Origin: Riemerella anatipestifer
GTDB taxonomy: Bacteria; Bacteroidota; Bacteroidia; Flavobacteriales; Weeksellaceae
Length of the DNA stretch: 64,000 nt
Reading direction: 5' to 3'
NCBI RefSeq assembly: GCF_009663465.1
Contig: NZ_QXHU01000004.1
Coordinates: 82,672 to 146,671 of the forward strand
Both the position numbers and the translations under genes were made by a program. Every line of letters starts with the position of its first letter. The first letter of the stretch is position 1. Below, one piece after another: positions 1-64,000 of this stretch. Below the pieces are notes generated by a model. The model worked only from the letters and a program-made list of their open reading frames with translations. It was not told the origin of the DNA and made no database searches.

Positions 1-4
1 AACA

Positions 5-39
5 CATTTTCTTAACGCCTCCGTTTCCTTAGGTCGGAG
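5..39. repeat. 35-bp direct repeat, copy 1
   Basis: The 35 bases at 5-39 are repeated exactly at 253-287. The shared stretch runs from CATTTTCTTAACGCC to TTAGGTCGGAG. The two copies bracket about 210 bp. Confidence 0.9.
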
Positions 40-103
40 AATGGAGCGTTGATAATTTAGCATTGCTTTAAATGGTCTTTGGTGATAAATATGTGTGTAT
101 GTC

Positions 104-123
104 CTTTTGGCTTGACCCAAAAG
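104..123. repeat. Short hairpin with CTTGAC loop
   Basis: CTTTTGG (104-110) pairs with CCAAAAG (117-123) around the loop CTTGAC, and the sequence TACCAAAAGTTCAAGA follows. The same design recurs at 319-344 and, inverted, at 713-738. Confidence 0.6.
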
Positions 124-175
124 TACCAAAAGTTCAAGACTAGAAAACTACGGCTAAAAATGTGTCGCCCATTCT

Positions 176-235
176 AAAAGCCCTAGAACTCACGCCAAGG
201 CTAAAGCCGACGCTTGTTCAGACAATAGGGCTTTT
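176..235. repeat. Inverted repeat with T-run (terminator-like)
   Basis: AAAAGCCCTA at 176-185 pairs with TAGGGCTTTT at 226-235, followed by more T residues. The flanks (CGCCCATTC near 166 and GAATGGACG near 242) extend the pairing imperfectly. It could be a terminator or part of a small mobile palindrome. No gene upstream on the plus strand is visible in the window. Confidence 0.5.
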
Positions 236-252
236 TTAACGAATGGACGCCC

Positions 253-287
253 CATTTTCTTAACGCCTCCGTTTCCTTAGGTCGGAG
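253..287. repeat. 35-bp direct repeat, copy 2
   Basis: Exact second copy of the repeat at 5-39, in the same orientation. It directly follows the imperfect inverted repeat of 163-255. Confidence 0.9.
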
Positions 288-318
288 GGGACAGTCGTTA
301 CATAGTATATTTGTCTTC

Positions 319-344
319 GTCCTTTTGTCTTGAAACAAAAGGAC
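319..344. repeat. Short hairpin with CTTGAA loop
   Basis: Ten-base perfect arms (GTCCTTTTGT at 319-328, ACAAAAGGAC at 335-344) enclose CTTGAA. It is followed immediately by CAAAAGTTCAAGA, as in the related hairpin at 104-123. I know such hairpins as common intergenic sequences in flavobacterial genomes; their function is not known to me. Confidence 0.75.
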
Positions 345-587
345 CAAAAGTTCAAGAGCAAAGGTTAGGTTTACCTACGGCACGGGACTGCCCCCTGCTA
401 TTTGGAAGCTATCGCTCTCAATGCCGCTACGGGGTCATTCCCTAAACTTACCTTTGCTCGGCAGGGCGGTGATAATAGCGAAGTGGTGATAATTAAAGGC
501 AGTTTTAAATGGTCTTTGGGAGAGGAGTGCTTATAATATATATAGTATATCTGACCTCTAAGCCCGACGGCGTTAAGAACCTCGTTA
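344..587. repeat. Repeat unit A
   Basis: About 244 bp nearly identical to 1038-1281 (unit C); the first two thirds also match unit B. The copies share the 104-bp inverted-repeat element (here 356-459), then GATAATTAAAGGCAG and the AT-rich TATAATATATATAGTATAT stretch, and end at AAGAACCTCGTTA. A few point differences separate the copies, so the duplication is not brand new. Confidence 0.9.
356..459. mobile_element. 104-bp inverted-repeat element, copy 1
   Basis: Starts GAGCAAAGGT and ends ACCTTTGCTC, a perfect 10-bp terminal inverted repeat. An inner GGGACTGCCCC faces GGGGTCATTCCC, an imperfect second inverted repeat. Three copies of exactly 104 bp lie within 800 bp. No coding capacity. It resembles a small non-autonomous palindromic element; mobility is inferred from copy number only. 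Confidence 0.65.
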
Positions 588-712
588 GTAAAGGCGTTAA
601 AAAATACCCACTGTTTGAGCAAAGGTGTGGGCAGAAGCGTTGGAGCGAGTTTTGGGGATTTTAGCCTTTAGTAATGAGGTTTAGCCAAAGGGGTTACAGT
701 CTTGAATTTTTG

Positions 713-738
713 GTTCTTTTGTTTCAAGACAAAAGAAC
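713..738. repeat. Short hairpin, inverted copy of the 319-344 type
   Basis: GTTCTTTTGT (713-722) pairs with ACAAAAGAAC (729-738) around TTCAAG, which is the reverse complement of the CTTGAA loop at 319-344. The preceding CTTGAATTTTTGG is the inverted form of the CCAAAAGTTCAAG tail. The hairpin plus tail therefore behaves as one unit that can sit in either orientation. Confidence 0.75.
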
Positions 739-750
739 TAATTACTTTTA

Positions 751-973
751 GCTTGACCTAAACCTAACGCAGTGGTTCGGCGAAGCCAAAAGTACCAAAA
801 GTTCAAGAGCAAAGGTTAGGTTTGCCTACGGCACGGGACTGCCCCCTGCTATTTGGAAGCTATCGCTCCCAATGCCGCTACGGGGTCATTCCCTAAGCTT
901 ACCTTTGCTCGGCAGAGCGTTGATAATAGCTAAGTGGTGATAATTTAGTATTGCTTTAAACGGTCTTTGATGA
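751..973. repeat. Repeat unit B
   Basis: Begins with GCTTGACC and AAACCTAACG, shared with unit C, and contains the 104-bp element (807-910). Its right end (GATAATTTAG, then TTGCTTTAAA) matches 49-80 instead of units A and C. It is therefore a chimera of two repeat types. Confidence 0.85.
807..910. mobile_element. 104-bp inverted-repeat element, copy 2
   Basis: Same length, ends and inner arms as 356-459, with a few substitutions. Confidence 0.65.
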
Positions 974-992
974 TAGTAGGCTTGTCCTTTTG

Positions 993-1281
993 GCTTGACC
1001 CAAACCTAACGAAGTGGTTCGGCGAAGCCAAAAGGACGAAAAATTCAAGAGCAAAGGTTAGGTTTGCCTACGGCACGGGACAGCCTCCTGCTATTTGGAA
1101 GCTATCGCTCCCAATACCGCTACGGGGGCAGTCCCTAAACTTACCTTTGCTCGGCAAAGCGTTGATAATAGCGAAGTGGTGATAATTAAAGGCAGTTTTA
1201 AAATGGTCTTTAGGAGAGGAGTGCTTATAATATATATAGTATATCCGACCTCTAAGCCCGCCGGCGTTAAGAACCTCGTTA
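993..1281. repeat. Repeat unit C
   Basis: The left part (993-1037) matches unit B and the right part (1038-1281) matches unit A, with the 104-bp element at 1049-1152. In this copy the inner inverted repeat is best kept on the right side (GGGGGCAGTCCC at about 1124-1135). Confidence 0.9.
1049..1152. mobile_element. 104-bp inverted-repeat element, copy 3
   Basis: Same length and ends as the copies at 356 and 807. Here the right inner arm reads GGGGGCAGTCCC, the exact complement of the left inner arm of copies 1 and 2. This indicates that the ancestral element was a longer, better palindrome. Confidence 0.65.
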
Positions 1282-1298
1282 CCTTTTACCCTAAAAAA

Positions 1299-1336
1299 TG
1301 CTTATGTTTTGCCTAAAATCTAGTTAGGTTTTTGTG
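1299..1336. repeat. 38-nt element shared with 33294-33331
   Basis: 34 of 38 positions match 33294-33331 (TGCTTA.GTTTTGCC ... AGTTA.GTTTTTGTG). Both copies lie just downstream of the stop codon of a minus-strand gene. The copy at 33294 carries a complete inverted repeat; here the outer left arm has been replaced by the end of repeat unit C. Confidence 0.7.
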
Positions 1337-1349
1337 GTGTTTTAAGGAG

Positions 1350-1988
1350 TTACTTTAAAAACGGATTGTATTGTTGTTCAAAACCGATGTTGGTACTCGC
1401 TCCGTGTCCGCTATAAACTTGGGTGTTTGATGGTAAGGTGAGTAGCTTGGTTTTGATGCTTTCAATGAGTTGTTCGTAATTACCTTTATATAAATCGGTT
1501 CTACCAATGCTCCCTTGGAAAAGTACATCGCCAGAAATCACCCAGTTTTGCTCCTTATGGTAGAAGCTAATGCTCCCCGGCGAATGCCCCGGCGTGTGTA
1601 ATAGGTGTAGAGTATCTGTTCCTAGCTGTAGAGTTTCGCCTTCGTCTATAAAGGTCGTTTGCCCTACAAAGGGAAGCATATTAAATCCATACTGCCTTGC
1701 GGTAAGGGGAGCTCTATCTAGAAGTTCTTGGTCTAGCTGGTGCATTAGCACAGGAACTTGGTAGGTGTCAAACGCCCATTGTAGCCCTGCGATATGGTCT
1801 ATATGGGCGTGGGTGAGCAGAATGTTTTTAACAGTTAAGTTCTGTGAGGTTATAAATTCGGATAACGCTAGAGTTTCGTTTGCGGTAAAATTACCTGGGT
1901 CTATAATGAAGGCTTGTTTCGCCTCGTTATAAACTACATAGGTGTTTTCTGAAAAGGGATTGAAGGTAAATGTTTTGATACTAAGCAT
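1350..1988 (-). CDS. MBL-fold metallohydrolase (glyoxalase II-like)
   Basis: A soluble zinc-dependent hydrolase of the metallo-beta-lactamase fold, close to the YcbL/hydroxyacylglutathione hydrolase group. The metal ligands are visible: HAHIDH at residues 60-65, His135 in HTPGHSPGS, Asp154 in SGDVLF and His195 in YSGHGAST. The length of 212 residues is normal for these short glyoxalase II-like enzymes, which lack the C-terminal glutathione-binding region of classical GloB. The substrate cannot be read from the sequence; a thioester or persulfide hydrolase are both possible. The gene ends 8 bases after the start of the next minus-strand gene's spacer and is probably co-transcribed with the gene at 1997-2848. 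Confidence 0.9.
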   Translation of the reverse strand: MLSIKTFTFNPFSENTYVVYNEAKQAFIIDPGNFTANETLALSEFITSQNLTVKNILLTHAHIDHIAGLQWAFDTYQVPVLMHQLDQELLDRAPLTARQYGFNMLPFVGQTTFIDEGETLQLGTDTLHLLHTPGHSPGSISFYHKEQNWVISGDVLFQGSIGRTDLYKGNYEQLIESIKTKLLTLPSNTQVYSGHGASTNIGFEQQYNPFLK

Positions 1989-1996
1989 AGCGAAGT

Positions 1997-2848
1997 TTAT
2001 TTTTCTGTTTTAATCTCTAGGTTAATTGCAGGGACGATACTTGCGGGGAGTTTTCTCCATTTTTCAACAAAACTCCTCATAAAAGACCTCCCGAAAAGCC
2101 CAGCACTGATACTAAAACTGCCTGTAAAGTTTCTATCCAAAGGCTGGAAGCCCACAAATATCTTTCCACTAAACCAAATGTTTTTATCAGAAACTTCTAA
2201 ACTAAAGGTGTTGTCTTTTAAGTTTTCACTACTTATCTCAAAGATTAAGTCTTCTTTGTTTAAAATATGGTGTGGCTTGCCATCTAATTCAGAATAAATA
2301 ATGAACCTTGCAGGAATGGCTTTGTTCACATTGAATTGAGCTAAATTGAGGTTGATTTTAGTGATTTTGGATTTGTGTTTAACTTGGATAGGAACCGCAA
2401 TTTCTGCCTGTGGTTTTTCTTTTTCTGCTTGTGCCAGTGTTTTAGAATCTTTGGAAAGGTAGTTTAAAAAAATCTTTCTAGACTTGGAGTGATACCCAAT
2501 ATTCTTTGTTATGTACTTTTTGGAAGCTATTAAAACTTCTTGTATTTCTGTAGTTTTAGGAGCTAGTATGACCTTTGTATGGCTTTTTATAAAATCGGCT
2601 ACGGTGTTTTTATAAGGTTCAAAACCTGCCGCTTCAATTTTTATGTTAGCGTTTCTATCTATATTCGTTAGGTCTATCAAAAAAAATCCCTTATCGTCGC
2701 TAAAGCCTCCTTTTTCAATATCTTCAACGCCAATTTTAGCGTACCGAATAGGTAGCCCATCGTCTTTGGAAAGAATATTCCCTGTAACGGTTTGTGAAAA
2801 ATAAATATTTGAAGCCAAAACCATCAGAAGCAACCAAAACTTTCTCAT
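1997..2848 (-). CDS. Secreted CarboxypepD_reg-like domain protein
   Basis: A signal peptide (residues 1-19, ending IYFSQ) is followed by a carboxypeptidase-regulatory-like beta-sandwich (about 20-100: TGNILSKDDGLPIRYAKIGV ... FSDDKGFFLIDL). This is the domain found at the N-terminus of TonB-dependent receptors and in many Bacteroidota envelope proteins. The remaining 180 residues have no motif I recognise; they contain a lysine-rich stretch and end in a predicted beta-rich part. No receptor barrel follows, so this is a stand-alone envelope protein of unknown role. Its stop lies 8 bp before the start of the MBL hydrolase, suggesting co-transcription. Confidence 0.8.
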   Translation of the reverse strand: MRKFWLLLMVLASNIYFSQTVTGNILSKDDGLPIRYAKIGVEDIEKGGFSDDKGFFLIDLTNIDRNANIKIEAAGFEPYKNTVADFIKSHTKVILAPKTTEIQEVLIASKKYITKNIGYHSKSRKIFLNYLSKDSKTLAQAEKEKPQAEIAVPIQVKHKSKITKINLNLAQFNVNKAIPARFIIYSELDGKPHHILNKEDLIFEISSENLKDNTFSLEVSDKNIWFSGKIFVGFQPLDRNFTGSFSISAGLFGRSFMRSFVEKWRKLPASIVPAINLEIKTEK

Positions 2849-2920
2849 AAAACCGCTTGTGAATCTTTAGTTTTTAGGGGAAAATGATAAGCCACACAAA
2901 GTTTGAGTGGCTTGTATATC

Positions 2921-3394
2921 TTAGAGGTCTGTAAGGTTGAATTTGTTGTAGATAAGTGTAAGCCTACGAATCCACTCTTTGGGTTGTGTAGAATAGCCGT
3001 TGTTGGCAATGGTTTTTATCCATAGAGCAAAATCATTATTGCCTTTTAGTTCAGCGTAATATTTTTTACGGGTGAGCATCTTACAAAAAGCATCAAAGCT
3101 TTCTTCTTTAGAGCTGAACTGTTTGTACTTAGTGGCTTTTTGGTGGTTTTTGCCCACAATCCCGAAGTGGTTGTTGAGTTGCTTTGAGTTTTTGCAGCTC
3201 CCTCCTCCTGTTTCTACGAAGGCAATCGCCATAATTACAGAGGCAGGTATCTCGTATTTTTTTGATAATTCTGTGGCTAAGTTTTTATTGCTTTTGATGT
3301 ACTGATGCGAGGTCTGTGCCTTTGCGAATACTGAAAATAAACATAAGAATGTTCCTACAATAATAGTCTTAATAAAACCTATGTGCTGTTTCAT
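2921..3394 (-). CDS. Secreted glucosaminidase-domain protein
   Basis: A signal peptide (about 1-26, ending FAKAQ) precedes a mannosyl-glycoprotein endo-beta-N-acetylglucosaminidase domain of the FlgJ/LytG type. Family landmarks are IPASVIMAIAFVETGGG (the catalytic Glu lies in this helix), NNHFGIVGK and the FDAFCKMLTRKKYYAEL segment. Such enzymes cut the glycan strands of peptidoglycan. At 157 residues it is little more than signal and catalytic domain; there is no LysM or SH3 cell-wall binding part. It is probably involved in wall remodelling or separation. Confidence 0.88.
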   Translation of the reverse strand: MKQHIGFIKTIIVGTFLCLFSVFAKAQTSHQYIKSNKNLATELSKKYEIPASVIMAIAFVETGGGSCKNSKQLNNHFGIVGKNHQKATKYKQFSSKEESFDAFCKMLTRKKYYAELKGNNDFALWIKTIANNGYSTQPKEWIRRLTLIYNKFNLTDL

Positions 3395-3574
3395 AATACA
3401 AATTATTTGCGGGCAAAGGTACTAATCTATAATTATAGGAGCTTGTTTTTTAACAAAAAAATAACATTTTTAACATAAAATAATAAAGAGATTCTTTTTG
3501 AAAAATTGATGATACAACATTGTGAATGTGTTATAAATGTGTTAAATTAGCCCCCGTTTTTAATAAAATTTATT

Positions 3575-4918
3575 TTGAAATCAAACAAAAATTATAGAGT
3601 TTTTAGATTAGTTTTTTCAAGTTTTGTAATCTATTTGTCGGCTTCGGTAGTTATGAAAATCACAGGTTTTCATTGGCAACCTTTGGATAATATAAACTTG
3701 GTTTCGGAGTTGTTCCGTTCTGAAAAAGCAACAGAGCGTGTGGGACAAAAGGAAGTCCATCATTCGCCTGCGGCCACTCCGCAAATACAAGAAGTGAATT
3801 TGGATTTGTATCAAAAGCCAGATTTAATTACTAATTTTTTAGCCAACTCTCCTCAACCAGCACTCCCAAAGTTTGTGGAAAAATTGGAGAAACTGAAGAA
3901 ACAGAAGAAAGGCAAAGTAAGAATTGCGTTCTTTGGGGATAGTATGATAGAGGGAGATCTAATGACACAGACTTTAAGGAGGCTCCTACAAACCGAGTTC
4001 GGAGGTAAAGGTGTAGGCTTTGTGCCAATGTACTCCAATGTTGCAGGGTTCAGAACAACAGCAATGGTGTCTGGAAAAGGCTGGAAAGACACTCATTTTA
4101 TGATTAAAGGAGCGGATAACCTCTACTTATCGGGGCATAGGTTCGAAGGATTAGGTACGGGTTCCTACGAGGATAAAACAATACAAAGTACCGATGTAGT
4201 AACTAAGGCGTTGCTATTTGGGAAAATAAATGATGCTGCTATAGTTGCCAACGGTACTCCATTAGTGTTGTCTGGAATAGATAAGGTCAATCGTATAGTG
4301 CTTTCTAATGATAACAATAGTAGAGTATCGGTACAGTCTAAAACAAGCTCTTTGCCTTTATTCGGGGTTAGTTTTGAGTCCGAAAATGGTGTTTTTGTAG
4401 ATAACTTCTCGTTTAGAGGGATTACTGGGGTTGAGCTTGGGAAGATAGATAAGGAAATATATAATGCCGTTCAGAAGAATAATCCTTATGATTTGGTAAT
4501 TCTTCAATATGGAGTGAATTTAATGTTCCGCCCAAAGGATACCAATTATGAATATTACGAGAAAATGATGTCGCCTGTATTAGAAAAACTGAAAAAAGAG
4601 ATGCCTAATACCGAGTTTCTGTTAATAGGTAGTGCCGACAGAGCGTTTAGGTATAATGGGGAGTACAAAACAGCGGTGGGATTGCCTAACTTGCTGAAAC
4701 TTCAGGCAGAACTCGCTTTAAAGTACAATATGGCTTTCTATAATAATTTTGCGACTATGGGGGGCGAAAATAGTATTGTTAAGTGGGCTAATGCTACACC
4801 ACCACTGGCAAACAAAGATTATATACACCCTAATGCTAAAGGTGCAGAAGTATTGGGACAAAAGCTATATGATGCCATTATAAAAGATTATCAAAAAAAT
4901 AGAAAAAGGGATAAATAA
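3575..4918 (+). CDS. SGNH/GDSL-family membrane-anchored hydrolase
   Basis: An SGNH-fold protein with one N-terminal membrane segment (about residues 9-27). Block I is FFGDSMIEGD (catalytic Ser near 123), block III-like LQYGVN is near 308, and block V is DYIHPNAKG near 415 (Asp and His of the triad). The start is a TTG at 3575, chosen because the next ATG would cut off most of the membrane segment. The stop overlaps the start of the MBOAT gene (TAATG), so the two are translationally coupled. By analogy with AlgX/AlgJ and PatB it probably handles acetyl groups delivered by the MBOAT protein onto a surface glycan; the acceptor is unknown. Confidence 0.85.
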   Translation: MKSNKNYRVFRLVFSSFVIYLSASVVMKITGFHWQPLDNINLVSELFRSEKATERVGQKEVHHSPAATPQIQEVNLDLYQKPDLITNFLANSPQPALPKFVEKLEKLKKQKKGKVRIAFFGDSMIEGDLMTQTLRRLLQTEFGGKGVGFVPMYSNVAGFRTTAMVSGKGWKDTHFMIKGADNLYLSGHRFEGLGTGSYEDKTIQSTDVVTKALLFGKINDAAIVANGTPLVLSGIDKVNRIVLSNDNNSRVSVQSKTSSLPLFGVSFESENGVFVDNFSFRGITGVELGKIDKEIYNAVQKNNPYDLVILQYGVNLMFRPKDTNYEYYEKMMSPVLEKLKKEMPNTEFLLIGSADRAFRYNGEYKTAVGLPNLLKLQAELALKYNMAFYNNFATMGGENSIVKWANATPPLANKDYIHPNAKGAEVLGQKLYDAIIKDYQKNRKRDK

Positions 4919-6576
4919 TGAATGTAGAACAGTTTTTAGCGTCCTTTGATTGGGCTGCTTTTGGGAATCAATTTTTATACGATAGTAAAAATCCGCTCCT
5001 GTTTAATAATGGGTTTTTCGTTTACTTTTTTTCATTATTTATACTCTTGTTCTTTGCTCTAAGGCATCAGCATCAAGCAAGGCGTTATGTATTTTGTTTG
5101 TTTTCTTTATACTTTTTCTACAAAGCCAGTGGTTGGTTTGTAGGGTTGGTTATTTTGTCTGCTATTGTAGATTTTTTCTTGTCTAATGCTATTTATAAAG
5201 CGAAACAGAAGTCGGCTAAAACGGGTTTACTTGTTCTTAGTATTATATTCAATTTAGGAATGTTGTTTTACTTTAAGTACACCAATTTCTTTATTAGCAT
5301 TTCTAATGAATGGCTTAATACAGACTTTAATCCGCTGAATATTTTGCTTCCCATAGGGATTTCTTTTTATACTTTTGAAAACCTTAGTTATACCATAGAT
5401 GTCTACAGAGGCGATTTTAAACCAGCCTCCAAATTTTCAGATTACCTTTTGTTTTTGGCATTTTTCCCAAAACTGATGATGGGACCTATTGTAAGAGCTC
5501 ACGATTTTGTACCACAAATCAACGAGCCTTATGTAATTTCCGAAAAAGACTTTGCTAAAGGTTTTTATCTGATTATTTCTGGATTGATAAAAAAACTAAT
5601 CATTTCAGATTTTATCACGCTGAATTTTGTAGATTATGTCTTTGATAATCCTGCACTGCATACAGGGTTAGAAAACCTTTTTGCGGTCTATGGTTACGCT
5701 ATGGTTATCTATTGTGATTTTAGCGGATATAGTGATATTGCCATAGGAATAGCCTTGTGGCTAGGCTTTAAAATACCACCGAATTTCCTATCGCCTTATC
5801 AAAGTAAAAATATTACAGAGTTCTGGAGACGTTGGCATATGTCCCTTTCCTCTTGGCTTAAAGATTATCTTTATATCCCGTTGGGTGGTAATCGTAAGTT
5901 TTCCGTAGCATCGTTTCTATTTGTTTCGTTGTTTTTGATAGGAGTATTTCTAATGGGAGTGAATTTGTTCCACTTATCTTATGCTTATTCCGGTGGATTA
6001 TCCGCAGCGATGTTACTCATCTTTTTGTTGCCTGCACTCATTACTCGAGATTCTAAGGGTATTGCGGCTAACTTTAATCTATTGACCACAATGCTTTTAG
6101 GGGGATTTTGGCACGGAGCGAGTTGGAACTTTATTATCTGGGGAGCCATTCACGGAGTAGGTTTGGGTATTCATAAAATATGGATGTTACTTACAGGCAA
6201 AGCTCTTAAAAAGGTTAATAATACCTTTATCTATAAGGTAATTATGGGGCTGGTAACTTTCCATTTTGTGTGTTTTGGTTGGGTGTTTTTTAAGGCGGAA
6301 GACTTTGAAATCGCAAAGGCGATGTTATTCCAAATCTTCTATAATTTTGATGTTTCTGTCTTTATGCCTTTCTATGAAAATTATCAAGAAGTGCTTTGGA
6401 TGATTGGCTTTGCGATGCTCATTCATCTAATACCTGATGGGTTGGTAGATAAGTTGCTAGACAAGCCCAAAACAATTCCTTTGGTGTTTTATATAATGGT
6501 GTTTTTCTGCTTTCTGTTGCTTTATGGCTTTTTTAAATCCTCGGAGCAGGTAATGCCGATTTATTTACAATTTTAA
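4918..6576 (+). CDS. MBOAT acyltransferase (AlgI-like)
   Basis: A polytopic inner-membrane O-acyltransferase of the AlgI/DltB/PatA type, which moves acetyl groups from the cytoplasm across the membrane for O-acetylation of a polysaccharide or other envelope polymer. Many hydrophobic segments span the 552 residues. The family signatures are TEFWRRWHMSLSSWLKDYLY near 300-320 and GFWHGASWNF with the active His near 400, plus MMGPIVRAHDF upstream. The gene sits between two SGNH-type genes in one plus-strand run, matching the usual pairing of an MBOAT exporter with periplasmic SGNH transferases. Confidence 0.93.
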   Translation: MNVEQFLASFDWAAFGNQFLYDSKNPLLFNNGFFVYFFSLFILLFFALRHQHQARRYVFCLFSLYFFYKASGWFVGLVILSAIVDFFLSNAIYKAKQKSAKTGLLVLSIIFNLGMLFYFKYTNFFISISNEWLNTDFNPLNILLPIGISFYTFENLSYTIDVYRGDFKPASKFSDYLLFLAFFPKLMMGPIVRAHDFVPQINEPYVISEKDFAKGFYLIISGLIKKLIISDFITLNFVDYVFDNPALHTGLENLFAVYGYAMVIYCDFSGYSDIAIGIALWLGFKIPPNFLSPYQSKNITEFWRRWHMSLSSWLKDYLYIPLGGNRKFSVASFLFVSLFLIGVFLMGVNLFHLSYAYSGGLSAAMLLIFLLPALITRDSKGIAANFNLLTTMLLGGFWHGASWNFIIWGAIHGVGLGIHKIWMLLTGKALKKVNNTFIYKVIMGLVTFHFVCFGWVFFKAEDFEIAKAMLFQIFYNFDVSVFMPFYENYQEVLWMIGFAMLIHLIPDGLVDKLLDKPKTIPLVFYIMVFFCFLLLYGFFKSSEQVMPIYLQF

Positions 6577-6585
6577 AGACAGAAA

Positions 6586-7893
6586 ATGAGTAAAAATAAA
6601 AATCGTTTTTTATACTTTTTGTGTGCTATTTCAATATGGTTTGGGGTAAACGCCCAAATAACCAATGCTGAAAATTTAGAACCTTTTGTAACCAAACTAA
6701 AACGAAATGAAGCCGTAACACAGATTTTATTTATCGGTGATTCGCATATACAAGCCGATTGGCTCACAGGATACCTTCGTAATAAATTTCAAGAAGAATA
6801 TGGCAATGCAGGGCGAGGTCTGGTGTTTCCCTATGCGGTAGCTAATTCTAATGGTCCAGAAGATATATCGGCGTACAGTAATACGACTTGGGAGAACTTT
6901 AGATTAGTTTATGAACAAGATGTTTTTCCGAAAATAGGTGCTTCAGGATTTGTGATTGGGAATAAAGAATCTTCTATTTTGGAAATAAATCTTAGACCCG
7001 AAGATGCATTCACTAAGGTAGTTATATTCAATGATAGTATAATGAAGGGAGAGCCTTTTGAGTTAATGAAATCTAACGAAAGTTTAAAGAGTTTTATAAA
7101 AAAGGATAAAAAAGTATTCCCTTATATCGTAAAAACAGAGGATACATTCCCAGAGATAGCTTCTAAATTCTATACCACCACCACAAGGTTAAATCAGCTC
7201 AATCAATACAAAAAGCCTATTGCTAATCAGTCCTATTCTGTGGAGCAAGTAGGGATTAGTTATGACTTTTCCTTTGAAAATCAGCTAAAAAGTTTATCAA
7301 AGTTTACCTTTTGTGAACTAAATACAGTCGTGAATTTGTCTGAACCAAATACTCGCCTTTTGTTGAAGACTAATGCTAAAAATGGTAATGTTTTCTATGG
7401 CTTTCAATTTTTGAATAACAATACCAAAGGGGTTGTATTTAATACGGTAGGCGTTAATGGAGCTACCTATGCTGATTTTTTAAAATATCCGTTACAGTTG
7501 CAACAGTTAAAGTCGATTCAACCAGATATTGCCATTATAGCTTTAGGTACTAATGAATCTTTAGGTACTATAGGTGAGGAAGAGTTTAAGCGAAATGCAA
7601 TAAATCTTATTTCCGAGCTAAGAAAAGACACGCAGCTCCCAATCTTGTTAATATCACCACCAGACAATAAACTGAAAGGTGATAAAGCAGAACTTATCAC
7701 TAAGTGGATTGCTCAAGTTGCTACTCAAGAAAAAGTAGCGTTTTACGATTTGAATAAAGCGTTGGGCGGAAGAAGCTATTTTCAAAAAGCACTGAACAAT
7801 AAAGATGCTAATAAAGACGGCGTACACTTTTTGAAGGCGGGTTACGAAAAGCAAGCACAAAAGATTTACGCAGCTTTAAAAGCATTGTTTTAG
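6586..7893 (+). CDS. SGNH/GDSL-family protein with inserted LysM-like segment
   Basis: A signal peptide (residues 1-23, ending GVNAQ) is followed by an SGNH fold: FIGDSHIQADWL (Ser53), IALGTNESLG near 318-326 (block III, Asn) and DGVHFLKAGY near 410 (Asp/His pair). Between these, at about 178-208, lies YIVKTEDTFPEIASKFYTTT and then LNQLNQY, which fits the LysM pattern (Y-V-x-x-G/E-D-T ... I-A ... L-x-x-L-N). An insertion inside the catalytic domain is unusual. It follows the MBOAT gene by 9 bp and should act in the same glycan O-acetylation pathway in the periplasm. Confidence 0.85.
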   Translation: MSKNKNRFLYFLCAISIWFGVNAQITNAENLEPFVTKLKRNEAVTQILFIGDSHIQADWLTGYLRNKFQEEYGNAGRGLVFPYAVANSNGPEDISAYSNTTWENFRLVYEQDVFPKIGASGFVIGNKESSILEINLRPEDAFTKVVIFNDSIMKGEPFELMKSNESLKSFIKKDKKVFPYIVKTEDTFPEIASKFYTTTTRLNQLNQYKKPIANQSYSVEQVGISYDFSFENQLKSLSKFTFCELNTVVNLSEPNTRLLLKTNAKNGNVFYGFQFLNNNTKGVVFNTVGVNGATYADFLKYPLQLQQLKSIQPDIAIIALGTNESLGTIGEEEFKRNAINLISELRKDTQLPILLISPPDNKLKGDKAELITKWIAQVATQEKVAFYDLNKALGGRSYFQKALNNKDANKDGVHFLKAGYEKQAQKIYAALKALF

Positions 7894-7895
7894 AG

Positions 7896-10340
7896 TTAAT
7901 CTTTAATATAAACTCTTTTCACTCGTCTAGAAATAGAGGTGAGTACTTCGTAAGGTATCGTTTGTGAATACATTGCGAAGTCTTCTAGAGAAGGCTTTTC
8001 GTGGAAGATAACTACTTCATCGCCTTCTTTAGCAGGGAGGTCAGAAATATCCACCATCATCATATCCATACAAACACTGCCTACAATAGGGCATAAGGTG
8101 TTTTTGATGCCGATATAACCCACGCCATTACTTAACAGGCGAGGGACGCCATCTGCATAACCAACAGGTATGGTGGCTATCCTTGTATTTTTAGAGGCTT
8201 TATAGCGTCTGCCGTAGCTTACACTATCGTTGGGTTGGATTTCTGAAATTTGAGAAATAACAGATTTGAATGCCACTACAGGATTTAATAAAGGCTGAAT
8301 TTCGGGTGAGGCGGAAATACCCATCATACCGATGCCAATTCTTACCATATCCATTTGATAATCTGTGTAGTTGGTGATTCCTGCTGAATTGAGGATATGC
8401 CTTAATGGTTTATAGTTTAAGTCCTTGATGATGTTTTGTGAAAGTCTATCAAATTTTTGGCACTGTGCCAAGGTATAGTCTTTTTCCTGAGGAATGTCAG
8501 AACTAGAAAGATGGCTGAAAATACTTTCTACCTTTATATTCATTTGGTTTAAGTATTCTTTTAATTGGTCTATCTCATCTTCTTTAAAACCAAGACGATG
8601 CATTCCTGTCTCTAGCTTGATATGGATAGGATATCTTCCCTCGTAGCCATTTTGTTTTAGCTGCTTATGAAATAGTTCTAAAACTCTGAAGCTATATATG
8701 TTAGGCTCTAGATTGTATTCTATAATGGTATTATAGCTATGTTGCTCTGGGTTCATTACTACGATGGGAACCGTAATTCCGTTTTTACGAAGCTCTACAC
8801 CTTCGTCTGCAACGGCAACGCCCAAATAGTCTATATGGTGATGTTGCAGAAACTCGGCTATTTCGTGACCACCTAGTCCATAAGAATAGGCTTTAACCAT
8901 TGCCATAATTTTAGTTTCGGGCTTTAGCAATGATTTGTGAACATTGATGTTATGGAGTAGGTTGTTTAGATTGACCTCTAGTACCGTATCGTGCTTTTGT
9001 AGTTCTAGATAAGTTTTTACTTGCTCTATTTCAAACTTTCTTGCTCCTTTGAGGAGGATAAGCTCATTTTCTAAATCTTTAAAATCTTGATTGTTAAATA
9101 ATTCATTAGTGGTATTAAAACTAAAACTTTCAGTATTTAGAAACTGTTGATACTGACTAATTTCCTCACCAATTAAAAAAACTTTATTAAAGTTTTGCTC
9201 ATTGATAAGACTTGCGACTTCTTGGTATAGATTGTCTGCGTCTGATTTTTCTGTAAAATCAGTGATGATTAAAGACTTCTTTGGTTTTTGGTAACTTTTA
9301 ATAAATTCAAAAGCGATTTTGAGAGAGTCTAAATCTAAATTAAAAGAATCGTTGATGATGAGGTTATTTTTAATACCATTAACGCTCTCTAGCCTCATTT
9401 CCACCGCTTTCAGATTATTAATTTTTTCTATCATTTTCTCCGTAGAAAATCCCAACAGATGCATTACGGCTATAATGGCTAACACGTTGGATAAAGTAGC
9501 CTCGTCTCTTTGCTGGGCAGGGAAGGAGAAAGATTTATCAAAGCATTGAACAGTAATGGGTTCTTGTCGGTCTTTCCAATTAGAAGAAATGTAGATATTG
9601 TTATTCTTATTAAATCCGTATGATATTAAATTCTTACTTGAATATAGTGTATTTATTTTATTATTAACTAGAGTATTATCGCCATTAAATATGATGCTTT
9701 CAGAATCTTTAAAAAGACTTATTTTCTCATCTACAAGGTGTTCTTCAGATTTAAAATTAGAAATATGAGCAGAGCCAATGTGAGTTAAAACGCCTATTTT
9801 CGGTGAGAAAATTGTTTCTAAAGTTTTCATTTCTTTAGGCTCGGAAATACCCACCTCAAAAATACCTACTTTATGTTCAGATTTTACATTTAGGAGAGAT
9901 AAAGGTAGCCCAATTTGAGAGTTAAAACTCTTTGGGCTTTTAACGCATCTAATGTCTTCGGATAGGCATTGATAGAGCCATTCTTTAATGATGGTTTTGC
10001 CGTTGCTGCCTGTAATTCCGATGGTTTGTATGTTGTGAGATTTAAGATGTAGATGGGCTAATTTTTGTAAAAATTTTACAGTGTCATCTACAATGAGCCA
10101 CGAGAGTTGGTCGTTATCCAAAGTTTTATGTTCCGAAACAATGAGGTCTATGCCCTTTTCTACCGCGGAAGCAATATATTTTTCGCCGTTATTTTTTTTT
10201 GTTTTAATGGCAACGAATCCTGTGTTTTTAGGGGAATAGATAATGCGGCTATCAAAGGCAAAATGTTTAATAATTTTGTCGCCATCACCAATAAGTTTTG
10301 CTCCTGTGATTTCGGCAATTTGCCTTGCGGTGTAGTTCAT
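7896..10340 (-). CDS. murF-alr: Bifunctional MurF ligase / alanine racemase
   Basis: A fusion of two cell-wall enzymes. Residues 1 to about 445 are UDP-MurNAc-tripeptide:D-Ala-D-Ala ligase (ATP loop ITGSNGKT at 109-116, then NDSFNLD and a Mur-ligase C-domain). Residues of about 450-814 are PLP-dependent alanine racemase: MVKAYSYGLG carries the PLP lysine near 480, and SYGRRY and IPVGYADG near 708-730 with GSVCMDMMMVDI complete the active site. The racemase supplies D-Ala, the precursor of the dipeptide that MurF adds. I know this fusion from many Bacteroidota genomes, so it is not a local accident. Its start is 5 bp from the end of tdk. Confidence 0.96.
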   Translation of the reverse strand: MNYTARQIAEITGAKLIGDGDKIIKHFAFDSRIIYSPKNTGFVAIKTKKNNGEKYIASAVEKGIDLIVSEHKTLDNDQLSWLIVDDTVKFLQKLAHLHLKSHNIQTIGITGSNGKTIIKEWLYQCLSEDIRCVKSPKSFNSQIGLPLSLLNVKSEHKVGIFEVGISEPKEMKTLETIFSPKIGVLTHIGSAHISNFKSEEHLVDEKISLFKDSESIIFNGDNTLVNNKINTLYSSKNLISYGFNKNNNIYISSNWKDRQEPITVQCFDKSFSFPAQQRDEATLSNVLAIIAVMHLLGFSTEKMIEKINNLKAVEMRLESVNGIKNNLIINDSFNLDLDSLKIAFEFIKSYQKPKKSLIITDFTEKSDADNLYQEVASLINEQNFNKVFLIGEEISQYQQFLNTESFSFNTTNELFNNQDFKDLENELILLKGARKFEIEQVKTYLELQKHDTVLEVNLNNLLHNINVHKSLLKPETKIMAMVKAYSYGLGGHEIAEFLQHHHIDYLGVAVADEGVELRKNGITVPIVVMNPEQHSYNTIIEYNLEPNIYSFRVLELFHKQLKQNGYEGRYPIHIKLETGMHRLGFKEDEIDQLKEYLNQMNIKVESIFSHLSSSDIPQEKDYTLAQCQKFDRLSQNIIKDLNYKPLRHILNSAGITNYTDYQMDMVRIGIGMMGISASPEIQPLLNPVVAFKSVISQISEIQPNDSVSYGRRYKASKNTRIATIPVGYADGVPRLLSNGVGYIGIKNTLCPIVGSVCMDMMMVDISDLPAKEGDEVVIFHEKPSLEDFAMYSQTIPYEVLTSISRRVKRVYIKD

Positions 10341-10345
10341 AGGTG

Positions 10346-10933
10346 CTAGGATTTCTTATTTAAAAACTCGTCCACAAAAACACGTCTACTTACAGCCTCG
10401 TAGCTTTCGGTTTCACCTAGTTCTACTAAATCTTGACTAGTAGAAGTTCTCATAGAGTAATTAGCAAGGTTGCCTGTTCTTTTACAGATGGCGTGTACTT
10501 TAGTAACATATTCTGCTGTTGCCATAAGATAGGGCATAGGTCCAAAAGGTCTGCCTTTAAAATCCATATCAAGCCCCGCAATTACTACCCTAACTCCGTT
10601 GTTTGCTAGTTGGTTGGCTACCTCCACGATGCCTTGGTCAAAAAACTGAGCCTCATCTATGCCTACCACATCACAATTAGAACCTAGTAATAAGATTTCG
10701 TTGGGCGTATCCACCGCTGTACTTCTTATTTTATTTCTGTTATGGGAAACCACATCTTCCTCGGAATATCGGGTATCTAGTTTAGGTTTAAAAATCTCCA
10801 CATTAAGTCCTGCCATCTCTGCCCTACGAAGCCTACGAATGAGTTCTTCGGTCTTTCCAGAAAACATAGAACCGCAGATGACCTCCATCCATCCACTTTG
10901 TTTTGCGTGATTGATTGTATTTTCTAAAAACAT
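10346..10933 (-). CDS. tdk: Thymidine kinase
   Basis: Phosphorylates thymidine to dTMP in the salvage pathway. The type II (TK1-like) signatures are the P-loop GSMFSGKTEELIRRLRRAE (21-39), GIDEAQFFD near 90 and the lasso segment with CKRTGNLANYSMRT. The zinc-ribbon of this family normally uses four cysteines. Here only one is obvious in the lasso (Cys of ICKRTG) and the C-terminal pair is replaced (YEAVSRRVF), so the structural zinc site is probably reduced or absent. It is the first gene of a minus-strand pair with murF-alr. Confidence 0.95.
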   Translation of the reverse strand: MFLENTINHAKQSGWMEVICGSMFSGKTEELIRRLRRAEMAGLNVEIFKPKLDTRYSEEDVVSHNRNKIRSTAVDTPNEILLLGSNCDVVGIDEAQFFDQGIVEVANQLANNGVRVVIAGLDMDFKGRPFGPMPYLMATAEYVTKVHAICKRTGNLANYSMRTSTSQDLVELGETESYEAVSRRVFVDEFLNKKS

Positions 10934-10996
10934 TTGTTATTTTAGCCGTAAAAATAAAGCACCCCAAAATTAAGGATTTTTTAATAACGAAACATT

Positions 10997-11839
10997 ATGG
11001 TAAACTTCAATTATACGGAAGAAAAAGTGTGGGAAGAATGTAAAGCCTTGTTAGATAATCTATCAGCGATAAATAATTCCGAAGATTTTTTAGAAAAAGA
11101 AAACTTAGTATCTTCTCTCTATGAGAATCTTATTTTTCTCAAAAAACTTAAAGATTATAAGGTAGAATTAAGTTTAAATGAGGTTAATAAAATTGATGAT
11201 AATCAGGAAGAAAAAACTGTTTTTGAAGAGTTACCTGTTGTAGTAGATGAAACTAATCATCATACAGAAGTAGAGGAGTTACACGAAGTAGAGTTAGAAA
11301 TAGAAACACCAGCTTCTACTGAAGTTGTAGAAGAATTAAAATTTGAATTTGCTAATGCCAAGGAAGAAGAGTTTGAGGTACTGGAGCTAGAGGAGTCGGT
11401 GGCAAATAACGAACCACAAAGTGTAGAAGAACAGCAAGAGGAAAATCAAGAAATAGAAGAGGAAATATCAGAAGAGCAAGATAAAAAAATAAAGTTAGCA
11501 CATATTAAAGGGCTTTCGGTGCAGTCTTTATTTGATGAAGAAACTATTACAGAATCAAAACAAGAAGCTGAGGTTTCAGAAGAAGTAGAGCTTTTGGCAA
11601 CACCGAGTAAACCTAGACAAGATTTTAAACTTGATTTTAACGACCGACTAGCTTTCCTAAAGGTATTGTTTGATAATAGTCAAGTAGATATGAATGAAGT
11701 TATCAAAAAGTTGAATTCTTTTGATGATATAGAACAAGCTAGAGAATACCTTAGTGATGTTTACTACGAAAGAAATTGGGGTAAGGTAGATGAGTATGCT
11801 CAGAGATTGTGGGTTTTGGTAGAGAATAAATTCTTGTAG
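10997..11839 (+). CDS. Acidic conserved hypothetical protein
   Basis: 280 residues in three visible parts: a helical N-terminal segment (1-62), a long Glu/Val-rich low-complexity middle (about 63-205, with runs such as EEQQEENQEIEEEISEEQ), and a C-terminal globular-looking segment (about 205-280) with LDFNDRLAFLKVLFDNS and AREYLSDVYYERNWG. I recognise the C-terminal segment as recurrent in Bacteroidota hypothetical proteins but know no function. There is no signal peptide. The gene ends 3 bp before rsmI and probably shares its transcript. Confidence 0.8.
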   Translation: MVNFNYTEEKVWEECKALLDNLSAINNSEDFLEKENLVSSLYENLIFLKKLKDYKVELSLNEVNKIDDNQEEKTVFEELPVVVDETNHHTEVEELHEVELEIETPASTEVVEELKFEFANAKEEEFEVLELEESVANNEPQSVEEQQEENQEIEEEISEEQDKKIKLAHIKGLSVQSLFDEETITESKQEAEVSEEVELLATPSKPRQDFKLDFNDRLAFLKVLFDNSQVDMNEVIKKLNSFDDIEQAREYLSDVYYERNWGKVDEYAQRLWVLVENKFL

Positions 11840-11842
11840 TGT

Positions 11843-12517
11843 ATGTCAGGTACTTTATATTTTGTTCCTACGCCTGTCGGAAATTTGGAGGATATGACTT
11901 TTAGAGCAATTAAAACACTCAAAGAGGTGGACTATATTCTTTGCGAAGACACTCGAACTTCAGGAGTGTTACTGAAACATTACGAGATAGCTAAACCACT
12001 AAAATCCTATCATTTACATAACGAACATCAGGCGACCGATAAAGTTGTACAAGACTTACAAAACGGTATGAATATCGCTTTGATAACGGATGCAGGAACG
12101 CCAGGTATATCAGACCCAGGCTATCTTTTAGCAAAAGCCTGTGCCGACAACAATATAGAAATGATTTGTCTGCCTGGAGCAACGGCGTTTGTACCTGCTT
12201 TGGTAGTATCTGGTTTGCCTAATAATGAATTTGTATTCGCGGGTTTTCTTCCACCCAAAAAAGGAAGACAAACCAAACTCAAGCAATTAGCAGAGGAAAA
12301 AAGAACAGTAGTATTGTACGAAAGTCCACATAAAATTAACACTACATTAGAGCAGATTAAAACCTTTTTTGGAGAACATACTAGGGTAAGCCTCAGTAGA
12401 GAAATTTCCAAGAAGTTTGAAGAAACCAAGCGAGGTAGTATAGACGAGCTGATAGCTTTTTCTCAATCTAAATCTTTAAAGGGAGAAATTGTTTTAGTTA
12501 TCAATAATAGCATTTAG
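11843..12517 (+). CDS. rsmI: 16S rRNA (cytidine(1402)-2'-O)-methyltransferase
   Basis: An S-adenosylmethionine-dependent enzyme that 2'-O-methylates C1402 in the decoding centre of 16S rRNA. The tetrapyrrole-methylase fold shows VPTPVGNLEDMTFRAI (7-22), CEDTRTS (33-39) and ITDAGTPGISDPGYLL (78-93). At 224 residues it is shorter than the Escherichia coli protein (about 286) because the C-terminal domain is missing; this short form is usual in Bacteroidota. The ATG lies 3 bp after the stop of the acidic protein gene. Confidence 0.95.
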   Translation: MSGTLYFVPTPVGNLEDMTFRAIKTLKEVDYILCEDTRTSGVLLKHYEIAKPLKSYHLHNEHQATDKVVQDLQNGMNIALITDAGTPGISDPGYLLAKACADNNIEMICLPGATAFVPALVVSGLPNNEFVFAGFLPPKKGRQTKLKQLAEEKRTVVLYESPHKINTTLEQIKTFFGEHTRVSLSREISKKFEETKRGSIDELIAFSQSKSLKGEIVLVINNSI

Positions 12518-12565
12518 AAAAATATCATTACATTTGATTAGAGAACAAAAAATAAAATTAGATAT

Positions 12566-13309
12566 ATGAAATTATTAGAAGGAAAAGTAGCCCTCATTAC
12601 AGGAGCTACCAGAGGTATAGGAAAAGGTATTGCCGAGATTTTCGCAGCGCAAGGAGCACAGGTAGCATTCACTTATGCAGGGTCTGTAGATAAGGCACAA
12701 GCTCTAGAGGCAGAACTTAATAAGACAACCAAAGCTAAGGCTTACCAAAGCGATGCTTCGGATTATGAAGGTTCTCAAAAGCTCGTAGAAGAAGTTTTAG
12801 CAGAATTTGGTAAAATAGATATTTTGGTTAACAATGCAGGGATTACCAAAGACAACCTAATGTTGCGTATGTCCAAAGAAGATTGGGATACCATTATCAA
12901 AGTTAATTTAGATTCGGTGTTCAATCTAACGAAAGCTGTTATCAAACCAATGATGAAAGCAAGAGGAGGCTCTATCATCAATATGACTTCCGTGGTGGGT
13001 ATAAAAGGAAATGCAGGTCAGGCGAATTATGCAGCCTCTAAAGCTGGGGTAATCGGATTTACTAAATCTATTGCGTTAGAGTTAGGCTCTAGAAATATCC
13101 GTTGCAACGCTATCGCTCCTGGGTTTATAGAAACCGAAATGACGGCAGCGTTAGACGAAAAAACAGTACAAGGCTGGAGAGAAACCATTCCATTGAAAAG
13201 AGGAGGTCAGCCAGAAGATGTAGCGAATGCGTGCGTATTTCTAGGTAGCGAGTTATCTAGTTATGTTACAGGTCAGGTGCTTAATGTAGATGGCGGAATG
13301 CTTACTTAG
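12566..13309 (+). CDS. fabG: 3-oxoacyl-[acyl-carrier-protein] reductase
   Basis: NADPH-dependent reduction of 3-oxoacyl-ACP in fatty-acid elongation. A short-chain dehydrogenase fold with the nucleotide motif TGATRGIGKG (12-21), NNAG (89-92) and the catalytic Ser142, Tyr155 and Lys159 in the stretch beginning MTSVVGIKGNAG. The C-terminal GSELSSYVTGQVLNVDGGM is the FabG signature. Length 247 is standard. It stands alone, with 48 bp to rsmI and a repeat element downstream. Other SDR reductases share the motifs, but the close match throughout favours FabG. Confidence 0.93.
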   Translation: MKLLEGKVALITGATRGIGKGIAEIFAAQGAQVAFTYAGSVDKAQALEAELNKTTKAKAYQSDASDYEGSQKLVEEVLAEFGKIDILVNNAGITKDNLMLRMSKEDWDTIIKVNLDSVFNLTKAVIKPMMKARGGSIINMTSVVGIKGNAGQANYAASKAGVIGFTKSIALELGSRNIRCNAIAPGFIETEMTAALDEKTVQGWRETIPLKRGGQPEDVANACVFLGSELSSYVTGQVLNVDGGMLT

Positions 13310-13332
13310 AAAGTTTTTTGTAAATAAATTTT

Positions 13333-13481
13333 GGGCGTGCCCCTCTCCTTAGCTTTACCCTAGGCTAGGGTCGGTCTTCGGGCAGTCGCTATTTTACGAT
13401 AAAGGTTCGGGGCTTTGCCCCGAACCTTTATCGTAAAATGAGCTCCCACAATGCCCTTCGCCCTCACGCAAAACAATCTCC
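13333..13481. mobile_element. Flavobacterial-type palindromic intergenic element
   Basis: About 150 bp with the edge sequence GGGCGTGCCCCTC and the far edge CAATGCCCTTCGCCCTCACGC. Inside are a 15-bp palindrome at 13357-13371 (ACCCTAG G CTAGGGT) and a perfect 23-bp-arm hairpin at 13391-13439. I recall elements with the same edges and a varying central hairpin between genes in many flavobacteria; this assignment is from memory of the pattern, not a search. No coding capacity. It sits between fabG and a decayed gene. Confidence 0.65.
13391..13439. repeat. Perfect 23-bp-arm hairpin
   Basis: Arm 13391-13413 (ATTTTACGATAAAGG...) is exactly complementary to 13417-13439 with only TTT as loop. It is too long and symmetrical for an ordinary terminator and lacks a T-run. 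It forms the core of the palindromic element 13333-13481. Confidence 0.95.
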
Positions 13482-13517
13482 ATTATAATTTTTATGAATA
13501 TAAATATAAAAGCATCT

Positions 13518-14016
13518 TTATTTCAATCTATCTATAGTATTATCCGTCGTTTCTTCAATGTTTCCCCTCTTATAGGATTTACCTGTAATATTCCACTTTA
13601 ATATGATTCCAAATGCTCTCATATCTCCATAGCTTTTATTGCCGTAAAAATAGTTAGGAACAGTCGTTTCGTGCCATACTCTATCTGTTTTAAAAATATC
13701 GTAAGCAAAAAACATCATATTTAAATTGGAATTTATTTTTTTTAGACAATGTTAAATCCAACCTTTGTCTAGTGTAATGCTTTAGTAAACCATCTTTGTT
13801 GGTAGGTGTAAGTTCATAATTTATATTTAATTTCAATGTTTTTGAAAGTGTAATCACATTATTGGTTGATAATATCAAGGATGCTGATGATTTTGATATC
13901 ATTTTTTCATATTCTGTATCGGTTGGGTCTTCTCTCCTCATGATGTGAGCTGTTTCACAGGGTAACACCACATTATTTAACTTTACGCCACCTATAAAGA
14001 AATAATATTTTTCCAC
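13518..14016 (-). pseudogene. Remnant of outer-membrane beta-barrel protein gene
   Basis: Two overlapping minus-strand frames (13690-14016 and 13518-13718) together read like the C-terminal end of a TonB-receptor-like outer membrane beta-barrel protein. The first has alternating beta-strand text (LKLNINYELTPTNK ... RQRLDLTLSKK) and then shifts frame. The second continues with YDIFKTDRVWHETTVPNYFYG and MRAFGIILKWNITGKSYKRG, the typical last strands and basic tail. The break lies around 13690-13740. The part encoding the signal, plug and most of the barrel is missing. A sequencing error could explain the frameshift but not the missing 5' part. Confidence 0.65.
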
Positions 14017-14059
14017 TATTATATTTGCTTTTTTTTAAACCAAAGTGTAGTTTTTATCT

Positions 14060-14818
14060 ATGGGGGATTTTGACGGTTTTTTTGATGAAAGAAATTCGGT
14101 TAAGAATATATCAGCCAATGATTTAGAGCAATTAAAAAATTATTTGTCTGTGATAGATGCTTTTTCCAGAGTTTCATACAAAAGCATTTATGTAATTGAC
14201 TATCAAACTCAGTCTTTTGAATATGTTTCGGATAATCCTTTATTTCTGTGCGGATTGTCCGCTCAAGAGGTTAAAGCATTAGGGTATGCTTTTTATTTTA
14301 GAAATGTAAAAAAACAAGATTTAGAGCTTTTAATGAAAATCAATGATGTAGGATTTTCATTCTATGAAAAAATTCCTTTAGTTGAAAGGAAACTTTATAC
14401 TATTTCCTATGATTTTCATTTAATCAATGAAAGAAATAGACCCGTGCTTATCAATCACAAACTTACACCCATCTTTCTCAACGAAAAAGGACAAATATGG
14501 AAAGCAATATGTATTGTATCTCTTTCTTCTAACCAAACTGAGGGGAATATCATTATAAGCAAACAGGGAAGCGAAGATTTTTGGAAATTTAATATTGATA
14601 CAAACATTTGGGAAAAGGAACAAAAAGTTAAACTCTCTGAAAGAGAGGTTACGGTGTTGGAACTCTCTGCCAGAGGTTTTACCATCAATGAAATTTCGGA
14701 GAAGTTATTTGTAACTCCTGATACCGTAAAATTTCATCGAAGAAAAATTTTTGATAAATTGAATGTTCAAAACATTTCAGAGGCACTTGCTTATGCTAAA
14801 ATTAATAAATTAGTATAA
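14060..14818 (+). CDS. LuxR-type response regulator with PAS-like sensor
   Basis: A DNA-binding transcription regulator. The N-terminal part (about 25-165) looks like a PAS-like sensor (KSIYVIDYQTQSFEYVSDNP ... RPVLINHKLTPIFLNEKGQI). The C-terminal GerE helix-turn-helix is clear at about 188-250: LSEREVTVLELSARGFTINE followed by a recognition helix ending TVKFHRRKIFDKL. There is no phospho-receiver domain, so it is not a classic two-component regulator. It has the organisation of Bacteroidota single-protein PAS-LuxR regulators. The targets are unknown; the lipoprotein gene 24 bp downstream may be one. Confidence 0.85.
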   Translation: MGDFDGFFDERNSVKNISANDLEQLKNYLSVIDAFSRVSYKSIYVIDYQTQSFEYVSDNPLFLCGLSAQEVKALGYAFYFRNVKKQDLELLMKINDVGFSFYEKIPLVERKLYTISYDFHLINERNRPVLINHKLTPIFLNEKGQIWKAICIVSLSSNQTEGNIIISKQGSEDFWKFNIDTNIWEKEQKVKLSEREVTVLELSARGFTINEISEKLFVTPDTVKFHRRKIFDKLNVQNISEALAYAKINKLV

Positions 14819-14842
14819 TTTTAATCCCATATCTTCAAGTTT

Positions 14843-15247
14843 ATGAAGTTTATTATACTATTATTTACAATACTTAGTTGCACTTCGCCAAGTAAATTTG
14901 AGCAGTTGGTGGTTAGAGAATATGCCTCACCTAAGAATAGTTATTTCAATAAAATGAGGTATGGTAGTTTTGTGCTAGACCTTAATCTCGAGCTGAAACA
15001 AGACGGTATTTATAAATTAACTTCGTGTGCTCAAATTACTACAGGAAAATGGAAGCAAGAAGGTAATTTTATCCTTTTAGAATGTTTAGATAGAAAATTC
15101 ATTATAGATAGTGTGAACCATAGCGAAGCCTACGCCAAAGGAAAAATCTGTAACGATATAGAAAAATATGAAATTAAAGATTTTGGTTTGTACAAGGAGG
15201 AATTGGTGGGTAATAGACTAGTTAAGTTTGTATTGCTCAAAAAATAG
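14843..15247 (+). CDS. Small lipoprotein, unknown function
   Basis: 134 residues. The N-terminus MKFIILLFTILSCTSPSKF has a lipobox-like ILSC (acylated Cys near 13). The mature part contains DGIYKLTSCAQITTGKW and GNFILLECLDRKFII, a pattern of short beta strands as in small lipocalin-like surface lipoproteins, but I cannot assign a family. It follows the LuxR-type gene closely and ends before a convergent terminator. Confidence 0.7.
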   Translation: MKFIILLFTILSCTSPSKFEQLVVREYASPKNSYFNKMRYGSFVLDLNLELKQDGIYKLTSCAQITTGKWKQEGNFILLECLDRKFIIDSVNHSEAYAKGKICNDIEKYEIKDFGLYKEELVGNRLVKFVLLKK

Positions 15248-15280
15248 TCGTAGAAGAAACTTGGGATATATTTAAAGTAA

Positions 15281-15322
15281 AAAGGGCTATCTTATTATTG
15301 GAGAGATAACCCTTTAGTATTA
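15281..15322. terminator. Probable bidirectional terminator
   Basis: AAAGGGCTATCT (15281-15292) pairs with AGATAACCCTTT (15304-15315) with one mismatch. It lies between the converging lipoprotein gene (end 15247) and rnr (end 15326). Confidence 0.6.
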
Positions 15323-15325
15323 AAA

Positions 15326-17491
15326 TTAGTTTTCAGCCTTTTCTATAATTTTAAAATCTAATTGTTTTTGGATGAGATTAGCTTTCATTACTTTAATTTT
15401 AACGGTGTCTCCTAGTTGATAACTATTGCCTGTTCTACTACCATAGACGGCGTGGGTTTTGGCATCGTACTGATAAGAATCATCCATTAAATCCCTTAGT
15501 TTTATTAAGCCTTCGGCACCATTTTCAGGAATTTGAACCCAGAAACCAAATTCGGCAACGCCAGAAACAACGCCAGTAAACACCTCGCCAAGATGTTTCT
15601 CCATAAACTTAACTTGCATAAATTTAATAGAATCTCTTTCGGCATCTGCGGCTAGGCGTTCCATTGCAGAGCAGTGTTTAGATTTTTCTTCGTATTCTGC
15701 TTTGTCGGGAGATTTGCCTTGGTCTAGATAGTGTTGTAATAGTCGGTGAGCTATAAGGTCGGGATAACGGCGGATAGGAGAAGTAAAGTGGGTATAATAC
15801 TCAAACCCTAAACCATAGTGTCCTATTGGCTCGGTAGAATAAACGGCTTTACTCATAGAACGCATTGCGAGGGTTTCAATCATATTTTCTTCGCCTTTAC
15901 CTTTAACAGATTTTAAAAGCTCGTTCATATTCTCCGCTACCTTTTGAGAGTTAGCAAGGTTCATTTTATAACCAAAAGTGGCTACAAAATCCCTTAGTGC
16001 TTCTAATTTGGTTGGGTCTGGGTCGTCGTGTACTCTATAAATGAAGGTTTTGCCAGTAGGGCTCCCTTTTTTGTTAAGAGAAATAAACTCAGATACTTTT
16101 CTGTTGGCGAGGAGCATAAATTCTTCTATAAGATGATTGGAGTCTTTGCTTACCTTGAAATAAACGCCTATAGGTTCGTTGTTTTCGTCTAAGTTAAATC
16201 TGACTTCACTTCGGTCAAAAGTAATTGCCCCTTTTCTAATACGCTCTTCTCTAAGGATTTTAGCGAGTTTGTCTAGGGTTAAAATTTCATCAGCCAAATC
16301 TCCTTTGCCTGTTTCTATACGTTCTTGAGCTTCTTCGTAGGTAAACCTTCTGTCGGAGTGTATTACGGTGCGTCCAAACCATTGTTTCTTTATTTCAGCC
16401 TTATCATTGAGTTCAAACACGGCGGAGAAGGTGTATTTGTCCTCATTAGGACGAAGTGAGCAAACCTCATTACTAAGTACTTCAGGAAGCATAGGTACCA
16501 CTCTATCTACTAAATATACAGAAGTGGCTCTCTGATAGGCTTCTTGGTCTAGCAATGTGTTGGGAACAACATAATGAGATACATCGGCAATATGTACCCC
16601 AATTTCCCAGTTTCCATTCTCTAACTTTCTTATGGAAAGAGCATCGTCAAAGTCTTTAGCATCTTTTGGGTCTATGGTAAAGGTACAAATACCTCTCATA
16701 TCCCATCTTTTTTTTACCTCGTCGTCTCTTATCTCTCGGTCTATGGCATCTGCTTCTTGCTCTACTTCCTCTGGGAAAGCATAAGGAAGACCATATTCTG
16801 CTAATATAGAATGTATTTCGGTTTCATGGCTACCAGGAGTTCCTAACACTTTAACGATTTCTCCGTGAGGATTTTTCTCGGTAGGATTCCATTCTACCAT
16901 TTTTACCACTACTTTATCGCCATCTTTAGCCCCGTTGATTTTGTTTCGTGGTACAAAAATATCTGTGTTGATTTGCTTTTTATCACAAACCACAAATCCA
17001 AAATCTTTATGCTTTATAAACTCGAAAGTTCCTACAAATTCTTTACGGTTTCTTTCTAGTACTTCTATTACGGAGCCTTCTAGCTTTTTTGATTTGAAGT
17101 GATAGGTTACAATAAGAACTTTGTCTCCTTGTAGGGCATCTTTTACATTTTTGGAGTGGATAAAAATATCCTCCTCTAAACCTTCTACTCTCACATATGC
17201 ATTGCCAGAGTGGTTAAAATCTATAAATCCTGTAAGAGTGTCTTTTATTTTAAGGTCTATAATATACTTGCCTTTTTCTACTTCTTTTATTCTCTCGTCT
17301 GCTAAGAGTTTGTGTAAGGCTTGTATAACCTGTTCTCTCTGGCGAGGGTTTTTGTAGTCTATACCATCAGCTATCTGCTTATAATTATATATTTTAGCAG
17401 ATTGTTTGTTCATAAAACTAAGGATTTGCCTTCCTAAATCCTTTAATTTTCCCTCATTTTTTTTTGATATGTATTTTTTTTTCTTTGCCAT
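15326..17491 (-). CDS. rnr: Ribonuclease R
   Basis: A processive 3'-to-5' exoribonuclease that degrades structured RNA and defective rRNA and mRNA. 721 residues in the RNase II/R order: basic N-terminus with a helix-turn-helix-like part (about 10-65), cold-shock OB domains (about 70-225), the RNB catalytic domain with FTIDPKDAKDFDDALSI near 272-288 (the acidic residues bind the catalytic metal), and a C-terminal S1 domain (about 635-715, ending in FWVQIPENGAEGLIKLRDL and the following strands). The length and S1 domain fit RNase R rather than RNase II. Confidence 0.95.
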   Translation of the reverse strand: MAKKKKYISKKNEGKLKDLGRQILSFMNKQSAKIYNYKQIADGIDYKNPRQREQVIQALHKLLADERIKEVEKGKYIIDLKIKDTLTGFIDFNHSGNAYVRVEGLEEDIFIHSKNVKDALQGDKVLIVTYHFKSKKLEGSVIEVLERNRKEFVGTFEFIKHKDFGFVVCDKKQINTDIFVPRNKINGAKDGDKVVVKMVEWNPTEKNPHGEIVKVLGTPGSHETEIHSILAEYGLPYAFPEEVEQEADAIDREIRDDEVKKRWDMRGICTFTIDPKDAKDFDDALSIRKLENGNWEIGVHIADVSHYVVPNTLLDQEAYQRATSVYLVDRVVPMLPEVLSNEVCSLRPNEDKYTFSAVFELNDKAEIKKQWFGRTVIHSDRRFTYEEAQERIETGKGDLADEILTLDKLAKILREERIRKGAITFDRSEVRFNLDENNEPIGVYFKVSKDSNHLIEEFMLLANRKVSEFISLNKKGSPTGKTFIYRVHDDPDPTKLEALRDFVATFGYKMNLANSQKVAENMNELLKSVKGKGEENMIETLAMRSMSKAVYSTEPIGHYGLGFEYYTHFTSPIRRYPDLIAHRLLQHYLDQGKSPDKAEYEEKSKHCSAMERLAADAERDSIKFMQVKFMEKHLGEVFTGVVSGVAEFGFWVQIPENGAEGLIKLRDLMDDSYQYDAKTHAVYGSRTGNSYQLGDTVKIKVMKANLIQKQLDFKIIEKAEN

Positions 17492-17556
17492 TTTTGATAT
17501 GTATTTTTATGATTAAGAATTTGTTAGAGGGGCGTGATGGTAAATTTTGTTAAACT

Positions 17557-17988
17557 TTAGCAAGATGCTATTTTAGACACTCTATTCTGGTGTCTCCCTC
17601 CTTCAAACTCGGTATTTAAAAATGTTTTGATGATTTCTAGTGCCAGTTCTTTTGAAATAAAACGAGCAGGAACGGCTACCATATTGCAATTATTATGCTG
17701 TCTAGCTAAGGCTCCAAGCTCTGGCATCCAACACAACGCACATCTGATGCCTTGGTGTTTGTTAGCAGTAAGCTGTACACCTTGCCCGCTACCACAAATG
17801 AGTATGCCCATTTCGTTTTCACCGTTTTCTACAGAACTCGCTGCAGGATGTACAAAATCTGGATAATCTACGGAGTTAGCAGAATTTGTGCCAAAGTCGG
17901 TAATATGGTATTCATTGGCTAATTCTTTTTTGATAAACTCCTTGTATTCAAACCCAGCGTGGTCGCAAGCGATAGCAATTTTTTTCAT
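17557..17988 (-). CDS. rpiB: Ribose-5-phosphate isomerase B
   Basis: Interconverts ribose 5-phosphate and ribulose 5-phosphate in the pentose phosphate pathway. RpiB/LacAB family motifs: ACDHAGFEYK (7-16, substrate phosphate and ring-opening residues) and ICGSGQGVQLTANKHQGIRC near 63-82, with the general-base Cys replaced in part by this GSGQG loop arrangement as in RpiB. Then come ARQHNNCN and FEGGRHQNRVSKI. 143 residues is the normal size. It lies 65 bp upstream of rnr on the same strand. Confidence 0.94.
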   Translation of the reverse strand: MKKIAIACDHAGFEYKEFIKKELANEYHITDFGTNSANSVDYPDFVHPAASSVENGENEMGILICGSGQGVQLTANKHQGIRCALCWMPELGALARQHNNCNMVAVPARFISKELALEIIKTFLNTEFEGGRHQNRVSKIASC

Positions 17989-18071
17989 TTTTAAAATAAA
18001 TTTTTATTAGACTTCCCACAAAAATAGCATTTAAAAATGAAAACTTATGAATTTATATCGTACAAATGTTT

Positions 18072-19175
18072 TTATATAATGTTTGATTCTGCAATTACTT
18101 GATGATAAAGTGAAAGGATTTTCTCTTCGTCCTTTTCCCAACATAGGGCTTCTGCTGCTTTTTCTAGTTCGGGTTGGTAGTGCAATCGTCCCTTTTCTAG
18201 CACACGGGTTATGGCTTCGGCAAGTACTTTTGGATCGTGAGAATCTACCATTTCTCCCACTTTAAAATCGTTATAAACCCTTTTCATTTCAGGGAAGTTT
18301 ATCATCACGATAGGAACTCTACTCTGTATATAATCTGTCACTTTGTTCGGTAGAGAGTAGAGGTAGCTTACGCTTCCGTTTTCTTCAATACTAAGACCGA
18401 CATCTGCCGTTTGAGTGAGTTTCCTTAGCTCTGCGGGGTGTAACTTTCCTAGAAACGAAACTTTATGGTTTAGATTTAATTTTTTTGTCAATGCTTCATA
18501 TTCTTCCCTTTTGGGACCATCTCCAGCAATTTTAAAAATGACATTATCAAGATAGTTTAAAGCTCGTATAGCTTTATCTATGCCTCTAGACTGGTTGATG
18601 GCTCCTTGGTATAAAATTACTTTTGGAGTGTTTTGAGCTATAATGATAGGTGTGGTGATTTTTCTAGGGATATTACGCACCACTACAGGACGTACGGGAT
18701 AGCGTTCTCTAAACCATTGGGCATAGCTTTCGCTTTCTGTCATCATATATTTGATTTTAGGAAGCGAATATCGTTCTACCAATTGCCAAATTTTTTGCGT
18801 CCATCTTCCTTTAATGGCTGGCATTTCGGTGAAGATTTCGTGACTATCAAAAATAAGAGGAATACCTAATTTTTTGGAAACCCAAAGGTTGGGGAGTATT
18901 GCATCTATATCGTTGGCGTGTAAGATGGTGTTTTTGTTCGCCTTTTTCAATAATTCGGTATAAAGTTTTTTATTGAACTCAAGGTATGCTCCACGGAGAT
19001 TTTTCGATTTGATGTGTATTCTGCTAAAAGGATAAGGGCGCTCCATTGCTCCATTTCCTCCCCAATCGTTTCCAATGAGTTCTATTTGATAACCGTTGTC
19101 ATAGAGAGTTTGGCAAACTTTTTCTATCCTCTGGTCTGTATATAAATTGCTGAAAGCTGATACAATTACTTTCAT
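18072..19175 (-). CDS. Glycosyltransferase family 4-like
   Basis: A GT-B fold sugar transferase probably acting on a surface glycan at the cytoplasmic membrane. The N-terminal domain begins MKVIVSAFSNLYTDQRIEKV and contains LIFDSHEIF. The C-terminal domain has VILYQGAINQSRGIDKAIRA (about 215-234), IAGDGPKREEYE and the ExxxxxxE-type region SIEENGSVSYLYSLPNKVTDY, which binds the nucleotide sugar. The ATG overlaps the stop of the small membrane protein gene (ATGA, 19172-19175). Donor and acceptor cannot be deduced. Confidence 0.88.
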   Translation of the reverse strand: MKVIVSAFSNLYTDQRIEKVCQTLYDNGYQIELIGNDWGGNGAMERPYPFSRIHIKSKNLRGAYLEFNKKLYTELLKKANKNTILHANDIDAILPNLWVSKKLGIPLIFDSHEIFTEMPAIKGRWTQKIWQLVERYSLPKIKYMMTESESYAQWFRERYPVRPVVVRNIPRKITTPIIIAQNTPKVILYQGAINQSRGIDKAIRALNYLDNVIFKIAGDGPKREEYEALTKKLNLNHKVSFLGKLHPAELRKLTQTADVGLSIEENGSVSYLYSLPNKVTDYIQSRVPIVMINFPEMKRVYNDFKVGEMVDSHDPKVLAEAITRVLEKGRLHYQPELEKAAEALCWEKDEEKILSLYHQVIAESNII

Positions 19176-19384
19176 TGCTTTTTGGCTAAGAAAAGATAAT
19201 ATACCTGAACTATAGAAATAAGAATATTGGTGATAATTACAGGTAGGCTATCTATCAAGAAACCATAGGTTACAAACAGCAGACAGCCAATGAGGTTTAC
19301 CATTCTTATCTTGTTAATTTCTTTTAGTAAAAAACTGATAGCAACAAAGGCTGACGCTAAATAGCCTATATATTCGGGATTCAT
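19172..19384 (-). CDS. Small membrane protein, YgjV/SemiSWEET-like
   Basis: 70 residues forming about three hydrophobic segments: YIGYLASAFVAISFLLKE, MVNLIGCLLFVTYGFLI and VIITNILISIVQVYYLF. The small repeated three-helix layout resembles YgjV-type inner membrane proteins and half-transporters of the SemiSWEET type; the exact family is uncertain. It is translationally coupled (4-bp overlap) to the glycosyltransferase gene, which suggests a joint role or merely a shared transcript. Confidence 0.7.
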   Translation of the reverse strand: MNPEYIGYLASAFVAISFLLKEINKIRMVNLIGCLLFVTYGFLIDSLPVIITNILISIVQVYYLFLAKKQ

Positions 19385-19453
19385 AGTTTAAATTTTTACA
19401 AAACTAAGAAAAATATGCCATAAAGTCATTTTTTATCTTTGGTAAAGTATTTG

Positions 19454-19461
19454 TAACTTTG
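19454..19461 (+). promoter_or_regulatory. Candidate -7 box upstream of clpC
   Basis: TAACTTTG fits the Bacteroidota -7 consensus TAnnTTTG. A second match, TATCTTTG, lies at 19434-19441. Both are within 100 bp upstream of clpC. Confidence 0.45.
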
Positions 19462-19529
19462 GACAAGTCTAAATAAACATTTTGAAGAATGAATCAATGG
19501 GTTTGTTTAGGAATCAATGACGAACAATT

Positions 19530-22034
19530 ATGATGAGTAATAAATTTTCGGGAGGATTGGATAAAGTCCTCAAAGCGAGTGCTAAAGAAGCAAAAAGATT
19601 AGAAAGTGAATTTCTTAATACCGAACATCTCCTTTTAGGGATTATCAAAACGGATAATTCTGCTAAGGAAATCTTACAGAATTTACAGGTAGATTTAACC
19701 CAGATAAGAAGAAAGATAGAGGCTTTAAACTCCTTAGGTTCCAATGTGTTTCCACCAAAAGAAATGGAGGTAATACCATTTACTAAAATGGCGGATTATG
19801 CACTTAAAAGAGCGGATTTAGAGAGTAAAAGTTATCGTTCAGAACATATCAATACCGTTCATTTACTATTGGGTATTCTTTACAAAATGGAAGACCCTAC
19901 AACCCAAATTCTAGAAAGTTATGATGTGGACTATGAGGCGGTTACTAAAGAATATCGCACAATGTTGGAGCAAAACGGGATTTTGCCTAAAATGAGTAGT
20001 GCCTATGACGATAATGAAGAAAGAGAGAGTTTTGGGCAATCTAATAAACCGACTAGTAATATCGGAACTGCAAAAAGTAAAACACCTACCTTAGATAATT
20101 TCGGTAGAGATTTAACGGCTTTAGCTAAAGAAGGAAGGCTAGACCCAGTGATTGGTAGGGAAAAAGAGATTGAACGAGTATCACAAATTTTGTCTAGAAG
20201 AAAGAAAAACAATCCCCTTCTCATTGGGGAGCCTGGTGTGGGGAAATCTGCCATTGCGGAAGGTTTGGCATTAAGGATACATCAGAAAAGAGTTTCTCGT
20301 GTATTGTACAATAAGCGTGTAATCACCTTAGATTTAGCTAGTTTGGTGGCAGGGACTAAGTACAGAGGTCAGTTTGAGGAAAGAATGAAAGCAATTATGA
20401 CAGAGCTTGAAAAAAATAGAGATGTCATTTTGTTCATAGACGAGTTGCATACTATTGTAGGAGCAGGAGGTTCTACGGGAAGCTTAGATGCGTCTAATAT
20501 GTTCAAACCTGCGTTGGCAAGGGGTGAAATACAATGCATTGGAGCCACTACTTTAGATGAGTACAGACAGCATATAGAGAAAGATGGTGCTTTGGAGAGA
20601 CGTTTCCAAAAAGTAATGGTAGAGCCGACTTCCATAGAAGAAACCATTCAGATTTTGTATCAAATTAAAGATAAGTACGAAGAACATCATAATGTAATTT
20701 ATACAGATGATGCCATCAAGGCTTGTGTTAATCTTACTTCTAGATATATCACAGATAGATTTTTACCAGACAAAGCCATAGATGCTATGGATGAAGCGGG
20801 TTCTAGGGTTTACATTAAAAATATGAAAGTCCCTACTGAGCTTGTAGATTTTGAAGCCAAAATAGAAGAAGCTAAAGACCTTAAACAAAAAGCAGTTAAG
20901 GCTCAAGACTATCTAGAAGCGAGAAGGCTTAAAGACGAAGAAGAGCGTTTGCAAATAGAACTTAATTTGGTTCAAGAAGAATGGGATAGAAATGTAAAGG
21001 AAATGAAAGAAACGGTTACAGAAGAGAATGTAGCAGAAGTAGTATCAATGATGAGTGGTGTTCCTGTAACTAAAGTTGGCAAAAACGAGCTTGATAAACT
21101 TGCCGAAATGGACAAAAATCTTAATGGCAAGGTGATTGGTCAAGAAGAAGCCGTTAAAAAAGTAGTGAAATCTATCCAAAGAAATAGAACAGGACTAAAA
21201 GACCCTAACCGACCTATTGGTACTTTTATTTTCCTAGGAACTACAGGAGTTGGTAAAACAGAGTTAGCAAAAGTAATGGCGAAAGAATTGTTCAACTCCG
21301 AAGATGCACTCATAAGAATAGATATGAGCGAATATATGGAGAAATTTGCGGTGTCTAGGCTTGTAGGTGCTCCTCCAGGATATGTAGGTTACGAGGAAGG
21401 CGGGCAACTTACAGAAGCTGTTAGGAGAAAGCCTTATTCGGTAGTGCTTTTAGATGAGATAGAGAAAGCTCACTCTGATGTATTTAACCTATTGTTGCAG
21501 ATTTTAGATGAAGGTTTCGTAACGGATAGTTTGGGTAGAAAAATAGACTTTAGAAATACGATTGTTATTTTGACCTCTAACATTGGTACTCGTCAACTGA
21601 AAGATTTTGGTGATGGCGTAGGCTTCGGAACTTCAGCGAAAAAATCTAGTACCGATGCCCACGCAAGAAGTACGATAGAGTCGGCTCTTAAAAAAGCATT
21701 TGCTCCGGAGTTTTTAAATAGAATAGATGATATTATTATTTTCAACGCATTAGAGAAAGAAGATATTAAGAAAATTATAGATTTAGAACTTAATAAACTT
21801 TACCAAAGGCTAAGTAAGTTGGGTTATACTGTGAGCCTTACGGAAGAAGCCAAGGACTTTATTGCTGAGAAAGGTTGGGATAAAGACTTTGGTGCTAGAC
21901 CACTGAAAAGAGCGGTACAAAAGTATATAGAAGATTTACTAGCCGAGCTTTTGGTGACCAAACAATTAAGTGAAGGCGAAAGAGTAGTCTTAAAACTAAA
22001 TGAAGCTAAAGACGCTTTAGAAAAACAAAATTAA
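19530..22034 (+). CDS. clpC: ATP-dependent Clp protease ATPase subunit ClpC
   Basis: A Hsp100 AAA+ unfoldase that feeds proteins to ClpP. 834 residues: duplicated Clp N-domain (about 1-150), AAA1 with Walker A GEPGVGKSA near 233-241 and FIDELHT, a UVR/coiled-coil middle segment (EARRLKDEEERLQIEL, near 463-480), AAA2 with GTTGVGKTE near 570-578 and VVLLDEIEKAH, and a C-terminal ClpB-D2-small domain. The UVR motif and short middle domain mark ClpC rather than ClpB. The second ATG of ATGATG could equally be the start. A strong terminator follows at 22050. Confidence 0.95.
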   Translation: MMSNKFSGGLDKVLKASAKEAKRLESEFLNTEHLLLGIIKTDNSAKEILQNLQVDLTQIRRKIEALNSLGSNVFPPKEMEVIPFTKMADYALKRADLESKSYRSEHINTVHLLLGILYKMEDPTTQILESYDVDYEAVTKEYRTMLEQNGILPKMSSAYDDNEERESFGQSNKPTSNIGTAKSKTPTLDNFGRDLTALAKEGRLDPVIGREKEIERVSQILSRRKKNNPLLIGEPGVGKSAIAEGLALRIHQKRVSRVLYNKRVITLDLASLVAGTKYRGQFEERMKAIMTELEKNRDVILFIDELHTIVGAGGSTGSLDASNMFKPALARGEIQCIGATTLDEYRQHIEKDGALERRFQKVMVEPTSIEETIQILYQIKDKYEEHHNVIYTDDAIKACVNLTSRYITDRFLPDKAIDAMDEAGSRVYIKNMKVPTELVDFEAKIEEAKDLKQKAVKAQDYLEARRLKDEEERLQIELNLVQEEWDRNVKEMKETVTEENVAEVVSMMSGVPVTKVGKNELDKLAEMDKNLNGKVIGQEEAVKKVVKSIQRNRTGLKDPNRPIGTFIFLGTTGVGKTELAKVMAKELFNSEDALIRIDMSEYMEKFAVSRLVGAPPGYVGYEEGGQLTEAVRRKPYSVVLLDEIEKAHSDVFNLLLQILDEGFVTDSLGRKIDFRNTIVILTSNIGTRQLKDFGDGVGFGTSAKKSSTDAHARSTIESALKKAFAPEFLNRIDDIIIFNALEKEDIKKIIDLELNKLYQRLSKLGYTVSLTEEAKDFIAEKGWDKDFGARPLKRAVQKYIEDLLAELLVTKQLSEGERVVLKLNEAKDALEKQN

Positions 22035-22049
22035 ATAATTGATGTAGGT

Positions 22050-22088
22050 AAAATCCACTAAACCTTGTGTTTAGTGGATTTTGCTTTT
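22050..22088 (+). terminator. Rho-independent terminator after clpC
   Basis: A perfect 14-bp stem (22050-22063 with 22069-22082, loop CTTGT) followed by TTGCTTTTTG. Confidence 0.85.
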
Positions 22089-22107
22089 TGAAATTTGAAA
22101 TAGAGCT

Positions 22108-23073
22108 ATGATAAATATTGCTATTCTTGGGTTGGGGTTTATGGGAAAAAAATACCTTACAGCCATTGAGGGAATTGATGAAGCACAAGTTTCTGCAATC
22201 ATAGATGGTTTAGCTACTGAAAACATAGAGGATATACCTTATTTTAAATCTTTAGATGATTTTTTAAGTTCAGAAATTAAGGTGGATTTAGTGGTAATAT
22301 CAACGCCCAACTATCTTCATTTTCCCCAAGCAAAAGCACTTTTAGAATATGGGTATCATATTTTAATAGAGAAACCGTTTTGTCTAAAAGGTTCTGAGAT
22401 GGAAGCTTTAATTAAAATCGCTCAAGAAAGGCAACTGAAAATATTTTTTTCTACTCCAAATAGGTTTTCTCCTGCTTTGGCGTGGTTGAAAAGGATTCAG
22501 TCCGAAAATATTTTAGGACAGCCGTACCTTGTTCAAGTCAATTGCTTTTGGAATAGAGACCAAAGATATTATACACCACAATCTTGGAAGGGTAAAAAAG
22601 AGCTAGATGGAGGCACTTTATACACTCAGTTTTTTCATTTTTTAGATTTAATACTTTTTACCTTCGGAAAGGCAGAGCTACTGTCAAGTTATATGGGTGT
22701 CTTTAGACATCAGTCTTTGATAGAGATAGAAGATACAGGAATACTCACTCTAAAGTTGGCAACGGGAGGTTTAGTTAATTTTAATTTCACTACGGCGGTT
22801 TGGGATAAAAATATGGAAACTTCTATGAATATCATTGCTGAAAATGGGAGTGTTAAAATTTCTGGGCAGTACTTTGATGAGGTAAGTCTTTGTAATCTTA
22901 AAAACTACAAATTTAGTTTAGATGAAATTACTGATAATGAGTGTTCTAATTTGCAATTAAATTTAAAGTATGCATTAAAAAAACTTTCCGATACAGAATG
23001 TGATTTGGAAGAAATGCTTTATCATCAGAATTTAATTTCTTTGGTGGAGAACATCTATAGAAGCTCAAAATAA
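22108..23073 (+). CDS. Gfo/Idh/MocA-family sugar dehydrogenase
   Basis: An NAD(P)-dependent oxidoreductase. The Rossmann start is INIAILGLGFMGKKY (2-16), the family motif EKPF is at about 88-91, and the substrate domain has WNRDQRYYTPQSWKGKKELD and GGTLYTQFFHFLDL with the catalytic-site His. The last stretch resembles WlbA/WbpB, which oxidise UDP-GlcNAc-uronate during synthesis of diacetamido-uronic acid sugars of LPS; that specificity is inference. Two glycosyltransferase genes follow nearby, consistent with a glycan role. Confidence 0.87.
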   Translation: MINIAILGLGFMGKKYLTAIEGIDEAQVSAIIDGLATENIEDIPYFKSLDDFLSSEIKVDLVVISTPNYLHFPQAKALLEYGYHILIEKPFCLKGSEMEALIKIAQERQLKIFFSTPNRFSPALAWLKRIQSENILGQPYLVQVNCFWNRDQRYYTPQSWKGKKELDGGTLYTQFFHFLDLILFTFGKAELLSSYMGVFRHQSLIEIEDTGILTLKLATGGLVNFNFTTAVWDKNMETSMNIIAENGSVKISGQYFDEVSLCNLKNYKFSLDEITDNECSNLQLNLKYALKKLSDTECDLEEMLYHQNLISLVENIYRSSK

Positions 23074-23082
23074 AAAACTTCT

Positions 23083-23090
23083 TATCTTTG
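23083..23090 (+). promoter_or_regulatory. Candidate -7 box at sufE
   Basis: TATCTTTG matches TAnnTTTG and ends only 4 bases before the sufE ATG (23095). If it is used, the mRNA would be leaderless or nearly so; alternatively sufE is only read through from upstream. Confidence 0.4.
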
Positions 23091-23094
23091 TGAT

Positions 23095-23514
23095 ATGACT
23101 ATAAAGGAAAAACAACAAGAACTGATAGACGAGTTTGCTTTCTTAGACGATTGGGAGCAAAAATACGAGTATATTATAGATTTAGGCAAAGAGCTTAAAG
23201 GGCTTTCCGAAGATAAAAAGCAGGAGGAAAATTTGATAAAAGGCTGTCAATCTAAGGTATGGTTAGATGCTTGTTTCAAAGATGGGAAAGTCTTTTTTGA
23301 GGCAGATTCAGATGGTATTTTGCCTAAAGGGATTATAGCAATGTTACTTTCTGTGTATAATGAACACTCTCCTCAAGAAATTCTAGATTCTGATTTTGAA
23401 TTTATTTCAGAGATAGGACTTCAAGAGTTTTTATCTCCTTCTCGTGCCAATGGTTTAGCCTCAATGATAAAACAAATTAAATTCTATGCTTTGGCATTCC
23501 AAGCCAAGGTCTAA
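23095..23514 (+). CDS. sufE: SufE-family cysteine desulfuration protein
   Basis: Accepts sulfur from the SufS cysteine desulfurase and passes it to the SufBCD scaffold for iron-sulfur cluster assembly. The active cysteine is Cys51 in LIKGCQSKVWL, the hallmark of SufE. The surrounding fold elements (FLDDWEQKYEYIIDLGKEL, SDGILPKGIIAMLLSVY, FLSPSRANGLASMIKQI) match over the full 139 residues. It is not next to other suf genes here. Confidence 0.93.
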   Translation: MTIKEKQQELIDEFAFLDDWEQKYEYIIDLGKELKGLSEDKKQEENLIKGCQSKVWLDACFKDGKVFFEADSDGILPKGIIAMLLSVYNEHSPQEILDSDFEFISEIGLQEFLSPSRANGLASMIKQIKFYALAFQAKV

Positions 23515-23523
23515 TAAAAAGAG

Positions 23524-24486
23524 ATGACGATACTAGCTTACCGTTTTTCTGCCTTTGGAGATGTGGCGATGATGGTGCCTGTGCTTAGAGAATTTTTAGA
23601 ACAAAATCCTCAAGTAGAGGTAATTATGGTCTCTCGTAAAAACTTCGCTGATTTATTTAACGGAATAGATAGGCTTAAATTTCACGGAGCAAATTTAGAA
23701 GAATACAAGGGTTTTTGGGGATTAAATAAGCTTCACAAAGAGCTGTTGAGTATTTACAAAATAAATGTTGTAGCGGATTTACACGATGTTATTAGGTCTA
23801 AAATTTTGAACCGACTATTTAGGCTAAAAGGAGTTCCTGTATTCAAGATAGATAAAGGTAAGGAACAAAAGAAAAAACTTACAGATATCTGGAATTTAGA
23901 CAAACGACAACTCAAATTAACCACAGAACGCTATGCAGATGTGTTTAGAGCCATAGGTTTTGAGGTTAAATTATCTCATCAGTATCAAGCTCTAGTGGCT
24001 GATAAAAAGGGGATTGGTTTTGCACCATTCGCACAGCATAAAGGGAAAATGCTTCCGTTAGAAAAGTCTTTTGAATTAGCAAAAATGATAGCAAAACAAA
24101 CCCCACTTTTCTTATTTGGAGGAGGAGCAAAGGAAGTAGAGATTTTGAGCCAATGGGAAAAGGAAATCCCAAATACAAAAAGCGTTGCGGGACGACTTTC
24201 ATTAAAGGAAGAATTAGAGAAAATTGCAGGGTTAGAAGTAATGATTTCTATGGATTCTGCTAATATGCATTTAGCAAGTTTGGTAGGCACTCGCTGCATT
24301 TCGGTATGGGCGGCTACACACTCTTTTGCAGGTTTTTTAGGGTATGGTCAAAAGGAAGAAGATATTGTGCAAGTGGAAGACCTTACTTGTCGACCTTGTT
24401 CAGTTTTTGGAGATAAAGCTTGCTATAGAGGCGATTGGGCTTGTTTGGAAGAAATAGATATACAAAAAATAGTAGATAAAATTTAA
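23524..24486 (+). CDS. Glycosyltransferase family 9 (heptosyltransferase-like)
   Basis: A GT-B enzyme of the ADP-heptose:LPS heptosyltransferase group, acting on the LPS core at the inner membrane. Visible: ILAYRFSAFGDVAMMVPVLR at the N-terminus (the R-x-x-x-x-GD motif), IGFAPFAQHKGKMLP near 160-174, and SMDSANMHLASLVGTRCISV with WAATHSFAGF near 240-270, which bind the nucleotide sugar. Three clustered cysteines (LTCRPCSVFGDKACYRGDWAC) near the C-terminus are also common in the family. It overlaps the next gene by one base. Confidence 0.9.
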   Translation: MTILAYRFSAFGDVAMMVPVLREFLEQNPQVEVIMVSRKNFADLFNGIDRLKFHGANLEEYKGFWGLNKLHKELLSIYKINVVADLHDVIRSKILNRLFRLKGVPVFKIDKGKEQKKKLTDIWNLDKRQLKLTTERYADVFRAIGFEVKLSHQYQALVADKKGIGFAPFAQHKGKMLPLEKSFELAKMIAKQTPLFLFGGGAKEVEILSQWEKEIPNTKSVAGRLSLKEELEKIAGLEVMISMDSANMHLASLVGTRCISVWAATHSFAGFLGYGQKEEDIVQVEDLTCRPCSVFGDKACYRGDWACLEEIDIQKIVDKI

Positions 24487-25388
24487 TGATATCTATTTGT
24501 ATTCCTATCTATAATACTGAAGTTACCACGCTAGTAACCGCTTTGAAATCCGAAATAAAAACGAACGATTTAAATGCAGAAATCGTTTTAATAGACGATG
24601 CTTCCGATGAGTATTACTGTGGGCTAAATAAACCGCTGGAAGTTGCTGTGGATACAATGGTCTGGCTTCCTAAAAATGTGGGAAGAGCTAGAATAAGAAA
24701 CTTATTTTTGAAGTATGCTAAAGGTCAATATCTATTATTTTTAGATAGTGATGGCGAAATTATATCTAACCAATTCATTCAGAATTATCAAAAAATCATT
24801 ACAGAGAATAAAGATGTAAAAGTCGTTTATGGCGGAGGTGGTACTCAAAAAGAAAAACCTTTAACAGGGCAGTATTTGAGATGGAAATTTGCTAATGAAC
24901 GAGAAAATTTGCCTTTGCTTCAACGAAAAAGAAATAAGCGTTTATCTTTTCAGACCAATAATTTTCTAATAGATAGGGATATTTTTTCACAGTGTTTATT
25001 TGAAGAACAACTTACTGGCTACGGATATGAGGACATAGTTTTTGCAAAAGATTTAAAAGACAGAGGAGTCAATATTTTTCACATAGATAATCCTGTTTTA
25101 AATTTTTATTTAGATACCAATGAAGCCTATTTAAAAAAGATAGAAGATTCTATAGATAATCTTTGTTTTTTGTTAAAAAATTCTCCTAAAAGAGTAGAAG
25201 ATATTAAACTTATCAAAGCGTACTACTTGGTAAACAAACTAAAATTGAACTCCCTTTTATCAAGGCTTTTTTCATCTTTTGGAAAAGAATTTCTCCGAGA
25301 AAAATTGCTTAGTGGAAAGGTAAGTCTTAGATACCTAGATATGTATAAACTGGGTTTATTATTAGAAAAAATAAATCCCTCCGTTTAA
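24486..25388 (+). CDS. Glycosyltransferase family 2
   Basis: A GT-A sugar transferase. MISICIPIYNTEV begins the fold, IVLIDDASDE (about 34-43) and YLLFLDSDGEI (about 76-86; DXD-type metal site) are typical, and LTGYGYEDIVFAKDLKDRG near 177-195 carries the ED acid/base region. It is coupled to the family-9 glycosyltransferase (stop and start share base 24486), so the two probably build the same surface glycan. The acceptor is unknown. Confidence 0.9.
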   Translation: MISICIPIYNTEVTTLVTALKSEIKTNDLNAEIVLIDDASDEYYCGLNKPLEVAVDTMVWLPKNVGRARIRNLFLKYAKGQYLLFLDSDGEIISNQFIQNYQKIITENKDVKVVYGGGGTQKEKPLTGQYLRWKFANERENLPLLQRKRNKRLSFQTNNFLIDRDIFSQCLFEEQLTGYGYEDIVFAKDLKDRGVNIFHIDNPVLNFYLDTNEAYLKKIEDSIDNLCFLLKNSPKRVEDIKLIKAYYLVNKLKLNSLLSRLFSSFGKEFLREKLLSGKVSLRYLDMYKLGLLLEKINPSV

Positions 25389-25403
25389 GAAGGGATTATT
25401 TAT
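25367..25403. terminator. Probable terminator between convergent genes
   Basis: AATCCCT (25374-25380) faces AGGGATT (25391-25397) with AT-rich flanks. It overlaps the end of the glycosyltransferase gene and lies before the stop of surE. Confidence 0.5.
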
Positions 25404-25408
25404 GAAGT

Positions 25409-26176
25409 TTAGGAGTTTAGTATCTCTTTTAGGCTTTCCAAATGCTCATAAGCAGTAAGGTCAAATTTCACAGGAACTACAGAAATATAACCTTCGGCTA
25501 GAGCGTTTTCATCGGCATCTTTGTTGGTGTCCATATTATTGAAATAGCCAGTAAGCCAATAATATTTTTTACCGTGAGGGTTTACTCTTTCATCAAAACT
25601 TTCTTCCCATTTTGCATGGGCTTGTTTACAAACTTTAATACCTTTTATATCCTCTTTTTTCAGATTAGGGATATTTACATTCAATACCATACCTTTAGGC
25701 ATAGGATTTTCTAAGGATTTTCTAACGATGGTTTGTATAAATTCTTTAGCTTGAGAAAAATCTGCTTCCCAACTGAAATCTAAAAGTGAAAACCCAATAG
25801 CAGGAAGTCCCTCCACACCAGCCTCTACGGCAGCAGACATAGTCCCCGAATATATCACATTGATGGAAGAATTAGCTCCGTGATTGATGCCCGAAACCAC
25901 AAGGTCAGGTTTGCGAGTAAGTATCTTATCCAATGCGAATTTTACGCAGTCCACAGGAGTGCCGCTAAGAGCGTAATCTTTCTGTGGGCCTTCCATAGAA
26001 ATTTCTTCGTAGGTAAGGGTAGAGTTGATAGTGATGGCGTGTCCTTTTCCAGATTGAGGAGAATTAGGAGCCACTACGACTACATCTCCAATTTCGTTCA
26101 TAAAAGAAACGAGGCTGCGTATGCCAGGAGCGGTAATTCCATCGTCATTGGTAACCAATATAAGAGGCTTTTTCAT
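25409..26176 (-). CDS. surE: 5'/3'-nucleotidase SurE
   Basis: A metal-dependent nucleoside monophosphate phosphatase linked to stationary-phase survival. The N-terminus LVTNDDGITAPGI (8-20) supplies the Asp-Asp metal site, Ser in NSPQSGKGHAIT and Asn in VSGINHGAN (near 98) complete it. The frame is open upstream to 26248, but I place the start at the ATG at 26176, since MKKPLILVTNDDG is the conserved beginning and the longer form would run across the promoter of the divergent protease gene. Confidence 0.94.
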   Translation of the reverse strand: MKKPLILVTNDDGITAPGIRSLVSFMNEIGDVVVVAPNSPQSGKGHAITINSTLTYEEISMEGPQKDYALSGTPVDCVKFALDKILTRKPDLVVSGINHGANSSINVIYSGTMSAAVEAGVEGLPAIGFSLLDFSWEADFSQAKEFIQTIVRKSLENPMPKGMVLNVNIPNLKKEDIKGIKVCKQAHAKWEESFDERVNPHGKKYYWLTGYFNNMDTNKDADENALAEGYISVVPVKFDLTAYEHLESLKEILNS

Positions 26177-26236
26177 AATTTGTAACAAATTTTCACAAAA
26201 ATAACCAAAAAAAATAGAGCAATGAAAAATAAGTAT

Positions 26237-26244
26237 TAAATTTG
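26237..26244 (+). promoter_or_regulatory. Candidate -7 box of the protease gene
   Basis: TAAATTTG is a perfect TAnnTTTG match, 67 bp upstream of the ATG at 26311. It supports that ATG over an upstream in-frame start at 26242. Confidence 0.55.
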
Positions 26245-26310
26245 GCATTCCTATTGCGTTTCAGTAGCGGAAAAAGGATTGTTTTAATTATTAAAATAAA
26301 GTATAGTTTT

Positions 26311-28431
26311 ATGTTTAAAAAAATAAAAATTAATACACTATTATTATTTGTTCCACTTACCACTTTAATATTTTGCTTTAACTCACCTAAGAATGATGAT
26401 GAGAAAATGCAGACTATTATGATGAGTGTTCGTAATACACTGTCTTATTTGCATTATAGCCCAAAGCCTATCAATGATGCGTATTCGCAAGATGTTTATA
26501 ATAAATATTTTGAAAAGATAGACCCATTTAAGCGTTACTTCTTGAAGTCTGATATGCAAGAGTTTGAAAAACATAAAACTAAGCTAGACGACTATCTTAA
26601 CCAAGGAGATTTAACTTTTTATAAACTTACTACCGACCGTCTTTATCAGCGTATGGAGGAGCTGGATGGGATTACTCAAGAAATTTTTAGTAAGCCTATT
26701 GACCTAAATGAAAATGAGGTGTTAGTTTTAGAACCAAAAGATAAAGAGGCTCCAGTTGATAAGGCGGATTTGGCTAAGGAATGGAAAAGGTATATTAAAT
26801 ATAATATTCTACAAGAAATGGAAGTGATGAGCAATAGAGAGGAGCGAAGAAAAAAACTCAAAGACTCTCTTATTGCTAATAAATTGAAGGACACTGTAAC
26901 ACTCAAGATTCTTTCTCTAGAAGAGAAAAAAATAAAAGCGACTGAAGAGATTAAAGACTTGATGTCTAATATGTTCAAGAGATTCCAAAAGAGAAAAAAA
27001 ATGGATTGGTTCTCTGTTTATATGAATGCTTACACAGAAGTTTTTGACCCGCATACTAACTACTATTCTCCTAAGGATAAAGAAGATTTTGATATGCAGT
27101 TTAAAGGTTCATTTATAGGGATAGGGGCGGTGATACAAGAGAAAAAAGGAGGTATATTCCTTGGTGCTCTTACCGTAGGAGCTCCTGCTTGGAAGTCTAA
27201 ACAACTCACCGAAGGCGATAAACTTATTAAAGTAAAACCTTCTCCTAAAGAGGAAGCTATTAGTGTTAATGGTATGTTGGTGGACGAGGTAGTAAGATAC
27301 ATAAGAGGTAAAAAAGACACACCTGTTACGCTTACTGTAATAAAGAAAGACGGAACGATAAAAGATGTTACTCTTATTAGAGATGAGGTACAGATAGAGG
27401 ATACATTTGCTAGAAGTTTAGTTATCAATACAGCTAAAGGCGAGAAAGTAGGTTATATTTATTTACCGAGCTTTAATGCCGATTTTGGAGATGCTAAGGG
27501 CAGAAATGCATCTGATGATGTAAAAGCCGAAATTACAAAACTTAAAAAAGAGGGTGTGGCTCGTCTTATTTTGGATTTGAGAAATAATGGAGGAGGCTCA
27601 CTTTCTGAAGTGGTAGATATGATGGGATTGTTTATGAACAATGGTCCTGTAGTACAAATAAAAGATGGAAATGGTAAGACGGAAGTTTATAAAAATAAAA
27701 CAAATGCTCCTGTATGGGACGGTCCTTTGTTAATTATGCAAAACGAGTTGTCGGCTTCGGCGTCTGAAATTTTGGCAGGAGCAATGAAGGCTTACGGTAG
27801 AGCAGTTATCTTTGGTTCGCCTAGTTCTTACGGAAAGGGAACGGTGCAAACTTTTGTAGATTTGAATAGATTTTTAAACACTTCTGACGATTTTGGAGCA
27901 TTGAAACTTACCATACAGAAGTTTTATGGTATAGACGGAGCTTCTAATCAGCGTAAGGGGATTACTTCGGATATTAGCCTTAAAGACTTCTTCTCTTATG
28001 CCGAAATAGGGGAGCGTTATCAGGACTATGCTTTGGCGTGGGATAAAATTGGGACTACAGATTTTAAACCACTTAACCAGCTTAATATCGCGGCTTTAGT
28101 TAAACGAAGCCAAGAGAGAATGGCTAATAACAGCACTTATCAGTTGCTACAAGAGTCTGCTCAATGGAAAGAAAGTTTGGATAAAGAGAAATCTATTACC
28201 ATCAATCAATCTAAGTTTAATGATTTGATGAAGAAAAGAAAGCAGGAAATCGAGCGTTTTAAAGCATTGGATAAGTATAATAATGGACTGAAATTTACCC
28301 TCCATAAAGAAGAACTAATGAGAGGGAAAAAAGATACCGCTTTTGCTCATAAGAGTAATGCGTGGCTCAAAGGTTTAAAGAAAGACCTCTTTTTGCAAGA
28401 GGGAGTTAACGTCGTTTTGGATATAAAATAA
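26311..28431 (+). CDS. Carboxy-terminal processing protease (Tsp/Prc-like)
   Basis: A periplasmic S41 serine protease that trims or degrades envelope proteins from the C-terminus. N-terminal hydrophobic signal (MFKKIKINTLLLFVPLTTLI), a helical N-domain, a PDZ domain near 240-340 (GSFIGIGAVIQEKKGG ... ISVNGMLVDEVVRY), and the S41 core with VGYIYLPSF, LILDLRNNGGGSL, the catalytic Ser in NELSASASEILAG near 480 and Lys in SSYGKGTVQ near 507. The C-terminal DUF3340-like part completes the Tsp layout. Length 706 is normal for the long Tsp group. Confidence 0.93.
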   Translation: MFKKIKINTLLLFVPLTTLIFCFNSPKNDDEKMQTIMMSVRNTLSYLHYSPKPINDAYSQDVYNKYFEKIDPFKRYFLKSDMQEFEKHKTKLDDYLNQGDLTFYKLTTDRLYQRMEELDGITQEIFSKPIDLNENEVLVLEPKDKEAPVDKADLAKEWKRYIKYNILQEMEVMSNREERRKKLKDSLIANKLKDTVTLKILSLEEKKIKATEEIKDLMSNMFKRFQKRKKMDWFSVYMNAYTEVFDPHTNYYSPKDKEDFDMQFKGSFIGIGAVIQEKKGGIFLGALTVGAPAWKSKQLTEGDKLIKVKPSPKEEAISVNGMLVDEVVRYIRGKKDTPVTLTVIKKDGTIKDVTLIRDEVQIEDTFARSLVINTAKGEKVGYIYLPSFNADFGDAKGRNASDDVKAEITKLKKEGVARLILDLRNNGGGSLSEVVDMMGLFMNNGPVVQIKDGNGKTEVYKNKTNAPVWDGPLLIMQNELSASASEILAGAMKAYGRAVIFGSPSSYGKGTVQTFVDLNRFLNTSDDFGALKLTIQKFYGIDGASNQRKGITSDISLKDFFSYAEIGERYQDYALAWDKIGTTDFKPLNQLNIAALVKRSQERMANNSTYQLLQESAQWKESLDKEKSITINQSKFNDLMKKRKQEIERFKALDKYNNGLKFTLHKEELMRGKKDTAFAHKSNAWLKGLKKDLFLQEGVNVVLDIK

Positions 28432-28450
28432 ATTTTTTAAGGATAATTGC

Positions 28451-28494
28451 TATGGGGGAGTATTATATCATTTTACTCCCCTATGCTTTTATAA
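28451..28494 (+). terminator. Probable terminator after the protease gene
   Basis: ATGGGGGAGTA (28452-28462) pairs with TACTCCCCTAT (28474-28484) with one G-T pair, followed by GCTTTTA. Confidence 0.6.
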
Positions 28495-28505
28495 AAATAT
28501 AAAAT

Positions 28506-29369
28506 ATGAGAGAAAATGTCAATCAAATTACAGATGATGTAAATCTTACACTCAAACAAATTTTAGAATACGAGATTTTTTCTTTAGGAAAGTACAGTTT
28601 AAGCGTTTACGAAATTGCGGCAGCAGTTATCGTGATACTTATCGGGATTCTGATAGTTAAAGTTACCCGTAAGGTGATTTATAGGTCGGATAGGTTAGAT
28701 TTGGGTAAGAAATTTGCGTTTTCGCAGATATTGCAGTATGCGATTTTTATCATTACATTTTTTATTGCAATGAAGGCTTTAGGCATCAATATTTCTCCTT
28801 TGTTGGTAGGTTCTGGGGCGATATTGGTGGGGATAGGTTTGGGGCTTCAGAATTTGTTTTTGGATTTTATTTCTGGGGTCATTATACTAGTGGACAGGAC
28901 GATAAAGGTGGGAGATGTAATAGATATAGATGGTATTGTAGGGCGAGTGGACCAAATACATATGAGAACGACCTCCATTATTACAAGAGATAATAAGAGT
29001 ATGATTTTTCCTAACTCGGTGCTTACCAAAGAAAAGCTAATTAATTTTTCGCACACAGATGAGATGGTTCGTTTTGATATAGAGGTGGGGGTGCATTACG
29101 ATACGGATATAGACCTTGCAACCCGTATTCTTATGGAAGCAGCTATGGAAAACGATTTTGTTTTCAAAAATGAGTTATATCAACCCGTAGTTCGGTTAGA
29201 AAACTTTGGGGACAGCTCATTGGATTTAAAATTATTCTACTTTTCTAAAGAGTTGTTCAGAGCTCCGCAAACCAAAAACGAAATCAGAAGGCTTATTTTA
29301 GCCAAGTTTAGAGAGAACGGCATTGTCATTCCTTATCCTATTAGAACAGTGGAGTTTCCCAAATTATAG
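28506..29369 (+). CDS. MscS-family mechanosensitive ion channel
   Basis: An inner-membrane channel that opens under membrane tension to release solutes at hypo-osmotic shock. Three hydrophobic segments in the first 120 residues (VYEIAAAVIVILIGILIVKV; FSQILQYAIFIITFFIAMKA; the pore helix LVGSGAILVGIGLGLQNLF) are followed by the beta domain VDRTIKVGDVIDIDGIVGRV and the alpha-beta cytoplasmic domain. The glycine-rich pore helix is the family hallmark. 287 residues matches small-conductance MscS proteins. Confidence 0.93.
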   Translation: MRENVNQITDDVNLTLKQILEYEIFSLGKYSLSVYEIAAAVIVILIGILIVKVTRKVIYRSDRLDLGKKFAFSQILQYAIFIITFFIAMKALGINISPLLVGSGAILVGIGLGLQNLFLDFISGVIILVDRTIKVGDVIDIDGIVGRVDQIHMRTTSIITRDNKSMIFPNSVLTKEKLINFSHTDEMVRFDIEVGVHYDTDIDLATRILMEAAMENDFVFKNELYQPVVRLENFGDSSLDLKLFYFSKELFRAPQTKNEIRRLILAKFRENGIVIPYPIRTVEFPKL

Positions 29370-29763
<394 letters not shown>

Positions 29764-30218
29764 ATGAAAAAGATAGCCTTTAAAGGTTCATTATTTATTT
29801 TTTTAGGCTTTGGTCTGTCGGTATACGGGCAGTACAACGGTCGTGTAGGGATTAACACCATAGAGCCGCAGGCGACTTTAGACATCTCTAAAGTAGCTTT
29901 GGCGAATTTGCCCAAGGGGCGGGCACAAGGCGTGATACTTCCCAACATTAAGACCTCGGAGCGAAACATTTTTACTGGAGTAAAGGCGGGTACTATGATT
30001 TATAATACCACTAAAAATTGTATTGATTGGTACAATGGCACCCAATGGTCTTGTTTGGACGGTTCCCAAGCCGATATTCCGCCAGTTGTATCGTCAGCTT
30101 TTAAGAGTGGAGATAAACAGACGATTTCGGTTTATGATGCAAAACAATAGTTGCATTTGCTGAACTTTAGCTTCCTCTTACGGTGAGCGGCTTCGGCGAG
30201 CGTGGCATCAAGGATTAG
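29764..30218 (+). pseudogene. Collapsed Fib_succ_major-type surface protein
   Basis: An open frame of 128 residues (29764-30150) has the same N-terminus as the two genes that follow: signal peptide FIFLGFGLSVYGQY, RVGINTIEPQATLDISK, LPKGRAQGVILPNIKTSERN and TMIYNTTKNCIDWYNGTQWS. It then stops. About 40 bp further on, in another frame, 30189-30218 encodes GFGERGIKD and a stop, matching the GFSVRCIKD end of the next paralogue (24 of 31 bases). The middle and lectin-like domain have been lost by internal deletion. The 128-residue secreted remnant may still be made. Confidence 0.8.
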
Positions 30219-30262
30219 CGTGGCGTTTTCGGAGGTAGGTTAAGGTCTAGGCTGTAGGAATT

Positions 30263-30283
30263 CCCAAACGGCACGCGTGAAAA
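30263..30283 (+). repeat. Post-gene spacer repeat, copy 1
   Basis: CCCAAACGGCACGCGTGAAAA lies 45 bp after the remnant stop codon, and a close copy (31971-31992) follows the second paralogue. The spacers were duplicated together with the genes. Confidence 0.75.
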
Positions 30284-30332
30284 AACAGGAAACAATAAAA
30301 TAAAGTATAAACCATAAATAAAGAATAGAAAA

Positions 30333-31937
30333 ATGAAAATAAAAATACCCTTGGGCGTTTTGGCTTTTTTAGGCTTTGGTCTGTCGGTGTATGGGCAGTA
30401 CGAGAAGCGTGTGGGCATTAACACACCCACACCTCAAGCCACTTTGGAAATAGCCAAAATAGAGTTGGCAAATTTGCCCGATGGTCACGTGCAGGGCGTG
30501 ATATTTCCCAAGTTAGAAACCTCAGAACGCAATACCTTTACCAGCAATGCAAAGGTAGGAACGATGATTTACAACCTCACCAAAAAGTGCATTGAGTGGT
30601 ATGATGGCACCCAATGGTCTTGCACGGACGGCACTCACGCCGATATTCCGCCTACGGTGGTTGAGGTTCCGTCAGTGCTCCAAATTAAAGGCACTGATAA
30701 ACGGATTGCATCGGTTTACGATGCGGATTTTCTTCCGTTCAGCACCCCTACGCAAGCGGCGAATTGGAACACCTCAATCCCTGCGGACGGAGCACCCGAA
30801 ACTATGACGATTGATTATCAAGGGAAGCTAACGACCAGCGGCTACGAGGTTCAGATTCCTGTGGTAGCTACGGGCTCGGGAACTTTGCCGGCTTATAGCG
30901 TTGGGACTTGGGTTTCTCCTGCGTACACTCAAAACGGAGTGGGGCGAATGGTGGTTTTATCTTGGGGAGAGCAGTCTTTTACTACGAGTACCCGTTGGAT
31001 TACGGCTTCGGTGAAGGCGTTGGGTGGCGATTTATTGGTGAAGAAGTTGGACATCAACGGCGGATTGGGAGCGGATATGAGCGGTAATTTGATGGCGTCC
31101 TTCCCACTTCCGGGGACAACGGAAAGATTTGAGCTAAGGGCGATAGCCGCCGTTCCTGATAGGTATTTTGATAAGAAAACCAATACGTATGCAGGAGGCG
31201 ATGCAAGCAGTTCTACTTGGGCAGCCAATGAATACGAACATCAGATGCTGTATGTCCCGATAAAGGGCTGGGACGGCAAAATATGGTTGAATATGAACTT
31301 GGGAGCTGACTATGCCAAGGCTGGAGGAAACGACTTTGATTTGAACGCTGCCTACACCAAGACCGACCATAAAGCCTACGGCTCCCTCTTCCAATGGCAG
31401 CGGAAAGCAGACGGGCACGAGCTTATCAACTGGACCTCTTCTACAAGTGGTACGCCTAAATATGGTACTACCACTACTTTATCTAATTCTTGGACGAACC
31501 CGGGGCACAGGAATTCTATCATAGGTAATGGTTTAGATTATTATTCTTGGGTTACTAATACCTTAAATAATGCAGCTACTAATAAGAACTTATGGCAGTC
31601 AGGGCAATCCAATAACCCTTGTCCTGTGGGGTATCATGTGCCTACTCACGCGGAGCAGATGGCTTTGCATAATGCGATTTTAGGTTATGATGCAGGTACT
31701 TCATTTACAAATTCTAATAAGATGTGGAACGAGCAAGTGCTCCGCCTGCCTGCTAGTGGTTACCGCAGCACCGGCAATGCCGCGATCAGCAATCGGAGCA
31801 GCACCGGCTACTTGTGGAGCAGCGAGCAGTACAGTAGCAACAACTCGTGGAGCCAATGGCTCAATAGCGGCGGTAGCGGCGCGGGTAGCGGTAGCTATCG
31901 TGCGGACGGCTTTAGCGTCCGCTGTATCAAGGATTAG
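30333..31937 (+). CDS. Secreted Fib_succ_major-domain protein, DGR-target-like
   Basis: 534 residues: signal peptide (about 1-23, ending SVYGQ), a VGINTPTPQATLEIAK segment as in Bacteroidota surface and fibre-like proteins, a less familiar beta-rich region (about 120-290), then a Fib_succ_major paralogous domain (about 300-534) with LNMNLGADYA, KAYGSLFQWQRKADGHEL, NPCPVGYHVPTHAEQ, LRLPASGYRS and a final RADGFSVRCIKD. This domain has the C-type-lectin fold and probably binds ligands outside the cell. From about 31755 the codons change to mainly AGC, GGC, GGT, TAC, AAC and AAT, unlike the rest of the gene. Function unknown; likely a surface adhesin or receptor. Confidence 0.85.
   Translation: MKIKIPLGVLAFLGFGLSVYGQYEKRVGINTPTPQATLEIAKIELANLPDGHVQGVIFPKLETSERNTFTSNAKVGTMIYNLTKKCIEWYDGTQWSCTDGTHADIPPTVVEVPSVLQIKGTDKRIASVYDADFLPFSTPTQAANWNTSIPADGAPETMTIDYQGKLTTSGYEVQIPVVATGSGTLPAYSVGTWVSPAYTQNGVGRMVVLSWGEQSFTTSTRWITASVKALGGDLLVKKLDINGGLGADMSGNLMASFPLPGTTERFELRAIAAVPDRYFDKKTNTYAGGDASSSTWAANEYEHQMLYVPIKGWDGKIWLNMNLGADYAKAGGNDFDLNAAYTKTDHKAYGSLFQWQRKADGHELINWTSSTSGTPKYGTTTTLSNSWTNPGHRNSIIGNGLDYYSWVTNTLNNAATNKNLWQSGQSNNPCPVGYHVPTHAEQMALHNAILGYDAGTSFTNSNKMWNEQVLRLPASGYRSTGNAAISNRSSTGYLWSSEQYSSNNSWSQWLNSGGSGAGSGSYRADGFSVRCIKD
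31725..31937 (+). other. Candidate DGR variable region
   Basis: The 3' end of the gene, encoding the ligand-facing end of the lectin-like domain. Of 60 sense codons from 31755 to 31934, 13 are AGC, and most others at exposed positions are GGC, GGT, TAC, AAC, AAT or AGT. All of these are one or two adenine changes away from AAC/AAT, the pattern left by adenine-specific mutagenic reverse transcription. Trp and other structural codons (TGG at 31815, 31848, 31857) are untouched. A 6-bp-arm hairpin (GCGGAC at 31902, GTCCGC at 31917) lies at the conserved end. The template and reverse transcriptase are not in this window. Confidence 0.55.
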
Positions 31938-31970
31938 CCGAGAGCGTTTCCTGTCTTGTGAGGGGCATTG

Positions 31971-31992
31971 CCCAAAACGGGACGCGTGAAAA
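31971..31992 (+). repeat. Post-gene spacer repeat, copy 2
   Basis: CCCAAAACGG followed by GACGCGTGAAAA, matching 30263-30283. It lies 34 bp after the second paralogue's stop codon. Confidence 0.75.
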
Positions 31993-32077
31993 CAATTTGC
32001 AGGGAGCGGGTGCCTAACCGCACACCTGCAGGAGTGCCAAAAAAGAAATAGTATAAATGTTAAAACAGAAATAGACA

Positions 32078-33145
32078 ATGAAAATAAAGAAACACTTCAG
32101 CCTTTTGGCTTTCTTAGGCTTTGCCCTATGGGCATACGGGCAGTACGAAAAGCGTATGGGCATTAACACCGCCCAACCCAAAGCCACTTTGGAGGTGGCA
32201 GAGATGCCGATTGATGAGAATAATAAGGATAAACCTCAAGGCGTTATTTTCCCTCATATCAGTACCGCAGAACGGAACACCTTTACAAATGTACCCGAAG
32301 GCACAATGATTTATAACACCACCAAAAACTGCATCGACTGGTACGACGGGGCGGTATGGAAATGCACCAACGGCACACAGGTAGATGTGGCGTTTACTCC
32401 TTCGGAAAAGTGTTTAAGCCTCGTGTACGACCGCTGTTTCGGGAAGACCACTTTGGAATGTTTGGGCTATGGTGCCGATGTAAGGGAACACGATTTTATA
32501 TACTGTGAAATTCAAGGACCGGACGGCAGAAGATGGCTCAGCAATAACCTCGGAGCAGAATATGCACGAGTGGGTTCTTCGGTATTTGACCCGACAAAAC
32601 AAGCGACTTCCAAAACCGACCATAATGCGTACGGCTCTTTGTTCCAGTGGCAGCGTAAACCAGACGGGCACGAGTTGGTCAATTGGAGTGGAGCGGCAAG
32701 TGGGACTATGAAGTATGGGCACAACCCTACGCCTTCTACCTCGTGGACTATACCTGGGGACAACCGCTCAATGGGGAACTATACTCTTGTGTCGTGGGTT
32801 AAAGATGCGGTTAATATGGCTGGACCTTATAATTTGTGGGAAGTAAATGGTGAGAACAACCCTTGCCCCGACGGCTATCGTGTGCCTACCAATACGGAGT
32901 ATCAGGCTTTAGCAGCTTCTGCCACTCTGTGGAGTGAAACCACGATGAAATTGCCTGTGGCGGGATTCCGTGGTTGGAGTACTTCGTCCATTGCTTTGGG
33001 AAGTACAGGATTGGTGGGGCATTATTGGAGCAATAAAGGTAGTATAGACCAGGCTTATAGCCTCAAATTTAATGAGAGTAGTGTAGAGAGTAATCGTATA
33101 GAATATAGAGCCAATGGTTTCAGCGTAAGATGCATCAAAAATTAG
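32078..33145 (+). CDS. Secreted Fib_succ_major-domain protein
   Basis: 355 residues, paralogue of the preceding gene without its middle region. Signal peptide (about 1-22, ending WAYGQ), RMGINTAQPKATLEVAEMP, then the Fib_succ_major domain (about 125-355): WLSNNLGAEYARVGSSVF, NAYGSLFQWQRKPDGHEL, NPCPDGYRVPTNTEYQ, LPVAGFRGWS and RANGFSVRCIKN. The 3' end uses the ordinary AT-leaning codons of this genome, in contrast to the second paralogue. A long inverted repeat follows at 33266. Confidence 0.87.
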   Translation: MKIKKHFSLLAFLGFALWAYGQYEKRMGINTAQPKATLEVAEMPIDENNKDKPQGVIFPHISTAERNTFTNVPEGTMIYNTTKNCIDWYDGAVWKCTNGTQVDVAFTPSEKCLSLVYDRCFGKTTLECLGYGADVREHDFIYCEIQGPDGRRWLSNNLGAEYARVGSSVFDPTKQATSKTDHNAYGSLFQWQRKPDGHELVNWSGAASGTMKYGHNPTPSTSWTIPGDNRSMGNYTLVSWVKDAVNMAGPYNLWEVNGENNPCPDGYRVPTNTEYQALAASATLWSETTMKLPVAGFRGWSTSSIALGSTGLVGHYWSNKGSIDQAYSLKFNESSVESNRIEYRANGFSVRCIKN

Positions 33146-33265
33146 AACAGGCGGTATTGCTTTGGGTAAAATACCCTATCAATTTGGGTAGATTTATGCC
33201 TTTTTTTAAGAGAGATTGAACCCAATTTACAACCCCTCTCAAAGTGCCTATAATAGGGGTATTAA

Positions 33266-33305
33266 AAAACGTAAGCATCTTTTACCAAAAAGATGCTTAC
33301 GTTTT
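33266..33305. terminator. 18-bp perfect stem, probable bidirectional terminator
   Basis: AAAACGTAAGCATCTTTT (33266-33283) is exactly complementary to 33288-33305 with loop ACCA. It lies between the converging third paralogue and the GLPGLI gene. Its right part belongs to the element shared with 1299-1336. Confidence 0.75.
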
Positions 33306-33331
33306 GCCCAAAACCTAGTTACGTTTTTGTG
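33294..33331. repeat. 38-nt element shared with 1299-1336
   Basis: Matches 1299-1336 at 34 of 38 positions and lies 39 bp downstream of the GLPGLI gene's stop codon. A further partial echo (CTGCTTATGTTTTTACAG) follows near 33338. Confidence 0.7.
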
Positions 33332-33370
33332 AAAACCTGCTTATGTTTTTACAGAAACCTGGGCAGGCGT

Positions 33371-34168
33371 TTATTTTAGTTCTATCGGGTTGTTATTTTT
33401 TGCAGATTCTTCTTTGCTTTTTTCTTCCATTCTTCTTTTTGTGTTGGCGTCCATTTCAATCCTTATTGGTCCGCCACTTCTGTTAATGAACGAGAGAGGG
33501 TCTTCTTTAAACCTTTGTTCTATTTTTTGATAATCTTTCTTTTTAACCTCTATCGGTGCTGAACGATAGGAGAAAGAGGCAGGAGCTGCTATCTTCTTAC
33601 TTTCCTTAAGGTCAAAGCTATAATCTCCTTTGGTATCTTCTACCTTTACAATAAGACCAGGAAGACCAAAAAATTTGTAAGGTCCGTCGGGCATTGGGAT
33701 TTCTGTAGTAAACCAAGCGAGCCAAGTCCTGCCACCGTAGGTGGTTTTTGCCTTTTGGGTTTCATAATTACCTATTTTAGCGGTCTCGGGCAAAATTTCC
33801 CAAGTGGTAGGGTTGTTTTCTGTATAGCTGTAAGTATCGGCAGCAATACGGTTTTTAAAGGTGATGTTTTGGGAGGTATAATTTTTTTCTATGGAAAAAT
33901 TGACGGCGGTGCGGTAGTTATCCATAGCTCCTCTATCAAAATTGAAATTTCTAGTTTCTCTCATTCTAGAAAATAGCGAATCTCTCTGCATTCTTTTTTC
34001 GGAATAGAAGATAGATTTTTGAGCCTCAACATCTAGAAATACGGTTTCTGTTTTAGTCTGCGTTCTGTTGGTAGAATCTGGTTTAAAACTCATTTCATAA
34101 ACAAAACGAGTGGCTTGTGCCACCAAAACTTGCGTGGCTAATGTTAGAATTAAAAGGTAAAATCTCAT
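33371..34168 (-). CDS. GLPGLI-family secreted protein
   Basis: A signal peptide (about 1-19) is followed by the family-defining motif FFGLPGLIVKVEDTKGDYSF near 188-207, with the preceding AWFTTEIPMPDGPYKF typical of GLPGLI proteins. The family is widespread in Bacteroidota, often present in many copies, and of unknown function; it is predicted to be in the periplasm or at the surface. 265 residues is normal. The C-terminus is polar and lysine-rich. Confidence 0.92.
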   Translation of the reverse strand: MRFYLLILTLATQVLVAQATRFVYEMSFKPDSTNRTQTKTETVFLDVEAQKSIFYSEKRMQRDSLFSRMRETRNFNFDRGAMDNYRTAVNFSIEKNYTSQNITFKNRIAADTYSYTENNPTTWEILPETAKIGNYETQKAKTTYGGRTWLAWFTTEIPMPDGPYKFFGLPGLIVKVEDTKGDYSFDLKESKKIAAPASFSYRSAPIEVKKKDYQKIEQRFKEDPLSFINRSGGPIRIEMDANTKRRMEEKSKEESAKNNNPIELK

Positions 34169-34195
34169 AATGTGTAATTGTGATTTAGGGGGTTA

Positions 34196-34603
34196 CTATT
34201 TGATGAATTTCTTTTGTTCTTCGCTAGAAAGGAGCAAACAATGCTTACGGGCAATATTCATTCTGTTTTTGGCAACGAGGTCGTACATTTTGTTCCTAAC
34301 GAATGTGGGAACAGCCTTGCCAATATTTAACAGCCTAAACTTACCGCCCAAAACACGACCTATTTTAATAACGGCATCAGACTTAGTAAGGTAAAATGCA
34401 TTGGGTTTCCAAAGATAAAGCGTTGAAAAGTTAGAGGTAGGCAGATTTCTGTCCTTTAAAAAACTTTGCCCAAAGGAAGATTGCAGTGCCACAAACCTAA
34501 AGTTATCATTTTTGTCATTCTTAAGTACCCATTGCACCCATCGGTTACAGACGCCACAATCTCCGTCGTAAAAAAGGTAATATTTAGAAAAATCTAAATT
34601 CAT
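34196..34603 (-). CDS. DCC-family thiol-disulfide oxidoreductase-like
   Basis: A DUF393/DCC protein. YYLFYDGDCGVCNRWVQWVL (8-27) carries the DGxCxxC motif that names the family, suggesting thiol-disulfide exchange; the true activity is unproven for the family. RFVALQSSFGQ and SDAVIKIGRVLGG are further family landmarks. 135 residues, cytoplasmic. It lies 6 bp downstream of the haem-binding protein gene on the same strand. Confidence 0.9.
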   Translation of the reverse strand: MNLDFSKYYLFYDGDCGVCNRWVQWVLKNDKNDNFRFVALQSSFGQSFLKDRNLPTSNFSTLYLWKPNAFYLTKSDAVIKIGRVLGGKFRLLNIGKAVPTFVRNKMYDLVAKNRMNIARKHCLLLSSEEQKKFIK

Positions 34604-34609
34604 ATCGTT

Positions 34610-35089
34610 TTAATCTTCGTCCTCGTTTCCATTTGTGTTGGTATCAGAGGTCTTACCAATAGACTGCTTTAGGAAGTTTAGCAACTCTTGCTTTTGCCCA
34701 TCAGAAAGTTTTGCTTCAGAATGTACCAGTAGGTAAGACTCTAGTGGCATACCTCCCTTTTCTATTTCTTCAATAGACTCTTCTATTTTTCTGGTTTGCT
34801 TTTCAGGGCTATAAGTGGCAAATGTGGAGAAGTTGAGGTGTTTTCTGCCATCATCTATATGCTCTTTTACCAACCAAGCTACGGGTTGTATGTTGGTGTA
34901 CCAAGGGTATTTGGTCTCGTTAGAGTGGCAGTCGTAACACGCATTCCTAAGGAGTTTTGCGGTGGATTCTGGCATTTTTTTAATCTGTGTAAAATCCATT
35001 CCTTGGTTCACAGCAGGATTGGTTTTGTCTATTTGGAAAAACTGAAGGATAATTCCTATAGCAAACAGGGCTAAGGCTACTTTTTTCAT
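34610..35089 (-). CDS. Haem-binding domain protein (single CxxCH)
   Basis: An N-terminal membrane anchor or signal (MKKVALALFAIGIILQFFQI) precedes the haem-binding domain with CYDCHSNETKYPWYTNIQPV (51-70). The CxxCH at 51-55 attaches one c-type haem, and the WY...PVAW pattern identifies the cytochrome-like Haem_bd family of Bacteroidota. The C-terminus is a short acidic, Asn-rich tail. Probably a periplasmic electron carrier or sensor. It forms a two-gene unit with the DCC protein. Confidence 0.9.
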   Translation of the reverse strand: MKKVALALFAIGIILQFFQIDKTNPAVNQGMDFTQIKKMPESTAKLLRNACYDCHSNETKYPWYTNIQPVAWLVKEHIDDGRKHLNFSTFATYSPEKQTRKIEESIEEIEKGGMPLESYLLVHSEAKLSDGQKQELLNFLKQSIGKTSDTNTNGNEDED

Positions 35090-35191
35090 TCTATAATAAG
35101 TTTTAATAAGTTGAGGCGGTAAAATTATAAAAAATATACTGTAAAATGGTTTTTATAAAAACTTTTTGTAAGTTTATCCCCAGTAATTAGA

Positions 35192-35614
35192 ATGATGATG
35201 AAAATATTGATTATTAACGGGGCTAATCTCAATCTCTTAGGAACTAGAGAGCCAGAAATTTACGGCAATACTTCTATGGCAGAAGTATTGGCTAATTTGA
35301 AGGAAAAATTTGTAAAACACAGAATAGATTATTTTCAGTCTAACCTAGAGGGAGAAATCATCAATAGAATTCAGAATGAAGACTACGATGCTTTGGTGAT
35401 TAACCCTGGGGCGTTCACGCACTACTCTTATGCTATTGCCGATGCACTTAAAAATCTTAGAAAGCCTAAAGTAGAAGTACATATTAGTAACATCTACCGA
35501 AGAGAGGAGTTTAGACAAAAGTCCGTTACGGCAGCTTATACAGATGGTATTCTATCAGGATTTGGTATTAAAGGCTATCAGCTGGCAGTAGCGGCAGTCT
35601 TGGATTTGATGTAA
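35192..35614 (+). CDS. aroQ: Type II 3-dehydroquinate dehydratase
   Basis: Third step of the shikimate pathway: 3-dehydroquinate to 3-dehydroshikimate. The family text is clear: IINGANLNLLGTREPEIYG (6-24, catalytic Tyr in EIYG), NPGAFTHYSYAIADAL (about 74-89) and EVHISNIYRREEFRQKSV (about 97-114, catalytic His). 140 residues is normal. Three in-frame ATGs at 35192, 35195 and 35198 make the exact start uncertain by two residues. Confidence 0.95.
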   Translation: MMMKILIINGANLNLLGTREPEIYGNTSMAEVLANLKEKFVKHRIDYFQSNLEGEIINRIQNEDYDALVINPGAFTHYSYAIADALKNLRKPKVEVHISNIYRREEFRQKSVTAAYTDGILSGFGIKGYQLAVAAVLDLM

Positions 35615-35696
35615 CTTACACTTGTATAAATTTTAGTATTTCACCAAAAATGTGGTGGGCTACTAGCTGAAATAGTGCTATGAAATAAATTTATAT

Positions 35697-35704
35697 TAAA
35701 TTTG
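35697..35704 (+). promoter_or_regulatory. Candidate -7 box of ricT-gldH-PBP
   Basis: TAAATTTG, a perfect TAnnTTTG match, 22 bp upstream of the ricT ATG. Confidence 0.6.
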
Positions 35705-35726
35705 CAGGAATTAAAAAATGTAAATT

Positions 35727-37001
35727 ATGAGTTGTGGATGTGGAGCATCTGGAAACTCTACTCATACTTGTGGGACAAAATCAGCCTCGGGGTGTGCTAG
35801 TGTAGACACCTGCGGTAATAGTTATAAATTAAGTGTTTTTGATTGGCTTTCAAATATAAAGCCACCAGCACCTTCCCAAAATGAATTTGTAGAGGTAAGA
35901 TTTAAAAACGAAAGGAAATGCTTTTTTAGAAATGTTCATAACCTCCCGCTTAGCATAGGGAGTGTGGTAACGGTAGAGGCAAATCCAGGGCACGATGTAG
36001 GGGTGGTAAGCCTTACAGGGGAGCTAGTAAAAATCCAAATGAAAAAAAAGAAGGCTAGCCCTGAAGAGTGCCTTAAAATATACAGAATATCCAATCAGAA
36101 GGATATAGATGTGTGGCAATCCACTAGAAATAAAGAAGAAGAGATTAAACTAGAAGCTCGCAAAATAGCAAGAAATCTTAGGTTGCAGATGAAAATTTCC
36201 GATGTGGAATTCCAAGGTGACGGTACCAAAGCCACTTTTTACTATACGGCAGATGGCAGAGTAGACTTTAGGCAACTGATTAAAGAATATGCTACTATCT
36301 TTCGTACTAAGATAGATATGAAGCAGATAGGCTACCGCCAAGAAGCCTCTAAAGTTGGAGGAATCGGCTCGTGTGGGAGAGAGCTTTGTTGTTCTACTTG
36401 GCTTACCGATTTTCGGTCTGTTAATACCAATGCTGCTCGCTATCAGCAGTTAAGTATCAATCCCCAAAAATTAGCAGGGCAATGTGGCAAACTTAAATGT
36501 TGCCTCAATTTTGAGTTGGATAGCTATCTAGATGCTTTAGATGCATTCCCTTCTACCAATACTGTTATTGACACAGAAAAAGGTAAAGCATTTTGTATAA
36601 AAATAGATGTTTTCAAAAAGAAAATGTGGTTTGCTTATGTGGAAAACTCTATGATGTGGTATGATTTAGATGTAGATGAAGTTAAAAGGCTTATCAAGCA
36701 GAATAGAGAAGGGAAACAAGCTCAACCACTGGAAGATTTGAAGAGCCAAACACATTCAAAAGAGGTTCACAATGTAGATCTTATTCAAGAAGATCGTATA
36801 GATAGGTTTGAGAAGAAAGATAATGCCAAGCGAAAAAATAGGAAGAGAAATAACGAAGGCATAAAACCGCAGAACAATAATAAAAATCCTCAAAATAATT
36901 CAAATAAAGAGGTAGGAACTGATGGGACTAAGAAAACTCGCTCAAAATATAAAAATAGAAGAAAACCTAACTCAAGGAATACAGATAATGACAAAGGTTA
37001 A
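35727..37001 (+). CDS. ricT: RicT-like PSP1-domain protein
   Basis: A PSP1-domain protein related to RicT (YaaT), part of an iron-sulfur-containing complex that affects RNA processing in Bacillus. Core at about 60-290 with GIGSCGRELCCSTWLTDF near 214 and LAGQCGKLKCCLNFELD near 249; these Cys pairs are the family hallmark. Two unusual additions: an N-terminal cysteine cluster (Cys3, 5, 15, 23, 29) and a long basic low-complexity tail (about 345-424, rich in Lys, Asn and Arg), which may bind RNA. The stop overlaps the gldH start. Confidence 0.88.
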   Translation: MSCGCGASGNSTHTCGTKSASGCASVDTCGNSYKLSVFDWLSNIKPPAPSQNEFVEVRFKNERKCFFRNVHNLPLSIGSVVTVEANPGHDVGVVSLTGELVKIQMKKKKASPEECLKIYRISNQKDIDVWQSTRNKEEEIKLEARKIARNLRLQMKISDVEFQGDGTKATFYYTADGRVDFRQLIKEYATIFRTKIDMKQIGYRQEASKVGGIGSCGRELCCSTWLTDFRSVNTNAARYQQLSINPQKLAGQCGKLKCCLNFELDSYLDALDAFPSTNTVIDTEKGKAFCIKIDVFKKKMWFAYVENSMMWYDLDVDEVKRLIKQNREGKQAQPLEDLKSQTHSKEVHNVDLIQEDRIDRFEKKDNAKRKNRKRNNEGIKPQNNNKNPQNNSNKEVGTDGTKKTRSKYKNRRKPNSRNTDNDKG

Positions 37002-37458
37002 TGTTTTTTTGATGATGTTGGTGTTATTCACTTTGGTTTCCTGCTCATTATTTGGAGATGAGGAAGTGAGAATGAACAGCCTTGGTGGAGTATGGCACAA
37101 AAATACCTCGCAGAAATTTGAATTTGAAATAAAAGATGCTCAGAACCCTAAAAATATTATCTTTGTTATAAGAAATAATAATGATTATCCTTTTAGTAAC
37201 CTCTACCTCATTAGTAAGATGAGTAAAGGGGATAAAGTTTTAGGGCAAATAGATACCCTAAACTATGTGTTAGCAATGCCGACTGGAGAGTGGATAGGTA
37301 GTGGCTTTGGTTCTACAAAGGAAACATTATTTCAATATAAAGTTAATTATAAATTCCCCGAAAATGGAGTCTATAACATAGAGCTTAAACAAGCGATGAG
37401 AAAAGATACTTTAAAGGGAATAGAAGATATAGGGGTAACAATCCAATCACCAAAATAG
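36988..37458 (+). CDS. gldH: Gliding motility lipoprotein GldH
   Basis: An outer-envelope lipoprotein needed for gliding and for the type IX secretion-linked motility apparatus in Flavobacterium. N-terminus MTKVNVFLMMLVLFTLVSCS with lipobox LVSC (Cys near 19). The 156-residue body with GGVWHKNTSQKFEFEIKDAQ and IRNNNDYPFSNLYLI matches GldH as I know it. The ATG at 36988 lies inside the end of ricT; the frame stays open further upstream (36922) but only this start gives a lipoprotein signal. Members occur also in non-gliding relatives. Confidence 0.88.
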   Translation: MTKVNVFLMMLVLFTLVSCSLFGDEEVRMNSLGGVWHKNTSQKFEFEIKDAQNPKNIIFVIRNNNDYPFSNLYLISKMSKGDKVLGQIDTLNYVLAMPTGEWIGSGFGSTKETLFQYKVNYKFPENGVYNIELKQAMRKDTLKGIEDIGVTIQSPK

Positions 37459-37470
37459 AATTTAATTAAA

Positions 37471-39834
37471 ATGACTTCTGATAAAAATAAAAAACAGACG
37501 TTCCCTCTTCCGCCTAAAAAAAAGAGAAGTAGTGGATATAAAAAATGGGTTAAACTTATATGGCTAGGTCTAGTAGGCTTTGTAGTGGGTGTAGCAGGCT
37601 TATTTTTTGCTACCTCTCAAGGTCTTTTAGGAGAAATGCCAGATGTACAAGATTTAGAAAATCCTGATATTTACGTAGCTTCGGAGATTATCTCTTCAGA
37701 TGGGGTAACTTTAGGTAAATTTGAAATGGAGAAAACAGACCCTATTACCTATAAGGATATGCCTCCTCATTTAATTTATGCTCTACAAGCTAAAGAAGAT
37801 GAGCGATTTAAGGAACATTCAGGGATAGATTTAAAATCCATACTTAGGGCTATTCGTTTTGGAGGTGATAGAGGTGGAGGCTCAACAATCACCCAACAAT
37901 TAGCCAAACTTTTATTTACTAAAAAGGCGTCTACTAATAAGTTTAGAAGGATTACCCAGAAGCTAAAAGAATGGGTAGTGGCGGTAAGCCTTGAGAAACG
38001 CTATACCAAAGAGGAAATTATTACGATGTACTTCAACAAGTTTGATTTTACATACAACGCTCATGGTATAGAAATGGCGTCGAAGATTTACTTCAATAAG
38101 AAAACTAAAGACTTAACACTTCCAGAAGCAGCAATGTTTGTAGCGATGTTGGAAGCACCTGTGGCTAATAATCCGCTTCGTAATGAGGAACGAGCTAAGA
38201 AGAGGAGAGATGTGGTACTTAAGCAGATGCTAGAAACGGGTTATATAGACCAAGCAACTTACGAAAAGGCAATAGCACAGCCATTAGTGGTGAATTATAC
38301 TCCAATTAAAAATATTACTGAAGGAAATTCTGCTTATTATAAATATTATCTTAGAAAAGAAATCGCTCAGTATCTAAAAGATTATGAGAAGAAGACAGGT
38401 AAGTCAGTTAATTTGTTTAGAGATGGGCTCAAGATTTATGTAACTCTGGATTCTAGAATGCAGAAATATGCAGAGGAAGCTATTAAAGAACATTTAACGC
38501 AACTTCAGAAATCTTTTGATGCAGAGCAGAGAAGAAATCCTAGTCGACCGTTCTATAAGGTAAGTAAAGACCGTCAAAATAGAATTATGATGAGAGCAGT
38601 TAAGCGTACGGGACGTTATCAGCAGCTTTTAGCATCAGGTATGCCAGAAGATTCCATCATTATGGAGTTTCATAAGCCTACTAAACTAACGAGATTTACT
38701 TGGGATGGAGAGGAAGAAGTTGAAATGTCTCCTTGGGACTCAATTCGTTACCATAAACAAATTGCACAGGCTGGGTTAATGTCTATGGATCCATCTACTG
38801 GAGATATTAAGGCGTGGGTAGGAGGTATAGATTGGCAACATTTTCAGTATGACCACGTGAGACAAGGTAAAAGACAGGTGGGGTCAACGTTCAAACCATT
38901 TGTTTATGCGGCAGCGATTATGAATTTGGGAATGACGCCTTGTACTCCTATTTCCAATGCAACATATACAAAGGGAAGTTGGAGAGTGTTAGGTTCAGGA
39001 GGCTCGCTTACTCTTAGAGATGCTTTAGCTCATTCCAAAAACCCTGTGGCTGCAAGGCTTATAGAATCTGTGGGAGTAGATAATGTGATTCAGTTAGCTA
39101 GAGATTTAGGGGTTGAAAGTGATATTCCTAGAAATAATACAATTGCACTAGGTTCTTCCGAAATTACAATATACGAAATGCTAGGAGCTTATAGTACTTT
39201 TGCCAACTTTGGTAACTATGTGAAACCTGAGATGATATGGCGTATAGAAGATGCCAATGGTAGGGTAATAACAGAAGTAAAATCTGAGTTAAAAGAAATA
39301 ATGAATGAGAAGTATGCTTATTCTATGATTGATTTGATGAAAGGTGTGGCTGCCTATGGTACAGCATCTGGAGAGCTAAGAAGAAAAGGTATTAGTGCAG
39401 GTGTTGAAATCGCAGCCAAAACAGGTACAACTAACGATAACTCAGATGGTTGGTTTATAGGTATGGTGCCGAAATTAGCCACAGGCGTTTGGGTTGGTTG
39501 GGAAGATAGAGATACTCACTTCTGGAGTACAGGTGAAGGGCAAGGTGCTAAGATGGCATTACCTATATGGGCTCTATTTATGAAGAAAGTATGGGCGAAT
39601 AAGAGTCTGAATATATCCCCAGAGGAAAAATTTGTAAAACCTTCGGATTGGACGAATGGTTGTGATGATCTTAGAGGTATGGGAGGCTATGGCGACGAAG
39701 GAGGGCTACAAACTTTAGATGAGTTAAGAAATCCTAAACCAGTAGAGGCTAAGCCTAAAGGCTCTTCTACAGGGCGGGAAGAAAATATAAATGAGAAATT
39801 AAACTCTTCAGAGGAAATAGATTTTAATCAATAA
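37471..39834 (+). CDS. Class A penicillin-binding protein 1A
   Basis: A bifunctional peptidoglycan synthase in the inner membrane. One membrane segment (about 28-48), a GT51 glycosyltransferase domain (QAKEDERFKEHSGID near 107 with the catalytic Glu, GGSTITQQLAKLLFT near 137) and a transpeptidase domain with the acylated Ser in GSTFKPFVYAA near 471, HSKNPVA near 522 and AAKTGTTNDNSDGW near 648. 787 residues, standard PBP1A/MrcA layout. It follows gldH by 12 bp and is probably in the same operon. Confidence 0.95.
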   Translation: MTSDKNKKQTFPLPPKKKRSSGYKKWVKLIWLGLVGFVVGVAGLFFATSQGLLGEMPDVQDLENPDIYVASEIISSDGVTLGKFEMEKTDPITYKDMPPHLIYALQAKEDERFKEHSGIDLKSILRAIRFGGDRGGGSTITQQLAKLLFTKKASTNKFRRITQKLKEWVVAVSLEKRYTKEEIITMYFNKFDFTYNAHGIEMASKIYFNKKTKDLTLPEAAMFVAMLEAPVANNPLRNEERAKKRRDVVLKQMLETGYIDQATYEKAIAQPLVVNYTPIKNITEGNSAYYKYYLRKEIAQYLKDYEKKTGKSVNLFRDGLKIYVTLDSRMQKYAEEAIKEHLTQLQKSFDAEQRRNPSRPFYKVSKDRQNRIMMRAVKRTGRYQQLLASGMPEDSIIMEFHKPTKLTRFTWDGEEEVEMSPWDSIRYHKQIAQAGLMSMDPSTGDIKAWVGGIDWQHFQYDHVRQGKRQVGSTFKPFVYAAAIMNLGMTPCTPISNATYTKGSWRVLGSGGSLTLRDALAHSKNPVAARLIESVGVDNVIQLARDLGVESDIPRNNTIALGSSEITIYEMLGAYSTFANFGNYVKPEMIWRIEDANGRVITEVKSELKEIMNEKYAYSMIDLMKGVAAYGTASGELRRKGISAGVEIAAKTGTTNDNSDGWFIGMVPKLATGVWVGWEDRDTHFWSTGEGQGAKMALPIWALFMKKVWANKSLNISPEEKFVKPSDWTNGCDDLRGMGGYGDEGGLQTLDELRNPKPVEAKPKGSSTGREENINEKLNSSEEIDFNQ

Positions 39835-39846
39835 GAAAATATCTTA

Positions 39847-39879
39847 AAAAAACGCTCCTAAAAAAGGGGCGTTTTTTTG
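39847..39879 (+). terminator. Terminator after the penicillin-binding protein gene
   Basis: AAAAAACGCTCC and GGGGCGTTTTTTT form a GC-cored stem followed by T residues. Confidence 0.75.
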
Positions 39880-39918
39880 TAATATAGTAACATTTTACTT
39901 TACACAATGATTATTATT

Positions 39919-39969
39919 AAATAAATAAAACTCGTTTTGAAGCTTATTCAAAACGAGTTTTATTTATTT
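39919..39969. terminator. 23-bp perfect stem, terminator of the SPOR gene
   Basis: 39919-39941 is exactly complementary to 39947-39969 (core AAAACTCGTTTTGAA), loop GCTTA, with A-runs and T-runs on both sides. It is suited to stop transcription from both directions and lies 15 bp after the minus-strand SPOR gene. Confidence 0.85.
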
Positions 39970-39983
39970 TGTTATTACCTTTT

Positions 39984-40520
39984 TTAAAGAGCGTCAGTAC
40001 AGAAAATCATGTATTTCACTGGAGTAGCAGATTTAAAGTAGCTTCTTATATTCCTCAAATCACTTGCTGCAGCTTCTTTAGTAAAATAACTACCAGCTAA
40101 TACTTTGTAATTTGGTCTAAGCGAAGCATCAAGTTGTACTTTTATATATGGGAATCTTCTTCTAAAGTATAGGGCTACTTCGTCTGCTTCGTTCTTACTT
40201 TTCACTACTACGAGTTGTATCTTATATCCCAGTATCCTAGGGTTTTTTCTGCAAATTTCAGCGTTAGATAGGTTTCTACTAGCGTTTGTCGTGTTAGAAG
40301 CGGAGGCGTAATCAGATTTTTCATTTCTTTTCGTCGTACCTTCCTTTGTTGCACACCCTTTTTCCAAATTATCTAGAAGAGAGCTGATATTTTTATCTGT
40401 AGTAATACTGAGTTCTGTACCATCTAATGTGTCTTTTTTGATGATAGTATTTTGTGCACTACCAAAAGAAAATGCTAGAAATAAAGAGGTACAAAGTATC
40501 GAATCCGTTAAACTTTTCAT
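39984..40520 (-). CDS. SPOR-domain secreted protein
   Basis: A signal peptide (about 1-22, ending FGSAQ), a polar linker (about 40-90), and a C-terminal SPOR domain (about 95-178: LGYKIQLVVVKSKNEADEV ... YKVLAGSYFTKEAAASDLRN). SPOR domains bind peptidoglycan strands lacking stem peptides, often at division sites. There is no other domain. It is divergent from the act operon with a 215-bp promoter region between. Confidence 0.88.
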   Translation of the reverse strand: MKSLTDSILCTSLFLAFSFGSAQNTIIKKDTLDGTELSITTDKNISSLLDNLEKGCATKEGTTKRNEKSDYASASNTTNASRNLSNAEICRKNPRILGYKIQLVVVKSKNEADEVALYFRRRFPYIKVQLDASLRPNYKVLAGSYFTKEAAASDLRNIRSYFKSATPVKYMIFCTDAL

Positions 40521-40659
40521 TTGAATTGGTTAAAATCTTCGGCAAAAATAGTAAAACTAAAAAATATACAAGTCTAAAACTTACACTTAAATCTTAATAA
40601 TTAGTTTAGAATAATTATAAATTAGTTAAATATGACAATTTGCATTAGTTCTAGTCTGT

Positions 40660-40686
40660 TAAATTTGTGTTAATGTCTTATTTTTG
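40660..40686 (+). promoter_or_regulatory. Candidate promoter boxes of the act operon
   Basis: Two TAnnTTTG matches: TAAATTTG at 40660-40667 and TATTTTTG at 40679-40686. A TTTG at 40639 could be the upstream element of the first. The act genes start at 40736. Confidence 0.5.
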
Positions 40687-40735
40687 CCCAACTGAATATA
40701 AAATTCATTTTTATTAATAACCCAAGATTATATAA

Positions 40736-42085
40736 ATGATTAGTTGGAGAAAGCATTACAAAAAGGGATTGATAGCCATAGGATTATTGCTATCAACTAG
40801 TGCTTCTGTGTACTCACAGGATGCTGCAAGTGGCGACCCAAAGAATGGGGAAACGCTTTTTAAAACCAATTGTGCTGCCTGTCATGCGTTAGATAAACAA
40901 ATGGTAGGTCCTGCTCTGGGAGGTGTGGTTGATAGACTGCAGACCGAACAAGGGTTAGGTACAGATTGGTTACACAAGTGGATAAAAGACAACAAGGCTC
41001 TCAGGGCATCGGGAGACAAGTATGCTAATGAAGTCTTTGAAAAGTTCAACAAGACGGAAATGACTACATTTCCAGGGCTTTCAGAAAAAGATATTGATGA
41101 TATCTTAGCGTATACAACAAATCCTCCTGTGGCTGAACAGCCTGCTCCTAGTCCAGAAACAGAAGCTAATAATTTAGATACTATAAAGAAGGCACAACAG
41201 GAGCGTACTAACTCTACAATAGTTTTGGTATCATTACTATTTATTGCGACATTGTTAGTATGGTTGTTATTAAGACTTAGACAGTTGGTTAAACTTAGCC
41301 AAAGTGACGAGTTGTCAGAACTTAATGCGACTAGAACTCAATCTTTTGGAGAGCTTTACCAGAAGTATCATTATGTAGGTAAGGGTGTTTTAGCGGTACT
41401 GGCTATATTGGCGGTTTACGGTGTTTGGAACTGGCTGATGTGGGTAGGTGTTTATAAGGGATATAAACCTGAGCAGCCTATCTATTTCTCTCACAAAATT
41501 CACGCAGGCGAAAATAAGATAGACTGTCAGTTGTGTCACTCAAGTGCTAAGTATGGTAAAGTTTCAGAAATTCCATCACTTAATGTTTGTATGAACTGTC
41601 ATAAGAACATTTCAGAATATAAAGGTAGCTACATTGAACCAGGTAAGTCTAAAGAATTCTATACTTCTGAAATTAAAAAGATTTACGCTGCAGTAGGTTG
41701 GGACGAAACTACTCAGTCTTATACAGGTAAAACTCAACCTGTGGAATGGGTGAGAATTCACAATATGCCAGATTTTGTTTACTTTAATCACGCACAGCAC
41801 GTAGTAGCAGGGGAAGCGGCGATTAAAAAGGCTAAAAATGTAGATGTGGTTTGTAAGGCCTGTCACGGTGCTATAGATACTATGAATGTGGCTAAAATGG
41901 CAAATGATTTCACTATGGGATGGTGTATCGATTGTCATAGAAGTACAGAAGTAGATATGAATAACGATTACAACAAAGAGTATTTCAAAAACTTACATGA
42001 TAAGTTGAAAAAGCAGTACGGCGAAGGCACTAAAATTACAGTAGATGCTATCGGTGGACTAGAGTGTGGTAAATGTCATTATTAA
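40736..42085 (+). CDS. actA: Alternative complex III subunit A (multihaem cytochrome c)
   Basis: The electron-output subunit of alternative complex III, the quinol oxidase module replacing bc1. A signal peptide (about 1-28) precedes a monohaem cytochrome c domain with CAACH near 46. After two membrane-type segments (about 161-180 and 219-240) comes a pentahaem part with CQLCH, CMNCH, CKACH, CIDCH and CGKCH. So six CxxCH motifs are present in 449 residues. First gene of actABCDEF. Confidence 0.93.
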   Translation: MISWRKHYKKGLIAIGLLLSTSASVYSQDAASGDPKNGETLFKTNCAACHALDKQMVGPALGGVVDRLQTEQGLGTDWLHKWIKDNKALRASGDKYANEVFEKFNKTEMTTFPGLSEKDIDDILAYTTNPPVAEQPAPSPETEANNLDTIKKAQQERTNSTIVLVSLLFIATLLVWLLLRLRQLVKLSQSDELSELNATRTQSFGELYQKYHYVGKGVLAVLAILAVYGVWNWLMWVGVYKGYKPEQPIYFSHKIHAGENKIDCQLCHSSAKYGKVSEIPSLNVCMNCHKNISEYKGSYIEPGKSKEFYTSEIKKIYAAVGWDETTQSYTGKTQPVEWVRIHNMPDFVYFNHAQHVVAGEAAIKKAKNVDVVCKACHGAIDTMNVAKMANDFTMGWCIDCHRSTEVDMNNDYNKEYFKNLHDKLKKQYGEGTKITVDAIGGLECGKCHY

Positions 42086-42109
42086 TAACAGAAAACTAGA
42101 AGTATCAAA

Positions 42110-45100
42110 ATGGCTTCAAATAAAATACAATTCAGAAGTATTCACGAATTAAAAGACCCAACGCTTAATAATAAGTTGGCTCAGAAGGAATTTCAGAACG
42201 AAATTCCCGTAGATGAGTTCTTGGGCAATGATGATAAGATGAATAATTCCGGAACGAGTAGAAGAGACTTTCTTAAGCTATTAGGATTCTCTACTGCTGC
42301 GGTTACTTTAGCTGCGTGTGAGTCTCCGGTAATCAAAACAATTCCTTATGTTGTAAAACCTCATAATATTATTCCTGGGGTGCCTAACTACTTTGCGTCT
42401 TCATTCTTTGATGGATATGATTTTGCAAGTGTTTTGGTAAAAACAAGAGAAGGAAGACCTATCAAAATAGAACCGAATCCAGTAGCAGGTTCTTTGGGGA
42501 AAACTAACGCTAGAGTTCAGGCAGGATTGTTATCACTGTATGATAATGATAAATTAAAACAGCCGAAGCTAGATGGTAAAGATGAAACTTTTGATAAAGT
42601 AGATGATTTTGTTATCAAAGGATTGGAGGAAGCTAAGGCTTCAAACAAGAAAATTGTTTTACTATCTCACTCTTTTGCGAGTCCTACTTTTAAGAAGTTA
42701 TTTGGCGATTTCAAAGCAAAATATCCTAATGCAGAATTAGTAACATATGATGCTATACCTTACGCAGCAGCTTTAGATGCCGCAGAGGAAGTTTTCGGAC
42801 AAAGAGCATTACCTGTTTATGATTTGTCTCAAACTGAATTGGTAGTATCTTTCCAAGCAGATTTCTTAGGAGATTATAATGCAGGGTCTTTAGAGACTTC
42901 TTATGCAGTTGCTAGAAAACCAGGCGCTAATATGCTTCGTCATATTCAGGTGGAGTCTAATATGTCTCTTACTGGAGCTAACGCGGATACTAGGTTGAGA
43001 ATGAAACCTAGCGAAGTGTATAAGACATTGGTAGAGGTTTACAACGGACTTAATGGTTCTACTTCTAACCAAGTAGCTGCTAAGATTGTTGCAGAACTTA
43101 AGGCAAAAGGTAGCAAAGCTGTTGTATTTGCAGATGGTTCTAAAGCAGCTTATGTTTTAGCCCATTTAATCAACCAGAAATTAGCTTCTGTAGCGTTTAC
43201 AGGAAAGGCTAATTATCTAAAAGAATATAATACTCAGAAATTTAATGAGTTTGTAACTTGGCTTAACTCTGGTCAGGTAGGGGTGCTTATTTCTAATAAT
43301 GTTAATCCTATCTATTCTTACAAAACAGGTGCTAAGCTTAAGGAAGCTATTAAGAAAGTACCTTATCATATAGCTGTAACACAGAAGAAAGATGAGATGT
43401 ATCAAGTAGCTAAAGCAGCTATTCCTGTTGCTAATTGGCTAGAGTCTTGGGGAGATATAATGCCTGAGACAGGAGCATACTCTTTAATGCAGCCTACAAT
43501 TCAGAAAATTTATAAATCAAGGCAAATAGAAGAGTCTTTATTAGTATGGACTAATGGTAAAAATCATCCTGCTAATAACTACTATGCTTATCTTAAGGCT
43601 AATGCCTCAACTATTTTAGGAGAGACTTCTTTCAATAAAGGTTTATATAATGCATTTAATAGTGTTGCTGTAGGTAGTACTTTATCGTACGCAGGTGGTA
43701 ATGCAAGTGGAGCAGTAGCAGAATTATCACAATTCAAATCAAGTGATTTAGAATTGGTGCTTTATACAAAAACTTCTATGGGAGACGGTACTCAAGCCAA
43801 TAACCCTTGGTTACAGGAGTTACCAGACCCTATTTCTAGATTGTCGTGGGATAACTATCTAACGGTATCTCCTAAAGACGCGGAAAGACTAGGATTAGAG
43901 AATGAACTTAACGGAAGAATGCAGTTAGACGGTTCTAAAGTTAATGTTACCGTTAATGGAGTTACTATAGAAAATGTACCTGTATTCATTCAACCAGGAC
44001 AGGCTGATGGCTCTGTAGGGTTAGCTTTAGGGTATGGTAAAAAAGATTCAGGAAAGGTAGCTGAGACAGGTGTTAATGCTTATCCTTTATTTGACGGATA
44101 TAACTTAGCGGTTTCTAATGTTAAAATAGAGAAAGTTTCTGGTGAGCATGAGTTTGCTGGAATGCAGCTTCAAAACACTCTAATGGGGCGTTATGAAATT
44201 GCTAGAGAAGTTTCTTTAGATACTTTCCTTAATGTTCCTTTTGATGACCACCTTAAAGGTTGGAATAAGCCTTTGGAATACCACACTATCAACGGTGCTT
44301 TACCAGCAGGTAAAATTACGCTTTGGGACGCTTATGATGATACAGATGGTCCACACTTCAATTTATCAGTAGACTTAAATGCTTGTACTGGTTGTGGAGC
44401 CTGTGTAATTGCATGTCAAGCAGAAAACAATACACCAGTAGTAGGTAAAGAAGAGGTAAGAATGTCTAGAGATATGTACTGGTTGAGAATAGACCGTTAC
44501 TACTCTGCAAAAGAAAAAATTGAGGTTAAAGAAGGTCTAGATAGAGGTCTAGATGTTCCTAACCTTTATGATATTCTTATCCAACCAAATGAGAGTCCAG
44601 ATGTGATTTTCCAACCAGTGATGTGTCAGCATTGTAACCATGCACCTTGTGAAACGGTTTGTCCAGTAGCTGCGACTTCTCACGGTAAACAAGGGCAAAA
44701 CCAAATGGCTTACAACAGATGTATTGGTACTAGATATTGTGCAAACAACTGTCCATACAAAGTAAGAAGATTCAACTGGTTTACTTACAATTTGAACGAT
44801 AAGTTTGACTTCAATATGAATAACGATTTAGGAAGAATGGTACTAAATCCAGATGTTGTGGTAAGAACCAGAGGGGTTATGGAGAAGTGTTCTATGTGTA
44901 TCCAAATGACACAAAGTACAATTCTAGAAGCTAAGAAAGATGGTAGAAAAGTACAAGATGGAGAGTTCCAGACGGCTTGTTCTAAGGCTTGTTCTACAGG
45001 AGCTATGACTTTCGGTGATATGAATGATAAATCTTCTAAAGTAAGAGAGTTATTCAAAGATGAAAGAAGATACTTCTTACTAGAGGAGATAGGAACTAAA

Positions 45101-45160
45101 CCGAATGTATTCTATCATACTAAAGTTAGAAATAGAAAAGAAGAAGAAAATAAAATTTAA
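42110..45160 (+). CDS. actB: Alternative complex III subunit B (molybdopterin-like / iron-sulfur)
   Basis: 1016 residues, a fusion of a molybdopterin-oxidoreductase-like domain (about 80-740) and a ferredoxin-like iron-sulfur domain (about 745-1000). A Tat-type signal lies inside the N-terminus (SRRDFLKLLGFSTAAVTLAA, near 50-70), as in the Bacteroidota form called TAT-variant-translocated. The cluster ligands are CTGCGACVIACQAENN near 758, CQHCNHAPCETVCP, CIGTRYCANNCPYK and CSMCIQ with CSKACSTGA. In this family the first domain has lost the molybdenum cofactor (known from ACIII structures). It passes electrons from ActC to the haem subunits. Confidence 0.95.
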   Translation: MASNKIQFRSIHELKDPTLNNKLAQKEFQNEIPVDEFLGNDDKMNNSGTSRRDFLKLLGFSTAAVTLAACESPVIKTIPYVVKPHNIIPGVPNYFASSFFDGYDFASVLVKTREGRPIKIEPNPVAGSLGKTNARVQAGLLSLYDNDKLKQPKLDGKDETFDKVDDFVIKGLEEAKASNKKIVLLSHSFASPTFKKLFGDFKAKYPNAELVTYDAIPYAAALDAAEEVFGQRALPVYDLSQTELVVSFQADFLGDYNAGSLETSYAVARKPGANMLRHIQVESNMSLTGANADTRLRMKPSEVYKTLVEVYNGLNGSTSNQVAAKIVAELKAKGSKAVVFADGSKAAYVLAHLINQKLASVAFTGKANYLKEYNTQKFNEFVTWLNSGQVGVLISNNVNPIYSYKTGAKLKEAIKKVPYHIAVTQKKDEMYQVAKAAIPVANWLESWGDIMPETGAYSLMQPTIQKIYKSRQIEESLLVWTNGKNHPANNYYAYLKANASTILGETSFNKGLYNAFNSVAVGSTLSYAGGNASGAVAELSQFKSSDLELVLYTKTSMGDGTQANNPWLQELPDPISRLSWDNYLTVSPKDAERLGLENELNGRMQLDGSKVNVTVNGVTIENVPVFIQPGQADGSVGLALGYGKKDSGKVAETGVNAYPLFDGYNLAVSNVKIEKVSGEHEFAGMQLQNTLMGRYEIAREVSLDTFLNVPFDDHLKGWNKPLEYHTINGALPAGKITLWDAYDDTDGPHFNLSVDLNACTGCGACVIACQAENNTPVVGKEEVRMSRDMYWLRIDRYYSAKEKIEVKEGLDRGLDVPNLYDILIQPNESPDVIFQPVMCQHCNHAPCETVCPVAATSHGKQGQNQMAYNRCIGTRYCANNCPYKVRRFNWFTYNLNDKFDFNMNNDLGRMVLNPDVVVRTRGVMEKCSMCIQMTQSTILEAKKDGRKVQDGEFQTACSKACSTGAMTFGDMNDKSSKVRELFKDERRYFLLEEIGTKPNVFYHTKVRNRKEEENKI

Positions 45161-45177
45161 TTATAAATAGGTAAAAA

Positions 45178-46575
45178 ATGTCAGGACATTACGAAGCTCC
45201 AATTAGGGAACCTTTAATTATAGGGCATAAAACTTATCACGATATTACAGAAGATATCGTAAAGCCTATAGAAGAAAGAGCAGGTAAGTTATGGTGGGCG
45301 TCTTTATACGCAGCCTTAGTGTTATTCATTTATGGATTTGGCTGTATAGCTTATACCATTGGTACTGGTATCGGTGCTTGGGGGCTCAATAGAACTATCA
45401 ACTGGGGTTGGGATATTACCAACTTCGTATGGTGGGTAGGTATCGGGCACGCAGGTACACTTATATCAGCTGTACTCTTACTATTTAGACAAAGATGGAG
45501 AATGTCTGTGAACCGTTCCGCTGAAGCGATGACTATCTTTGCGGTAGTTCAGGCAGCTATTTTCCCAGTGATACATATGGGTAGAGTTTGGGTTGGTTAT
45601 TGGGTGTTCCCGTTACCTAACCAGTTTGGCTCTCTTTGGACAAACTTTAACTCTCCTTTACTTTGGGACGTATTTGCTATCTCTACTTATTTCTCTGTAT
45701 CGGTAGTATTCTGGTTTATGGGACTTATTCCTGACTTTGCAATGATTAGAGATAGAGCTAAAACACCATTTACTAAGAAGATATATACAATATTAGCTTT
45801 TGGTTGGGGTGGTAAGGCTAAGCACTGGCAAAGATTTGAAGAATTATCACTTGTGTTAGCGGGCTTAGCAACACCTTTGGTATTCTCGGTACACACTACG
45901 GTATCTTTTGACTTTGCTACTTCGGTAATTAAGGGTTGGCATTCAACCATTTATCCTCCTTACTTCGTGGCAGGAGCTATCTTCTCAGGGTTTGCAATGG
46001 TACAAACTCTATTATTAGTAGCTAGAAAAGTATGCCACTTAGAGGAGTACATTACAATGTACCACATTGAGATAATGAACATCGTTATCATCGTTACAGG
46101 TGGTATGGTAACTGTGGCTTATGCAGCAGAGTATTTCATCGCTTGGTATTCTGGAAGTCGTTACGAAGACTTTGCATACTTAACGCCAGGTGCAGCTACA
46201 GGACCTTATTGGTGGGCATTTTGGGCACTAATTATATGTAACTTAGTGATTCCTGCATTATTCTGGTTCAAGAGAGTAAGAACTAATATTTTTGCAACAT
46301 TTATTATTGCATTAGTAATTAACATAGGTATGTGGTTTGAGCGTTTTGATATCATTGTTATTAACCTTTCTAGAGACTATCTACCTGGTTCTTGGACAAT
46401 GTTTAAACCAACCATTATTGATGTAGGCGTTTATTTAGGAACTATAGGATTCTTCTCTGTATTGTTCTTATTATACGCTAGAACATTCCCTGTAATTGCG
46501 CAGGCTGAATTGAAGAGTATTTTGAAAATTTCAGGTGAAACTTATAAAGCAAAAGAAGGAGATGAGCACCACTAA
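45178..46575 (+). CDS. actC: Alternative complex III subunit C (NrfD/PsrC-like)
   Basis: A polytopic membrane protein of the NrfD/PsrC family with about ten hydrophobic segments over 465 residues. It is the quinol-binding membrane subunit of alternative complex III. NrfD-type text includes NWGWDITNFVWWVGIGHAGT and VFSVHTTVSFDFATSVIKGWH. The C-terminus overlaps the start of actD (ATG at 46562, before the actC stop at 46573-46575), so translation is coupled. Confidence 0.95.
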   Translation: MSGHYEAPIREPLIIGHKTYHDITEDIVKPIEERAGKLWWASLYAALVLFIYGFGCIAYTIGTGIGAWGLNRTINWGWDITNFVWWVGIGHAGTLISAVLLLFRQRWRMSVNRSAEAMTIFAVVQAAIFPVIHMGRVWVGYWVFPLPNQFGSLWTNFNSPLLWDVFAISTYFSVSVVFWFMGLIPDFAMIRDRAKTPFTKKIYTILAFGWGGKAKHWQRFEELSLVLAGLATPLVFSVHTTVSFDFATSVIKGWHSTIYPPYFVAGAIFSGFAMVQTLLLVARKVCHLEEYITMYHIEIMNIVIIVTGGMVTVAYAAEYFIAWYSGSRYEDFAYLTPGAATGPYWWAFWALIICNLVIPALFWFKRVRTNIFATFIIALVINIGMWFERFDIIVINLSRDYLPGSWTMFKPTIIDVGVYLGTIGFFSVLFLLYARTFPVIAQAELKSILKISGETYKAKEGDEHH

Positions 46576-47083
46576 AAGAATATACGGACTTTACGGCGAT
46601 GATGATGATTTAATGCACGGCGTAAAGGCTTTCAGAGAAAGAGGTATTGAAATAGAGGAGGTTTATACCCCTTTTCCAGTACACGGTTTAGATAAGGCAC
46701 TAGGTTTAAAGAAAACTAGAATTTCAGATGCCGCATTCATCTACGCAGTTTATGGTGTGATGATAGGAGCTCTTACAACGTGGTATACTATGAACCATGA
46801 TTGGCCTCAAAACATAGGTGGTAAGCCAGCTTTTGACTGGGCTCATAATATGCCAGCTTTTGTGGTACCAATGTTTGAGTTAATGGTATTTTGTTCGGCA
46901 CACTTAATGTCTCTTACTTTCTTATTTAGAAATAAGATGTACCCAGGAGCTAAGCCACAAAACCCAGATCCAAGGACGACAGATGATAAGTTTATGATGG
47001 AGTTTGTGTCTTCTGATGTAGAGACTATTAAACAACTTCTTATAGATACAGGAGTAGAAGAAATAACTGTAAAAGATGCTTAA
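46562..47083 (+). CDS. actD: Alternative complex III subunit D (DUF3341)
   Basis: A DUF3341 membrane protein with two hydrophobic segments (about 65-85 and 100-125). Family text: RIYGLYGDDDDLMHGVKAFRE at the start and PFPVHGLDKALGLKKTRI near 40. I choose the ATG at 46562 (MSTTKRIYGLYG) over an upstream in-frame ATG at 46535, which lies well inside actC and adds only a non-conserved basic stretch. Confidence 0.93.
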   Translation: MSTTKRIYGLYGDDDDLMHGVKAFRERGIEIEEVYTPFPVHGLDKALGLKKTRISDAAFIYAVYGVMIGALTTWYTMNHDWPQNIGGKPAFDWAHNMPAFVVPMFELMVFCSAHLMSLTFLFRNKMYPGAKPQNPDPRTTDDKFMMEFVSSDVETIKQLLIDTGVEEITVKDA

Positions 47084-47084
47084 A

Positions 47085-47762
47085 ATGAAGAAAAATATTT
47101 TTAAATTATCAGGTATCTTTGGTGTGTTAGCAATGGTTTTGAATTCTTGCGGACCTAAAGAAAATCCACCGTTGGTGTATTTCCCAGATATGTATTTTCC
47201 AGTGGCTTATGATCCGCTAATGAAAGCAGCAGATCCTTATTCTAAGCATGAGAATGAAATTCCTGCTTTTGTTAAGAATAACGGTGCTACGGCTTTAGCA
47301 ACAGTAGAGGGAACTGTATCTCAAAATCCAGAAGGTTTAGCAGAAAGCACCCCTGGGGCTGCAATGACGGCAGATGAGTATAATGCAGGATATGATGCAT
47401 CAAAAGCAATAGTAGAGTCTCCATTAAATCCAGCAAATAAAGCTAAAGATTTAGCAAGAGGAAAGCATTTATATGAAATAACTTGTGCTGCTTGTCATGG
47501 TACAGCAGGAGATGGTCAAGGACCAATAGTTCAATCTGGAGCTTACTTGGGAGTGCCTAAGTATGCAGATAGACAAATTACAGTAGGATCTGTTCACTAT
47601 GTATTAACTTATGGTAGAAATGCTATGGGGTCTTATGCAGGGCAGCTAAAGCCAGGTGATAGATGGAGAGTTTCTATGTATGTAATGGATGCATTTAAAG
47701 GAGCAGCATTGCCTGCACCTGCAGAAGCATCTGCAGATCAAACAAAAAACAATACTAAATAA
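47085..47762 (+). CDS. actE: Alternative complex III subunit E (monohaem cytochrome c lipoprotein)
   Basis: A lipoprotein (MKKNIFKLSGIFGVLAMVLN followed by SC; acylated Cys near 22) with one c-type haem motif CAACHGTAGDGQGPI near 132 and the distal Met ligand probably in NAMGSYAGQL. It carries electrons on the periplasmic face of the complex. An alternative in-frame ATG lies at 47076, three codons earlier; the later one gives the cleaner lipoprotein signal. The C-terminus is Ala-rich and low in complexity. Confidence 0.92.
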   Translation: MKKNIFKLSGIFGVLAMVLNSCGPKENPPLVYFPDMYFPVAYDPLMKAADPYSKHENEIPAFVKNNGATALATVEGTVSQNPEGLAESTPGAAMTADEYNAGYDASKAIVESPLNPANKAKDLARGKHLYEITCAACHGTAGDGQGPIVQSGAYLGVPKYADRQITVGSVHYVLTYGRNAMGSYAGQLKPGDRWRVSMYVMDAFKGAALPAPAEASADQTKNNTK

Positions 47763-47776
47763 TAAAACTAAAGAAA

Positions 47777-49108
47777 ATGTATAGTTTTTCACCAAAATTA
47801 AGATTATATTCTATCGTATTCATCATTTTGGGATTGGTGCTTTTCGGTGCAGGGTATTTTATGAATCATGGAATAGATGAGGCTAAAATAGAGCATATGA
47901 TGGAAGCAGTACATGCTTCAGGTCACCATAATCCTACTCATTCTAGTGAACTTGTAGGTCCTCAGGATCATGCAACTCATTTAGAACACGCAAAAATGCA
48001 AGTGCACAATCAGCCTTTAGCAGCTATTCACTCTGTGGCGGTTTTCTTCTTCGGACTTAGTTGCTGTGTAATGTTTTTCTACTCAGTTCAGCATGCGGCT
48101 CATGCAGGGTGGTCTATTATCATTACTAGAGTAATGGAGGCTATTGGAGCTTACATTCCTTACGGTGGGGCGATTCTTATCATTATAATGATTTTAAATG
48201 TAACTCATAATGGGCATCTTTTTCACTGGATGGATTCTGAACTTACAGATCCAAACAGTCCTCATTTTGATGTTATTTTATACGAAAAGAAGAAGTTTTT
48301 GAATATTCCTTTCTATGTTGTAAGAAATATTATATATGTACTTGGAGCTTCTTTCTTCGCTTGGAAACTTAGATCTATGTCTAAGAAAGTAGATGAGACT
48401 AAATCTTTAAGAGACTACCAAATGCTTTATAGATGGAGTGTAGGTTATATTGCTTTCTTCGGATTTGCTTCTGCATTATGGGCGTGGGATTGGTTAATGT
48501 CTATAGATCCTCACTGGTACTCTACTATGTATATTTGGTATTCTATGGTGAGTTGTTTAGCAAGTGCTATAGCTGCTATTATCCTAGTAAGTGTTTACCT
48601 TAAGAAGAAAGGCTTCTTGCCTCAGTTTAATGATAATCATTTACATGATTTAGGTAAGTATCTTTTCGCTACAAGTATGCTATGGACTTATACTTGGTTT
48701 GCACAGTTTATGCTTTATTGGTATGCAAATGTACCTGAAGAAGTAAATTATTTCTTTGGAAGATTTGAGTACTATGCACCGACTTTCTTGCCAATGTTAA
48801 TCCTTAACTTCTTAATACCTTTATTAGTAATGGTAAGTAGTAGTATTAAGAGAAATTATAAAGTGGTAACTACTATGGCGGTGGTTGTAATTATTGGTCA
48901 CATTGTGGATTACTTCAATATGGTAATGCCAGGAACAGTAGGTCCTCACTGGAATAACTTTACAGTTCTATTGCTAGTTTTAGGTTCTGTTTTGTTTGTA
49001 GTAGGTTTATTCGTATTCGTAACTATGACACAACTTTCTAAGATGAAACTTATTCCTAAAGGAAACCCTTACTTACACGAATCTGAAATCTATGAATATC
49101 CTTTCTAA
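47777..49108 (+). CDS. actF: Alternative complex III subunit F
   Basis: A polytopic NrfD-related membrane protein (about ten hydrophobic segments, 443 residues), partner of ActC. A His-rich segment near 30-75 (HMMEAVHASGHHNPTHSSEL) follows the first membrane helix. Family text: WAWDWLMSIDPHWYSTMY near 235 and LLWTYTWF-type motif LWTYTWFAQFMLYWYANVPE. Last gene of the operon; a terminator lies at 49135. No cytochrome oxidase genes follow, unlike the arrangement known from some relatives. Confidence 0.94.
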   Translation: MYSFSPKLRLYSIVFIILGLVLFGAGYFMNHGIDEAKIEHMMEAVHASGHHNPTHSSELVGPQDHATHLEHAKMQVHNQPLAAIHSVAVFFFGLSCCVMFFYSVQHAAHAGWSIIITRVMEAIGAYIPYGGAILIIIMILNVTHNGHLFHWMDSELTDPNSPHFDVILYEKKKFLNIPFYVVRNIIYVLGASFFAWKLRSMSKKVDETKSLRDYQMLYRWSVGYIAFFGFASALWAWDWLMSIDPHWYSTMYIWYSMVSCLASAIAAIILVSVYLKKKGFLPQFNDNHLHDLGKYLFATSMLWTYTWFAQFMLYWYANVPEEVNYFFGRFEYYAPTFLPMLILNFLIPLLVMVSSSIKRNYKVVTTMAVVVIIGHIVDYFNMVMPGTVGPHWNNFTVLLLVLGSVLFVVGLFVFVTMTQLSKMKLIPKGNPYLHESEIYEYPF

Positions 49109-49134
49109 TTAGAAAAGGACTATAAAATAAAATG

Positions 49135-49166
49135 AAAATCCCGATGTATTTGTCGGGATTTTATTA
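49135..49166 (+). terminator. Terminator of the act operon
   Basis: AAAATCCCGA (49135-49144) pairs exactly with TCGGGATTTT (49153-49162). Confidence 0.8.
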
Positions 49167-49172
49167 TTTTTG
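49165..49172 (+). promoter_or_regulatory. Candidate -7 box of the lipoprotein gene
   Basis: TATTTTTG, a TAnnTTTG match, directly after the act terminator and 22 bp before the lipoprotein ATG. Confidence 0.55.
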
Positions 49173-49193
49173 TGAAGATATAAATCTTAAATA

Positions 49194-50366
49194 ATGAATA
49201 AATTAAAACTATTACCAATACTTTTCTTGCTCTTCTTTACAGGTTGTAAAAAAGAGCAAGTAGATGGTAGTAACATAAGAGCATTTCAGTCGAGCATCAA
49301 TGATATGTCCTCGTCCTTAACTACGCTTGAGCAAGTCAAGTTCAATGAAGCACTTTACATTCTCAAAACATTTGGAGTAGAAGCAGATGGAGATATACAA
49401 GAGTTGAATGCATTGTCAAAATTACTTGATGGTAAAAAAGTGCCTGAAATTTTAGCGATGGCTAATGAAGTAGCAGCTAAAAATGAGTTAGAATGGTCTA
49501 GTACCTCGCCGCCATCTTTAGGAAATATGAATATTTTCCAAAGTCAAGAGCCTGCGGCTATAGACCCCAACGATGTTAAGGCTTCGTCTATTAGCTTACA
49601 GATAAATCCTGTTTCTGTTGATAGTGTATTAGGAGCTAAGGCTTTACAAGTTGTTCCAAGGTTGCTAGATACAAGAGGTAATTTAGTAGACTTTTCTAAT
49701 GCGGGGTTAGAGACAACATTGGAGATTTACAGTAATGATATAAAGCTATTAACTTCTAAAAGGCTGATGACGGATAATAATTTTAAAGGTTTTTACGTAA
49801 ACCTAGCATCTATCCCTCAAGAAAAAGTAACAGGTGGAGTAATAGATATTAAAGTAACTGTAAGAACGGCACAGAAGTTTTTACAAATGGCAAGACGAGG
49901 AATGTCTATAAATTCTAAAGTTTTAAAACAGCCGGTAGTTGATGAAACTACACCTACAGAAAGTATAGATGGAGAAATACAAGAACAACAAGATGAAACA
50001 ATAACTCAATCAAAAGAAAATACTTCCAAAGTTAAGGCTGAGCCTAAGTCTGTAGTTAGCAAATTTTTAAACAATTTGGGGAGTAATAATTTAAGAGCAG
50101 CTTATGAGATTTCTTCAAATCCAAAATGGGGTTCTTATGACCAGTTTTCTAATCCAACATCTGGTTTTGGATCTGTGAAAAATATTACAGTAAAAAATAT
50201 TTCAACCCAATCTAGTTCTGATAACTCTGCAATAGTAAATGCAAGTTACAATGTAACTGATAATAATGGTAATACTTCGGCATTAGAGGTTACTTATACA
50301 CTTAAATCAGACGGAAATAGTTGGAAAATTACAAACTATAAAATTAATTCTACACAAAAACAATAG
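49194..50366 (+). CDS. DUF6694-like lipoprotein with NTF2-like end
   Basis: 390 residues. Signal with lipobox LFFTGC (Cys near 18), then a helical DUF6694-like segment (DGSNIRAFQSSINDMSSSLT ... QVKFNEALYIL), a beta-rich middle (about 120-235), an acidic Gln/Thr-rich linker (about 240-275), and a C-terminal part (about 280-390) resembling small NTF2-like lipoprotein domains (SKFLNNLGSNNLRAAYEISS ... YTLKSDGNSWKITNYKINS). The family name is from memory. Role unknown; it sits at the outer or inner membrane surface. Confidence 0.75.
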   Translation: MNKLKLLPILFLLFFTGCKKEQVDGSNIRAFQSSINDMSSSLTTLEQVKFNEALYILKTFGVEADGDIQELNALSKLLDGKKVPEILAMANEVAAKNELEWSSTSPPSLGNMNIFQSQEPAAIDPNDVKASSISLQINPVSVDSVLGAKALQVVPRLLDTRGNLVDFSNAGLETTLEIYSNDIKLLTSKRLMTDNNFKGFYVNLASIPQEKVTGGVIDIKVTVRTAQKFLQMARRGMSINSKVLKQPVVDETTPTESIDGEIQEQQDETITQSKENTSKVKAEPKSVVSKFLNNLGSNNLRAAYEISSNPKWGSYDQFSNPTSGFGSVKNITVKNISTQSSSDNSAIVNASYNVTDNNGNTSALEVTYTLKSDGNSWKITNYKINSTQKQ

Positions 50367-50371
50367 TGCTA

Positions 50372-50908
50372 ATGGCAACTCAAGAACTCATTAAAAAATT
50401 AGAACAAACCATTGATAACATTCCAAACTTCCCTAAAGAAGGGATACAGTTTAAGGATATCACACCTATTTTTCTTAATCCAGAACTTTATGAAGAGGTC
50501 ATAGATGATTTGGTAGAGTTCAGTAAAGGTAAGGTAGATGTAGTCTGTGGTATAGAAAGCAGAGGCTTTCTTTTTGGAATAGCTGTGGCGGTAAAGTTAG
50601 GAGTTCCTTTTGTTTTAATTCGTAAGAAAGGTAAACTTCCACCTCCGTTTATTTCTCAAAAATACGATTTAGAGTATGGCTCATCAGAGATAGAAATGAA
50701 AGAAGGACAATTAAAAGCTGGAGATAGAGTTCTAATTCACGATGACCTTTTAGCAACAGGTGGAACTACTGAAGCTGCAGCAAAGCTAGTGGAGAAACAA
50801 GGCGCAAAGGTAACACAGTTTAGTTTTTTAATTGGGCTTAAGGCTCTCAAAGGAGAGGATAAATTAAAGAAATTTAACTCGGAAATTTATCAAGTGTTAG
50901 AATACTAA
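50372..50908 (+). CDS. apt: Adenine phosphoribosyltransferase
   Basis: Purine salvage: adenine plus PRPP to AMP. The N-terminus IPNFPKEGIQFKDITPIF is typical, and the PRPP loop is VLIHDDLLATGGTTEAAA near 122-139. A GTG at 50366 is in frame two codons earlier, but it overlaps the previous stop and the ATG at 50372 (MATQELIKKLE) gives the normal length of 178 residues. Confidence 0.95.
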   Translation: MATQELIKKLEQTIDNIPNFPKEGIQFKDITPIFLNPELYEEVIDDLVEFSKGKVDVVCGIESRGFLFGIAVAVKLGVPFVLIRKKGKLPPPFISQKYDLEYGSSEIEMKEGQLKAGDRVLIHDDLLATGGTTEAAAKLVEKQGAKVTQFSFLIGLKALKGEDKLKKFNSEIYQVLEY

Positions 50909-50947
50909 AAGAAAGGATTAAGTTTTGTGTATCAGAAAAGAAAAAAC

Positions 50948-50955
50948 TAAATTTG
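50948..50955 (+). promoter_or_regulatory. Candidate -7 box of the TPR-protein gene
   Basis: TAAATTTG, a perfect TAnnTTTG match, 20 bp upstream of the ATG at 50976. Confidence 0.6.
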
Positions 50956-50975
50956 CGAACTAAATAATAATCAAA

Positions 50976-51689
50976 ATGTCAGGAAAATACAATAAATTAA
51001 GTGAAGAGCAAATAAAAGAAGGAAAGGAGACTGTGGAAATATTTCAGGAATTGGATCAAACTGCACTAAAGTCTGAAAAATTTTTGGAGAAATATTCTAA
51101 ACATTTGGTTAGTGTATTTGCTTTGGTACTGGTATCTATATTGGGATATTTTGCTTATCAACAATTTATAGTAGCACCTAAGAATGAGGAGGCTATAAAA
51201 GGGTATTTAGCAGCACAGAAAAACCTGTCAGAAAGCAATAACGAACTTGCATTAGGAGGTAAATCTGCAGCTAACCCAGGTTTTTTAGGAACATACCAAG
51301 AATTTTCAGGTACTAAGGCAGGAAAACTTTCAGCATACAATGCAGGTCTACTTAAATTCAAAGAAGGAAAGTATCAAGAAGCTTATGACCTACTAGAAGC
51401 TTTCAAATCCGATAATAAGATACTAATGGCACTTAAATATGGCGCTATGGGAGATTGTCTGTCTAATCTTAATAAAGCTGATGATGCTATGGTTCAGTAT
51501 GATAAAGCATCATCTATCTCTGAGGATCCATTTACATCTTATTATTTTACAAGAAAAGCAGGTTTAGTAGCAATTGCACTAAAGAAAAATGCTGAGGCTA
51601 AAAAATATTTTGAGACTATAGATGAGAAATATCAAGATTATGATGGTGGAGCTTCAGATGCTTATATAGAAATGGTAAAATATTACTAA
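50976..51689 (+). CDS. YfgM-like membrane-anchored TPR protein
   Basis: 237 residues with one membrane helix (about 44-65: LVSVFALVLVSILGYFAYQQ) and a periplasmic tetratricopeptide-like helical domain (about 75-235, e.g. AYNAGLLKFKEGKYQEAYDL, DCLSNLNKADDAMVQYDKAS). The layout matches YfgM, which associates with the Sec translocon and periplasmic chaperones; that role is inferred from the layout. Located immediately upstream of ribH. Confidence 0.82.
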   Translation: MSGKYNKLSEEQIKEGKETVEIFQELDQTALKSEKFLEKYSKHLVSVFALVLVSILGYFAYQQFIVAPKNEEAIKGYLAAQKNLSESNNELALGGKSAANPGFLGTYQEFSGTKAGKLSAYNAGLLKFKEGKYQEAYDLLEAFKSDNKILMALKYGAMGDCLSNLNKADDAMVQYDKASSISEDPFTSYYFTRKAGLVAIALKKNAEAKKYFETIDEKYQDYDGGASDAYIEMVKYY

Positions 51690-51717
51690 ATTACATTGTA
51701 ACTCTAAAATAAAAAAT

Positions 51718-52203
51718 ATGGCAACTATTAATCTTTCCGATTATACGCCACTCGATATTAAAAATGCCGATGAGTTCAACATCGGCATTGTTGTCTCTGA
51801 GTGGAACGATTTTGTAACCTTTAATCTTCGTGATGCAGCTGTGGAAACTCTGCTTAAGGAAGGTGTTAAAAAAGATAAAATAAAGATTTACTATGTGCCA
51901 GGGGCTTTTGAACTCAGCTATGCGGCGATGCGATTATGTGCTAAACAACGCTATTTTGATGCTGTTATAGCTATAGGATGCGTAATACGAGGAGAAACTT
52001 CACACTTTGATTATGTTTGCCAAGGCGTTACACAAGGTATTACGGCGTGTAATACACAAACAGATACACCCACAATATTCTGTGTACTTACAGATGATAC
52101 TAGAGAGCAGTCAATAGCACGAAGTGGAGGAGATTTAGGTAACAAAGGCGTAGAGGCTGCTGTTACAGCTCTAAAAATGATAGACTTTAAGAAAAATATT
52201 TAA
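51718..52203 (+). CDS. ribH: 6,7-dimethyl-8-ribityllumazine synthase
   Basis: Penultimate step of riboflavin synthesis, condensing the ribityl-aminouracil with dihydroxybutanone phosphate. Motifs: VVSEWNDFVT (26-35, Trp of the substrate stack), YVPGAFELSYAA (59-70), GCVIRGETSHFDYVC near 87-101 with the catalytic His, and GVTQGIT. 161 residues is normal; the protein forms icosahedral or pentameric shells. Confidence 0.95.
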   Translation: MATINLSDYTPLDIKNADEFNIGIVVSEWNDFVTFNLRDAAVETLLKEGVKKDKIKIYYVPGAFELSYAAMRLCAKQRYFDAVIAIGCVIRGETSHFDYVCQGVTQGITACNTQTDTPTIFCVLTDDTREQSIARSGGDLGNKGVEAAVTALKMIDFKKNI

Positions 52204-52221
52204 TTTAGATTAGTACTAAAA

Positions 52222-53076
52222 ATGAGATGGACTAATAATAGAGGGGATAATGTAGAAGATAGAAGAGGAAGAGGTGGAATGGTTGTAGGTGGTGGTCTAG
52301 GCATAGGGACCTTAATCATAGCTGCTATTGTATTTTTTCTAGGGGGCGACCCTTCTTCAATTATAGGAGGAGGTAGTCTAGGAAGTACTCAACAAACGGA
52401 GCAGAGAGAATTAACCCAAGAGGAATTACATGTAAGAGAATTTATTAAGATGTTAATTGTTGAGAATGATATTACTTGGCAGAAAATTTTTTCAGAAAAT
52501 GGTATGCAATATCGGAAGCCTAAAGTAGTACTTTTTGAAAGCGTAACACAGTCAGGGTGTGGGACAGCACAGTCTGATATGGGACCTTTCTACTGTCCTG
52601 CAGATGAAACTATCTATATGGATATGAGCTTTTTCTCGGAGCTTCAGAGTAAATTTGGTGCTAAGGTTACCGAATTTTCTGTAGCCTATGTTTTGGCACA
52701 TGAGGTAGGGCACCATGTACAGACTATTTTGGGAACTACTCAAAAGGTAAATTTGCTTAGAGCTAGTGGGAAATATTCAGAAGCAGAGATGAATAGAGTA
52801 TCTGTAGCTACTGAGCTTCAAGCTGATTTTTATGCAGGGCTGTGGGCAAAAAAAACAGATGAAAGAGAAGGTATTTTAACGCCAGGAGATATAGAGAGTG
52901 CAATTAGTGCTGCTGAAGCTGTGGGTGATGATAATATTCAAAAAAGAGGACAGGGGTATATTAATCAGGAAAGCTTTACTCACGGTAGCTCTGCACAAAG
53001 GAAAGAATGGTTTTTGAAAGGTTACCAAACTGGTGATATTCGCCAAGGAAATACCTTTGATGTTTTACTAAAGTAA
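52222..53076 (+). CDS. Neutral zinc metallopeptidase (YpfJ/KPN_02809 family)
   Basis: A membrane-anchored predicted zinc peptidase. An N-terminal basic, Arg/Gly-rich segment (MRWTNNRGDNVEDRRGRGGM) is followed by a Gly-rich hydrophobic helix (about 22-50). The active site is AYVLAHEVGHHVQT near 153-166 (HExxH, with Glu as general base) and a second Glu probably in ATELQADFYAGLW near 194. The family start and GTAQSDMGPFYCPADETIYM are classic. The substrates are unknown. Confidence 0.92.
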   Translation: MRWTNNRGDNVEDRRGRGGMVVGGGLGIGTLIIAAIVFFLGGDPSSIIGGGSLGSTQQTEQRELTQEELHVREFIKMLIVENDITWQKIFSENGMQYRKPKVVLFESVTQSGCGTAQSDMGPFYCPADETIYMDMSFFSELQSKFGAKVTEFSVAYVLAHEVGHHVQTILGTTQKVNLLRASGKYSEAEMNRVSVATELQADFYAGLWAKKTDEREGILTPGDIESAISAAEAVGDDNIQKRGQGYINQESFTHGSSAQRKEWFLKGYQTGDIRQGNTFDVLLK

Positions 53077-53162
53077 TTTTATGAAAATATTAACTGAATC
53101 CTAGTATTGTTTGGGTAAAGTGGGTCTGGTTTTTGATACTAGCTTGAACAAATAATATTAAA

Positions 53163-53492
53163 ATGAAAAAAATACTTATCGCAATGTCATTCGTACTAGG
53201 ATTGAGTACAGTTTACTCTCAACAAGTACAAGGTTCAGTAACATCTAAAGCTCAAGAAAAAGCTATAAGAAAGGAGCAAAAGATGCAAAGCCCAAAAAAA
53301 GATTTTAAAAAGGAATACTCTGAATCTGCTGAAAATGGTAAAGAAGGAAAAAAGACTTTTGAAAAAGGAGAACATAAAGGAAAATTAAAAGCAGATGGTA
53401 CGCTAGATAGACGCTATAAGGAAAACCGTAAACTTAAAAAAGACGGCACACTAGATAAGCGTTTTAAGGATAAAGAAAAAGGCAAAGAATAA
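53163..53492 (+). CDS. Small secreted basic protein with DGTLD repeats
   Basis: 109 residues: signal peptide (about 1-19, ending STVYSQ), then a highly charged, Lys-rich, probably disordered chain. Near the end a motif is repeated: KLKADGTLDRRYKENR and KLKKDGTLDKRFKDKE. I have no family function for it; similar short proteins with K.DGT.D.R.K repeats occur in Chryseobacterium-type genomes (recollection). A terminator follows at 53516. Confidence 0.75.
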   Translation: MKKILIAMSFVLGLSTVYSQQVQGSVTSKAQEKAIRKEQKMQSPKKDFKKEYSESAENGKEGKKTFEKGEHKGKLKADGTLDRRYKENRKLKKDGTLDKRFKDKEKGKE

Positions 53493-53515
53493 GGAGTTAT
53501 TTCTTTAAAAAGAGT

Positions 53516-53551
53516 AAAGTTCGGTTGTGAAATATCCGAACTTTTTTTGTG
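53516..53551 (+). terminator. Terminator after the small basic protein gene
   Basis: AAAGTTCGG (53516-53524) pairs exactly with CCGAACTTT (53536-53544), followed by a T-run. Confidence 0.85.
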
Positions 53552-53582
53552 TACATCTATTCCATTCCTGTATTTTAAGACG

Positions 53583-53590
53583 TATCTTTG
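53583..53590 (+). promoter_or_regulatory. Candidate -7 box of the acyltransferase gene
   Basis: TATCTTTG, a TAnnTTTG match, 23 bp before the ATG at 53614. It argues against the longer upstream frame beginning at 53527. Confidence 0.6.
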
Positions 53591-53613
53591 AGGTGTTAAT
53601 TAAATACTGGAAA

Positions 53614-54708
53614 ATGAAAAGAGATTTATACATTGATTTTGCTAAAGGATTAGCCACTTTATCCATCATTTTTATACATACCACTTTTTGGAGCGGACAG
53701 TATTATATTCCTACGGAACTTAGAGTACTGTCATTGTTATTTGATGTTCCTATTTTCTTTGCACTTAGTGGTCTTACCTCTGGCGGAAATGTAGAAAAAA
53801 CACTTTATAGGCTACTTAAACTCCAAGTAACCTATATGATTTTTGTAACACTATTGTTTTTTGTAGATTATTTCTTTAAAGTTTTTGGGCTTTACTTTTT
53901 TGGTTTAGAGAGTTTGAAAGGTTTTTATGCTACTTTTGGAAGCAAGTTTGTACCACAATCCATAGCTTATTTTCCTCAATGGGAAAATTTAGGAAATTGG
54001 TATTTACATCAATATTCTACTTGTGATACTTTTCCAGTAGTTATGGGGAGTTTTTGGTATCTTAAAGTTTATTATATTCTAACGGTACTAGGAGTGTTAG
54101 TACTAAGGTTTTTCCATCAACATATCAATTGGTTTATAATATTATGTTTTGGTTTAACTTTATTGTTTAATATTTTCCCACATTATTATCCAACGGGTCA
54201 GGTGGGATATGTTTCTTTTTATCTTGGTGTATTTTTGGTGGCTCATAAAATGAAAGGTAAGAGGATAAAGAATAATTATATTCCGCTGTTGTATGGAGCT
54301 TTGGCTCTGATTTTAGTATGGATGTTTTGGTTCTATGGAGCGGATATTTTTTATAAAATAAATAAACAAAAATTTCCTCCAAGAATACCGTATATTGTGT
54401 GGTCGTTCCTTTCTTTGATAACAGTATTTGTACTTTATAACAGGCTTAAAATCACTAAGGATAATTTTATAAATTATATTGGTAAGAATGCCATTTTTTA
54501 TTATTTTGCACAAGGTATTAGTTCATCATTGGTTTATTTTATGGTGGTTTCTTTGCAGGATAATATCCATTGGGGAGTTTTAATTTTAATGGTTTATTTG
54601 GTTAATGTGGTTTTGGCTATATTTATTGCAGAGCTACTTAAAAAGATAGATGCTTTAGGTTGGAATACTTTAATTTGGTTGAGAAGAAAGACGGCAAGTG
54701 CTGGTTAA
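53614..54708 (+). CDS. Acyltransferase family 3 membrane protein
   Basis: An integral membrane O-acyltransferase (OafA/NodX type) that acylates surface sugars. About ten hydrophobic segments in 364 residues. The family start RDLYIDFAKGLATLSIIFIH (3-22) holds the conserved His, followed by FDVPIFFALSGLTSGGN near 44-60. The frame is open upstream to 53527, but those residues cross a terminator and promoter, so I use the ATG at 53614. The acceptor glycan is unknown. Confidence 0.88.
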   Translation: MKRDLYIDFAKGLATLSIIFIHTTFWSGQYYIPTELRVLSLLFDVPIFFALSGLTSGGNVEKTLYRLLKLQVTYMIFVTLLFFVDYFFKVFGLYFFGLESLKGFYATFGSKFVPQSIAYFPQWENLGNWYLHQYSTCDTFPVVMGSFWYLKVYYILTVLGVLVLRFFHQHINWFIILCFGLTLLFNIFPHYYPTGQVGYVSFYLGVFLVAHKMKGKRIKNNYIPLLYGALALILVWMFWFYGADIFYKINKQKFPPRIPYIVWSFLSLITVFVLYNRLKITKDNFINYIGKNAIFYYFAQGISSSLVYFMVVSLQDNIHWGVLILMVYLVNVVLAIFIAELLKKIDALGWNTLIWLRRKTASAG

Positions 54709-54742
54709 ATAAAATTTACTTTTGTAGAAATCTAATAAAGAG

Positions 54743-54750
54743 TATTTTTG
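54743..54750 (+). promoter_or_regulatory. Candidate -7 box of DUF4271-hemD
   Basis: TATTTTTG, a TAnnTTTG match, ends 13 bases before the TTG start at 54764; a very short leader is predicted. Confidence 0.55.
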
Positions 54751-54763
54751 CAAAAAAATAATC

Positions 54764-55408
54764 TTGATAAGAATTGTAGAAAATAATGATTGGATTATAT
54801 ACTCTCTTTTAGGAGTTGGTTTTTTGTATGTGGTAATGTTTCGTGTTCTTTTAAGAGATATAAGTTTAATTAAATTTTTTACTCTTAAAGAAGAATTTGC
54901 TAATAATACTATTCAGTCTTGGGTTATAACCAGTGTAGGGTTTACTATTTTGGCGTCTGTAGCTTTATCTGATATTCTTCCCATAAATCCACATTTGTTT
55001 GCCAAATATTTTAATATTTTTGGATATACTCCTAATAAAGTAGGCAGTATTGTTTTAGCATTAGTTTTTCTGTTTTTTTTTAGGACAGTATCTACCTATT
55101 TCTTTTTAGCTAGTATAGGGGAAGTAGAGCGATGGAAAAGTTTTTATTTTTTGACTACAAAATTCTTTTTAGGCTATAGTTTAGCCCTAATAGGACTAGT
55201 GTTTGTTCAGAATTATTTGCTTACAGAAAAAGCGTGGGTGATATATATGTATATCGTCTTTTTTTGTATGTCTTTTATTTTTAAAAATTTGGTTTATCTA
55301 TTTCATCATAAGGCTATACTGCCAGATGAGTGGTATTATAAAATTTTGTATATTTGCACGCTCCAAATTTTGCCTTTTTTGGTGGTTTGGAAATTTTTAT
55401 TCTTTTAA
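54764..55408 (+). CDS. DUF4271 membrane protein
   Basis: 214 residues with about six hydrophobic segments (from YSLLGVGFLYVVMFRVLL at 13 to the C-terminus). The spacing, the FxLREF-like loops and the position directly before hemD identify the DUF4271 family of Bacteroidota; function unknown. I accept a TTG start at 54764, because the first membrane segment would be cut off by any later ATG. It is followed by hemD after 20 bp. Confidence 0.82.
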   Translation: MIRIVENNDWIIYSLLGVGFLYVVMFRVLLRDISLIKFFTLKEEFANNTIQSWVITSVGFTILASVALSDILPINPHLFAKYFNIFGYTPNKVGSIVLALVFLFFFRTVSTYFFLASIGEVERWKSFYFLTTKFFLGYSLALIGLVFVQNYLLTEKAWVIYMYIVFFCMSFIFKNLVYLFHHKAILPDEWYYKILYICTLQILPFLVVWKFLFF

Positions 55409-55428
55409 TTAAATTTTAAGATTTTAAA

Positions 55429-56172
55429 ATGTCAAAAATTAAATCTATTCTAGTATCTCAGCCTCAGCCTGCGGAGTCGTCTCCTTATTTAGAACTTGCG
55501 AAAAAGGAAAAAATAGAAATAGATTTTCGTCCGTTTATTTATGTTCAAGGGGCAGATGGTAAGGATTTGAGAACACAGAAAATAGACCTTTCTAAATATA
55601 CAGGTGTTATTTTTACGAGCCGAAATGCCATAGACCATTACTTTCGTATTGCAGAAGAAATGCGCTTTTCGGTGCCAGATTCTATGAGGTACATTTGCCA
55701 GTCAGAAGCTATCGCTAATTATTTGCAGAAACACATCGTTTATAGAAAAAGGAAAATTAGTTTTGGTGAAAAATTGCCTACAGATATAATTCCTTTACTC
55801 AAGAAATATCCATCAGAGAAGTATCTTTTACCTTCTTCTGATATTCTCAATGATGGGATAACTAAGGTTTTGGACGAATCTGGAGTGGATTGGACCAGAG
55901 CTATTATGTACCGTACGGTTAATAGCGATTTGTCTGATTTGAATATAAATAACTATGATGTATTAGTATTTTTCAGCCCACAAGGAATAAAATCTTTGGT
56001 AGAGAACTTTAAAGATTATAAAAAGTCTAAGTTTAAAGTAGCTGTTTTTGGTAACTCTACTAAAGCAGAAGCGGAAAAAGCTGGATTAACAGTAGATATT
56101 ATGGCTCCTACCAAAGAAAATCCGTCTATGACAATGGCATTAGAAAACTTCATCAAAAAAGCCAATAAGTAG
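55429..56172 (+). CDS. hemD: Uroporphyrinogen-III synthase
   Basis: Cyclises hydroxymethylbilane to uroporphyrinogen III in haem synthesis. Two-domain fold with ILVSQPQPAESSPYLELAKK near 7-26, GVIFTSRNAIDHYFR near 59-73, RAIMYRTVNSDL near 157-168, VLVFFSPQGIKSLVENF near 178-194 and VAVFGNSTKAEAEKAGL near 204-220. The sequence of HemD proteins varies widely; these landmarks and the 247-residue length fit the Bacteroidota form. No other hem genes are nearby. Confidence 0.9.
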   Translation: MSKIKSILVSQPQPAESSPYLELAKKEKIEIDFRPFIYVQGADGKDLRTQKIDLSKYTGVIFTSRNAIDHYFRIAEEMRFSVPDSMRYICQSEAIANYLQKHIVYRKRKISFGEKLPTDIIPLLKKYPSEKYLLPSSDILNDGITKVLDESGVDWTRAIMYRTVNSDLSDLNINNYDVLVFFSPQGIKSLVENFKDYKKSKFKVAVFGNSTKAEAEKAGLTVDIMAPTKENPSMTMALENFIKKANK

Positions 56173-56210
56173 GAGATAAAATAGATAATATAACATATTA
56201 AACCCATTAT

Positions 56211-56260
56211 AAAAGGTCATCATCTTTCAATGTAACGAAATGAAGATGACCTTTTTAGTA
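56211..56260 (+). terminator. Terminator after hemD
   Basis: AAAAGGTCATC (56211-56221) pairs with GATGACCTTTT (56245-56255); inner bases extend the stem imperfectly. Confidence 0.75.
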
Positions 56261-56270
56261 AAAATAAAAA

Positions 56271-58322
56271 ATGATGCAACCACCTAAAGCAATAAAAAAA
56301 CTACAGAAGCTAGTTATTCATAACGATGAAAGGATAGACCCTTATTTTTGGTTGAACCAAAGAGATGCTCCTGAGGTTTTAGAATATCTTGAGCAAGAAA
56401 ATGCTTATACAGAATTTATATTAAAGGATACCGAAGATTTTCAAAAAGACCTTTTTGAGGAAATGAAAGCGAGGTATAAAGAAGATGATGCTTCGTTGCC
56501 GTATTTTTTTAATGAGTATTGGTATATTGTAAGATTTGAAAAAGGGAAAGATTATCCACTCTTTTTCAGAAAGTATCAAACTTTAGAAGCGGAGGAAGAA
56601 CTTTTGTTAGATGCCAATCAACTAGCGGAAGGTAAGAAGTTTTTAGATGTGGGAAGTATGGCGGTGAGTCCTAATAATCAATTAGCTACTTATTCTACAG
56701 ACGAAACAGGAAGACGTATTTACAGTATTTTTATTAAAAATTTGGAAACGGGAGCAGTCTCCAACGAAGTTATAGAAAACACCACAGGTAAAGCTGTTTG
56801 GGCTAATGATAACGAGCATTTTTTCTATATTAGAAAAGATAAAAGTCTTAGAGCATATCAGATTTTTAGACATAAACTAGGCACTTCTCCTAGCGAGGAC
56901 GTTTTAGTTTTCCACGAAAAAGATACTTCATTTGATATTAATTTATTTAAAACTAAATCTTTAGAATATATATTTATTGCCAGTTCTAGTACAGTTTCAG
57001 ATGAGCATCGTTTTATTCCAGCTGATGATGTGTTTGCACCGTGGCAAATTGTTCAAACTAGGGAAGAAGGCTTAGAGTATGCGGTAGAGCATTATCAGAA
57101 TCATTTTTATATCATTACCAATGAGGGAGGAGCAACCAATTTTAAATTAGTGAAAACACCAGTAGCTAAGCCGCAGAAAGAAAATTGGCAAACGATAATT
57201 CCTCACAGAGAGGATACTTTGTTAGAAGGTTTTGAAATTTTCAAAGATTACCTCGTGGTGGAAGAGCGTAGAGAAGGTTTACTTCAAATTAGCATCAGGC
57301 ATTGGGAAACGGGTGAACAATACTATCTTCCGTTTCAAGAGGAAACCTATACGGCGTATATTGGATTGAATTTAGATTTTAATTCAACAAAATTAAGATA
57401 TGGGTATTCATCTCTTGTTCAGCCATCTGCTACTTTTGAATTTGATATGACGCATCAAACCCAAATACTTCTTAAAGAGCAAGAAATTTTAGGTGGTAAA
57501 TTCTTGAAAGAAAACTATACTTCGGAGAGGTTATGGGCATCTTCAAGAGACGGTGTTACACAAATACCTATATCTTTAGTTTACAGAAAAGATACGGTGC
57601 TTTCTAAGGATACGCCGTTGTTGCTTTATGGCTATGGAAGCTATGGGCATACGATAGATGCTTCGTTTTCCAGAGGGAGATTGTCGTTACTAGATAGAGG
57701 TTTTGTTTTTGCTATTGCACATATTAGAGGAGGAGAATATTTAGGTAGGGAATGGTACGAAAAAGGAAAGTTACTTCACAAAAAAAATACCTTTTACGAT
57801 TTTATAGACTGTGCCAAATTTCTAATTGAGAAAAACTATACTTCTTCAAAGCATCTTTATGCTATGGGAGGTAGTGCGGGGGGATTATTAGTAGGGACTG
57901 TTATTAACGAAGAACCTAACCTTTTTAATGGAGCGGTTGCACAAGTTCCGTTTGTAGATGTGGTTACCACGATGCTAGACGAAGAAATTCCTTTAACAAC
58001 AGGTGAGTTTGACGAATGGGGAAATCCTAAAGAAGAACAATATTACCATTATATGAAGTCCTATTCTCCGTATGATAATATCAAGGCTCAAAGTTATCCT
58101 CATTTACTAGTGACTACAGGATATCACGATAGTCAGGTGCAATATTGGGAACCAGCAAAGTGGGTAGCAAAGCTACGAGATATGAAAAAAGACCAAACCC
58201 TTTTGATTTTTAAAACTGACTTTTCTTCAGGACACGGAGGGGCTAGTGGCAGATTTGAGTCACTAAAGGAAGATGCTTTAGAGTATGCTTTTTTGATGAA
58301 GTTAGAAAACTCAAGCAGGTAG
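56271..58322 (+). CDS. S9 family oligopeptidase (oligopeptidase B-like)
   Basis: A cytoplasmic or periplasmic serine peptidase that cuts short peptides. 683 residues: N-terminal beta-propeller (about 60-400) capped by HNDERIDPYFWLNQRD at the start, and a C-terminal alpha/beta-hydrolase domain with GYGSYG, AHIRGGEYLGREWYEKGK, the catalytic Ser in MGGSAGGLLVG near 538, Asp in TGYHDSQVQYWEPAKW near 620 and His in SGHGGASGRFE near 655. This matches PtrB-type oligopeptidase B (cleavage after basic residues) better than prolyl oligopeptidase, but the specificity is inferred. No signal peptide. Confidence 0.92.
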   Translation: MMQPPKAIKKLQKLVIHNDERIDPYFWLNQRDAPEVLEYLEQENAYTEFILKDTEDFQKDLFEEMKARYKEDDASLPYFFNEYWYIVRFEKGKDYPLFFRKYQTLEAEEELLLDANQLAEGKKFLDVGSMAVSPNNQLATYSTDETGRRIYSIFIKNLETGAVSNEVIENTTGKAVWANDNEHFFYIRKDKSLRAYQIFRHKLGTSPSEDVLVFHEKDTSFDINLFKTKSLEYIFIASSSTVSDEHRFIPADDVFAPWQIVQTREEGLEYAVEHYQNHFYIITNEGGATNFKLVKTPVAKPQKENWQTIIPHREDTLLEGFEIFKDYLVVEERREGLLQISIRHWETGEQYYLPFQEETYTAYIGLNLDFNSTKLRYGYSSLVQPSATFEFDMTHQTQILLKEQEILGGKFLKENYTSERLWASSRDGVTQIPISLVYRKDTVLSKDTPLLLYGYGSYGHTIDASFSRGRLSLLDRGFVFAIAHIRGGEYLGREWYEKGKLLHKKNTFYDFIDCAKFLIEKNYTSSKHLYAMGGSAGGLLVGTVINEEPNLFNGAVAQVPFVDVVTTMLDEEIPLTTGEFDEWGNPKEEQYYHYMKSYSPYDNIKAQSYPHLLVTTGYHDSQVQYWEPAKWVAKLRDMKKDQTLLIFKTDFSSGHGGASGRFESLKEDALEYAFLMKLENSSR

Positions 58323-58395
58323 TGTATTATCTGATGAAAGTGCTGGTTTTGAGAATTAATTTAGAAAAATATTTGGCTATGTCAAAAAAACTTCT

Positions 58396-58403
58396 TTATT
58401 TTG
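58396..58403 (+). promoter_or_regulatory. Candidate -7 box of rpmB operon
   Basis: TTATTTTG, one base off TAnnTTTG, with TTTG at 58372-58375 about 20 bp upstream as the -33 element. Confidence 0.5.
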
Positions 58404-58443
58404 CACTCTCAAATATTTAGTAGTAAAAAAAGAACATCGAGAT

Positions 58444-58680
58444 ATGTCAAGAATTTGCCAAATAACAGGAAAGCGTGCGATGGTAGGAAACCATGTTTCT
58501 CACGCTAATAACAAAACGAAGCGTCGTTTTGAGATTAATTTATTAGAGAAGAAGTTTTACCTTCCTGAGCAAGAGAAACATATTACACTTAAAGTTTCTG
58601 CTCACGGATTGAGAGTAATTAACAAGATTGGAATTGAGGAGGCTGTAGAAAGAGCAACTCGTAACGGATTTATCAAATAA
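58444..58680 (+). CDS. rpmB: 50S ribosomal protein L28
   Basis: A structural protein of the large ribosomal subunit. The N-terminus MSRICQITGKRAMVGNHVSH and NNKTKRRFEINLLEKKFY are diagnostic. 78 residues. First gene of rpmB-rpmG-DUF4295, usually followed by ftsY in this phylum. Confidence 0.97.
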   Translation: MSRICQITGKRAMVGNHVSHANNKTKRRFEINLLEKKFYLPEQEKHITLKVSAHGLRVINKIGIEEAVERATRNGFIK

Positions 58681-58690
58681 TTAAGAAATC

Positions 58691-58873
58691 ATGGCAAAAA
58701 AAGGAAATAGAGTCCAAGTGATTTTGGAATGTACAGAGCATAAAGAAAGTGGTGTTGCTGGAATGAGCAGATACATCACTACTAAGAATAAAAAGAATAC
58801 AACAGAAAGATTAGAGCTTAAGAAGTATAATCCTGTTCTTAAAAAATATACACTTCATAAAGAAATTAAGTAA
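58691..58873 (+). CDS. rpmG: 50S ribosomal protein L33
   Basis: 60 residues with [20 protein letters not shown] and [20 protein letters not shown]. The zinc-binding Cys pairs of the C+ form are missing (only one Cys, in LECTEH), so this is the zinc-independent C- form. Confidence 0.96.
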
Positions 58874-58895
58874 TCATCTTTAAAGATATTTTACA

Positions 58896-59045
58896 ATGGC
58901 AAAGAAAGTAGTAGCAACCCTACAAACATCTTCTAAGAAGATGACTAAAGTAGTGAAAATGGTAAGATCTCCTAAAACAGGAGCTTATGTTTTTGAAGAG
59001 AAAGTAATGAATGCAGATGATGTAGATGCTTATTTGAAAAAATAG
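58896..59045 (+). CDS. DUF4295 small protein
   Basis: A 49-residue basic protein (MAKKVVATLQTSSKKMTKVV ... AYVFEEKVMNADDVDAYLKK) 22 bp after rpmG. The family is found in Bacteroidota next to L33 genes and is thought to be ribosome associated because of this constant position; its function is not known to me. Confidence 0.9.
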   Translation: MAKKVVATLQTSSKKMTKVVKMVRSPKTGAYVFEEKVMNADDVDAYLKK

Positions 59046-59071
59046 GTATTTATTCGTTTAGTATAAGAAAT

Positions 59072-59112
59072 ATAAAAGCTATCCAAATAATTTATTTGGG
59101 TAGTTTTTTTAT
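59072..59112 (+). terminator. Terminator of the rpmB operon
   Basis: CTATCCAAATA pairs with TATTTGGGTAG (one G-T pair), followed by seven T residues. Confidence 0.8.
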
Positions 59113-59119
59113 ATATTTG
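59112..59119 (+). promoter_or_regulatory. Candidate -7 box of ftsY
   Basis: TATATTTG, a TAnnTTTG match, 26 bp upstream of the ftsY ATG. Confidence 0.5.
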
Positions 59120-59145
59120 TTTCTGTTAATCATACATAAAAATAT

Positions 59146-60102
59146 ATGAGTTGGTTTAAAAAAATATTCAAAAAGGAAGAGAAGGAAACTTTAGATAAGG
59201 GGTTAGAAAAGTCAAGTCAAGGCTTTTTTGAAAAAATATCCAAGGCTGTCATAGGGAAAAGTAAGGTAGATGATGAAGTTCTAGATGACTTGGAAGAAGT
59301 TCTTATTGCGTCAGATGTGGGGGCTCAGACAACCATCAAGATTATCGAACGAATTGAAGATAGAGTTGCTAGGGATAAGTATGTTGGTGTAGATGAACTA
59401 CATAAGCTTCTTAAAGAGGAGATTACAGCATTGCTTTTAGAAAATCCTCACGCCAATACAGGTAATGTAGATGAAACTAAGAAACCTTATGTAATAATGG
59501 TAGTGGGAGTTAATGGAGTGGGTAAAACAACTACGATAGGTAAATTAGCACATCAGTTTAAAACACAGGGTAAAAAAGTGGTGTTGGGAGCAGCAGATAC
59601 TTTTAGGGCAGCAGCGGTAGACCAATTGGTAATATGGAGTGAGAGAGTTGGGGTGCCTATTGTAAAGCAAAATATGGGTTCTGACCCTGCTTCTGTTGCT
59701 TTTGATACAGTGCAGTCTGCGGTAGCTCAAAATGCTGATGTAGTGCTTATAGATACAGCAGGAAGGCTTCATAATAAAGTGAACCTAATGAATGAGTTGT
59801 CTAAGATAAAAAGAGTGATGCAAAAAGTAATCCCTGAGGCTCCACATGAGGTTTTATTGGTGTTAGATGGTTCTACAGGTCAAAATGCATTTGAACAAGC
59901 TAAGCAGTTTACTGCTGCAACAGAAGTTAACGCTCTTGCCGTTACAAAACTAGATGGTACAGCAAAGGGAGGTGTAGTTATTGGTATTTCAGATCAATTT
60001 CAAGTTCCTGTAAAATATATAGGGGTAGGAGAGAAGATGGAAGACTTGCAGTTATTTAATGGCACAGAGTTTGTTGATTCTTTCTTTAAGAAAAAGAGCT
60101 AA
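59146..60102 (+). CDS. ftsY: Signal recognition particle receptor FtsY
   Basis: The SRP receptor GTPase that docks ribosome-nascent-chain complexes at the membrane. 318 residues: a short basic N-terminus (WFKKIFKKEEK) without the long acidic A-domain of E. coli, an N domain (about 30-105), and the G domain with GVNGVGKTTTIGKLA near 124-138, DTFRAAAVDQL near 156-166, DTAGRLHNK near 205-213 and TKLDGTAKGG near 266-275. It follows the rpmB operon after a terminator. Confidence 0.96.
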   Translation: MSWFKKIFKKEEKETLDKGLEKSSQGFFEKISKAVIGKSKVDDEVLDDLEEVLIASDVGAQTTIKIIERIEDRVARDKYVGVDELHKLLKEEITALLLENPHANTGNVDETKKPYVIMVVGVNGVGKTTTIGKLAHQFKTQGKKVVLGAADTFRAAAVDQLVIWSERVGVPIVKQNMGSDPASVAFDTVQSAVAQNADVVLIDTAGRLHNKVNLMNELSKIKRVMQKVIPEAPHEVLLVLDGSTGQNAFEQAKQFTAATEVNALAVTKLDGTAKGGVVIGISDQFQVPVKYIGVGEKMEDLQLFNGTEFVDSFFKKKS

Positions 60103-60208
60103 AAACTCAAAAAATAAAACACTAAATCTTTAAATTATTAAATAAAAAAGTAGGAGTATTATTAACCTAATACAGTTATATACTAATATTTTTGATTAAC
60201 TTAATTAT

Positions 60209-60250
60209 AAAGAGATTGTTCTAAAAACAAGGGCAATCTCTTTTTTTGTA
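60209..60250 (+). terminator. Terminator after ftsY
   Basis: AAAGAGATTG (60209-60218) pairs exactly with CAATCTCTTT (60234-60243), followed by a T-run. Confidence 0.85.
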
Positions 60251-60327
60251 AATAAAACATAAAAAAAATAAAAAAGTATTTTTCAAGTAATTAAGTAATA
60301 ATAAATAGCTATTTATTAAAAAGTTTA

Positions 60328-60335
60328 TACTTTTG
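60328..60335 (+). promoter_or_regulatory. Candidate -7 box of topA
   Basis: TACTTTTG, a TAnnTTTG match. It contains the TTG at 60333 that would otherwise be an alternative start, so translation from the ATG at 60354 is more likely. Confidence 0.6.
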
Positions 60336-60353
60336 CAAAAAATAAAAAAACAC

Positions 60354-62873
60354 ATGCCCAAAAACTTAGTCATCGTAGAGTCTCCTGCAAAGGCAAAAAC
60401 CATACAAAAATATTTAGGTAAAGATTTTAAAGTGTTGTCTAGCTTTGGACACATTAGAGATTTGCCTAAAAAAGGAATGGGGATTAACCTTAGTACCTTT
60501 ACTCCAGAGTATGAGGTGTCTGCAGATAAAAAGAAGTTGGTGTCAGATTTGAAAGCAGCAGCGAAGAAAGCAAATGTGGTATGGCTAGCATCTGATGAAG
60601 ACCGAGAAGGGGAAGCCATTGCTTGGCATTTGGCTCAAGAACTTAAGTTAGAAGATGATAAAATAAAAAGAATCGTATTCCACGAAATTACCAAAAATGC
60701 AATTCTAAAAGCCATAGAAACACCTAGAAATATTGATAAAAATTTGGTAAATGCACAACAAGCTAGGCGTATTTTGGATAGAATAGTAGGTTTTGAAATG
60801 TCTCCTGTGCTTTGGAAAAAAGTAAAAACAGGACTTTCTGCGGGTAGGGTTCAGTCGGTTGCAGTTAGGCTTATCGTAGAAAAAGAAAAGGAGATACAAG
60901 ACTTTGTTCCTAATTCTTATTATAAGACAGAAGGGAAATTTTTAAATTCTGATAATCAGGAAATATCGGCTCAATTGAAAAAAAGTTTTTTTGAAGAGGC
61001 TGAAGCAAAAGAATTTTTAACATTATCAAAGAATACAGAATTTAAAATTCTCAATATAGAAAAAAAACCAGGTAAAAGAACAGCTTCTGCTCCTTTTACT
61101 ACTTCTACACTTCAACAGGAAGCGAGTAATCGTCTGGGATACGGAGTTACCACTACTATGAGAATTGCACAGAGATTGTACGAGGAGGGATACATTACCT
61201 ATATGAGAACCGACTCAGTTAATTTATCCCAAGAAGCGATAGAAGGTGCCAAAGAACAAATTATAAAAGAATTTGGACAAGAATACTCTGAACCGAGAAA
61301 TTACACTACTAAATCATCTTCTGCACAGGAAGCTCACGAGGCTATTCGCCCCACAGATTTCAAACTGAAAACGGTTGCAGGAGATACTCAACTTAATAGG
61401 CTATATCAACTTATTTATAAGAGAACGCTGGCTAGTCAAATGACGAATGCTCAAATAGAAAAAACAGTTGTAGAGATAGGTAATCCGAAGTTGCCGTATA
61501 ATTTTGAGGCTCATGGAGAGGTTATTGTATTTGAAGGTTTTTTAAAAGTTTATGGCATATTAAAGTCGGAAGAGGAGGATACAGAGAATGCCGAAAAAAC
61601 CTTACCAAAGGTAAGGGTTGGGGAAAGCTTAACTTATCAAAGTATTATTTCCGTTCAGAAATTCACTCGTCCACCTGCACGATATACAGAGGCAGGGCTA
61701 GTGAAGAAGTTAGAAGAATTGGGTATTGGAAGGCCTTCTACCTACGCTCCAACTATACAGACCATACAGAATAGGGAGTATGTAGATAAAAAAGAGATTG
61801 CTCCACAGGAAAGAGAAATTATTAAACTTAATCTTACCTCAAATAAGATAGATAGAGAAGTTTTAACCGAAAATTACGGTGGAGATAAAAATAAATTTGT
61901 ACCTACGGATATAGGTATTGTAGTTAATGATTTCTTAACCGAAAATTTTGCAGAAGTTTTAGATTACGGTTTTACAGCTAAGGTGGAACAAGATTTTGAT
62001 GATATTGCAAATGGTGATGAAAAATGGAAGGAGGTGCTGTCTGGGTTTTATGAAAAATTCCACGATAAAATAGAAGATGTAGAGGAAAATGCGGAGAGAG
62101 CCAATGGGGAGAGAATTTTAGGAAAAGATCCTAAAACAGGAAAGACGGTTTTAGTGAGAATTGGTAGATATGGAGCTATGGCTCAGCTAGGAGATAGTGA
62201 TGATGATAATCCCATTTACTCTTCGTTATTGTCCCACCAGAATATCAATACCATTACGTTAGAAGAAGCCTTAGACTTGTTTAAAGTTCCTTTTGATTTA
62301 GAAAAAGTAGACGGCAAGACTGTTTTGGTGGGGGTAGGTCGTTTTGGACCTTATGTGAAGTGGGGTGAAGCTTATATTAGTATTCCCAAGGAGGAAGATC
62401 CATTATCTGTGAATCAAAAAAGAGCAGAAGAGCTTATCAGAGAAAAACAGAAAGCCGATGCTCCTATAGCAACATTTAAAGGAGAGCCTGTAACTAAAGG
62501 AACGGGGCGTTTTGGACCTTTCTTGAAGTATAAAAATATTTTCGTAAATGTGCCTAAGAAGTATGATTTTGAAAATCTTAGTCAAGATGATATTGTAGAG
62601 CTAGTAGAGGCTAAGCTAGAGAAAGAAGCCAACCGTTACATTAAACAATGGGAAAAAGAAGGTATTTCTATAGAGAATGGAAGGTGGGGACCGTTTATCA
62701 AATTTAATAAAACTAATTTCAGGATTCCTAAAAATGGAGATGAGAAATACACTGCTGAAGAATTGAAAGAAATACCTTTGGAAGAGATTAAAAAATGGAT
62801 TGTGGCCCAAGATAAAAACGCTTTTGCAGAGAAGAAAATAGCTAAAAAGAAAACCACAACCAAGAAAAAATAG
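60354..62873 (+). CDS. topA: DNA topoisomerase I
   Basis: A type IA topoisomerase that relaxes negative supercoils. 839 residues: TOPRIM domain (NLVIVESPAKAKTIQKYLG at 4-22 and ASDEDREGEAIAWH near 81-94, acidic Mg ligands), the central core with GRVQSVAVRLIVEKE near 163 and the catalytic Tyr in EEGYITYMRTDSVNLS near 285, GIGRPSTYAPT near 460, and a C-terminal half with several small TOPO-type repeat modules (e.g. GRFGPYVKWGEAYISIP, GRFGPFLKYKNIFVNVP, GRWGPFIKFNKTNFRIP) and a Lys-rich tail. These modules lack the Cys4 zinc fingers of the E. coli enzyme. Confidence 0.95.
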   Translation: MPKNLVIVESPAKAKTIQKYLGKDFKVLSSFGHIRDLPKKGMGINLSTFTPEYEVSADKKKLVSDLKAAAKKANVVWLASDEDREGEAIAWHLAQELKLEDDKIKRIVFHEITKNAILKAIETPRNIDKNLVNAQQARRILDRIVGFEMSPVLWKKVKTGLSAGRVQSVAVRLIVEKEKEIQDFVPNSYYKTEGKFLNSDNQEISAQLKKSFFEEAEAKEFLTLSKNTEFKILNIEKKPGKRTASAPFTTSTLQQEASNRLGYGVTTTMRIAQRLYEEGYITYMRTDSVNLSQEAIEGAKEQIIKEFGQEYSEPRNYTTKSSSAQEAHEAIRPTDFKLKTVAGDTQLNRLYQLIYKRTLASQMTNAQIEKTVVEIGNPKLPYNFEAHGEVIVFEGFLKVYGILKSEEEDTENAEKTLPKVRVGESLTYQSIISVQKFTRPPARYTEAGLVKKLEELGIGRPSTYAPTIQTIQNREYVDKKEIAPQEREIIKLNLTSNKIDREVLTENYGGDKNKFVPTDIGIVVNDFLTENFAEVLDYGFTAKVEQDFDDIANGDEKWKEVLSGFYEKFHDKIEDVEENAERANGERILGKDPKTGKTVLVRIGRYGAMAQLGDSDDDNPIYSSLLSHQNINTITLEEALDLFKVPFDLEKVDGKTVLVGVGRFGPYVKWGEAYISIPKEEDPLSVNQKRAEELIREKQKADAPIATFKGEPVTKGTGRFGPFLKYKNIFVNVPKKYDFENLSQDDIVELVEAKLEKEANRYIKQWEKEGISIENGRWGPFIKFNKTNFRIPKNGDEKYTAEELKEIPLEEIKKWIVAQDKNAFAEKKIAKKKTTTKKK

Positions 62874-62882
62874 TACATACTA

Positions 62883-63947
62883 ATGACTATAGAAGAGATA
62901 GTAAAGTCTTTTCCTCTAGGGAATTATAAAAATTGGCAACTGGGGAGCTTGGTTTCTAATGAGATAAAAGAAGGAGGAGTCGTATTATTATTTTGCTCTG
63001 ATGATAGAGGAGCAGGTAGCTCTGCGGTAGCGAAGGATTTTAGTACAATAAGAAAATGTTTATATCAACTTTCTAAAAGTGATTTTAGCTTTCCTATTTG
63101 TGATTTAGGAGACCTAATATCGGGGAAATCGTTGGAAGACACGCAGTATATTGTTGCTGAAATTGCTTCTAAATGTATTGCTGAAGGTGCATTACCTATA
63201 GTTATTGGTGGAGGTAACGACTTGGCACTTTCGTTATACTCTGCCGTAAAAAAACATAAAGAGAAGATTACCTATACACAAATCAATTCGTTTATACATT
63301 TAGAAGATGTAAAGGAGGGGATTAACGAACGAAATTTCGTGTCTAAAATATTGAATGAAGCTTCGCTGAAGAATTATTATCATTTAGGCTATCAAAAACA
63401 TTTGAACGAACCTCATTCGGTTTCTGTACTCAAAGAGATAGATTTTGAAGTGCTAAGACTCGCTGATATGATGAATAGCACAGATTTGGCGGAGCCTTTC
63501 TTAAGAAGGGCGGAAGTGGTAAGCCTTAGTGCTGATGCGGTGGAGAGTTTTAGTGGAGAGTTTTCTTTTCACGCTCAAGTTAATGGGTTGAATAAGAGGG
63601 AAATTTGTGCCTATATGAAAGAAATAGGCTTAGGTGAAAACTTAATGGCTTTTGGTCTATTTAATGTAAATATAGATGTTTCTCATTTAGCTTACAATCA
63701 GCTTGTTTCTCAAATGATTTGGTATTTTTTAGAAGGCTTTAGTATACAGAAAACTCACCCTAAAGAACGCCAATACGAAAATTATTTAGTGGTAATCAAT
63801 AATCAGGATTATACTTTTAAGAGAGATACCTTTAGTGGATTATGGTATTTTGGGAGCAATGATAACATTTTGAAGTGCTTGCCTTGTGCAGAAATGGACT
63901 ATCATAATGCTAAAAATGGGCTTTTAAATCCTAGATTTTTAAAATAG
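62883..63947 (+). CDS. Arginase-fold protein with degraded metal site
   Basis: 354 residues with the arginase/agmatinase/formimidoylglutamase fold. The order of family blocks is recognisable: LLFCSDDRGAGSSA near 34, PIVIGGGNDLALSLYSAVKK near 105-124 (in active enzymes GGxH at this site), ITYTQINSFIHLEDVKEG near 130 (normally DAHxD) and EVVSLSADAVESFSG near 210 (normally SxDxDxxDP). The His and most Asp ligands of the di-manganese centre are absent, so it is probably not an arginase-type hydrolase. It starts 9 bp after topA. Relatives are often annotated formimidoylglutamase; I would not transfer that activity. Confidence 0.8.
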   Translation: MTIEEIVKSFPLGNYKNWQLGSLVSNEIKEGGVVLLFCSDDRGAGSSAVAKDFSTIRKCLYQLSKSDFSFPICDLGDLISGKSLEDTQYIVAEIASKCIAEGALPIVIGGGNDLALSLYSAVKKHKEKITYTQINSFIHLEDVKEGINERNFVSKILNEASLKNYYHLGYQKHLNEPHSVSVLKEIDFEVLRLADMMNSTDLAEPFLRRAEVVSLSADAVESFSGEFSFHAQVNGLNKREICAYMKEIGLGENLMAFGLFNVNIDVSHLAYNQLVSQMIWYFLEGFSIQKTHPKERQYENYLVVINNQDYTFKRDTFSGLWYFGSNDNILKCLPCAEMDYHNAKNGLLNPRFLK

Positions 63948-63948
63948 T

Positions 63949-64000
63949 ATGAAGAAAGAAGTCTCCGTTATTGTTCCTGTTTATAATGTTGAACGCTTTT
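63949..64000 (+). CDS. Glycosyltransferase family 2, partial (runs off the window)
   Basis: Starts with ATG at 63949, one base after the previous stop. The 17 residues visible, MKKEVSVIVPVYNVERF, are the standard start of a GT-A family 2 glycosyltransferase. The rest lies beyond the right edge. Confidence 0.75.
   Translation, partial: MKKEVSVIVPVYNVERF

Follow-up and report, generated by a model that had tools for sequence, protein, structure and literature searches.

The window, meaning the whole stretch of 64,000 nucleotides that was analysed, contains a cluster of related genes in which an intact target gene lies between a truncated paralogue and a further paralogue (Table 1). The N-terminus of the target gene product is of the type common to the family (VGINT..P.ATL.I), and its C-terminus is of the FISUMP type, matching TIGR02145 (E = 1.9e-8) and Fib_succ_major (PF09603, E = 3.1e-7); both matches lie slightly under the curated cut-offs and extend to the C-terminus. 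The putative variable segment forms the 3' end of a FISUMP-domain gene, the domain being assigned by profile match and having a predicted C-type-lectin (CLec) fold. Structure prediction gave the C-terminal domain a pLDDT of 37, and the model was set aside; a sequence search of solved structures with the product matched none. Among named genomes, the C-terminal domain matched only those of R. columbina and R. columbipharyngis, at 33–35% identity. By analogy with its domain and with other DGR targets, the product may act as a ligand-binding surface lectin.

Table 1. Features of the locus, with the two template copies of congener G066 (DGR, diversity-generating retroelement; VR, variable repeat; TR, template).
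Feature	Position	Strand	Basis or remark
(AC)15 microsatellite, ending 204 bp before the first gene in the cluster	29530..29559	+	Conserved-flank search
Truncated paralogue (128 aa), only the family N-terminus kept	29764..30150	+	ORF, protein search
Probable remnant of a VR 3' end behind the truncated paralogue, GGCTTCGGCGAGCGTGGCATCAAGGATTAG	30189..30218	+	Read by comparison with paralogue tails
Target gene, 534-aa secreted/surface FISUMP-domain protein	30333..31937	+	Intact ORF, profile matches
Almost certain DGR VR	31755..31937	+	Alignment with the congener template (183 bp); framework codons interspersed with hypervariable NNY codons
Hairpin in the VR 3' end, not considered functional	31902..31922	+	Folding, paralogue comparison
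Paralogue with the same domain and no VR signature (internal negative control)	32078..33145	+	Codons, template comparison
G066 template copies (two TR copies)	C1:1237157-1237339 (L064/L086); C1:782576-782758 (L066/L085)		

DGRs, an established type of element, use error-prone reverse transcription to rewrite the ends of particular genes. The codons of the target gene change character towards its end. AGC accounts for 13 of the final 60 sense codons and for 1.3% of those upstream; GC3 is 0.75 in the tail and 0.51 upstream, and codons ending in C or T (NNY) make up 78% of the tail and 53% of the upstream codons. The codons with which the downstream paralogue encodes the same protein end are ordinary (3 AGC, GC3 0.35). 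An earlier note on this DNA had described a sharp codon shift from 31755 to the stop, a Fib_succ_major-type domain end and a neighbour with the same end in ordinary codons, and the counts and profile matches agree with it on each of these. It had also placed a hairpin at the conserved 3' end. The hairpin does fold (−13.5 kcal/mol, GCGGACG pairing with CGTCCGC), but it is not conserved: its 5' arm consists of GCG GAC, two variable codons, and the stem is lost or far weaker with GCA AAC (as in the template, L003 and L008), GCG TAT or other codons. Because it depends on variable codons and is missing from the template and most paralogues, we consider it a by-product and rejected it as an IMH-associated structure.

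A template for comparison is found in a congener, G066 (2.6 Mb in two contigs), where an AAC/AAT-rich 183-bp template lies ~0.67 kb downstream of each of two target genes (copy 1: NRNANNATLNNQSSNGWLWSSEQNNSNNSWNLWFNSGNSNAGNNNNRANGFSVRCLKD). The earlier note had expected an AAC/AAT template; one exists, but in this relative. Measured against this template of another species, none being present in its own genome, the tail of the target gene is changed at 23 of 59 A sites and 14 of 124 other bases (p = 2.6e-5), a strong bias towards adenines rather than exclusivity. The same comparison gives 24/59 A and 9/124 non-A changes for paralogue L004 (p = 1.4e-7), and 25/59 and 13/124 for paralogue L009 (p = 1.7e-6). 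Directly compared with L004, from its own genome, the target tail differs at 23/54 A sites and 10/111 non-A sites (p = 1.1e-6).

The 14 non-A differences include ten that are common to at least one paralogue in the same genome; these would be expected if the species had its own version of the template, and are probably mostly species-level framework differences. The four that are private to the target gene (31785, 31855, 31860 and 31886) look like drift, and two of them hit conserved framework residues (LWF to QWL). Adenines within framework codons (AGC AGC GAG CAG) are hardly ever altered in the tails, so selection must be invoked, and selection for S, N, Y or G at exposed sites could imitate part of the codon signal. 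On the adenine-biased divergence from the congener template and the codon-position statistics given below, the last 61 codons of the gene have almost certainly been rewritten as a DGR variable repeat, which is how the earlier note had interpreted this 3' end.

The target gene is one of many relatives in its genome. A protein search returned 61 stretches of the family, many matching the shared N-terminus alone, and 23 ORFs carry an RC-x-K/Q-type terminal motif once duplicate views are removed. Tested against the G066 template, five of these 23 tails pass the Bonferroni limit (L001b, which is the target gene, L004, L008, L009 and L029) and several others are nominally significant. The target gene is one of several dispersed genes whose tails fit a single template type: at least five, each significant by itself, and perhaps about a dozen. 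Paralogue L015 fits the other template type (A 20/51, non-A 9/123, p = 1.3e-6). The downstream paralogue has no adenine bias against the G066 template (26/55 A, 58/118 non-A, p = 0.65) and was dropped as a DGR target; eight further paralogues with the same domain likewise have neither the codon pattern nor the bias.

Two other features recur around the family. The microsatellite of the window is one of 27 (AC)n tracts in its genome with conserved flanks, TTTGGTAGTTCCAAATAATTGTGTAA-(AC)n, where n ranges from 11 to 28 among the 14 tracts read. At 24 of the 27 a FISUMP/VGINT-family gene starts on the same strand within ~1.5 kb downstream, where random points would give ~2%; the other three are directed towards a contig start ~1.2 kb away, and so off the contig. 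Tracts of the same type occur in 10 copies in G066 and 2 in G052. This arrangement suggests that they may be phase-variable promoter elements of the lectin family. A small HU-like gene lies directly 3' of several FISUMP genes in the genome of the window (e.g. C22:171299, C12:269557 and C24:17022).

The machinery of a DGR was searched for in the draft assembly of this genome (26 contigs, 99.98% complete). An RVT_1 profile search found no reverse transcriptase (RT), and the RT of congener G034 (see below) had no match there at E values up to 10. Querying with the template recovered only VR-type copies, at most 82% identical, and no template, and a search for Avd gave no convincing match (the best being sub-threshold, with an E of 0.036 or worse). 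An own RT, template and Avd are thus all missing from the assembly. Phage, plasmid and viral collections contained only distant DGR RTs (<60% identity), with no exact match to the template or the 3' end in viral contigs or collections and no relative of the RT in viral contigs. The earlier note had proposed a remote DGR target and had named the lack of a template and an RT in the genome as evidence to the contrary. As both are absent from the assembly, we prefer an orphaned target to a remote target of a working DGR.

Complete DGRs are present in relatives. In congener G034 a FISUMP target is followed by a template, an open frame of 174 aa that weakly matches MutS_I, an RT (a 411-residue open frame with the motif GLPIGSLTSQ), an Avd-like gene (NF033474, E = 1.1e-8, below the cut-off) and, directly 3' of the cassette, a small HU-like gene (L062:4018-4437). 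The VR of G034 differs from its own template at 16/51 A and 1/123 non-A positions (p = 5.8e-9), which indicates that this target was diversified recently. In the complete genome G050, which belongs to a different genus of the family, the genes stand in the same order, including the HU-like gene, and the RT is related, at 53% identity. The G034 cassette sits upstream of rocD; the rocD locus in the genome of the window has no DGR cassette, and synteny of the two was rejected. A DGR in G170 (L114, C6:6000-16000) retains a template together with Avd-like and accessory genes, but its RT frame is shortened to ~277 aa, loses its similarity at the YVDD region and has insertion-sequence genes directly downstream; this DGR is apparently decaying. 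Across 197 family genomes, 3 have an RT clearly close to that of G034 and 10 have any match at E ≤ 1e-10. An RT in G077 was rejected as a DGR, as it lies among plasmid-like genes without a DGR motif or template.

G066 itself has its templates, and a search of its assembly found no RT. The spacers of its two VR-spacer-TR cassettes are identical at 654 of 672 positions (~97%; 9 of the remaining positions are gaps), and the sequence downstream of both, including an IS982-like element, is 99% identical (1092/1100). The two VRs, on the other hand, differ at 33 of ~174 aligned bases. Because the spacers are nearly identical and the VRs have diverged, mutagenic homing took place after the duplication, without an RT adjoining either copy. 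The second template copy differs from the first at seven positions, all adenines and all in the 5' quarter; one template therefore appears to have been partly overwritten, that is, to have been a homing target itself. The RT of G066 must have lain in another part of the genome or on a separate replicon, and it is absent from the assembly.

Taken as a whole, these observations make it probable that the tail of the target gene is a DGR variable repeat and, most likely, the leftover target of a DGR that has been lost, because template, RT and Avd are absent and the target carries ordinary mutations. A DGR RT prone to errors at adenines would have copied an AAC/AAT-rich template RNA into cDNA, which would have replaced the 3' end of the gene. 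Ligand-facing residues of a lectin-like surface protein would thereby have been altered with framework codons kept; template and RT would then have been lost, and the target would have accumulated ordinary mutations. We infer that retrohoming into this gene took place in the past, that the machinery was truly lost and does not lie in a gap of the assembly, and that the protein binds ligands.

It is also conceivable, but in our view unlikely, that the gene is still an active target at a distance, its tail rewritten by an RT and template that the strain keeps on DNA missing from the assembly (an unassembled stretch or a lost replicon), or by the RT of a mobile element acting in trans. An RT cassette could lie in an assembly gap, since the draft is fragmented and FISUMP genes stand at several of its contig ends, and mutagenesis in G066 ran after duplication with no RT beside either cassette. 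However, the high completeness and the failure to find RT, Avd or template speak against this; moreover, even the nearest paralogue differs at ten non-A sites, which makes recent homing from a common template less likely. A broader proposal, speculative and a little less probable still, is that RT-less template-target cassettes like those of G066, duplicated beside IS982-like elements, form with dispersed targets of this genus a pool of non-autonomous DGR parts, on which RTs gained and lost from strain to strain act in trans; the large lectin family would then vary at two levels, being switched on and off by (AC)n slippage and having their binding face changed by retrohoming.

Recombination among paralogous tails, by gene conversion or segmental duplication combined with diversifying selection and with no DGR in the lineage of the window, would have ample donors in ~20 paralogues, and some paralogues have near-identical 3' flanks past the stop codon, which implies duplicated blocks. 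Gene conversion, however, would homogenise every codon position. Among seven tails from the genome of the window, pairwise differences at positions 1/2/3 number 454/423/321 per 1092 codon pairs, against 1092/1008/1686 per 3431 over 188 upstream codons of the same genes; the foreign template was used solely for aligning the tails, and the comparisons are non-independent and so carry no p-value. Expressed per codon, position 3 drops from 0.49 upstream to 0.29 in the tail, while the sum for positions 1+2 goes up from 0.61 to 0.80. Diversifying selection by itself would leave divergence at position 3 undiminished, and gene conversion by itself would not increase it at positions 1 and 2. Conservation of the third position together with diversification of the first two favours rewriting of AAY codons from one template, and the changes hit adenines of a template that actually exists in a congener, leaving the recombination account, already disfavoured, quite improbable. 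That the GC-rich and AGC-rich tail only reflects the unusual composition or codon usage of a lectin end rich in Ser, Gly and Asn can hardly be right, given the adenine bias of the target gene and the lack of the pattern in the downstream paralogue and eight others with the same domain.

On our preferred reading, the leftover of a lost DGR, surface lectins in a bird-associated Riemerella-like genus would have undergone hypermutation of the DGR type, a subject on which our literature search found no paper. The target gene would illustrate how DGR targets persist once the machinery is gone, and scans for DGRs by RT only would overlook such genes. G066 adds direct sequence evidence pointing to homing after cassette duplication without an adjacent RT, and to a template overwritten at adenines.

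The closest precedent is found in Treponema denticola, where isolates carry DGR target genes without RT or TR that were read as leftovers, their VRs differing from the template of a sister strain mostly at adenines (PMC4891356). That system belongs to another phylum, and the template used here comes from another species of the same genus. In the Bacuni phage DGR of Bacteroides uniformis, Fib_succ_major/DUF1566 genes likewise end in VRs, and Avd and RT are present (PMC8143477); among phage RTs, that of Bacuni is one of the closest matches to the G034 RT (~36% identity). This DGR, however, differs from the present case: it is phage-borne with the RT present, whereas the targets here are chromosomal and no RT was found. 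The DGR of Bordetella phage BPP-1 shares adenine-directed rewriting of a C-type-lectin-fold 3' end (PMC6642488, PMC3240598), but its target is a phage tail fibre, single and adjacent. Within the genus and the family, respectively, G034 and G050 provide FISUMP targets in the gene order described above. Unlike the target gene of the window, these stand in complete cassettes, and their templates end otherwise (type 2, 'GRPLRC' and 'GQPVRC') than the type-1 template that matches it.
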